Position numbers and translations under genes: made by a program. DNA of 28,250 bases, taken from positions 1-28,250 of the IMG/VR virus record IMGVR_UViG_3300047478_000091, one strand, 5' to 3'. Shown piece by piece: positions 1 through 28,250 of the stretch. The notes under the pieces are model-generated. The model was given only the letters and a program-made list of their open reading frames with translations, was not told the origin of the DNA and ran no database searches. Source of the stretch: a virus. Numbering within the stretch: position 1 is the stretch's first letter; the number at the start of each line of letters is the position of its first letter.

Positions 1-98
1 CCAATAGGACGCTTATCAAGCTTCTTAATTTCGCGCTCGACAGTATCGGCCCAGTCTTGCGACCCGCCTGGAAGATTATTGTCTGGAAAGATTATCAT
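1..98 (-). CDS. Start of a leftward phage protein (partial, probably tail-associated)
   Basis: Only the first 32 codons are in the window; the gene runs off the left edge. The visible N-terminus reads MIIFPDNNLPGGSQDWADTV and continues into a charged helix. The ATG directly follows a GGAGG, an unusually short spacing, but no other start is available in this frame. It is the next gene after the major capsid gene on the same strand, separated by two terminators. Short N-termini with a 'W-x-x-x-[VI]-E' helix are common in actinophage minor tail or fibre proteins, but that assignment is a guess from position and style. Confidence 0.55.
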   Translation of the reverse strand, partial: MIIFPDNNLPGGSQDWADTVEREIKKLDKRPI

Positions 99-111
99 CC
101 TCCAATTCTAC

Positions 112-154
112 CACAAAAAAGCGCCACCCTGGAGTAAAAACTCAACAGGGTGGC
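112..154 (-). terminator. Rho-independent terminator, leftward
   Basis: On the minus strand a 9-bp stem (123-131 with 146-154) with a further 3 bp inside (132-134 with 141-143) is followed by GC and a run of six T. It lies just ahead of the partial gene at the left edge and downstream of the capsid terminator, so it is the second of two terminators in the same gap. Confidence 0.8.
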
Positions 155-194
155 AGTCGCGAAGGAGGCGCGCGACAATACTATTATAGCAGGT

Positions 195-221
195 AAAAGA
201 AAACCCCCACCGAAGTGGGGG
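195..221 (-). terminator. Rho-independent terminator after the major capsid gene
   Basis: On the minus strand the perfect 7-bp stem CCCCCAC/GTGGGGG closes a TTCG tetraloop and is followed by TTTTCTTTT. It begins about 18 bases past the capsid stop codon, so it should cap the head-gene transcript or lower expression of the next genes. Confidence 0.9.
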
Positions 222-238
222 CTTTCATTGTGAAGCTA

Positions 239-1348
239 TTAGCTAGCGGCACCAGTCGAAGCGATGGTTCCGGTTGGAAGCAAGAAGCCACCAGTAGCAA
301 TGTGACGGATTCTCATCTCGAAGTCGTCGTTGTCGAACGAACCTTCGCGAGCTGGAACCTGGCCACCACCAAGGTATAGACCCGAGTTTGCCTTCACGCG
401 AAGCTCTGGAGCTTCGTGTCCGCGTAGGAAACCAAGAACGATACCTGGGTTGATTGTGTCCGAAGGCACAGGTAGCAAGAACCACATCTTGTCAGCGTTG
501 CTGTTGTTGTAGATCTTCTTAATCCAAGGGTTTACAACGATCTGGATCGAAGAAGCAATTGGGTTACCCGAAACAGTCGAAGTAACAGTGCTTCCCGAAG
601 TGATCTCGTTGCGAACCTGCTGGATAGCAAGGATCTTCTTAGCAGTTAGCTCAAGAGCCTGTGGCACAACAAGCACGAAACGGCTTAGAGGTGTTACAGA
701 GTTACCATTGTAGGTCTGAACGTTTGCTGCGGTGATAGCTGCCTCAAGAGCCTCTAGCGATAGAACTGGGTTGCCCGAAAGCAAGTTCTGGTTACCAGAC
801 TTGAAGTTGTCGGTGTTTAGACCAGAAGCGCCAACAAGCTGCTTCGTAACTTCTTCGTCTTCCTTGCCAGCAGCCTTGCGGGCTAGCTCCAAAGGTAGAC
901 GCTCTAGTAGCGAGATGTTGCCATCGTTAACGATTGATTCCCATGAGAAACGAACGCGCGAACCGGCCTTCTTCACAGAGAACTCAGCCTCTGAGAAAGA
1001 GAACCAACCAGCGGTAGGATACTCGTCGTATTCGCCAACAGTTGGAAGCGAACCATTGCGGAACTTGTCGCCAGCGTTGTCAAGACCTTCGTCTTCGTAA
1101 GCTAGGTTCATGTATTGCTGTGGGCGGAAGTCATCAACAACAAGCTTGGTAGCGAAAGCGTCCCAAACCTTTGGCTGCTCTGCATAGTTTGCAAGCATAA
1201 TCTTGTTGATGGTTGGGGCAAGCTGAACTGGCAGGTCAGAGGTAGAGATACCTTCCTGTAGCTTTAGCTTGTCCATGCGGTCACCGCGTAGAGCACCTTC
1301 GAGGAGCTTTGCGGCTTCAACCTGGCGGGTTGTAATGTTTTCAGTCAT
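239..1348 (-). CDS. Major capsid protein (HK97-type fold)
   Basis: 369 residues. It forms the icosahedral shell. The assignment rests on length, on position directly after portal, protease-scaffold and decoration genes, and on sequence character: a helical N-terminal arm, then an alternating Glu/Phe-rich strand region (residues about 100-135, the E-loop/P-domain zone), the helix 'LPLELARKAAGKEDEEV' typical of the spine helix of HK97-type capsids, and a C-terminal half with 'VVPQALELTAKKIL' and 'ADKMWFLLP...GFLRGHEAPELRVKA', a pattern common in actinophage capsids. There is no delta domain ahead of it, in keeping with a separate scaffold. A weak AAGGATAGG sits about 6 bases ahead of the ATG. 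Two terminators follow it. Confidence 0.85.
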   Translation of the reverse strand: MTENITTRQVEAAKLLEGALRGDRMDKLKLQEGISTSDLPVQLAPTINKIMLANYAEQPKVWDAFATKLVVDDFRPQQYMNLAYEDEGLDNAGDKFRNGSLPTVGEYDEYPTAGWFSFSEAEFSVKKAGSRVRFSWESIVNDGNISLLERLPLELARKAAGKEDEEVTKQLVGASGLNTDNFKSGNQNLLSGNPVLSLEALEAAITAANVQTYNGNSVTPLSRFVLVVPQALELTAKKILAIQQVRNEITSGSTVTSTVSGNPIASSIQIVVNPWIKKIYNNSNADKMWFLLPVPSDTINPGIVLGFLRGHEAPELRVKANSGLYLGGGQVPAREGSFDNDDFEMRIRHIATGGFLLPTGTIASTGAAS

Positions 1349-1360
1349 TTTTACCTATCC

Positions 1361-1687
1361 TTAGTTCTGGTGTAGGCGAACGACTACATAGCCGGTGCCT
1401 GCCTTGATAGCGTGACCAATAAGCTTGTTGCTTGTGCTGGTAGTGGTAACAACGCCTGCGCTGCTAACATATACCTTTGCACCAACAGAAATTGTGTCTT
1501 CGGTTTCTAGTTTGAATGCGCCAGTAAGCTTAAGGGTAGCGTAAGTGTTGCCATCCTCGCCTTCTTTTGCGTCGTGCTCGGCAATACCAACAATCTGACC
1601 AACCTGAACTAGATCTCCCGAAACAACGGTGTCTGCTACAGGAAAGACCAGGCTATTAGCTACTGCATAAATCTCGTTAAGAGCCAT
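1361..1687 (-). CDS. DUF2190-like capsid decoration protein
   Basis: 108 residues, all-beta in character, starting MALNEIYAVANSLVFPVA. The order 'VxSGDxVxVGxIxGIAExD' followed by 'KLTGAFKLETEDTISVGAKVYVS...LIGHAIKAG' is the usual layout of DUF2190 (Pfam PF10934 group) proteins, small trimeric proteins that sit on the capsid surface. It lies between the protease-scaffold and capsid genes, where such decoration proteins normally are. The start has an AAAGG about 8 bases upstream. Function is inferred from family and position. Confidence 0.7.
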   Translation of the reverse strand: MALNEIYAVANSLVFPVADTVVSGDLVQVGQIVGIAEHDAKEGEDGNTYATLKLTGAFKLETEDTISVGAKVYVSSAGVVTTTSTSNKLIGHAIKAGTGYVVVRLHQN

Positions 1688-1700
1688 GATTTACCTTTCT

Positions 1701-2123
1701 TTACTTACCAAGCATACGAGAAACAACGCTGTCGAAGTCCTCTGCTAGGGTTGTGGTTGACTTTGCAGCCGACTCGTGGACAACGCCAGCGGTCTCGGTA
1801 GCAACAGGGGTGATAGCTTCTGTCAACGAAGCAGCGTAAGCCTTTTCGCTTTCAAGTAGCTCGTCAAGTGACTTGACGTTGGTCTCAACGCTAAGAGCCT
1901 CAGCTACACGCTGAAGGGCAATCTTAGGTAGACCTGATTCGTTGAACTTCTCTGCAATGTCTAGTGCGCTAAGAGCAGGAACTTCCTGGCCCTCTTCGCT
2001 CTCGACAGGCTTTGCAGCTTCTACCAACACCGAGACAGACTCGACTACAGGTAGTAGTGCCTCAACGAAGGCAGTTTTGAGGTCAGCAATTGCTGCATCA
2101 AATTCTTCCTTAGTAATGGACAT
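1701..2123 (-). CDS. Scaffold protein from an internal in-frame start of the protease gene
   Basis: Within the protease gene codon 179 is an ATG (MSITKEEFDAAIADLKTAF...) placed exactly at the border between protease and scaffold parts. On the coding strand it is preceded by GGAAGGAAATGGT, a reasonable ribosome binding site. This would give a 140-residue acidic, helical scaffold, the arrangement known from lambda C/Nu3. The start and site are visible; its use is inferred. Confidence 0.45.
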   Translation of the reverse strand: MSITKEEFDAAIADLKTAFVEALLPVVESVSVLVEAAKPVESEEGQEVPALSALDIAEKFNESGLPKIALQRVAEALSVETNVKSLDELLESEKAYAASLTEAITPVATETAGVVHESAAKSTTTLAEDFDSVVSRMLGK

Positions 2124-2657
2124 ACCATTTCCTTCCGTTAGTGATTCGGTAACTTCTGTTAACGATTCTCTTGTGTAACTTTCGAGGAGAGTAAGAAACT
2201 TACCCCCAGCTCCGGCTACGGTGACAACATCGACGCTAGTCAAAGGATCTTCAATCAGCGACTCGACGATAGGGCCTTGTCGACCCTCTGCTTCTCCAAG
2301 CTTGGCATCGCCAAAAGCGTGGATCGACAAACCTACATCTCCAGCCATCTCACGGATAACCGGAGCGTAACTAGAGTAAAATTCAATATCTGCAAAAAGA
2401 GCATTCTCTTTAAAAACTGCATCGCTTACAAGTTTACCAGCAAGCTTCTGCACATCACGCTCAGGGCGGTCATTTAACCCAGGGTGATTCATGAAAACTT
2501 TTGTGCCAGCTTTAAAAACAGATGGTCCATCCGCTTCTAGCACAGACGCAGGGTAATAACCTGAAGAACCCCAGCCTGCCTCAATGATCTTGACGTGCCA
2601 TTTCTTCTTGGTTTCACTGGCCTCGAAGCCAAGTGATTCACTAAGCTTAACGGTCAT
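1701..2657 (-). CDS. Capsid maturation protease with C-terminal scaffold domain
   Basis: 318 residues. The N-terminal part (about 15-160) looks like a prohead serine protease: His58 in 'VFMNHPG', Ser111 in 'GLSIHAFG' and an acidic residue near 'SVDVVTVAG' (Asp143) are candidate catalytic residues. The C-terminal part from residue 179 is Ala/Glu/Val-rich and predicted helical, as expected for a scaffold that is digested after assembly. It lies between portal and capsid genes. The ATG is preceded by GGAG at 5 bases. A second start inside the gene probably yields the free scaffold (separate entry). Confidence 0.8.
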   Translation of the reverse strand: MTVKLSESLGFEASETKKKWHVKIIEAGWGSSGYYPASVLEADGPSVFKAGTKVFMNHPGLNDRPERDVQKLAGKLVSDAVFKENALFADIEFYSSYAPVIREMAGDVGLSIHAFGDAKLGEAEGRQGPIVESLIEDPLTSVDVVTVAGAGGKFLTLLESYTRESLTEVTESLTEGNGMSITKEEFDAAIADLKTAFVEALLPVVESVSVLVEAAKPVESEEGQEVPALSALDIAEKFNESGLPKIALQRVAEALSVETNVKSLDELLESEKAYAASLTEAITPVATETAGVVHESAAKSTTTLAEDFDSVVSRMLGK

Positions 2658-2712
2658 AAAAACTCCAATACATAAAATGTTTTTCTATATGTAATGATAC
2701 CATACTCTTTTT

Positions 2713-4125
2713 TTATGCGGTTGGGTTGCCGTCCATATCGCGGAGTGTGTTATCGCTGTTAGACATTTTACCAACAGCACCAGACTGGCCTTGACCAGAA
2801 GAAGCCGGAGTATTGTTGTCGCCAGAAGAATCTTGCTGGCTGTTAGCGTTAGCTTCAAGACCATCAAGCTTAGACTGAGCCATTGGCGAAATACCCTTGT
2901 GCTGTGGCACAACATCCAACTCGTCCAAAACAGCAGAACGGTATTCGTCTTCCCAAAGGGCCCCAGCCTCATAAGCCAACGAAATCGCTTGGATCTGACG
3001 GTAAGTAGCTTCCTGCTCCATCTTAGGCCATTTCACACCAGACTTAGCACTAGCACCAAAGAACTTCAACACGCGACCAAACAACTGCTCCCAAATCTTT
3101 TGACGAGCCTGCATAGCCTTAATGGTTGGAACATCCAAAGTCTGTGCAGTTCCGTAAGCACCAGACGAACCAGGATCCGACATAAGCGTAACAACAGAAA
3201 CCTCCAAAGCAGAAGCCACCATAGCAGCCAAAGCGCGACCACTACCCAAGTCGACACTGTTAGAACGAGGCAAAGCATTCAACTCCATGTCCGAACCAGT
3301 AATAGCCATCGAACCAGCAGCCTGTGGCGTAGCAATCGAAGCGGCAGCTTGTGTCGCACCGTTACGGCTCTTAGCTTTCAACTGCCAAGCAAACATAGCC
3401 AACGACTTTAGAATGCGAGAACCATCCTTCAAATACTCGTTATAAGCGTGAGCCCAAGGATAAGCAGAGATAGCGTCAGGCACACCCCAAATAGTTCCAG
3501 CGCGTTTGTTAACCGCAGAAGTAAACATTACCTTAGTAGGGTCAACCGGCACACCCTCAATCGAAGAAGGGAAACGACCCATAGGAGTGTAAAGGTCAGA
3601 AGGATACCAAGCCGAAACCTGAACAGGTTTGCCACCATTCTCAGGGTGACGAGTCCAAGAACGCTTGTAATAGCGCACAAACTCCATGTCATCAGGGTCT
3701 GTAACCCAGCCAGTGATCTCGTTAAACGGAATGCGCTGAAGGTTTTTGTTGCTCATGTTACCTAGAATAAAAAACTGTCCAGCAGTAAAATGTGAGTGCT
3801 CATTAATCGCCATCGCCTGCGAACTGAACAAAACAGCCTGATTTTGAGGAGACTCAATAAGTTCCTTAACACGAGCCGAAATGTTATCAAATTCGACCCC
3901 CTTACCAAAAACATAGCTTGTGCGAAGGCCCAAACCGCGCTTTAACAGCGGGTTACCATCCACACGCTCAGACAGCTCTTTAGCGATATCGTGCAACGCA
4001 CCAAGGCTAAAAGCGTCTAATTCAGTGGCAAGTTCACCCAAAGGCGTCCAACCCTGGTCATCAAGAGCCAAAATAGCTCGTGCCATGTCGTTGTAAGACT
4101 CGTCAAAAAGGTCCGGATTTGTCAA
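2713..4125 (-). CDS. Portal protein
   Basis: About 470 residues. It forms the dodecameric ring at the capsid vertex through which DNA is pumped. The call rests on position between large terminase and protease and on features of actinophage portals: an N-terminal 'LLKRGLGLRTSYVFGKG' segment, 'FILGNMSNKNLQRIPFNEITGWVTDPDD', a central 'SAVNKRAGTIWGVPDAISAYPWAHAYNEYLKD' region, and 'KFFGASAKSGVKWP'. The C-terminal about 50 residues are Ser/Asn/Gln-rich and low-complexity. I place the start at a TTG (MTNPDLF) because GGAG sits 6 bases before it; a TTG four codons upstream overlaps that site and is less likely. Confidence 0.85.
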   Translation of the reverse strand: MTNPDLFDESYNDMARAILALDDQGWTPLGELATELDAFSLGALHDIAKELSERVDGNPLLKRGLGLRTSYVFGKGVEFDNISARVKELIESPQNQAVLFSSQAMAINEHSHFTAGQFFILGNMSNKNLQRIPFNEITGWVTDPDDMEFVRYYKRSWTRHPENGGKPVQVSAWYPSDLYTPMGRFPSSIEGVPVDPTKVMFTSAVNKRAGTIWGVPDAISAYPWAHAYNEYLKDGSRILKSLAMFAWQLKAKSRNGATQAAASIATPQAAGSMAITGSDMELNALPRSNSVDLGSGRALAAMVASALEVSVVTLMSDPGSSGAYGTAQTLDVPTIKAMQARQKIWEQLFGRVLKFFGASAKSGVKWPKMEQEATYRQIQAISLAYEAGALWEDEYRSAVLDELDVVPQHKGISPMAQSKLDGLEANANSQQDSSGDNNTPASSGQGQSGAVGKMSNSDNTLRDMDGNPTA

Positions 4126-4161
4126 AATAAGCTCCAAAAAGTTAAAATATCTACTATTATT

Positions 4162-5673
4162 CTACCACGTCCACGAGTTGTAGAAAGGAAAACGCGAATC
4201 CATCATGTCAGCATCCATCAAAACCCTGTCACCAGGGCGAGAATTAGCAAACGGCGAACCCAAAAGCTTAGACATATCCAACGCCGCATACATGGCAGAG
4301 TCCAAACGGTCAGGAGACTTCATACCCCTAGAGCGCATGTCATCCTTAGATTCTATCTGAATCGAACCCTTAGCACTAAACTTGTATTTAATGCCCATCA
4401 TCTCGTCCAACAAGTCCTTGTCATCCAAATCCAAATCGATCCTGCCCATAATCATGCCCTCACGCAAAGAATCATAACCAGCGGCACGGGCATTCAGCCA
4501 ACGAGTGTTATCAGGTGAAGCCGCCGAACCAATAATGCTAATAACAATATATTTGTTATCACACATAGTCGCCAACATATCCACAACCGGCGCACCCAAA
4601 CCGGTAGCATCCACACGAACCTCAGTCGCACCCAAAGCCACAGCAGCCTCGTGGACGCGGTTAGCCGACTCAACAGCGTTAGCTTTGTTCCATGTCGCAT
4701 AATGGCGCAGAAGGCCCCCTCTGTTCGTGTAAATCACCGAATCGTCATCACCGAAGCGCGCCAAGTCCACACCCAACACAACCGGAATGTTCATATCCTC
4801 TTCGATCTCCAAATCCACAGCCTTATCAATAGCCTGCTGACTAAAAAACGTGGTGTCATCCTCTTCAGGGAACTCAGCCAAAATTTTAGAACGGTAACGA
4901 GCCGAATCCTCACCCCACGCAATTTTTTGACGATCCACCCACGTCGGTTGAATCAACAACGGCGTCAAATTCTCTGGAACTTTTTCCCCAGTAAAATTCG
5001 GTGTATCAAACGCAGAAATCTGAATTTTATTCCAAGTCTCGTCCTCACGGAAAATGCGGTGAAACTCTGTGCCACGACGGTCCGGGTTACCAATCGCTAA
5101 AACACGCGAGTCAGCAGTAGTAGTAACAGCTTCAGCAGCAGTATACAAATCAGTAGGGATACCTCCAGCTTCATCAAGAACCACCATAACGTATCGACGG
5201 TGAATACCCTGGAAGGCAGAAACAATATCGGTGTCAGCAGGACGACGACCAAAACCAACCAAAGTTCCATACTCATCGTCCAACTTCCATTCCTCAGACT
5301 GGTTAATGTGCCCAGGCAAATTAAACCCACGCAAAGCCGCAGCCTTATGGTTATCCTTCAACTCACGAAACAAAACACGCGCAATCTGAGGATACGTCGG
5401 AGCCGAAGCAATCAACGCCACCTCATACGGATCATGCACCGAAACCCACCAAGCACCAGCCATACCCGCAATAGCAGACTTGCCAGCACCATTACAAGAC
5501 ACAACAGCAGTGTGCGTATTGTCAACAAGGGAACGCATAATATCAGCCTGCTTAGACCACACATGCTTACCCAACACATCCGCGCACCAAGCCACAGGAT
5601 CCGTCAAATACAAAGAATTCTTAGAACGGCGCTGAATATCAGCAACCACCCCATCAATCACACCATCAATCAT
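4162..5673 (-). CDS. terL: Large terminase subunit (ATPase and nuclease)
   Basis: 503 residues. It translocates DNA into the prohead and cuts it. ATPase domain: Walker A SCNGAGKS (59-66), Walker B VVLDEA (164-169), coupling motif 'VLAIGNP' (191-197). Nuclease domain (RNase H-like): 'VVLGVDLARFGDDDS' with Asp303, 'VRVDATG' with Asp355, and 'RLDSAMYA' with Asp458, matching the expected acidic triad. The ATG lies inside the last codons of the small terminase gene (8-nt overlap), so the two are probably translationally coupled. Full length for the family. Confidence 0.95.
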   Translation of the reverse strand: MIDGVIDGVVADIQRRSKNSLYLTDPVAWCADVLGKHVWSKQADIMRSLVDNTHTAVVSCNGAGKSAIAGMAGAWWVSVHDPYEVALIASAPTYPQIARVLFRELKDNHKAAALRGFNLPGHINQSEEWKLDDEYGTLVGFGRRPADTDIVSAFQGIHRRYVMVVLDEAGGIPTDLYTAAEAVTTTADSRVLAIGNPDRRGTEFHRIFREDETWNKIQISAFDTPNFTGEKVPENLTPLLIQPTWVDRQKIAWGEDSARYRSKILAEFPEEDDTTFFSQQAIDKAVDLEIEEDMNIPVVLGVDLARFGDDDSVIYTNRGGLLRHYATWNKANAVESANRVHEAAVALGATEVRVDATGLGAPVVDMLATMCDNKYIVISIIGSAASPDNTRWLNARAAGYDSLREGMIMGRIDLDLDDKDLLDEMMGIKYKFSAKGSIQIESKDDMRSRGMKSPDRLDSAMYAALDMSKLLGSPFANSRPGDRVLMDADMMDSRFPFYNSWTW

Positions 5674-6169
5674 CTTCAGCCATCAACTCATGCTTAGCCA
5701 ACAAAAGCCCCTCACCAACAAGCGCATCCAACTTATCCGAATCAACATCCGGATACTGCTCCTTCAACTGCCTCTTAGCAAACCCCAAAGCCGAATCCAT
5801 AGCCCTTAGCAAGATACCCTGCTGAAACTCAGACAAACGCAACACCTGCTCATCCAACTGTGCCTTCTGCGAATCCAAACGCCGACCCAACTCAGTCAAC
5901 GTCTGCAACAACAACCTAGCACTCGTCGGATCCTTAAACTCAATCGCATTCTGCTGCAACGAATTCTTCAACTCATTCAACTCATGCACCAACAACTGCC
6001 TCTGCTCAACCTCAGACCACACATCCCTTCTAGCAAGGATGTTCTTCACATGCACAACAGCCTGCGCAGCCGGAATACCCGTCAAACGCTCAATCTCCTC
6101 ACCAGACTTACCCGAAGCCGCAGCCCGCAACAAAGTCTCGTCAAGTAAACTAATCTCGCCTCTAGCCAT
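5666..6169 (-). CDS. Probable small terminase subunit
   Basis: 167 residues, almost all helical. The N-terminus has a helix-turn-helix-like stretch ('SGEEIERLTGIPAAQAVVHVKNIL', residues about 20-45) followed by a long Gln/Leu/Glu-rich helical segment suited to oligomerisation. It sits immediately upstream of terL with an 8-nt overlap. No signature residue makes the call certain; position and the HTH-plus-coiled-coil layout carry it. Confidence 0.65.
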   Translation of the reverse strand: MARGEISLLDETLLRAAASGKSGEEIERLTGIPAAQAVVHVKNILARRDVWSEVEQRQLLVHELNELKNSLQQNAIEFKDPTSARLLLQTLTELGRRLDSQKAQLDEQVLRLSEFQQGILLRAMDSALGFAKRQLKEQYPDVDSDKLDALVGEGLLLAKHELMAEDD

Positions 6170-6172
6170 CTT

Positions 6173-6322
6173 CTACTTCTCTAACAACTTATCCAGCTTC
6201 TCATGCAAAAGCTTAACCTCATTAAACACAATAAACACCATCTCCGCCAACTCATTCAAATCAACAGCATCCTCAGACGTCTCCTCAACATCCTCAGCAT
6301 CATCAGTAATTCCTCTAGACAC
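6173..6322 (-). CDS. Small acidic protein of unknown function
   Basis: 49 residues from a GTG start with a textbook AGGAGG 7 bases upstream. The first 22 residues are strongly acidic (MSRGITDDAEDVEETSEDAV), the rest is one amphipathic Leu/Lys helix ending LLEK. It ends just ahead of the small terminase start and overlaps the preceding basic gene by 8 nt. The acid/base pairing of the two neighbours is noted as a finding. Function unknown. Confidence 0.65.
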   Translation of the reverse strand: MSRGITDDAEDVEETSEDAVDLNELAEMVFIVFNEVKLLHEKLDKLLEK

Positions 6323-6446
6323 GATTAAACCTCCTGGCCTTCCTCTGGTTTTTATTTTTCTTACGACGCGAAATTTTTTCCGGCTTAGAAACCGAAGACG
6401 GATAAATCTCAGCTGAAGTTTTAACCTGATTCAAAGTTAAAAGCAT
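6315..6446 (-). CDS. Very basic small protein of unknown function
   Basis: 43 residues from an ATG. The C-terminal half is dominated by Lys/Arg (KISRRKKNKNQRKARRFNRV), which suggests nucleic-acid contact. No clear ribosome binding site is present upstream. It is the first of three short-spaced or overlapping genes leading into terL. Real-gene evidence is the overlap with the well-marked next gene and absence of alternatives; function unknown. Confidence 0.45.
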   Translation of the reverse strand: MLLTLNQVKTSAEIYPSSVSKPEKISRRKKNKNQRKARRFNRV

Positions 6447-6460
6447 CCGCTGAGACTGAG

Positions 6461-6670
6461 TTAACCCAACCACTCCAACTCCTCATTCAAACACTGCACA
6501 GCCACCTGCACCAAAGACCAAAACGGAACATCCGCCGTAGCCTCAAAAAACACAACATGCTCATCATTAAAAGTCGCCACATAAACAATCGACTCATCAC
6601 CCTCATCATAAGCGGCAAGGTGAAGAGAGATCGGCTCATCCGACCAAGTAGCATCAATAAAAATATTCAT
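6461..6670 (-). CDS. Small acidic protein of unknown function
   Basis: 69 residues from the second ATG (MNIFIDATWSDE), chosen because AGGA lies 8 bases before it; a start two codons upstream is possible. Predicted mixed alpha/beta, ending in the helix 'SLVQVAVQCLNEELEWLG'. It is the first gene of the packaging/head transcript after the terminator at 6844-6888. No family recognised. Confidence 0.55.
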   Translation of the reverse strand: MNIFIDATWSDEPISLHLAAYDEGDESIVYVATFNDEHVVFFEATADVPFWSLVQVAVQCLNEELEWLG

Positions 6671-6908
6671 ACACACATCCTACCACACCATTTTCACAAA
6701 ACAGCTTCCGATACGCATGTGGGGGGAGAACACTACCTTATTTATCTTTTCGGCTAATAAATTGAAGTCTTTGATACCACACTGGAGGGCTGGCGGATGC
6801 GAGCGTCGCTGGCGGCGTGAGTAGACGACAATTGGCCGAATTAGGAAAAGGCCGATAACCGAAGGGGGAGTTCGATTACCGGCTTTCCTGTCTAGCGTGA
6901 AGGGGGGG
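6671..6908 (-). promoter_or_regulatory. Gap upstream of the packaging genes: late promoter / packaging-site candidate
   Basis: About 240 bases without a gene. It holds the terminator hairpin at 6844-6888, a GCTGGCGG direct repeat (near 6789 and 6809) in a GC-rich patch, a G6 run near 6721-6726 and an AT-rich stretch (6737-6765). Being directly ahead of the terminase genes it could carry the late promoter and the cos/pac site. I see no convincing -35/-10 pair or known cos sequence. Confidence 0.3.
6844..6888 (-). terminator. Leftward terminator hairpin closing the 12.7-6.9 kb block
   Basis: 6844-6863 pairs imperfectly with 6871-6888 over some 16 bp (two mismatches and a bulge). On the minus strand the stem ends in CCTTTTCC. 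It lies 20 bases past the stop of the small membrane-protein gene and ahead of the packaging genes. Confidence 0.6.
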
Positions 6909-7124
6909 TTACGCTAGAAACTTGCGAACAGCGTGGGCTGTTGCGGCGATTGTGGTGAGTAGCATGATTGTTAGGCTTGCGGTGAAGAACATGTTTCCGT
7001 GTTCTAACGCTTTGGCTATGCTGGTTTCGCCGTCTTGTAGTTGGCGGGCTATGCTGTCGTTGTTGGCTTGAACGAACCATGCGAGCGTGAGTGTGGTTGT
7101 CCACATTAGGATTAGCGTTTTCAT
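6909..7124 (-). CDS. Small membrane protein
   Basis: 71 residues with two hydrophobic segments: residues about 3-19 (LILMWTTTLTLAWFVQA) and about 45-65 (MFFTASLTIMLLTTIAATAHA), joined by a polar loop with 'DSIARQLQDGETSIAKALEHG'. The layout would suit a small holin or other inner-membrane protein, but there is no lysin next to it, so I do not call it a holin. It closes the leftward accessory block; a terminator follows. Confidence 0.55.
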   Translation of the reverse strand: MKTLILMWTTTLTLAWFVQANNDSIARQLQDGETSIAKALEHGNMFFTASLTIMLLTTIAATAHAVRKFLA

Positions 7125-7125
7125 T

Positions 7126-7296
7126 TTACGCCTTTCTGCTTAGTGCTAGTTGTCCGATTGGGCTTTCGATTTCTGCCCAGTGTCCGCTTGCGTTACATTT
7201 GATACATGCTTGGTTCTCTGGTAGTTCGTTGTAGGTGGTTGAACACCATACGCAAATGATAGTTTCGATACACTTGGTTCCGTTTAGTTCACACAT
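7126..7296 (-). CDS. Small zinc-ribbon-like protein
   Basis: 56 residues. Cysteines fall as CVWC near residues 14-17 and CIKC near 31-34, the usual pair of knuckles of a zinc ribbon, with two more cysteines at positions 2 and 9. The stop lies just before the ATG of the membrane protein gene. Only a weak AGAAAG precedes the start. Function unknown; a zinc-binding structural or regulatory role is inferred from the cysteines. Confidence 0.6.
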   Translation of the reverse strand: MCELNGTKCIETIICVWCSTTYNELPENQACIKCNASGHWAEIESPIGQLALSRKA

Positions 7297-7328
7297 GTTT
7301 TTATCTTTCTACTATTTTTTACAAGAGG

Positions 7329-7357
7329 TAATCCCCCCTTGCGTCAAGGGGGGCTTA
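7329..7357. terminator. Strong G/C-run hairpin between two leftward genes
   Basis: GTAA-T-CCCCCCTT pairs with AAGGGGGG-C-TTAC around a GCGTC loop (12 pairs, one mismatch). It has no T run on either strand, so it may be a processing or stabilising 3' end hairpin rather than a classic terminator. It follows the stop of the DUF669-like gene by 12 bases. Confidence 0.5.
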
Positions 7358-7369
7358 CACTCATACGGG

Positions 7370-7870
7370 TTAGAACGCTTGCTTTGCCTTAGCTGCCATT
7401 ACTTCGGCCTGAGCAATGTCGAAGTGAGACGCCACTTCTTCAACAAACTTTTCTACTTCTGCCTTTTGGGTAGATAGTGCGAACGAGCCAATGTCGTTGG
7501 TGGTGTTGCCATTGCGTGGTGTCCATACGACAATGTTAGCGGCAACGAAAGCGCCAATCAATTCGGCAGGGTTTGCTGGAACATACATTCCGCCTAGGTG
7601 GTGTTCAGCGGCTTCTACAAGGCTCTTGGTCTTGTATGCTGAAGGGGCGCTAGCGTCAAGAACGCATAGGGTGGTTACATAACGACCGCTCTGCTTTGGA
7701 CCGTTGATACGGAACTGAACCCACAAACGCTGTTCACCAGTAGACTTTACATCTACGAAACGAGCGTCTGTGATAACGCCAGCGTAACGACCAACAGGGA
7801 TAAGCGTGTATTCTCCGCCACCCGATACTGCGTTGAAGTCGAACGAAATTGCCTTGTTTTGCTTTGACAT
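7370..7870 (-). CDS. DUF669-like protein (putative ssDNA-binding, second copy)
   Basis: 166 residues. The layout matches the DUF669 protein at 23611-24096: an N-terminal 'IPxGxYxxxIxxAxxVxVKxxGxxxLxVQxRI' beta region, 'SGRYVTTLCVLDAS' with a 'KTK' step, 'LIGAFVAANIVVWTPRNGN' and a Gly-Asn 'NDIGSF' step, then a helical C-terminus. DUF669 proteins accompany phage recombination ATPases and are thought to bind single-stranded DNA. This copy stands alone in the leftward block, flanked by hairpins on both sides. The paralogy is judged by eye. Confidence 0.5.
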   Translation of the reverse strand: MSKQNKAISFDFNAVSGGGEYTLIPVGRYAGVITDARFVDVKSTGEQRLWVQFRINGPKQSGRYVTTLCVLDASAPSAYKTKSLVEAAEHHLGGMYVPANPAELIGAFVAANIVVWTPRNGNTTNDIGSFALSTQKAEVEKFVEEVASHFDIAQAEVMAAKAKQAF

Positions 7871-7944
7871 GATGTTTTACCTTATCTATTTTATGTTTTA
7901 CGCCTACACGGTGTGTGTCTGCGTTACCAACCACCAAAAGAATC

Positions 7945-7970
7945 GAGGGGGCCGGCTTGTCGGTCCCCTC
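7945..7970 (-). terminator. Hairpin with T-rich tail upstream of the DUF669-like gene
   Basis: GAGGGG-g-CCG pairs with CGG-t-CCCCTC around GCTTGT. On the minus strand the stem is followed by GATTCTTTTGG, so leftward termination is plausible. The remaining gap 7871-8044 holds only this hairpin, a weaker one near 7991-8007 and the one at 8024-8042; I see no gene in it. Confidence 0.5.
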
Positions 7971-8023
7971 TAATCTTTCAACTAAAGGGGACCACGAACT
8001 AAAGTGGTGCGTGTAAGGGGGGT

Positions 8024-8046
8024 GCAGGGGGGAACGCCCTGCTTTT
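8024..8046 (+). terminator. Rightward-oriented terminator-like hairpin
   Basis: GCAGGG (8024-8029) pairs with CCCTGC (8037-8042) and is followed on the plus strand by TTTTAT. No rightward gene precedes it, so it could block antisense transcription into the leftward genes or act as a leftward 3' hairpin without T run. It touches the stop of the DUF4326 gene. Confidence 0.4.
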
Positions 8047-8311
8047 ATCCCCTCATCTTTTCCACATACTCAACTAACACATCCCCATGGCAAGCCGCAG
8101 GCTTGCAAAAGCATCCTAATCTCATGCCTTCCAATTCACATAAAAGCACACTCAACAATTCCACATTTATGCTCAACATCTTTTCATATTTTTCAATTAC
8201 CTCTTCCCTACTACCATCCTTTCCTATCACAAAAGGATTACCCCACTTACTACCTCTACCAATATAAACATCATATTCATCTTTATATTTATTCACAACA
8301 ACGCTTTTCAT
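8045..8311 (-). CDS. DUF4326 domain protein
   Basis: 88 residues, matching the whole DUF4326 pattern (Pfam PF14216): 'DVYIGRGSKWGNPFVIGKDGSREEVIEKYEKML', then 'LGCFCKPAACHGDVL'. The conserved 'GRGSxWGNPF' and 'CxCxPxxCHGD' blocks are both present. The family is frequent in phages and its biochemical role is not established. The C-terminal cysteines and histidine may bind a metal. It lies in the leftward accessory block between two hairpins. Confidence 0.85.
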   Translation of the reverse strand: MKSVVVNKYKDEYDVYIGRGSKWGNPFVIGKDGSREEVIEKYEKMLSINVELLSVLLCELEGMRLGCFCKPAACHGDVLVEYVEKMRG

Positions 8312-8499
8312 TACTACCTTTCAGCAAGGACGAGATGCCCCAGCGTAGCGGGCATCACGACCTGCCAACACCCACAAATAACCACAATATCCACACCACA
8401 GGTTTTATTGGTGCCACCAGGAAAACAACTAACTATCTATCTATACGCAGCATGAACCACACAAAAATGTGCGCGGATTTTCCCTGCCCAAACAACAAT
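8312..8499. other. Non-coding gap with a perfect hairpin
   Basis: GATGCCC (8334-8340) pairs perfectly with GGGCATC (8350-8356) around a 9-base loop, in the 5' leader of the DUF4326 gene. Open frames here are broken by stops on the minus strand, and the plus-strand frame (8335-8538) lacks a ribosome site and has no gene-like composition. I see nothing else. Confidence 0.4.
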
Positions 8500-8546
8500 A
8501 AAAAAAGGGCAGACCCACACGCCACAATATGCGTGTAGATCTGCCC
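8500..8546 (-). terminator. Rho-independent terminator, leftward
   Basis: On the minus strand GGGCAGA pairs with TCTGCCC, with a further ACACGC/GCGTGT stem inside, followed directly by seven T. It lies 9 bases past the stop of the 80-residue gene. One of the clearest terminators in the window. Confidence 0.9.
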
Positions 8547-8555
8547 AAACTTTTA

Positions 8556-8798
8556 CTACTTCTTGTTGAACTCTTCCTCAGCGTCCAACTCAGCCTCATA
8601 CAGCTCACGCCATACATTGTCCAACTCATACAAACGCTGGTCCAACGCTGCAATTACCTTCTTCTGCAAACGCTTCGGCCAACCAATGTCCTGCCCAAAG
8701 TCTGCAATAACGCGTTCATAAGCGTCAACAAGCTCCTGCAACGACTCCAACTGCAACTCAGCGTTTGATTTCTCTTTGATTTTCTTTGAAACGCCCAT
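8556..8798 (-). CDS. Small helical acidic protein of unknown function
   Basis: 80 residues starting MGVSKKIKEKSNAELQLESL; AAGGAG lies about 10 bases upstream, which decides this start over a longer open frame. The sequence is almost entirely charged helix and ends in an acidic stretch (YEAELDAEEEFNKK), with 'WPKRLQKKVIAALDQRLYELDNVW' in the middle. No family recognised. A strong terminator follows. Confidence 0.65.
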   Translation of the reverse strand: MGVSKKIKEKSNAELQLESLQELVDAYERVIADFGQDIGWPKRLQKKVIAALDQRLYELDNVWRELYEAELDAEEEFNKK

Positions 8799-8824
8799 AA
8801 GGCTATCTCTCCTTGTTATAAAAT

Positions 8825-8840
8825 CATGGCAAAGGCCATG
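8825..8840. terminator. Short perfect hairpin flanked by T runs on both strands
   Basis: CATGGC-AAAG-GCCATG; the plus strand continues TTTTTC and the minus strand ATTTTATAAC. It sits between the zinc-finger peptide and the 80-residue gene and may be a weak bidirectional terminator. The stretch 8841-8917 shows no gene. Confidence 0.45.
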
Positions 8841-8917
8841 TTTTTCGGATTTCACACGGCACGATGCGCGCATGAAGGGTGTTTTGAGCCTTTTTACATC
8901 TTGCTCGGGATGTGTTG

Positions 8918-9019
8918 CTAGTTTTTTGCTAGGTGTGCTTGGAATTGCCAGTAGAGCATCATTTCTCCGCACACATCGCATGTGATGACTTCGTTGTTTG
9001 ATTTGTCATCGCCAGTCAT
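8918..9019 (-). CDS. 33-residue zinc-finger-like peptide
   Basis: The ATG lies inside the last codons of the glutamine amidotransferase gene (14-nt overlap). The peptide contains TCDVCGEMM, then a helix ending 'FQAHLAKN': Cys14-x2-Cys17-x12-His30, a C2H-type half finger resembling a C2H2 finger with one histidine. Tiny CxxC peptides like this recur in actinophages. Translational coupling to the upstream gene is likely. Function unknown. Confidence 0.5.
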   Translation of the reverse strand: MTGDDKSNNEVITCDVCGEMMLYWQFQAHLAKN

Positions 9020-10064
9020 CTACACGACCCCATAGTTCGGTTTCTGAGGGTTCTTTTCGGCCTTGGCTGTGTTCTTCTAGCCATGCACCGTATTTGAAGT
9101 CCTCGTATTCGTCCATGAGTTGTTCGATGTCGCCAATCATGTCGCCGTTGCCGTCGTAGAATACTCCGCCTACTTCGCTGAAGCATGCTCTGAAGTCTGC
9201 GAATGTGTTGATTCCCCAGTTTGCCATGTCTTCGTGGTTTGGTGTGTATTCTGTGATGCCTCCGCCTATGTCTAGGCCGGTGCCGTAGGATTCCCATGAA
9301 CTGTTTGGGTTGCCTCCGGCTGTCATGTGACGGTATTTGTCGTAGTAGCTTGGTGTCCAACGTTCTTCGTATGCTGGGTCTAGTTCGACTACATTTTCAA
9401 AGTTGGTTACTACACCTTCGCTTACGGTGAACATTTTGCGTTCTCCGACTTCGTATACCCATTCGTAATCAATTTTGGCACGGTCTAATGCTGTGCATAG
9501 GATGTGTTCGGTTGATGCGAAGAAGAATGAGCCGTCTCTGCTTTGTGCGACCCATACTGGTGAGTGGTTGATTCGTGCTACTGTGATTTGGTTTCGTAGG
9601 TCACTGTCTAACCATGCTACTGCAGCGTCGCCGTCGAGCATACTGAACTTGTCTACACCGTATTTTTGCAGGATTGCTGGGATTACTGATGTGTCTACTT
9701 CTGGTAGCTGGTATGGTAGTTCGCCTCGCACTTTGGTGTGGTTGTAGATTACACCGTTGTGCACGAGTGCGATGTTACCGTTTGGTGACATTACTGGGTG
9801 GTTGTTGGCGTTGACTGATGCACTGCCGTGTGTGGCTAGGCGAGTGTGCAGGATAGCATTTTTTGCGTTGCGTGGCATGTGCCACATGCTTAGTTTGGAT
9901 CCTGCAATGTCTCGTTTGTAGACACCTGATGATTTTGCATTTTCCCATGCATAACCTGAGGCCATTGAGCCTCTGGCTTCCATTTCGGTTAGTAACGCAT
10001 GCGCTACTTTGCGTGGGTTGATTTTGCTTTGTTTGGATAGGCTAAAGCCACCGATTCCGCACAT
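9006..10064 (-). CDS. Class II glutamine amidotransferase
   Basis: 352 residues. It should hydrolyse glutamine and pass ammonia to a partner. The start is fixed by the catalytic Cys2 in MCGIGGF, which becomes N-terminal after Met removal, and by AAGGAG upstream. Other Ntn-amidotransferase motifs: 'HTRLATHGS' (Arg75), 'NNHP' (87-90), 'VHNGVIYN' (102-108) and 'VDTSVIPAIL' (Asp124). The domain covers about 1-230; the last 120 residues are acidic and unassigned. There is no synthetase or isomerase domain, so the acceptor enzyme must be separate; the amidoligase gene two genes upstream is the obvious partner. The precise substrate is unknown. Confidence 0.85.
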   Translation of the reverse strand: MCGIGGFSLSKQSKINPRKVAHALLTEMEARGSMASGYAWENAKSSGVYKRDIAGSKLSMWHMPRNAKNAILHTRLATHGSASVNANNHPVMSPNGNIALVHNGVIYNHTKVRGELPYQLPEVDTSVIPAILQKYGVDKFSMLDGDAAVAWLDSDLRNQITVARINHSPVWVAQSRDGSFFFASTEHILCTALDRAKIDYEWVYEVGERKMFTVSEGVVTNFENVVELDPAYEERWTPSYYDKYRHMTAGGNPNSSWESYGTGLDIGGGITEYTPNHEDMANWGINTFADFRACFSEVGGVFYDGNGDMIGDIEQLMDEYEDFKYGAWLEEHSQGRKEPSETELWGRVDDWR

Positions 10065-10088
10065 ATTGTGTTTCTCCTTAGTTTGGTT

Positions 10089-10119
10089 GTGGGGGCCATT
10101 TCTGACCCCCACATTTTTT
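10089..10119 (+). terminator. Terminator-like hairpin with the T run on the plus strand
   Basis: TGTGGGGG (10088-10095) pairs with CCCCCACA (10106-10113), followed on the plus strand by TTTTTTATT. Its orientation is opposite to the genes around it, so it is either a guard against antisense transcription or a leader hairpin 25 bases ahead of the amidotransferase start. Confidence 0.5.
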
Positions 10120-10121
10120 AT

Positions 10122-10178
10122 TCAACAAAATAGTGGACCTAATGCGATTATTAGGAACACTGTGAAACTGACGCACAT
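10122..10178 (-). CDS. Possible 18-residue membrane peptide
   Basis: The ATG opens MCVSFTVFLIIALGPLFC, a single hydrophobic segment. It is in the same frame as the preceding gene (stop at 10209) and separated from it only by the amber stop and ten sense codons, so it could be an independent peptide or a read-through extension. Only a weak ribosome site is present. Low confidence. Confidence 0.25.
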   Translation of the reverse strand: MCVSFTVFLIIALGPLFC

Positions 10179-10208
10179 TGCGATAGTTTCTTCTACTTTA
10201 TTTCGTTT

Positions 10209-10508
10209 CTATTTCTTCTCCTTTGGAAGGTCTGGATTGTATCTCATGTATACTGTCCAGAGTTTTTTATCTGGGTGGGTCACAGACAGGTTGTTTCCGC
10301 CTGTCTGTGCTACCTCGATTTGAGCGAATCGTTCTGAGATTCGATACGCCCAGGCGTGTGAGTTTACTTTCACTGGATATTCTGCCCATGCGTTTGGGTT
10401 TGCATAGAGTTCTTCCATGAATTGTGTAACCTCGTAACGGACTTTGCGACCTGATTTGATTTTTAGTATCTCTTCAGTGTCTACCCATTTCATTTTGACT
10501 TTAGCCAT
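10209..10508 (-). CDS. Conserved-looking small protein of unknown function
   Basis: 99 residues starting MAKVKMKWVDTEEIL, four bases after the amidoligase stop, so probably coupled to it. Mixed alpha/beta and basic, with 'AWAYRISERFAQIEVAQTGGNNLSVTHPDKKLWTVYMRYNP'; the late beta-strands look like a small DNA- or ligand-binding fold. It lies between amidoligase and amidotransferase and could be part of that module. No family recognised. Confidence 0.6.
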   Translation of the reverse strand: MAKVKMKWVDTEEILKIKSGRKVRYEVTQFMEELYANPNAWAEYPVKVNSHAWAYRISERFAQIEVAQTGGNNLSVTHPDKKLWTVYMRYNPDLPKEKK

Positions 10509-10512
10509 TTGA

Positions 10513-12015
10513 CTAAGCAACCTGGAAGGTGCGTGTTACTTGACGGTAACGCGAACCGTATGGGTCTTCAACTTTTGCTGTTTCTTCGCTGAAGGTGAAT
10601 CCGTATTTTGCGTAAATTTCGACGAAATCGGTGATGTTCTTTACTGCAAAGAAGTCAGTGATTTGTGCGCCGTTCTTTACGGTTTGGATGAGTCCACGAG
10701 CCATCCACGCCATGAAGGTGATTCGGTCGAAGCTGAAGTTACAGTCCATTTGACGGAACTCTAAAGTGCCTCGCTCGTTTGCTGCGTGGTGTGTGTTGAT
10801 GGCTGTGAATTTGCCAACGTGATACAGAGTGTCAGTGCGTAGTGTTGCACTGATTGATTCTGCTGGAATGTGGTTTGCGTAGGTTCTGCAACGACCATCG
10901 TCGTCGTTTACATTACGGCCACAGATTACATCCCAGATACGCTGTGTGATTGCGTAACCTGCTAGAACGATACCAATCTGTTTTGCAGTCAAGTCTTTTG
11001 CAAAGACGTGAATGTGTGTTCCAGCGGTTTCGTTCTTTTCTGTGTCCTTGATTTGGTCAAGGAGCATACGAAGTCCTGGGTGCAGTGCACGGGTGATGCC
11101 ACCGGTGGTGCGGAATTCGTAGGATACAATGTTGTTGCAGTCACTGTCGTTGCAGTGTTCTGGGTCGTCATTGTAGTCGTTGCAGTTGCCACAGTCGCAT
11201 GAGTGGTAGGTGCATGAACGACAGTCGCATTCGCAACCGTCTGTGTCGGTTTCGTATGATTCTACTGAACCGTCTGATCCTGCTTCTACACCCATTGGTG
11301 TGCGAACACCTGAGCCTGGGTTTGGTGCTTCAATTTCCCATCCCCATGTTCTGGATACAATGTGGTTACCAATTTGTGTTTGGTATTTTTGTATCTCGTC
11401 TTCGATTGCCATCCATTGTGCTGGCTCTAGTTCTTGAGCTTGACGATCTGCAATCTTTTTGCTTAGGCCTTCAGTGGATTGGTTTTGACCGTTGATTCGC
11501 TGGTTACGCTCGTAGTGTGCGAAGTAGTCTGCGAATGTGCGGTTGTAACTTGACAGTCCGTATGCTAGGAATTCTACACCGAATGTCATGTCTTCCATTA
11601 CAATTTCTAGCATTTTCTGCAACTGTGCTGAGTCTGCAAGATTGATACGGATGTAGTTGCCATCACTGTATGTTTCAATGCCTGCTTCGTTGAGTAGGTT
11701 GCTTAGTTCGTAACGGAACTGCATCCATAGGATTGCGTCGTTGCGATACTTTTTTAGCATTTCGTATGTTGTTTCTAGCAGGTAAATGTCCCCGTTGTCT
11801 GGGTCGCTTACTAAGCCTTTGAATGTGATACGACTTACACCACCGTAGTATGCGATACCTACACCGTTGATGTTGTTTGAGTCAATGAATGAGTTTAGTT
11901 CATTGATTGATTCAACGCTTATCTGTGATGCGGTTTCGGTGAATGTTCCGTGTGTTGCTGCTACTTCGTGTAGCTTTTTTGCGACTTCGATGAAGTCTCG
12001 GTTGAGATTTCTCAT
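10513..12015 (-). CDS. Amidoligase-family (COOH-NH2 ligase) protein with cysteine-rich insert
   Basis: 500 residues. The C-terminal half carries the amidoligase signatures (Pfam PF12224 type, glutamine-synthetase-like fold): 'WGWEIEAP' (224-231) for the usual G-x-E-x-E strand, 'EAGSDGSV' (244-251), 'AGTHIHVF' (331-338) with the metal/ATP-site histidines, 'TQRIWDVICGR' (357-367), and 'AINTHH...GTLEFRQM' (405-423). These enzymes are predicted to make amide or peptide bonds with ATP. Residues 261-293 form an insert with ten cysteines (CECDCRSC...CDCGNC...C...C) probably binding zinc. The first 200 residues match no family I know. AAGGAAAAAAGG precedes the ATG. The neighbouring class II amidotransferase can supply ammonia, a pairing known for this family. 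Confidence 0.75.
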   Translation of the reverse strand: MRNLNRDFIEVAKKLHEVAATHGTFTETASQISVESINELNSFIDSNNINGVGIAYYGGVSRITFKGLVSDPDNGDIYLLETTYEMLKKYRNDAILWMQFRYELSNLLNEAGIETYSDGNYIRINLADSAQLQKMLEIVMEDMTFGVEFLAYGLSSYNRTFADYFAHYERNQRINGQNQSTEGLSKKIADRQAQELEPAQWMAIEDEIQKYQTQIGNHIVSRTWGWEIEAPNPGSGVRTPMGVEAGSDGSVESYETDTDGCECDCRSCTYHSCDCGNCNDYNDDPEHCNDSDCNNIVSYEFRTTGGITRALHPGLRMLLDQIKDTEKNETAGTHIHVFAKDLTAKQIGIVLAGYAITQRIWDVICGRNVNDDDGRCRTYANHIPAESISATLRTDTLYHVGKFTAINTHHAANERGTLEFRQMDCNFSFDRITFMAWMARGLIQTVKNGAQITDFFAVKNITDFVEIYAKYGFTFSEETAKVEDPYGSRYRQVTRTFQVA

Positions 12016-12033
12016 TTTTCCTTTTTTCCTTGG

Positions 12034-12351
12034 TTATACCTGAAAAGTTAGTTCTTCAGGTAGGTTTGAGTGGAACCAGCCCATGTATATGATTCTGGCG
12101 TAATCGATTAGTCCTTCTTGTTTGAATTCTTCCCAGTCTTGCCCGTGTAGTGGGATTAGGTTTACTAACTGGTAGAAGGATTCTTCTCGTTTTGTGATAC
12201 CGTTTGTTACCCATATGTCACATTGGTTCAACGATTTGTTGAATGTGAACAGATAGTTTGGTATTACATCTACTTCTACGATTTCACTGTCGCCTTCGTC
12301 GATTCCGCGAAGTTTGTCAGTGATTTCTTCGTAACTGTGTAGTTTGCGCAT
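12034..12351 (-). CDS. Unknown protein upstream of the amidoligase
   Basis: 105 residues, acidic, starting MRKLHSYEEITDKLRGIDEG; AAGG sits about 9 bases before the ATG. Predicted alpha/beta with 'VDVIPNYLFTFNKSLNQCDIWVTNGITKREESFYQLVNLIPLHGQDWEEF'. Co-transcribed with its neighbours (short gaps both sides). No recognised domain. Confidence 0.65.
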   Translation of the reverse strand: MRKLHSYEEITDKLRGIDEGDSEIVEVDVIPNYLFTFNKSLNQCDIWVTNGITKREESFYQLVNLIPLHGQDWEEFKQEGLIDYARIIYMGWFHSNLPEELTFQV

Positions 12352-12357
12352 TGTCTA

Positions 12358-12735
12358 TTACCTTTTTAGTGATAGTGGTGAATAGTCTGGGAATACGAAA
12401 CTTCTAGTTTGGTGGTAGAAGTGACCTGCATCAAGTAGTGCTTGGTTGAATCCGCTTTCTAGTTCTAGGTCTAGGTATTCGGTTTCAACTTCTTGATACT
12501 GGTTGTAGCGTGTTGGGTATTCCATGATTAGTTTGCCGTTTTCGTCGGTTTTGTTTGCTAACCATGAGTATCCGATGAACTTGTGGCATGGTGTCCATAG
12601 TTCGTCTACATAGTCTCTGATGTATCCGAAGTCTGCGTCGTTTTCTTTGAGAACTAGCTCGTATCTTGCTTCGGATGTTACAGGGTCTATTTTGTAAATT
12701 ACTTTGAATAATTTACGCGAATCTCTTAGATTCAT
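12358..12735 (-). CDS. Unknown protein, first gene of the leftward operon
   Basis: 125 residues, starting MNLRDSRKLFKVIYKIDPVT, with AGGAG 6 bases ahead of the ATG. Tyr- and Glu-rich, alpha/beta, ending 'HFYHQTRSFVFPDYSPLSLKR'. It is the promoter-proximal gene of the leftward block and therefore likely early expressed. No recognised domain. Confidence 0.65.
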   Translation of the reverse strand: MNLRDSRKLFKVIYKIDPVTSEARYELVLKENDADFGYIRDYVDELWTPCHKFIGYSWLANKTDENGKLIMEYPTRYNQYQEVETEYLDLELESGFNQALLDAGHFYHQTRSFVFPDYSPLSLKR

Positions 12736-12774
12736 TTTTTCTCCTATGTTTAGTTGTTTGTTTTTATCGAGCCG

Positions 12775-12894
12775 TTGGGAGGCGAGCTCGTAGAGTCGCC
12801 TACCAAAGGCGTAACTACAGTTTTTGTTTTTTCTGTTGTTTCTGTTGTTTCTTTATTAGCCAAGGCGGACCCCGGCCTTTAGGGGTCGACTTGG
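12775..12894 (-). promoter_or_regulatory. Two leader hairpins ahead of the leftward operon
   Basis: Hairpin A: 12775-12785 pairs with 12796-12806 (TTGG-g-AGGCGA with TCGCCT-a-CCAA). Hairpin B: CCAAG and GACCCC (12860-12873) pair with GGGGTC and CTTGG (12882-12894). Both lie in the probable 5' leader of the leftward transcript, 40 and 125 bases before the first start codon. Neither has a T run, so attenuation, RNA stability or a protein-binding site are all possible. Confidence 0.4.
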
Positions 12895-12905
12895 GCCTGG
12901 CTGTA

Positions 12906-13009
12906 TTTGCTGAATACTGTATGTTTAATGCTGAATGCTGAATTCTAAATGCTGATTGCTAATGTCACATTCTAAATTTTGTGATCTGTAGTGATGCTAA
13001 ATGCTGCAG
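12906..13009. repeat. Degenerate 7-bp tandem array (iteron-like)
   Basis: From 12906 the sequence reads in steps of seven: TTTGCTG, AATACTG, TATGTTT, AATGCTG, AATGCTG, AATTCTA, AATGCTG, ATTGCTA and so on to about 12975, then a second cluster GATGCTA AATGCTG near 12994. The core GCTGAAT or a one-base variant occurs at 12909, 12930, 12937, 12951, 12958, 12996 and 13003. Its position beside an AT-rich palindrome in the divergent gap fits replication-initiator or regulator binding. Confidence 0.55.
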
Positions 13010-13132
13010 TATTATTTGTTGCTTTACACAGGTGCTTTTTTTGAAAAATATGCGGGGTTTTAGACGCAGGGCGGTGGTTTGAAAATTCTGCGCGGTTTTC
13101 ATATTTAATTCCTAAAGTTTTGGTTTGGGTCT

Positions 13133-13180
13133 CTATCTGTATTATTTATATATATATTATTATATATAATAATTAGATAG
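13133..13180. repeat. AT-rich hyphenated palindrome, possible unwinding element
   Basis: CTATCT (13133-13138) and AGATAG (13175-13180) flank an alternating TA stretch with a perfect 18-bp palindrome at 13156-13173. The whole 48 bases are almost pure A/T and would melt easily. With the adjacent 7-bp array this is a reasonable origin candidate. Confidence 0.45.
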
Positions 13181-13213
13181 ACTGGGAGATTTTCATTTTG
13201 TCCCTTTTCTCGA

Positions 13214-13263
13214 TTGAATATGGTAAATTATACTCTTTTTCTCATTGTTTTTATCATATTCAA
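13214..13263. promoter_or_regulatory. Operator-like inverted pair TTGAATATGRTAAA
   Basis: TTGAATATGGTAAA at 13214-13227 and its inverted copy ending CATATTCAA at 13250-13263 form a 50-base inverted repeat. A third copy lies at 13375-13388 (separate entry). They flank the divergent promoters and are probably bound by a phage regulator. Confidence 0.5.
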
Positions 13264-13289
13264 TTCCAATATCTAAACGCTACATCCGT

Positions 13290-13360
13290 AAACACTATTT
13301 ATTTTCACTAATGAAATAGTATTTTTTTGAAGGAATAAAATAGTGTTTCTGGAAATAGTG
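13290..13360. repeat. AAACACTATTT repeats, second operator-like family
   Basis: AAACACTATTT (13290-13300) is inverted at 13338-13348 (AAATAGTGTTT), with partial copies at 13314-13320 and 13353-13360. The family lies between the two TTGAATATG sites nearest the rightward promoter. Confidence 0.45.
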
Positions 13361-13374
13361 TGGGGTAGTGGTGG

Positions 13375-13398
13375 TTGAATATGGTAAAACTTATCATA
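13375..13398. promoter_or_regulatory. Third TTGAATATGGTAAA copy with a half-site palindrome
   Basis: TTGAATATGGTAAA at 13375-13388 runs into TTATCATA (13391-13398), so TATGGTAA and TTATCATA form an imperfect palindrome 32 bases upstream of the -35 box of the first rightward promoter. Good position for an activator or repressor. Confidence 0.5.
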
Positions 13399-13429
13399 AA
13401 TAATTCTTTGACTATTTTGCGTTTTTTGC

Positions 13430-13457
13430 TTGACAAGCCTCTAAAAAGGACTAAACT
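13430..13457 (+). promoter_or_regulatory. Rightward promoter P1
   Basis: TTGACA (13430-13435), 16-base spacer, TAAACT (13452-13457). It lies 34 bases ahead of the first rightward start codon. The same box pair, including the flanking C and A, recurs at 13673 and 14815. Confidence 0.75.
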
Positions 13458-13490
13458 GGACTTATAACCAATCGATCAAAGGAGGCCCAA

Positions 13491-13676
13491 ATGGCTAATG
13501 AAAGAGTTTACGATTATGCATTCGACCACGAAATTGCCGGTAGTTTGACAATTTCCATTGTTGGCAAAGAAAGTTGGAACCACGAAATGTTTGACAGCGT
13601 GGCCTATGACACATTGGAAGAGTTGGTAAAAGTGCCAGGCGATTGGAGCATGAATGATTGTTGGGAAACAACTTGA
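13491..13676 (+). CDS. Small protein, first rightward gene
   Basis: 61 residues (MANERVYDYAFDHEIAGSLT...). AAAGGAGG lies 7 bases before the ATG, and promoter P1 is directly upstream. Acidic, alpha/beta, ending 'KVPGDWSMNDCWETT'. Promoter-proximal position suggests early expression. No family recognised. The 3' end overlaps the next promoter's -35 box. Confidence 0.7.
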   Translation: MANERVYDYAFDHEIAGSLTISIVGKESWNHEMFDSVAYDTLEELVKVPGDWSMNDCWETT

Positions 13677-13700
13677 CAAACATTCAAAAACCACTAAACT
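13673..13700 (+). promoter_or_regulatory. Rightward promoter P2
   Basis: TTGACA (13673-13678), 16-base spacer, TAAACT (13695-13700), starting on the stop codon of the first small gene and 31 bases before the next start. Confidence 0.75.
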
Positions 13701-13730
13701 AGATATATGACAACAACACAAGGAGAGATA

Positions 13731-13925
13731 ATGACTAAAAAATATGTAGCATGGGCTAGCATGACTGAAACTATCAAATACTATTTTGAGGCTCCATCAA
13801 AAGAGGAGGCCGACATTCTAGTTGCCAGAGTAAACGCTGGTTACATTGACCTTGAAGATTTGCACAAGGGTAACTTCTCCAGCAAGGGTTATGAAGTTTT
13901 GAGTGAATACCCGGAGGAGGCCTAA
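13731..13925 (+). CDS. Small protein of the 'EEA' repeat family
   Basis: 64 residues starting MTKKYVAWASMTETIKYYFE. AAGGAG sits 6 bases ahead of this ATG, which decides it over an in-frame ATG 8 codons upstream. A beta hairpin followed by 'APSKEEADILVARV' matches the pattern in the genes at 14173 and 14880. This resembles DpnD/PcfM-type small domains, but by eye only. Confidence 0.65.
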   Translation: MTKKYVAWASMTETIKYYFEAPSKEEADILVARVNAGYIDLEDLHKGNFSSKGYEVLSEYPEEA

Positions 13926-13929
13926 GACC

Positions 13930-14172
13930 ATGGAATATTTGATGGACACTAAGCAGTGGATTAGCGGCGACAATTACACAGTCATTGCTAGGCGAGACCT
14001 TGAGACCAGACCAGTGTTTATTGTGTGTGAGATTAGCGTTACCACTATTGGTGATATTACTGTTCATGGCACATTCAGCACCTTTGATGATGCGTTGGCT
14101 CGTCAAGTAAGAGTTCATAAAGAAGAAGATGATTACATTCGTTCTTTCAACACAGTAGAGGAGTTGGTATAA
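13930..14172 (+). CDS. Small protein of unknown function
   Basis: 80 residues from ATG at 13930 (MEYLMDTKQWISGDNYTVIA), with GGAGGAGG some 10 bases upstream; a start at 13942 is possible. Beta-rich with 'VFIVCEISVTTIGDITVHGTFSTFDDALARQVRVHKEED', ending in a helix. Part of the tightly packed early operon. Confidence 0.6.
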   Translation: MEYLMDTKQWISGDNYTVIARRDLETRPVFIVCEISVTTIGDITVHGTFSTFDDALARQVRVHKEEDDYIRSFNTVEELV

Positions 14173-14370
14173 ATGCCAAAATACATTTTAGAAACAGTAG
14201 AAACAATAAACGGCTATTACGAGATTGAGGCCGCAACAATTGAAGAGGCTAGAGAGATTGCTTTGAGCGACGACTTTACCGAAACTTATAATATTGAGTG
14301 GGTTGACGGCTATACTGAATGGGACGAAGATTATATTTACGAATTCAAGGAGGCACAAAAGAATGGCTAA
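14173..14370 (+). CDS. Small protein of the 'EEA' repeat family
   Basis: 65 residues, MPKYILETVETINGYYEIEA then 'ATIEEAREIALSDDF': two strands and a helix with the conserved Glu-Glu-Ala. Very acidic C-terminus. The arrangement (YxLETVETxxxxYEIEAxTxEEA) is close to the DpnD/PcfM small-protein family as I know it. GAGGAG precedes the start; it begins directly after the preceding stop. Confidence 0.65.
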   Translation: MPKYILETVETINGYYEIEAATIEEAREIALSDDFTETYNIEWVDGYTEWDEDYIYEFKEAQKNG

Positions 14371-14581
14371 AGTGGTAGCGTTTTACACGCCAGAAGATAG
14401 TGTTTTGGTTCAAGCGTTTGGCACTCTAAAGAGTGCGAACACTTGGCCAGACCGCAACAACTTCTACCGGGTTGAGTATGAATACTTGACCCTTGATCAA
14501 ATCAAAACACTAAGTTACACCCAGGCCACTTTCTTTGAAGTGGTTATGAAAGCGAGGAAAGATATTTATGACAACTTATAG
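14363..14581 (+). CDS. Small protein of unknown function
   Basis: 72 residues from ATG 14363 (MAKVVAFYTPEDSVLVQAFG), preceded by AAGGAGG at 9 bases and overlapping the previous gene by 8 nt. Mixed alpha/beta, with 'YLTLDQIKTLSYTQATFFEVVMKARKDIYDNL'. No family recognised. Confidence 0.6.
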   Translation: MAKVVAFYTPEDSVLVQAFGTLKSANTWPDRNNFYRVEYEYLTLDQIKTLSYTQATFFEVVMKARKDIYDNL

Positions 14582-14825
14582 AGTGATTGTTGCAAGCGAA
14601 GACCAGATGGTTTACACCAGCCCATTACTGAATGGCTTTGAGGCTGCTAGGGAAATGTTGGTTACTCAGTTGTTGGATACGGCTGAGAACGATTGGGCTG
14701 TTCAGGCTGAAGAGATTGATGCTGTTGTTTCTAAGGCTGAAGTGTTGACTTTGGAAGAGGCTACAGTCCCAGTTTTCTTAGGAAATTATGTTCACATAAT
14801 TCTTGAAGAAAAACTTGACAACTAA
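14568..14825 (+). CDS. Small acidic protein of unknown function
   Basis: 85 residues, MTTYRVIVASEDQMVYTSPL, overlapping the previous gene by 14 nt with GAGGAAAG upstream. It begins with a beta strand and has a long helix 'GFEAAREMLVTQLLDTAENDW', a looser version of the EEA layout. Its last codons contain promoter P3. Confidence 0.6.
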   Translation: MTTYRVIVASEDQMVYTSPLLNGFEAAREMLVTQLLDTAENDWAVQAEEIDAVVSKAEVLTLEEATVPVFLGNYVHIILEEKLDN

Positions 14826-14843
14826 TTCCAAAACCTATAAACT
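14815..14843 (+). promoter_or_regulatory. Rightward promoter P3
   Basis: TTGACA (14815-14820), 17-base spacer, TAAACT (14838-14843) within TATAAACT. It lies 36 bases ahead of the start of the 123-residue gene. Confidence 0.7.
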
Positions 14844-14879
14844 GAATTTATAAACAAAAACCGAACAAAGGAGAACCGA

Positions 14880-15251
14880 ATGAAAAGTTACTTACTACCA
14901 TTTACTACTACCACTACTGGCACTTGGGAAATCCACGCTGAGAGCCTTGAGGATGTGAAGAAGATTATTGGCATGGGTTGGCCTTATGAGCATGCCCAGT
15001 ATGAAGAAGTTGTTGATGTGAACACTGTGTGGGACATTGATGCTGTTGTCGTAAAAGAGGAGCAGCCTGACCTTGTGTTTAGAGATTACATCATTGAGGC
15101 TAGTCAACGCCGGTATTTGTCTGTGACTGTTCAGGCTGTGTCTTATGAAGAGGCTGAACTGATTGCTGAAGAACTACTGACTGAGGATTTCAAACTTGAC
15201 AGCACCGACTTTAGTATCGATAACATTTACAGCAAGATTGAGGAGGACTAA
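14880..15251 (+). CDS. Protein with two copies of the 'EEA' small domain
   Basis: 123 residues. AAAGGAG precedes the ATG. The first unit ('YLLPFTTTTTGTWEIHAESLEDVKKII', residues 4-30) and second unit ('DYIIEASQRRYLSVTVQAVSYEEAELIAEELL', about 70-101) share the strand-strand-helix arrangement of the 64- and 65-residue neighbours. It looks like a fusion of two such genes. Strongly acidic. Function unknown. Confidence 0.65.
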   Translation: MKSYLLPFTTTTTGTWEIHAESLEDVKKIIGMGWPYEHAQYEEVVDVNTVWDIDAVVVKEEQPDLVFRDYIIEASQRRYLSVTVQAVSYEEAELIAEELLTEDFKLDSTDFSIDNIYSKIEED

Positions 15252-15254
15252 TAC

Positions 15255-15365
15255 ATGGCAAAAATGGCTAGTTTACAGGAAGAAAGCATGACATTACCAG
15301 ATTGGTATATTGCAAAACTTGAAGAGGCATATAACATTACACAAGGAGAAGATAACAATGAGTAA
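15255..15365 (+). CDS. 36-residue acidic peptide
   Basis: MAKMASLQEESMTLPDWYIA followed by a helix ending GEDNNE. GAGGAGG lies 8 bases before the ATG, and the stop overlaps the next gene's start by 8 nt. Coupling and the strong ribosome site argue for a real gene despite its size. Function unknown. Confidence 0.55.
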   Translation: MAKMASLQEESMTLPDWYIAKLEEAYNITQGEDNNE

Positions 15366-15603
15366 AGTAAACACAGTAGAGTATTTCATGGAAATCTTGG
15401 AGAAGATGGATAAGGATGCCGAAGTGGCTATTCCGTTCATTTGGACTAAGGCAGATTTGGAAGACCTTTATGGTCAACCAGTCAGCGACTTCGATTGGTC
15501 TGGCATCATTGAGGCTTACAACACCAACGACTTCTTCTGTGAGGTATCGATCAATACGCTAGTAGATTATGCGGCACATGAATTGGGTGGTTACCCTGAG
15601 TAA
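15358..15603 (+). CDS. Small acidic protein of unknown function
   Basis: 81 residues, MSKVNTVEYFMEILEKMDKD, start set by AAGGAG 8 bases upstream. 'IPFIWTKADLEDLYGQPVSDFDWSGIIEAYNTNDFF...LVDYAAHEL' suggests a compact helical protein. No family recognised. Confidence 0.6.
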   Translation: MSKVNTVEYFMEILEKMDKDAEVAIPFIWTKADLEDLYGQPVSDFDWSGIIEAYNTNDFFCEVSINTLVDYAAHELGGYPE

Positions 15604-15835
15604 GCCAACATTGGTAGAACACTTTGTCGTTACTTACAACCATTACACAGGCTTTTGGGGCATTGACCTCGGCCAGTTGGGTGAATTTACCGGCTCTGGT
15701 GATGTTTACGATTTTGAAACCTGTGAATGGTCTTACATCAACGACACACCGCTTGACCCTGCTGATGCTAAAAAGCGTGTAGGCTTTTTGATGGATGCAA
15801 TTGCGGTCATGAACGACTTGACAGACCCAGAATAA
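15569..15835 (+). CDS. Small protein of unknown function (start uncertain)
   Basis: Up to 88 residues. The reading frame overlaps the previous gene by 35 nt if the first ATG is used. A TTG at 15611 just after the previous stop gives a more typical product beginning before 'VEHFVVTYNHYTGFWGIDLG', where the conserved-looking part starts. No strong ribosome site decides it. C-terminus is a helix 'DAKKRVGFLMDAIAVMNDL'. Confidence 0.5.
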   Translation: MRHMNWVVTLSKPTLVEHFVVTYNHYTGFWGIDLGQLGEFTGSGDVYDFETCEWSYINDTPLDPADAKKRVGFLMDAIAVMNDLTDPE

Positions 15836-15846
15836 TCTGGTAGTTT
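15818..15846 (+). promoter_or_regulatory. Rightward promoter P4
   Basis: TTGACA (15818-15823), 17-base spacer, TAGTTT (15841-15846), 31 bases before the SSB start and overlapping the end of the previous gene, as in P2 and P3. Confidence 0.6.
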
Positions 15847-15876
15847 AGATTTATCAACGAAACAAAGGAGAGATAT

Positions 15877-16245
15877 ATGAGCATTTATATAGCAAGTAAC
15901 ACACTGGTAGCAACAACCCCAAGGCACATTGTTACGCAGGATGGCATGCCCATCACTTCGTTCCGGGTTGCCGAGCCAACGGAGAGACAGAATGTAACCA
16001 ACAACTGGTTTACTGTTACAGTCTTTGGCGACATGGCTATTTGGGCGGCCGCTAATGTTAGTAAAGGCGAGCGTTGGGATGTTCATGGCGAACTTTACAT
16101 TCGCGACTGGGACAACGGCGAAACTACTGGCACATCAGCAGAGATTGAGGCTGCTCTTCTAAGGAAGACTGACAGCCCCGAGGACAATCACGAATGTAAT
16201 TGTCCAAACCACAAAGGAAAAGAAAAACTAGAGAGGAAACGATAA
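15877..16245 (+). CDS. ssb: Single-stranded DNA-binding protein
   Basis: 122 residues. OB-fold SSB pattern: 'ITSFRVAEPTER' (26-37), 'NNWFTVTVFGDMAIWAAANVSKGERWDVHGELYIRDWDNGE' (42-82), which is the family's core (W-x-x-V-x-x-F, A-x-x-V-x-K-G, V-x-G-x-L). The usual Gly-rich tail and acidic C-terminal tip are missing; instead it ends 'HECNCPNHKGKEKLERKR', a Cys/His motif and a basic tip, so partner binding may differ from host SSB. AAAGGAG precedes the ATG. Acts in replication. Confidence 0.75.
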   Translation: MSIYIASNTLVATTPRHIVTQDGMPITSFRVAEPTERQNVTNNWFTVTVFGDMAIWAAANVSKGERWDVHGELYIRDWDNGETTGTSAEIEAALLRKTDSPEDNHECNCPNHKGKEKLERKR

Positions 16246-16247
16246 AT

Positions 16248-16559
16248 ATGTATACAAACAAACTAATCATCAACGGAGAAATTGACGAAGTAACTTCAAT
16301 GGCATCACCATTCACTCATGAAACGCCTACCGGCTTTTTTGATCGATTGGGTGACACCGAGGTTCTTGAGGTTGTCATTGGTCAGTCGCTTGGCGAGGGC
16401 TTGTTCACTGCTCATGTAGCGTTCAAGAGTTCGGTTGAGCCTACTATTGACGACCTGACCACTTATCTCAAGGAGTATGAGAACACTGACACTACTGTGT
16501 TCTTGGAAACCGAGAGCGGTATTCTGCTAGCGTCTGGTGGCGTTGGGGTGTCGGTATAG
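16248..16559 (+). CDS. Small protein of unknown function
   Basis: 103 residues, MYTNKLIINGEIDEVTSMAS, two bases after the SSB stop, with GAGAGGAAA upstream. Beta-rich with 'TEVLEVVIGQSLGEGLFTAHVAFKSSVEPTIDDLTTYLKEYE' and a glycine-rich end. Probably co-expressed with SSB; no family recognised. Confidence 0.6.
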   Translation: MYTNKLIINGEIDEVTSMASPFTHETPTGFFDRLGDTEVLEVVIGQSLGEGLFTAHVAFKSSVEPTIDDLTTYLKEYENTDTTVFLETESGILLASGGVGVSV

Positions 16560-16560
16560 T

Positions 16561-17040
16561 ATGACCCGACTATCGCCCCACGCAAAAGCCAGTCTTGATG
16601 CTCTGGCTGAAAAGCACTTGGCGTTCACTATTGCCAAGGCGACTATCGAGGCTGAACTCAAGGCTCAGTTCGAGGAGCGTATCTCTTCCTATCGCATGGA
16701 TAGAGATATGGCTCTTCGGCTGGCTGACGAGGCCGGTGTGCCGCGAACCCAACTGGGTAAGGCTATTGGCACAACTAACTATAAGACTGTTCAGGAAATC
16801 CTGGAGGTCACAGAACACATGGCGCACACTCAGGCAGATGCGCATGGTAAGTGGTCTCTTGTGAAACTACCGACTGGGTTGTATAACTTGTCTATCTTTG
16901 AGTTGGGTGCTGGTTCAGCATCTGGTTCTGCCGAGATCGAAATGACTGATGACGACATTGTGTTTGTGTCGGGTGACGAATTTGTTATCCCACAAATCTA
17001 TCGTGCAGGTTATTTGGAGCAGGTGTTAGCATCCAAGTAG
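16561..17040 (+). CDS. Helix-turn-helix protein
   Basis: 159 residues from ATG 16561 (MTRLSPHAKASLDALAEKHL). A helical N-terminus leads into 'RDMALRLADEAGVPRTQLGKAIGTTNYKTVQEIL' (about 47-80), a clear helix-turn-helix; the C-terminal half is beta-rich and acidic. Probably binds DNA as a phage regulator or replication accessory. It starts right after the previous stop (TAGTATG). Confidence 0.6.
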   Translation: MTRLSPHAKASLDALAEKHLAFTIAKATIEAELKAQFEERISSYRMDRDMALRLADEAGVPRTQLGKAIGTTNYKTVQEILEVTEHMAHTQADAHGKWSLVKLPTGLYNLSIFELGAGSASGSAEIEMTDDDIVFVSGDEFVIPQIYRAGYLEQVLASK

Positions 17041-17054
17041 TAGGAATACTTATA

Positions 17055-17201
17055 GTGCTTTCTCCACTTTGGGCTGTTCTTCCATATTTGTTATGGAGGG
17101 ACAGCCGAGTGAAGAACCCTAAGTCTAAACTTTATGACCCTGGTTCTAGTATTGGGGCTATTGAGCAGAGTTATTGGATTGATAACAATGGCCGGAACTA
17201 G
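17055..17201 (+). CDS. Possible 48-residue membrane protein
   Basis: From a GTG the frame reads VLSPLWAVLPYLLWRDSRVK and ends ...YWIDNNGRN: one N-terminal hydrophobic segment then a polar tail. The open frame continues upstream without ATG, so the start may be earlier and the membrane segment longer ('VVGILIVLSPLWAVLPYLLW'). No good ribosome site. Low to moderate confidence; otherwise 17041-17187 has no gene. Confidence 0.35.
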   Translation: MLSPLWAVLPYLLWRDSRVKNPKSKLYDPGSSIGAIEQSYWIDNNGRN

Positions 17202-17310
17202 CAAGTTTGGTTGGTGTTTGTCACCTAACTATCACACAGAATGTATTGAACACATAGGAGAATTGGTTTGCACATGCGAATGCCATTCACCAGACAAGGA
17301 GAGCAAATAA
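17188..17310 (+). CDS. 40-residue cysteine-rich peptide
   Basis: MAGTSKFGWCLSPNYHTECI... ends 'CTCECHSPDKESK'. Cysteines at 10, 19, 28, 30 and 32 with nearby histidines suggest a small metal-binding unit. The stop TAA shares a base with the next ATG, indicating coupling. Similar 'CxCxCH' peptides recur in actinophages. Function unknown. Confidence 0.5.
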   Translation: MAGTSKFGWCLSPNYHTECIEHIGELVCTCECHSPDKESK

Positions 17311-17576
17311 TGTATTATGACCATGATGATGACAGTTTCTTGCGAGAGATTGATTTTGAAGCCTACCAGAGCGATGTTGACTGGGTAAAGGGTATTGTTG
17401 ATGAAGTTGTGCCTATGACGGAGAACCTTGAGATTTCTTGTTGGCTTGCTGACAGCGAAACTGCTGAGTGCGGCGTTGAGGGTGGGCGTTTTGACAAGCC
17501 TGTGTATGAGAATGACCCTGACGAATTGTTCAAGGTTATCAAGCAGGCTTACCCTGAACTAAACTGGGAGGTCTAA
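17310..17576 (+). CDS. Small acidic protein of unknown function
   Basis: 88 residues, MYYDHDDDSFLREIDFEAYQ, with AAGGAGAG 9 bases upstream and one-base overlaps with both neighbours. Very acidic; middle has 'WLADSETAECGVEGGRFDKP'. Directly precedes and is coupled to the helicase gene. Confidence 0.6.
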   Translation: MYYDHDDDSFLREIDFEAYQSDVDWVKGIVDEVVPMTENLEISCWLADSETAECGVEGGRFDKPVYENDPDELFKVIKQAYPELNWEV

Positions 17577-18973
17577 TGGAGCAGCCACTAATTCCGTATC
17601 AGTATCAACTCGCTGACATTGACAAGATTGTTGCTAATGGTGGTTCGGGTATTGTTGCTACACAGGTTGGTGGCGGTAAGACCCTTATTGCTATTGAAGT
17701 TGCGAAGAAGATGCGCTTTTCTAGCGTTTTGGTTATCGCCCCTAAGGGAACGCACAAGAGGGCTTGGGAGCGCACTATCAAACGCCAAGAACCTTTGGCT
17801 ACTGTTCGTTACATCAATAGCACCAAAGATGGTAAGCAGGCTTACGCTGATTTGATGTTGGGTCGCCCGGGTTGGTTTTTGATCAGTCCAGAGTTCTTCC
17901 GCAGGTTCAGTTGGTCTGCTTTCAAAAAGGTTGACATGGCTATTTTTGACGAGGCTCACCGAGCATCTAACCGCAAGGCTAAGACTGCTGTTGCTTTGCA
18001 CTCTTTGAAGAGTGAGGCTCGTCTGGCTATGTCTGGGACGATTGCTGGTAACCGCATTGATGGCATGTGGTCTATTTTGAAGTGGGTGTTCCCTGACTTG
18101 GCTGGCCGGTCTTACTGGGCTTGGGTTGGAAAATTCCTAAAAACCCGCGACGATTTTTTCGCGGGGAAGGTGCCTGATGGAGAAAAAAATCCTGGGGAAA
18201 TTGTTGCAAGCATTCCTTGTTACATCCGTCACCTCAAGCGTGAGCAGTGCTGTCCGGAACACCCGGCCGGTATTGATGGCCAGTTGCCTGAGATGACAGT
18301 AGAGGAACGAGTTGTGCAGCTGTCGCCTGAGCAGAAAAAGATTTACAAACAGTTGGAAAAAGATTTGTTGGTCTGGCTTGGCGACAACCCTTTGGTTGTG
18401 GATGTTCCTGTGGCTATGCGTGTTCGCCTACGCCAAATTACTTTGGGTGTCCCGACTGTCGCTGATGATGGGTCGATTGATTTCGATATCAACTGTCGTT
18501 CGTCTAAGTTTGACGAGCTGGGTGAAATCATTACGGACAGTCCTGTGGGTGAACAAATGTTGGTGTTGACACACTCGCAAAAGTTTGCTAGGGTCGTAGT
18601 ATCAAGGTTGCGTAACCTTGGGTATCAGGCTGAAGAGTGGTCTGGTGCTGTCACCCAGAAACGGCGTGACGAGATTTTGGAAACTTTCATCGAGGGCAAG
18701 GTTCAGTTCATTGTGGCTGTTATCTCTGCTATTGGTGAGGGAACGGACGGCTTGCAGGAGGCTTGTTCAACAGTTGTGTGGTTGTCTAAGGATGACAACA
18801 GGCTGATGAACGAGCAGGCCGCAGGTCGACTTGACAGGCGTGGTCAAAAGCGTAGTGTTGTTTCGTATGAGATTATTGCGGAGGACACTTATGACGAGGG
18901 CCAACTGTCTAAGTTAGTTCGTGAACAGTTAGCAATGAATGAATCATTGCGCGAAAAGGAGAATGGTAGATAA
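17576..18973 (+). CDS. SNF2-type superfamily 2 helicase/ATPase
   Basis: 465 residues. RecA-like domain 1: Q-motif-like 'LIPYQYQLADI' (5-15), Walker A 'TQVGGGKT' (29-36), motif Ia 'VLVIAPKGTHKRAW', motif II DEAH (125-128), motif III 'SGT' (153-155). Domain 2: 'EQMLVLTHSQKFARVV', 'SAIGEGTDGLQEACSTVVWL', motif VI 'QAAGRLDRRGQ' (about 414-424). This is the SNF2/DEAD-like family common in phages, thought to translocate on or remodel DNA in replication or recombination. Cys/His pair 'CCPEHPAG' lies between the domains. Coupled by one-base overlap to genes on both sides. Confidence 0.85.
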   Translation: MEQPLIPYQYQLADIDKIVANGGSGIVATQVGGGKTLIAIEVAKKMRFSSVLVIAPKGTHKRAWERTIKRQEPLATVRYINSTKDGKQAYADLMLGRPGWFLISPEFFRRFSWSAFKKVDMAIFDEAHRASNRKAKTAVALHSLKSEARLAMSGTIAGNRIDGMWSILKWVFPDLAGRSYWAWVGKFLKTRDDFFAGKVPDGEKNPGEIVASIPCYIRHLKREQCCPEHPAGIDGQLPEMTVEERVVQLSPEQKKIYKQLEKDLLVWLGDNPLVVDVPVAMRVRLRQITLGVPTVADDGSIDFDINCRSSKFDELGEIITDSPVGEQMLVLTHSQKFARVVVSRLRNLGYQAEEWSGAVTQKRRDEILETFIEGKVQFIVAVISAIGEGTDGLQEACSTVVWLSKDDNRLMNEQAAGRLDRRGQKRSVVSYEIIAEDTYDEGQLSKLVREQLAMNESLREKENGR

Positions 18974-19575
18974 TGAAGATTCTAAATTTGTATGCCGGCA
19001 TTGGTGGTAATCGTCGCTTGTGGGGTGACGAACATGAGGTTACTGCGGTTGAGTATGACCCTTCAATCGCTAAGGTTTATCAAGACCTTTACCCGAATGA
19101 CAATGTGATCGTTGGTGACGCTCACCAGTTTTTGTTAGACCACTATCACGAGTTTGATTTCATTTGGTCGTCGCCACCTTGCCAGAGCCACAGCCGTTTC
19201 CGGTTTCACATTGGGGTTCGTTATCGCGGCACTAAGCAGGTTTACCCTGACATGAGCCTGTATGAAGAGATTTTGTTTCTTCAGCACAACTTCAAGGGTA
19301 TTTATGTAGTTGAGAATGTTATTCCGTATTACAAGCCGTTCCTTGACCCTCAGCAAATCAACCGCCACTTGTATTGGGCGAACTTTGAGATTGGTGACTT
19401 GCCTAAGGTGACTGAGAACTTGCGTGATGCACAGATTCCACAGTTGCAAGTGTTGCATGGTGTAGATTTGAGTGGTTACAAACTAAAAAATAAGCGTCAG
19501 GTGTTGCGTAACTGTGTTCATAGTGAAACAGGTAAAGCGATTCTGGATGCCGCAATTAGAGGAGGTAAGAAATGA
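18973..19575 (+). CDS. Compact DNA cytosine-5 methyltransferase
   Basis: 200 residues. Motif I 'LNLYAGIGGNRRLW' (4-17, SAM binding), acidic 'VEYDP' (26-30), motif IV 'SSPPCQSHSR' (66-75) with catalytic Cys70, motif VI 'YVVENV' (111-116), motif VIII 'INRHLYWANF'. It is much shorter than typical 300-400-residue C5 enzymes: the target-recognition domain is nearly absent between motifs VIII and the C-terminus. No restriction enzyme is adjacent, so it probably protects phage DNA or acts as an orphan regulator. The start overlaps the helicase stop. Confidence 0.85.
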   Translation: MKILNLYAGIGGNRRLWGDEHEVTAVEYDPSIAKVYQDLYPNDNVIVGDAHQFLLDHYHEFDFIWSSPPCQSHSRFRFHIGVRYRGTKQVYPDMSLYEEILFLQHNFKGIYVVENVIPYYKPFLDPQQINRHLYWANFEIGDLPKVTENLRDAQIPQLQVLHGVDLSGYKLKNKRQVLRNCVHSETGKAILDAAIRGGKK

Positions 19576-19790
19576 GTAAGTATCCATTGAGTTTCCCTCA
19601 AGGTGTGACTGTTGTGCCTAACACTTTGTTGCTAGAGGTTACCCAGGGCAATGAGGCCATCAGGATGAAAGAGCAGGAACGCATTATTGCGTTGTTATCT
19701 GATAGTTGCGAGTGTGATGGCACAGACGATGGTTACAACTACTGCATTTACCACAAAGCGGTAGACCTTATCAAGGGAGAGAACAAATGA
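19572..19790 (+). CDS. Small protein of the 'RIIxLL...IKG' family
   Basis: 72 residues, coupled to the methyltransferase by an ATGA overlap. A helix 'RMKEQERIIALLSDSCECDG' is followed by a Cys/His stretch ('CECDG...YNYCIYHKAVDLIKGENK'). The same core pattern is found at 19927 and partly at 20359. Possible small zinc protein; function unknown. Confidence 0.6.
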   Translation: MSKYPLSFPQGVTVVPNTLLLEVTQGNEAIRMKEQERIIALLSDSCECDGTDDGYNYCIYHKAVDLIKGENK

Positions 19791-19930
19791 ATGAACGCAA
19801 AGCAATTACTGATTGGCTGAGAAGTCGCAGAGCGTCAGAGCCTATGCGTTTGACGATTGAGCGTTTGGCTGAACTAATTGACCAAGGCAAACACCTTGAA
19901 CAGAGCAAGAGTGAGGGAGAGACCAAATGA
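19787..19930 (+). CDS. 47-residue helical protein
   Basis: MNERKAITDWLRSRRASEPM then an amphipathic helix 'LTIERLAELIDQGKHLEQ'. ATGA overlaps at both ends place it firmly in the operon. Function unknown. Confidence 0.6.
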   Translation: MNERKAITDWLRSRRASEPMRLTIERLAELIDQGKHLEQSKSEGETK

Positions 19931-20121
19931 GCGACTTCAGCGAAGGACATGACTTGGGTAAGTTACAAGGCAAGCGTGAAGAACAGTCACGCATTATCAA
20001 ACTGCTAGAAGATAAAGGCGAACATGAAACCCTTGAGATGCCTACCTTAAAAGATGAACACATTAAAGAATTGTGCATGACTTGTAGCAACATCGCTCTT
20101 ATCAAGGGAGATAGCAAATGA
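19927..20121 (+). CDS. Small protein of the 'RIIxLL...IKG' family
   Basis: 64 residues. 'DLGKLQGKREEQSRIIKLLEDKG' then 'ELCMTCSNIALIKGDSK'. The 'GxxxGKREEQxRIIKLL' helix and the terminal 'LIKGxxK' link it to its neighbours at 19572 and 20359. CxxC suggests metal binding. ATGA coupling on both sides. Confidence 0.6.
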   Translation: MSDFSEGHDLGKLQGKREEQSRIIKLLEDKGEHETLEMPTLKDEHIKELCMTCSNIALIKGDSK

Positions 20122-20294
20122 GCAAGACCATAAAGGTCACTGTGAAGAATGTGATCGAGTTTGAAGTTGATGATGATTTTGAAATGTCTAACTATGACAT
20201 GGCAAACTTTGTTGCTTTAGCTAAGAAAGCGGTGCTACAAATTCCTCACAGTGCTTTGATGAATGATGCTAAATATAAGGTAAAAGTTAAGTAG
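20118..20294 (+). CDS. 58-residue protein of unknown function
   Basis: MSKTIKVTVKNVIEFEVDDD then a helix 'MANFVALAKKAVLQIPHSALM' and a final strand 'KYKVKVK'. ATGA overlap with the previous gene. Strand-helix-strand layout; no family recognised. Confidence 0.55.
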   Translation: MSKTIKVTVKNVIEFEVDDDFEMSNYDMANFVALAKKAVLQIPHSALMNDAKYKVKVK

Positions 20295-20307
20295 ACGACA
20301 CATTAGC

Positions 20308-20337
20308 TTGTCACAAAAATGTGGGCAGGTTTACAGT
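20308..20337 (+). promoter_or_regulatory. Possible rightward promoter P5
   Basis: TTGTCA (20308-20313), 18-base spacer, TACAGT (20332-20337), in the only sizeable gap of this operon (20295-20358). Weaker match than P1-P3. Confidence 0.4.
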
Positions 20338-20358
20338 AAAATAATATTAGGAGAGATA

Positions 20359-20607
20359 ATGGAAATATATTTTTGTAAAGAACATAACGCTGGCGGAACT
20401 GCTAAAGAGTGTTCAAAGTGTTTAGAGGAATCTGTTAAGAGCCCACACGACCTGGGTTGGGCCTTGGCTAAGGCTAGCGAACTAGGTTTTGAGCGTGGGC
20501 TGATTCAGGGCAAGCGTGAGCAGCTTTTGCGTGTTATCGAAAAGCTTGACAGCGCCGGTATCATGACTGAGGTTGAAGCCTTTGAGCTGCTTAAGGATGG
20601 TAAGTAA
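20359..20607 (+). CDS. Small protein of the 'GKREQ' family
   Basis: 82 residues starting MEIYFCKEHNAGGTAKECSK, with AGGAGAG 6 bases before the ATG. An N-terminal Cys/His unit (C6, H9, C18, C21) is followed by 'GWALAKASELGFERGLIQGKREQLLRVIEKL', related to the helix in the gene at 19927. Possibly zinc-binding plus helix. Function unknown. Confidence 0.6.
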   Translation: MEIYFCKEHNAGGTAKECSKCLEESVKSPHDLGWALAKASELGFERGLIQGKREQLLRVIEKLDSAGIMTEVEAFELLKDGK

Positions 20608-20684
20608 TGGAGGTTGTGGGTTGGATTGTTGGCCTACTAATTTGTGCCATTATTGTTATAGCGATTGGGAGTGATGAAGATTAG
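20607..20684 (+). CDS. 25-residue single-span membrane peptide
   Basis: MEVVGWIVGLLICAIIVIAI followed by GSDED: one hydrophobic span with an acidic tail. The ATG shares a base with the previous stop and its stop overlaps the next gene's start region. Placement between well-supported genes argues that it is translated. Function unknown. Confidence 0.5.
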   Translation: MEVVGWIVGLLICAIIVIAIGSDED

Positions 20685-20964
20685 CGAATACGAAATCATT
20701 GATGAAGTAACTGGTGAGATTGTTTCTGTGAAAACAGAGGTAGACCTTACACTTCTTGAAGCATACAATCAGTGGGTGATTGACCGGAAACTGTCGCCAC
20801 CTACTTATTCACCGCAAGAGTATGCAGAGTATTTGGAGGGTGAGTTCGCGAAGTATCGTGTAAAGCTTGCTATCGAATACATTGAAAGGTATGACTTGGA
20901 CACTGCTTGGCCTCCTGAGATGTATCGAAGACTATTGGGTGACTTGAAGAATGCTAAGGAATGA
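20674..20964 (+). CDS. Small acidic protein of unknown function
   Basis: 96 residues from ATG 20674 (MKISEYEIIDEVTGEIVSVK); upstream GTG or TTG codons are possible starts, the region overlapping the membrane peptide gene. Two strands then a helical part 'TLLEAYNQWVIDRKLSPPTYSPQEYAEYLEGEFAKYRVKLAIEYIERYDL'. No family recognised. Confidence 0.55.
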   Translation: MKISEYEIIDEVTGEIVSVKTEVDLTLLEAYNQWVIDRKLSPPTYSPQEYAEYLEGEFAKYRVKLAIEYIERYDLDTAWPPEMYRRLLGDLKNAKE

Positions 20965-21523
20965 AGTGACAGGTTTTGAACCAATATATAACCCAGTTAA
21001 ACATGAGTTTATGGAAGAGGAAGATATGACTATAGAAGAACAATTTGCTGAAAAGCAAGCAGAGGCTCTGCTTAGAGTTGAAGCCCCTAAAAAGAAGAGC
21101 GCTAGACTAAACCCTGATGCTGTGCCAGTCCTGGCGACAGCTGTTGGTTTGGTTAGCATCCTGATGATTTCATCATTTGCAGTATCATTCACAGGCATTT
21201 ATGAGGTGTCTGCGTGGACTGGGTTGCCAGTCAACTTGCAATGGTTACCGGCTTTGTTTATTGATGCCGCGATCCTTGCTTACACAATTTCATTGATCGT
21301 ATTCAAGGCTCGTGGAGAGTCGGTTTGGAGGACTCTTGCGGGATTATCTGGTTTTGCTTTGGTATCAGTTGTTGCGAATATTGCTCATACCTTATCATTT
21401 TGGAATGGCAGTCTTGTTGACTTTCGTGCTTGGATTGGGGTTCTTATTACTGCTAGCGCTCCTATCGCTGTATTACTCGCTTCCGAAGAGATTACGAGAT
21501 TGGCTTTTGAGGAACAGAAGTAG
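20951..21523 (+). CDS. DUF2637 membrane protein
   Basis: 190 residues with four hydrophobic segments (about 58-81, 97-118, 128-149, 160-178), the second containing 'WLPALFIDAAILAYTISLIVF'. This matches DUF2637 (Pfam PF10935), found in actinobacterial phages and conjugative plasmids (SpdB-like). A 50-residue acidic then basic N-terminus precedes TM1. A start at codon 26 (ATG at 21026) has a much better ribosome site (GGAAGAGGAAG) and may be the real one; the upstream ATG overlaps the previous gene. Inner membrane. Role unknown. Confidence 0.7.
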   Translation: MLRNEVTGFEPIYNPVKHEFMEEEDMTIEEQFAEKQAEALLRVEAPKKKSARLNPDAVPVLATAVGLVSILMISSFAVSFTGIYEVSAWTGLPVNLQWLPALFIDAAILAYTISLIVFKARGESVWRTLAGLSGFALVSVVANIAHTLSFWNGSLVDFRAWIGVLITASAPIAVLLASEEITRLAFEEQK

Positions 21524-21858
21524 TGTCGAAGAGGCGAAAGCTTAACGATAGTCTCTACCCAGACCTCGGGGTAAAACCTGAGGCGGTAGAGCCTCTAAAT
21601 AAGTTTCTTGACAAGATGCTTGAATTAGAGGATAATGGACAAGTAAGGAAGTGCGGCGACGATTTCTGGTCATACACAGAGCAAGAAAATCTTACAGCGG
21701 ATGATGCTGAAGAACTATGTTATGGCTGTCCGTTGCTAAAACTTTGTTACGATTACGCAGTCGCTGACGAAATTAGTTGGGGAGTGTGGGGCGGAATTGA
21801 CTTTTCGCCAGAAGATGATACACTATTTACATTAGGAGAAGAGGAGGACTACAAATGA
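21523..21858 (+). CDS. WhiB-family transcriptional regulator (first copy)
   Basis: 111 residues from a GTG overlapping the previous stop. Four cysteines, C44, C66, C69 and C75 (C-x21-C-x2-C-x5-C), bind a [4Fe-4S] cluster in this family; 'GVWGG' (87-91) is the conserved turn used to contact the sigma factor. Actinobacteria-specific, so it supports the host assignment. Phage WhiBs can block host WhiB promoters, e.g. mycobacteriophage TM4 WhiBTM4; the role here is inferred. Confidence 0.9.
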   Translation: MSKRRKLNDSLYPDLGVKPEAVEPLNKFLDKMLELEDNGQVRKCGDDFWSYTEQENLTADDAEELCYGCPLLKLCYDYAVADEISWGVWGGIDFSPEDDTLFTLGEEEDYK

Positions 21859-22586
21859 TTGCTGATTCAAGAATTAGAGACATGGCTCTAGGGCTATTCA
21901 AGCAGGAGTCTGCGCGTGACCAACAGAAGAAAGTTGGCGCATCAGATTTCAGCGACCCATGTGAACACCACCTGGCAAAGAAGTTGCTAGGCGCACCGGC
22001 CGGAGAGTTTAAATACTTCCTGGGTGCAAAGATCGGGACTGCTACTCATGAGTTTTTGGAGGCTCGCATTGAGACTGCTGACTTAGAGGAGTTCCCAGAG
22101 TTCAAGTCTGCCAAGATTGAGGAAACAATTATCTTGGGTGAGCTTGAGGGTTACGGCACTGTGAAGTCTAAGCCTGACCTTGTGCTTGTTGATGGCAAAC
22201 ACTTGGTTGACTGGAAGACTTCTAAGCGTGATAAGTCTAAGCAGTTGCAAGCTGTTGTTGATGGCATCGCCAAAGACACTAAGGCGGCAGCTGAGGCGCT
22301 TTACTCGTTGAAGAAGTATTACGCACAGGCACAGATTTATGCGTGGGGCTTGAACAAGTCCGGCACTGAGATCGATGCGTGTTCGCTAGTGTTCATCAAC
22401 CGAGACGGCTCTTACGACCCGGATGTGTGGACTTACACTTTCCCTTATGATGAAGAGTTCGCACAGTCTATGTGGGATCGCTTGGAGCGTATTTGGAAAG
22501 ATGTTTCATCAGGGCGCGACCTTGAAGACTTTGAGCGTGACCCAATGTGTTTCAACTGTAAGGTTATGGATGGTATCGATGGATAA
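21855..22586 (+). CDS. PD-(D/E)XK nuclease, Cas4/RecB-like exonuclease
   Basis: 243 residues. RecB-type motifs: 'GTATHEFLEA' with His65, 'KPDLVLVDGKHLVDWKTSK' with Asp108, Asp119 and Lys121, and 'YAQAQIYAWGL' (Q-x-x-x-Y). Cysteines at 36, 232 and 235 might bind an Fe-S cluster with a fourth ligand not obvious. It probably resects DNA ends for the Sak4-like ATPase and DUF669 protein encoded just downstream. ATGA overlap with whiB. Confidence 0.85.
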   Translation: MIADSRIRDMALGLFKQESARDQQKKVGASDFSDPCEHHLAKKLLGAPAGEFKYFLGAKIGTATHEFLEARIETADLEEFPEFKSAKIEETIILGELEGYGTVKSKPDLVLVDGKHLVDWKTSKRDKSKQLQAVVDGIAKDTKAAAEALYSLKKYYAQAQIYAWGLNKSGTEIDACSLVFINRDGSYDPDVWTYTFPYDEEFAQSMWDRLERIWKDVSSGRDLEDFERDPMCFNCKVMDGIDG

Positions 22587-22830
22587 CAAACAGCTCCCCA
22601 CGCTGGGAAGATTGAGCATGACTTTCTGGGTTGCGGTAACACCCATAATTGTGCTAAGATTCCTAATAGCAGCTTTTCTTTTCAATGTTGGTCTCGATTT
22701 GACAGACGAAAAGAAAACGCTTATACTGGTAGGACTAGGTGTTTACTTCGGTATCGCCGGTGTAGTAACAACTTTCAGAGCAATTAAGAACCATTCCGCT
22801 CTGAGAGAACAACTAAAAGAAATGCTATAA
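22579..22830 (+). CDS. Small membrane protein
   Basis: 83 residues from ATG 22579 (MDNKQLPTLGRLSMTFWVAV), overlapping the nuclease gene by 8 nt. Two hydrophobic segments (about 13-35 and 47-66) and a charged C-terminal helix 'IKNHSALREQLKEML'. Its place between nuclease and recombinase genes is not explained by a membrane function. Unknown role. Confidence 0.6.
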   Translation: MDNKQLPTLGRLSMTFWVAVTPIIVLRFLIAAFLFNVGLDLTDEKKTLILVGLGVYFGIAGVVTTFRAIKNHSALREQLKEML

Positions 22831-22885
22831 ATGTCACAGGTATGTGATAAGCTTTCAAAACAAGGAAAATAAGGAGGAAGATAGA

Positions 22886-23611
22886 ATGACTGAATTCCCA
22901 GCACTGCCGTTTCAATCGGCAATCAAAAAAGCTGAGGCTCTCAACACACCAAAAACTATTTTGGTTTACGGAGACCCTAAGCGAGGCAAGTCTTGGTTCG
23001 CCGCATCCGCGGCTGAAGTCGAGGCACTATCACCAGTATTGGTGATTGACACTGAGGGTGGTTCATCCGCTATTGCCCGAGACTGGAAAGATGTGGATGT
23101 TGTTGAAGTTGACAGCCACGAAAAGTTTCAGGCAACCATCTCTGCATTAGTTTCACAGCCACACAAATACAAGACAGTTATTGTCGACACACTTGGCGTG
23201 GCTATGGATCGTGCTGAGAAGTTCTTTGGCGAAAAGCCGGAGAACAAGAACAACAAGTTTGGCCGTTGGGGCGACCTGAAGAACTGGACGAATGATTTCA
23301 TTCGTGCATTCCATGGCGCACCGTTCCTGTCGATCATTGTCACCCATGCACAGGATGACAAGGACGAGAACACTGGAGCTGTCAAAACTATTCCAATGCT
23401 ACCTGGTTCATCTAAGGGGACTCTCCCAGCGATTCCAGACATTATTGGATACATGACGAGCGAAAAGACTGAGGATGGCATGCAGCGTGTGTTATACTTG
23501 CAGTCTTCCGATCGATTCGTCACCGGAAACCGCTTTGGTCTTGGTCCAAAGCTTTATGCACCAAGCATCAAGAAAATCATTGATGCAATCAACACCGTAG
23601 GAGGTAAATAA
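22886..23611 (+). CDS. Sak4-like RecA-type ATPase (AAA_24)
   Basis: 241 residues. Start set by AAGGAGG 7 bases upstream. Walker A 'GDPKRGKS' (29-36), 'VLVIDTEGGS' (51-60) and Walker B 'TVIVDT' (97-102), then 'IIVTHAQDDKD' and a C-terminal 'RVLYLQSSDRFVTGNRFGL' beta pair. This is the phage AAA_24/Sak4 pattern, single-strand annealing-type RecA-like proteins that work with an ssDNA-binding partner. The one-base overlap with the DUF669 gene downstream fits that pairing. Confidence 0.8.
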   Translation: MTEFPALPFQSAIKKAEALNTPKTILVYGDPKRGKSWFAASAAEVEALSPVLVIDTEGGSSAIARDWKDVDVVEVDSHEKFQATISALVSQPHKYKTVIVDTLGVAMDRAEKFFGEKPENKNNKFGRWGDLKNWTNDFIRAFHGAPFLSIIVTHAQDDKDENTGAVKTIPMLPGSSKGTLPAIPDIIGYMTSEKTEDGMQRVLYLQSSDRFVTGNRFGLGPKLYAPSIKKIIDAINTVGGK

Positions 23612-24096
23612 TGACAAGCATTAACATTAACATTTCAAACGACGATCTAGCGTCGACCAGCTCTGGTTCATATGACCCGATTCCAAAGGGAACTTATGCA
23701 ACCACCATCTTCACCGCGGAACTTGTTCCTGTGAAGAACGGCGAGAACGCCGGCAAGCCTCAGCTGAAGATTCAGTTGCGTGTATCTGAGGGTCAGTTCG
23801 AGAACCGCCGTCTGTTCACTTTCGTTCCGCTTTACACTGGTAAGGCTTTCTGGAAGACTAAGGCTTTCTTTGAGGCTCTTGGTTATGACATGGAGGCTGG
23901 CACTTTCCAGGTTCCTGATGTTACTGAACTTCTCGGTAAGGCACTAGGCGCTAAGGTTGCGGTTGTAGCTAACAGCGTTTCTGGTGAAGACGAGAACAAT
24001 GTCGGTGGTTTCACTGGCGCTGCATCAAGCACTGACGAGTTGCTAAAGGGCATGGGCGCAATCCCAACTGGCTCTGTCGGCAGTCCCTGGGCTTAA
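23611..24096 (+). CDS. DUF669 protein, putative ssDNA-binding partner
   Basis: 161 residues. 'IPKGTYATTIFTAELVPVKNGENAGKPQLKIQLRV' (about 22-56), 'ENRRLFTFVPLYTGKAFWKTKAFFEALGYD' and 'LLGKALGAKVAVVANSVSG' are the usual DUF669 blocks, followed by a flexible Gly/Ser-rich tail ending 'GSVGSPWA'. The family accompanies Sak4-like ATPases. The tail and position suggest an ssDNA-binding role. It is immediately followed by the RNA region. Confidence 0.8.
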   Translation: MTSININISNDDLASTSSGSYDPIPKGTYATTIFTAELVPVKNGENAGKPQLKIQLRVSEGQFENRRLFTFVPLYTGKAFWKTKAFFEALGYDMEAGTFQVPDVTELLGKALGAKVAVVANSVSGEDENNVGGFTGAASSTDELLKGMGAIPTGSVGSPWA

Positions 24097-24097
24097 T

Positions 24098-24136
24098 GGG
24101 CAACCCTGAGCATGGTTTAAAACTGCTCACACGCCC
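24098..24136 (+). other. Hairpin between DUF669 gene and first tRNA-like element
   Basis: TGAGCA (24107-24112) pairs with TGCTCA (24124-24129) around an 11-base loop, extended outward by GGGC (24098-24101) with GCCC (24133-24136). The outer pair uses the first bases of the tRNA-like element that follows, so the two structures are mutually exclusive. No T run, so not a standard terminator. Confidence 0.4.
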
Positions 24137-24202
24137 CCACTGGTGGAATTCAGGCTCTTCTCCTTGGCCTGTATAGTTCGAGTTCGATTCTCGACCGGGG
24201 CA
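24133..24202 (+). tRNA. tRNA-like element 1 (non-canonical anticodon arm)
   Basis: 5 bp of acceptor (GCCCC with GGGGC), discriminator A, and a perfect T arm: stem TCGAG/CTCGA with loop TTCGATT. The rest is odd: the only long central stem is CAGGC/GCCTG (24151-24155, 24167-24171) closing an 11-base loop whose middle triplet is CTC preceded by T; positions 6-7 of the acceptor do not pair, and a 3-bp D stem (CTG/CAG) would share bases with the central stem. Either a degenerate tRNA (Glu-CTC if used) or a tRNA-shaped RNA. CCA is not encoded. Confidence 0.35.
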
Positions 24203-24382
24203 CGTAAGACGAGGGTCTGAATAACTCTCGTGACTGCTACTACCTCCGAAGCCTTCACTGGCGGCATCGATAGTAACTGAGTTGGGTAAGCGTTCAGGCT
24301 GAGACCATGTAGGTGACCGTCTAGGAGGATAGAGTCGTTGGGAATCTCTTGGGAGACGAACCATGTTCCACGAACGACAACT
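24203..24382 (+). other. Structured spacer between tRNA-like 1 and tRNA-Thr
   Basis: 180 bases, no gene. Hairpins: ACGAGGG (24209-24215) with CTCTCGT (24225-24231), 9-base loop; a TACTA/TAGTA pair enclosing GCC/GGC; and a longer element near 24329-24377 where GTCGTT pairs with AACGAC, GGAA with TTCC and TCTC with GAGA. No T-loop-like sequence here, so no further tRNA. Confidence 0.4.
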
Positions 24383-24455
24383 GCCACCTTAGCTCCAATG
24401 GTAGAGCGCCGCCTTTGTAACGCGGATGTTATCAGTTCGAGTCTGATAGGTGGCT
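24383..24455 (+). tRNA. tRNA-Thr (anticodon TGT)
   Basis: 73 nt. Acceptor GCCACCT/AGGTGGC (7 bp), discriminator T, D arm GCTC/GAGC with GG in the loop, anticodon loop TTTGTAA giving TGT, T arm ATCAG/CTGAT with TTCGAGT. One C-C mismatch closes the anticodon stem. CCA is not encoded. Probably supplements host decoding of ACA codons. Confidence 0.9.
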
Positions 24456-24553
24456 CAGGGCTCAGTTGAGCATAGAGTATATCGATCACTCTCTATGCGC
24501 AGGCTGGTGAGGTAATTACTCTGACGTGCTGGGCGTTGCCACTCTCCCAGTAA
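24456..24553 (+). other. Hairpin-rich spacer before the tmRNA-like element
   Basis: GCTC-AGTT-GAGC (24460-24471), then GCATAGAG pairing with CTCTATGC (8 bp, 13-base loop, 24468-24502 region), then CTGGG/CCCAG (near 24529-24550). No gene and no complete tRNA. The first two hairpins share bases and would compete. Confidence 0.4.
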
Positions 24554-24631
24554 GGGTCTGGATGGTTTCGACTGTGCTTAAAGCCGTATACGGAAGTGCA
24601 CAGGACCTGGGTTCGATTCCCAGCAGATCCA
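24554..24631 (+). ncRNA. tmRNA tRNA-like domain without mRNA-like domain (mini-tmRNA)
   Basis: 78 nt. Acceptor GGGTCTG (24554-24560) pairs with CAGATCC (24624-24630), with a G3-U70 wobble and discriminator A, the alanine identity set of tmRNA. Then GGTTTCGACT (24564-24573), the hallmark D-loop replacement of tmRNA 5' ends, no D stem, a P2-like stem CTGTGC/GCACAG (24572-24577, 24598-24603), then AGGACC and T arm CTGGG/CCCAG with loop TTCGATT. From memory the actinobacterial tmRNA ends read almost the same (GGGGCTG...GGTTTCGACT and AGGACCCGGGTTCG...CAGCTCCA), with position 4-69 changed here from G-C to T-A in both strands. Where a tmRNA has its pseudoknots and tag ORF there are only 20 bases. 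CCA is not encoded. Confidence 0.65.
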
Positions 24632-24752
24632 CTATGCACCCATAGGGGTGCAGAAGCCCACAGTTCGGTGGGTTACTCTAATCGTAAGGTTAGATGTTTA
24701 TGGTCTAGGGACGCCTAGACAAGGTTTGGTCTCCTGCGGTGCAAAACGACCA
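24632..24752 (+). ncRNA. Array of five simple hairpins
   Basis: In order: TGCACCC-ATAG-GGGTGCA (24635-24652); CCCAC-loop-GTGGG with two more pairs (24655-24674); TCTAATC-GTAA-GGTTAGA (24677-24694); GTCTAGG-GACG-CCTAGAC (24703-24720); TGGTC with GACCA enclosing TGC/GCA (24727-24752). The first has a competing fold with CTATG/CATAG. Four perfect or near-perfect 5-7-bp stems within 90 bases is far beyond ordinary spacer sequence. It directly follows the tmRNA-like element and abuts tRNA-like 2. No frame or T loop seen. Confidence 0.5.
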
Positions 24753-24816
24753 GGGTAGCAGTCAGTCCCTTCTGGGTTATATTGAGAATGCTTCAGGTGC
24801 GAGTCCTGACTACCCA
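24753..24816 (+). tRNA. tRNA-like element 2 (64 nt, anticodon not assignable)
   Basis: Acceptor GGGTAG/CTACCC (6 bp), discriminator A, T arm TCAGG/CCTGA with loop TGCGAGT. The interior is short: CCC-TTCT-GGG or TTCT/AGAA with an 11-base loop are the best stems, and no standard D or anticodon arm can be drawn. It is either a decayed tRNA or another tRNA-shaped RNA like element 1. CCA is not encoded. Confidence 0.3.
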
Positions 24817-24916
24817 CGATGTGTGGTGGTTCGCACATTAAGGTAAGATTGATTTCTTATTTGGTTATTTGTTCATTGGTAACAGGTTGGCCCCCCTGTC
24901 TAAAAAGGGGCCACTT
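24817..24916 (+). other. Spacer with two hairpins before tRNA-Asn
   Basis: ATGTG/CACAT (24819-24823, 24834-24838) and TGGCCCC/GGGGCCA (24888-24894, 24907-24913; 12-base loop). The latter is followed by only CTTT, so termination is doubtful. The middle (24839-24887) is T-rich with nothing recognisable. Confidence 0.4.
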
Positions 24917-24989
24917 TGGGACATAGCTCAGATGGCAGAGCGTTCGACTGTTAATCGAAATGTCGCAGGTTCGATCCCTGCTGTCCCAG
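24917..24989 (+). tRNA. tRNA-Asn (anticodon GTT)
   Basis: 73 nt, fully canonical. Acceptor TGGGACA/TGTCCCA, discriminator G, D arm GCTC/GAGC, anticodon stem TTCGA/TCGAA with loop CTGTTAA (GTT), T arm GCAGG/CCTGC with TTCGATC. CCA is not encoded. Confidence 0.95.
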
Positions 24990-25020
24990 CGTTACAAGGA
25001 GAAGTATTACAATAGGAGGT

Positions 25021-27228
25021 ATGATGCAAGCAATAGATTTTTTTGAAACAGTCTTAGGCACTGGCGCAGGGTATGCGACAATCGTAACTAAGGATGGTAG
25101 TGGCAACCCTACAGTCCAAAAGTTTTTCAGCTACCCTGACGAGATCGATGCCATGGCTGCTTACGCAAAACAGTTTGAGAACGAGGACGTTTACTTCTCG
25201 CCAATCCTGTTTTATGAAACTCGCCGTATCCGCGAGAACGCTAAGAGCGTGTCCGCTGTGTATTCGGATGCTGACACTTGCGACCCAAAGAACTTCCGTC
25301 TACAGCCGTCAATCATTGTCAAGACTTCTGAGGGTCGTTGGCATGCATACTGGATTCTGGATGCTGAAGCTGACCCGCACCGCGTAGCAATGGCTAGCAA
25401 GCAGGTTGCTTACGGACACAAAGACCAAGGCTGTGACCTTTCAGGCTGGAACCCTACCAAGCTTCTTCGTGTGCCTAACTCACGCAACACCAAGTATGGT
25501 GATGCACAGGTTGTAGAGGCAACTAACACTGGGCTTGTTTATAAGCTTGAAGAAGTTGAAGCAGCTTATGCTGACGTTAAAGTTGATGCAGTGCTAGAGC
25601 CGTCACTCGCGCCAATGCCGGAGATTACCCCAGACGTTATGGGCATTCTTGGCAAGATCAAAAGCAATACGGAAGTGTTGTCTTTGTTCATGGACGAGCC
25701 TGGCCCGAACGCAGACTACTCTCGCATGCTTTGGAAGCTTGAGCTAGAACTCTTCCGTCAAGGTTTGACTATTGACGAAGTGTTTGCTGTCGCTAAACAC
25801 GCTCGTTGTAACAAGTATCGTAGACCAGACCGCCCAAAGCGTTCTGACCCGGACGGCGACCTGTGGCGTGAGATTCAGCGCGCCCAGCAAACTTTCCAAG
25901 TGCCTGCCGAGGTTGAGAGTGTAGAACCAATCTACATTGATGATGTTCCTGTTGAGAAACCAATCAGTCTGCTCACTGATGAAGAGCGCGCTATTGTGTC
26001 GAACACAGAAACCTTTATCGACAGGTATGTGAACTGGGCTCGCAAGAAGACTGATGGTGCTGTCGAATACCAGATTGCTAGTGCGTTTACTTTACTTTCA
26101 ACCTGTTTCTCGGACATTGGTTACGCTACGCCAAAGTATGGCAAGCTTGGTCTGAACCTTTGGTTCATGCTGTTGGGTGAAACTACTCTGTCGCGTAAGT
26201 CAACTTCGCGCCAGCTAATGCTACGCACACTCCGTTCGTTTGAAAAGTTTGCTGGCTACCAGATCGATATCGGCTCTAACGTCACTGCTGAAGGTTTAGT
26301 AAAGCACTTGGCAGGTCGCGACAAGCTGACCTCGCTGTTCCACCGCGATGAAGTCCAGGGTATGTTTAAGGAGTTCGTGACCAAAACTTACATGGCCGCG
26401 GCTGCAGACCAGTTCACTGAACTTTACGACGGACATGTTCCTGTGGTTATTCGTGCCACTGGTGCGGCTTCTGGTGTCAAGGCTGTCCAGTCGGAACGAG
26501 CTGAAACAAACTTCCTAATGTATCTGATGGGTATCACTAGCAAGGTTGCTGAGATTCTAACTGTGGACTATTTCCGTTCCGGTTTCTTGGCTCGTTTCAT
26601 TTATGTGATTGCTGATTCACCAGAGCGCACATTCGAGAGTGAAGCCATTGAGCAGTCTGCTGAAGTAGAAGTGCTTAAGCAGGATGACGAGATGGAAGCC
26701 ATCGTGCGCACACTGTATGACAGCACTTTGTATTGGCAGAAGAAAGGTGCGCCTTTCCCACGCCCAGTCCGTATGACTGACGATGCGCTAGCTCGCTTCA
26801 ACAAGTTCAAGTGGGACATGGGGAACTACTCCCAGGGCCACCCTAACGAAGAATCGATTGAGCCATCGCGTCAGCGCCTAGCACTATCGATCTGGAAGTG
26901 TGCAGTGCTTATCGCAATGTATGACAAGTCTGATGAAGTGGAAGAGAAGCATGTCCTTGTGGCTGTTCACTATGCAGAGCAGTGGTTTAAGAACCTTGTT
27001 CGCATGGCTGACTCAATCTCGGCATCAGAGTGGCAACGTGAAGTTGATGAACTTGAAGCTCTACTTGTTACTAAGGGTGGACGTATGCGTTATGAAGACG
27101 CTTACAAGAAGTTCGGTAACAAGCGTAAGCGTGAGTTCGACGAAATGGTTGACGCACTTAAATCACAGGGCCGCATGGTCGTTAGAACAGAGAACATGAG
27201 AAACTTTTTGGAGGTTACATCACGATGA
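25021..27228 (+). CDS. Primase-helicase-like replication protein
   Basis: 735 residues. N-terminal part resembles RepB/archaeo-eukaryotic primases: 'AVYSDADTCDP' with Asp83-x-Asp85, 'GRWHAYWIL' (105-113) and 'LLRVPNSRNTKYG' (148-160) with the basic residues of the family. C-terminal ATPase of the DUF3987 type: 'LLGETTLSRKST' (384-395) as Walker A variant and 'HRDEVQG' (441-447) as Walker B, with 'SGFLARFIYV' later. It should prime and unwind DNA for phage replication. AGGAGG is one base before the first of two tandem ATGs; the second (25024) has better spacing and may be the true start. C-terminal 'GGRMRYEDAYKKFGNKRKREFDEMVDALKSQGRMV' looks like a winged helix. Confidence 0.8.
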   Translation: MMQAIDFFETVLGTGAGYATIVTKDGSGNPTVQKFFSYPDEIDAMAAYAKQFENEDVYFSPILFYETRRIRENAKSVSAVYSDADTCDPKNFRLQPSIIVKTSEGRWHAYWILDAEADPHRVAMASKQVAYGHKDQGCDLSGWNPTKLLRVPNSRNTKYGDAQVVEATNTGLVYKLEEVEAAYADVKVDAVLEPSLAPMPEITPDVMGILGKIKSNTEVLSLFMDEPGPNADYSRMLWKLELELFRQGLTIDEVFAVAKHARCNKYRRPDRPKRSDPDGDLWREIQRAQQTFQVPAEVESVEPIYIDDVPVEKPISLLTDEERAIVSNTETFIDRYVNWARKKTDGAVEYQIASAFTLLSTCFSDIGYATPKYGKLGLNLWFMLLGETTLSRKSTSRQLMLRTLRSFEKFAGYQIDIGSNVTAEGLVKHLAGRDKLTSLFHRDEVQGMFKEFVTKTYMAAAADQFTELYDGHVPVVIRATGAASGVKAVQSERAETNFLMYLMGITSKVAEILTVDYFRSGFLARFIYVIADSPERTFESEAIEQSAEVEVLKQDDEMEAIVRTLYDSTLYWQKKGAPFPRPVRMTDDALARFNKFKWDMGNYSQGHPNEESIEPSRQRLALSIWKCAVLIAMYDKSDEVEEKHVLVAVHYAEQWFKNLVRMADSISASEWQREVDELEALLVTKGGRMRYEDAYKKFGNKRKREFDEMVDALKSQGRMVVRTENMRNFLEVTSR

Positions 27229-27614
27229 ATTCAATACTAAATCTACAAGCAATTAACCTGGCTATCTGGATTCGAGACAACGCTCTAAAGGTAGACCGCA
27301 ATCTATTGATAGAGCAGATTCAGGCGCTCGCGGAATACGAGATCTTCTCGAACCGCCAGCTTGAAGCGATTTGCAAAAAGCGTGTAAGTTATGCTACCAT
27401 CGGAGGATACACTCGCAAAAGCACTAAGAGCGGTGGCCGGCTAAATCCCGACACGCTTGAAGACTTGCGCGAAGTGTTGTTCCTGAAGCACAACGGACGT
27501 ATCGCCTATAGCAATATCAAGAACGCTGTGGATAACGGAACTTCACAGAACATGGTCTCGCGGCTTACAGGCGTGGCCCAATCAACAATCAGTAAGCACT
27601 TTGGAGGAAACTAA
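27225..27614 (+). CDS. Helix-turn-helix DNA-binding protein
   Basis: 129 residues, ATGA overlap with the primase gene. Two helix-turn-helix-like segments: 'SNRQLEAICKKRVSYATIGGY' (about 45-65) and 'NGTSQNMVSRLTGVAQSTISKHF' (about 104-126), the latter a classic recognition-helix pattern. May be a replication accessory or regulator. No specific family. Confidence 0.65.
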   Translation: MNSILNLQAINLAIWIRDNALKVDRNLLIEQIQALAEYEIFSNRQLEAICKKRVSYATIGGYTRKSTKSGGRLNPDTLEDLREVLFLKHNGRIAYSNIKNAVDNGTSQNMVSRLTGVAQSTISKHFGGN

Positions 27615-27856
27615 TGATTAAAATTTATACAAACCCTAACTGTGTCCAGTGCGACATGACCAAGAAACAGTTTGACAAGCGCGGTATCGAATACGAGAGC
27701 ATCGACCTGTCAACTGTGCCAGAACTTCTTGAGCAGTTTAAAGCTGAAGGCTACATGGCTGCGCCTGTGGTTGTTACTAACCTTGTAACCTGGGCTGGCT
27801 TCAAGCCAGAGCTGATTAGCCAAGTTGCTCACCCAAGTTATAGAAGTAAGCTTTAA
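27614..27856 (+). CDS. nrdH: NrdH-like glutaredoxin/redoxin
   Basis: 80 residues. Active site C10-V-Q-C13 matches NrdH redoxins, with cis-Pro region 'MAAPVVV' and the C-terminal 'WAGFKPELISQV' typical of NrdH. NrdH donates electrons to class Ib ribonucleotide reductase to raise dNTP supply; no reductase gene is in the window, so it would serve the host enzyme or one outside. One-base overlaps with both neighbours. Confidence 0.85.
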   Translation: MIKIYTNPNCVQCDMTKKQFDKRGIEYESIDLSTVPELLEQFKAEGYMAAPVVVTNLVTWAGFKPELISQVAHPSYRSKL

Positions 27857-28250
27857 TGTCTTTTGATATCAAGCAGGCTACATGCCTGAATGAAGACCCA
27901 GACATGTTCTTCTCGGACGATGAAGATGAACCGGACTGGGAGCTAATCAAGAAAGCCAAAGCCATATGCGCTTTGTGCCCAGTAATTGCAGACTGTTTGC
28001 AAATGGCTTACGAAGAAGAGGCTGACGGCATTTGGGGTGGCACAACAACTCGCGAGCGTAGGATTACTTTGAACAGGGAGATGCGAGGCTACGTGCCAAT
28101 CCCTAGGACTGTTTCAGAAAATGCTAAGCAAGCTGTTGCGGCTGTTAATAAGGCTAAAACTATTGCAGTCTCAGATCGTGACAGAGAACTATTCCAGCAA
28201 GCGCTTGACATGTTTGACGACCTAGACGATTTGACTGAGATGCTGCTACA
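27856..28250 (+). CDS. WhiB-family transcriptional regulator (second copy, cut by window edge)
   Basis: At least 131 residues, running off the right edge. C10, C38, C41 and C47 (C-x27-C-x2-C-x5-C) and 'GIWGG' (58-62) are the WhiB core; 'RERRI' follows as in the family. It continues into a helical extension of more than 60 residues ending in an acidic region (DMFDDLDDLTEML), not usual for short WhiBs. The ATG overlaps the nrdH stop. Confidence 0.85.
   Translation, partial: MSFDIKQATCLNEDPDMFFSDDEDEPDWELIKKAKAICALCPVIADCLQMAYEEEADGIWGGTTTRERRITLNREMRGYVPIPRTVSENAKQAVAAVNKAKTIAVSDRDRELFQQALDMFDDLDDLTEMLL

Follow-up and report, generated by a model that had tools for sequence, protein, structure and literature searches.

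A run of perfect hairpins in a phage tRNA cluster and its place among structured spacers of related phages

Phages and prophages are known to carry structured RNAs of the ROOL and GOLLD families, in many cases close to tRNA islands (PMC12286853). In phage T4, the tRNA operon also encodes rnaC (species 1) and rnaD (species 2), structured RNAs of 139 and 119 nt, respectively, that are annotated as small stable RNAs. In tmRNA, the pair G3.U70 makes the molecule a substrate of alanyl-tRNA synthetase (PMC8363625). On truncated phage tmRNA, the literature offered no more than phage tmRNAs of the permuted two-piece type and a ribosome structure containing a fragment of tmRNA, and nothing direct was found on hairpins in phage tRNA clusters or on the T4 stable RNAs. 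The gaps between phage tRNA genes are usually regarded as empty, yet in the phage group described here they hold selected RNA structure.

The window analysed is the whole stretch of 28,250 nucleotides that makes up positions 1 to 28,250 of the IMG/VR record IMGVR_UViG_3300047478_000091. It belongs to a larger phage contig of 57 kb, IMGVR_UViG_3300044806_000037, with which it is identical across 8230 bases. Because the end of this contig overlaps its start by about 130 bases, reaching the first base of the window, it probably represents a complete phage genome that is either circular or terminally redundant. An encoded WhiB protein, together with primase relatives in Arthrobacter, Curtobacterium, Clavibacter and Streptomyces phages, points to an actinobacterial host. 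Between the genes for a DUF669/SSB-like protein and the DNA primase lies an island of RNA genes in the order TRL (a conserved tRNA-like RNA), tRNA-Thr, mini-tmRNA, hairpin array, tRNA-like element, structured spacer and tRNA-Asn (Table 1). The array starts 3 nt past the discriminator base of the mini-tmRNA and ends at the base preceding the next acceptor stem; the first-pass annotation, which had set the interval at 24632-24752, placed the start 3 nt early, inside the mini-tmRNA tail. The element that follows the array combines a 6-bp acceptor (GGGTAG/CTACCC) and a T arm (TCAGG-TGCGAGT-CCTGA) without a normal D arm. It was missed by ARAGORN and Rfam and no relative was found; a blastn match of its T arm to a phage tRNA-Met, among phage records, was not significant.

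Table 1. Coordinates of the array, its hairpins and the neighbouring RNA elements in the window
Feature	Position	Strand	Description	Basis
TRL	24133..24203	+	conserved tRNA-like RNA, pyrimidine loop with CUCCUU	
tRNA-Thr(TGT)	24383..24456	+		ARAGORN
Mini-tmRNA	24554..24632	+	tRNA-like domain of tmRNA without mRNA-like domain, G3.U70	Rfam
Complete structured spacer (array)	24635..24752	+	118 bases	folding and homologue searches
Hairpin 1 (H1)	24635..24652	+	TGCACCC-ATAG-GGGTGCA, 7 bp, loop ATAG	exhaustive search, pair probabilities
Hairpin 2 (H2)	24655..24674	+	AGCCCAC-AGTTCG-GTGGGTT, 7 bp, one G.U, loop AGTTCG	exhaustive search, pair probabilities
Hairpin 3 (H3)	24677..24694	+	TCTAATC-GTAA-GGTTAGA, 7 bp, one U.G, loop GTAA	exhaustive search, pair probabilities
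Hairpin 4 (H4)	24703..24720	+	GTCTAGG-GACG-CCTAGAC, 7 bp, loop GACG	exhaustive search, pair probabilities
Weak hairpin 5	24727..24752	+	TGGTC/GACCA, 16-nt loop	single-strand DNA fold
tRNA-like element	24753..24816	+	downstream neighbour of the array	sequence
Structured spacer	24817..24916	+	z -2.8, common to L003 at 97%	
tRNA-Asn(GTT)	24917..24990	+		ARAGORN

By using an exhaustive hairpin search, it was found that H1 to H4 are uninterrupted 7-bp stems with loops of 4, 6, 4 and 4 nt, separated by 2, 2 and 8 nt. The array had been announced as five near-perfect hairpins, with four stems of 5-7 bp. Four of the hairpins, at 24635-24720, are indeed perfect; all four, however, have 7-bp stems, and the fifth is weak, being present in the single-strand DNA fold while the RNA pair probabilities prefer other partners. 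Among 2000 shuffles of the 121-nt region that preserved its dinucleotides, not one contained three or more hairpins of 7 bp (none in 1718, one in 270, two in 12), and by the number of hairpins of at least 6 bp the array is the top 121-nt stretch of the window. Of the 120-nt stretches examined downstream of mini-tmRNAs, only one other equals or exceeds the array in its density of perfect short stems. The RNA fold reaches -47.6 kcal/mol, with z about -3.5 to -4.04, and was equalled by none of 200 dinucleotide shuffles; the energy is lower on the plus than on the minus strand (-47.6 vs -41.3), but z is not (-4.07 on the minus strand). The inner pairs of H2 to H4 have RNA pair probabilities above 0.98. 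The value for H1 is only 0.62 because TGCACC at 24635-24640 can alternatively pair with GGTGCA at 24738-24743, a rival helix (0.3-0.38) that would close the array as a multiloop. No repeats were found among the hairpins of the array. The hairpin array is real and far beyond chance.

It is neither gene, tRNA nor terminator, as had been proposed from the first inspection: no plus-strand ORF of at least 60 aa lies over the array, ARAGORN and Rfam RF00005 recognised no tRNA along its 118 bases, and the interval 23600-25100 holds no intrinsic terminator (a GC-rich hairpin followed by a T run). Searches with Rfam models, at gathering and with E up to 1, gave over the array only a sub-threshold match to the permuted tmRNA model (tmRNA_permuted, 17.9 bits against a cut-off of 47), which spans 24607-24652 and lies mostly over the mini-tmRNA. 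The Rfam tmRNA cut-off is passed by the neighbour alone, at 24554-24634, and the ROOL and GOLLD models matched nothing in the window. A tag reading frame with pseudoknots is absent from the array, four simple hairpins standing there instead. The array sits within a phage tRNA cluster, as T4 rnaC and rnaD do, and folds better than its dinucleotide shuffles, as the clade's spacers do on average.

The only copy of the array found outside the window is the one on the identical contig. Beyond it, no homologue was returned by blastn with 7-base words over about 110 loci, by two structural DNA patterns across IMG/VR, or by a covariance model run over 1.2 Mb from related loci together with 20 complete records; nor did 50,697 phage records yield one by blastn at an E-value limit of 10. 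A second covariance-model match, at 24578-24694 on the minus strand, proved to be the array's own reverse complement and was set aside as uninformative. The closest relative, locus L003, with 95% primase identity, has TRL and the last spacer in common with the window and carries a different hairpin-rich segment between them, and the points of exchange fall at RNA-gene ends.

Taken as a class, the clade's spacers between RNA genes have a mean z of -1.90, with 18 of 39 below -2, a value that would be inflated by unrecognised tRNA-like elements, which some gaps may contain, compared with -0.16 for coding control pieces (2/59) and a weaker -1.12 for the gaps of other, mostly larger tRNA-rich phages (10/42). 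When both strands of 36 clade spacers were compared, the transcribed strand had the lower minimum free energy in 29 and a mean z of -1.90 against -1.11, which argues for RNA, not DNA, as the acting form. Spacer modules reappear in different gaps of different phages. One of them, module M2, was collected from eight loci (L010 4671-4705, L089 5661-5697, L070, L090, L097, L098, L102 and L105) through its conserved tip, CCC(A/T)TTGC(C/T)G(A/C)GGC(A/G)GG, and occupies varying gaps of the RNA cluster. In its 11-bp stem 100% of the pair cells are paired and five pairs carry compensatory changes; as the set was assembled via the tip, the independent test is the outer stem only, which is where these changes lie. 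The covariation score was reached in 0 of 500 shuffles, sliding the partner destroys the pairing, and no Rfam match was obtained for M2 in the loci tested.

These results show selection on RNA structure in the spacers of this phage group; in at least one module, compensatory changes preserve the pairing while the sequence drifts. On the clade statistics, the array belongs to a class and is not one of a kind, and it looks like an extreme case of the group's structured RNA-cluster spacers. The first-pass annotation had reasoned that its structural idea would fall if related phages showed the same tRNAs with random, non-pairing sequence between them. The sequence does differ, yet on average it pairs significantly, so that the structural idea survives; homologous conservation of the array itself was not found. 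As a separate observation, two phages share a module M3 (TGCAGGAATCCC-NNNN-GGGTGACCCGCCTTG, 31 nt, 94% identity), which sits in a different gap in each, at L072 4816-4846 and L089 5703-5733.

A separate structured RNA and processing sites for a polycistron, both raised at the outset, are possible; the comparative data on the clade spacers favour a non-coding structured spacer module on the plus strand of a polycistronic tRNA/ncRNA transcript, a reading that has, in our judgement, about an even chance of being correct. Such a transcript would lead from the DUF669/SSB-like gene across the clustered tRNAs and tRNA-like elements and on into primase, and the stacked hairpins occupy the gap that opens 3 nt past the mini-tmRNA and closes at the next tRNA-like element. 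With this gap folded, the neighbouring tRNA-like units could fold and be cut independently, little free RNA would be left to 3' exonucleases and single-strand nucleases, and Rho would find no open RNA for loading ahead of the primase gene. Modules of this kind are traded between phages as cassettes, with pairing kept and sequence not. The spacer reading draws on a fold beyond chance, on clade spacers that are structured, strand-biased and modular, on the covariation of M2, on the flanks that L003 keeps around another hairpin-rich segment, and on an island in which scans found no promoter- or terminator-like sites. Against it, the array is without a homologue, covariation being established for module M2 of the relatives, and its minus strand also folds well. 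Several relatives whose RNA genes stand almost end to end, without spacers, speak against a strict need for packing, and in the island itself two other spacers, 24204-24382 and 24457-24553, fold no better than expected by chance (z 0.06 and -0.8). Complete packing is thus dispensable in some gaps.

The chief alternative is that the array is released from the tRNA precursor as an independent small stable RNA, about 110-118 nt long and with a trans function of its own. The helix between 24635-24640 and 24738-24743 can close the array around three firm hairpins, RNA ends adjoin it on both sides, and the T4 precedent includes an rnaC that is similarly over-structured (z -4.9). However, the closing helix is the minority form, and RNAs with specific partners are usually conserved in sequence somewhere, whereas the array is conserved in no other phage searched; this explanation is considered somewhat unlikely. 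A role of the hairpins at the DNA level, such as that of a single-strand origin or of a recognition region for primase or SSB, is quite unlikely. The location between an SSB-like and a primase gene would suit such a role, as would a single-stranded DNA fold of exactly five hairpins (z -3.8) and the equally good folding of the minus strand, but on that strand the G.U pairs of two stems would turn into A.C mismatches, the bias of related spacers is towards the transcribed strand, there is no switch of GC skew at the array (the cumulative minimum of the skew lies near 9 kb), and phages with both flanking genes often have no spacer. That the array is a remnant of decayed tRNA-like genes, or a neutral accident in a region rich in inverted repeats, would agree with the degenerate tRNA-like elements on both sides of it and with its lack of conservation. 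Decay of a tRNA, with its 7-nt loops and T-loop motif, would not leave four uninterrupted 7-bp stems, though, shuffles fail to yield such stems, and related spacers are under pairing constraint (module M2), which makes this origin unlikely.

The annotation had also offered a detached part of the tmRNA-like element, that is, the mRNA-like or pseudoknot portion of a split tmRNA, and the comparison of mini-tmRNA loci speaks clearly against it. The array does lie directly behind the mini-tmRNA (61.4 bits to the tRNA-like domain of tmRNA in Rfam), and the weak tmRNA_permuted match reaches into it. A mini-tmRNA pattern, however, matched 41 stretches in IMG/VR and, with earlier finds, gave 31 distinct loci (L010, L011, L013, L025, L026, L069, L109, L110 and 23 others), among them the Streptomyces phages LuckySocke and BRock, and in these 31 loci the mini-tmRNA is complete without the array. 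The sequence on its 3' side is unrelated between loci, with z below -2 in 6 of 31, and at L025 and L069 a tRNA-Asn comes right after the mini-tmRNA, which contradicts the array as a tmRNA part. Neither a tag ORF nor a pseudoknot is present in the array, and no further Rfam RNA occurs in the 36 kb of the contig outside the window, so that no separate mRNA part was recognised; a split tmRNA is very improbable. The mini-tmRNAs are 78-82 nt long and have no mRNA-like domain. All 31 carry G3.U70, the 7-bp acceptor is fully paired in 30, helix 2 and the T arm covary strongly, and the loop AAA(G/T)CCG-NNNN-CGG is fixed, in part since the search pattern required it. The mini-tmRNA is predicted to be charged with alanine, and it could act as a competitor of tmRNA or as a ligand of SmpB. 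Across 84,980 genomes of bacteria and archaea, the exact pattern gave three matches, all of them chance hits on inspection. The two Streptomyces phages gave observations of their own. In BRock (L110), ARAGORN reports at 2987-3612 a 626-nt tmRNA, likely spurious, that spans the mini-tmRNA start and later tRNAs, and it reads an annotated opposite-strand tRNA-Cys as a tRNA-Arg on the plus strand. In LuckySocke (L109), which encodes an RNA ligase, the unannotated segment 2866-2992 has a tRNA-like T arm (GGTCCGGGTTCGAATCCCGG) and also shows an apparent tRNA with a long insertion.

TRL, at the head of the island, has a short acceptor, a T arm and a stem whose pyrimidine-rich loop contains CUCCUU(U). 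About 71 distinct copies were counted, located between SSB-like and primase genes of related phages and nearly all just upstream of primase, and 55 of the 71 have CUCCUU in the pyrimidine-rich loop, against 4.2 expected from mononucleotide shuffling. The loop of the L010 copy reads ACCTCCTTT, which equals the anti-Shine-Dalgarno end of 16S rRNA, and by its sequence the CUCCUU loop appears anti-Shine-Dalgarno-like. Both the mini-tmRNA family and TRL look more novel than the hairpin array; the open-licence papers searched contained no description of either. Tentatively, and with the balance somewhat against it, these phages may keep between the SSB-like and primase genes an exchangeable set of small structured RNAs to which the array belongs; with the mRNA-less alanine-type tmRNA and the anti-Shine-Dalgarno TRL, this set would make up an RNA island whose role lies in host translation or ribosome rescue, beyond supplying tRNAs.

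Should the hairpins insulate tRNA units or stop Rho, this would explain how long untranslated gaps persist in a replication operon, and if spacers like the array were separate RNAs, they would represent an unexplored class. The island also brings to attention two conserved and apparently undescribed RNAs, TRL and an mRNA-less tmRNA that occurs in cultured Streptomyces phages.

Compared with the described systems, the array resembles T4 rnaC and rnaD as a structured segment in a phage tRNA operon, a precedent by position, not by homology, as sequence and model similarity are absent: the array covariance model R1 found nothing in L154, and blastn with E up to 10 gave no T4-like match. T4 rnaC moreover ends in a T-arm-like hairpin (GGGTTCGAATCCC), while the array does not. 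ROOL and GOLLD are far larger (many GOLLD RNAs exceed 800 nt), are conserved and form Rfam families. The likeness to tmRNA (RF00023) and permuted two-piece tmRNA (RF04321) belongs to the neighbouring mini-tmRNA and not to the array, which lacks a tag ORF, a resume codon and pseudoknots and is missing from other mini-tmRNA loci. In form the array resembles the structured spacers of polycistronic tRNA precursors: like them, it would set hairpins between the tRNA units of one transcript, and it conforms to the pattern of the other clade spacers; its sequence is unique.
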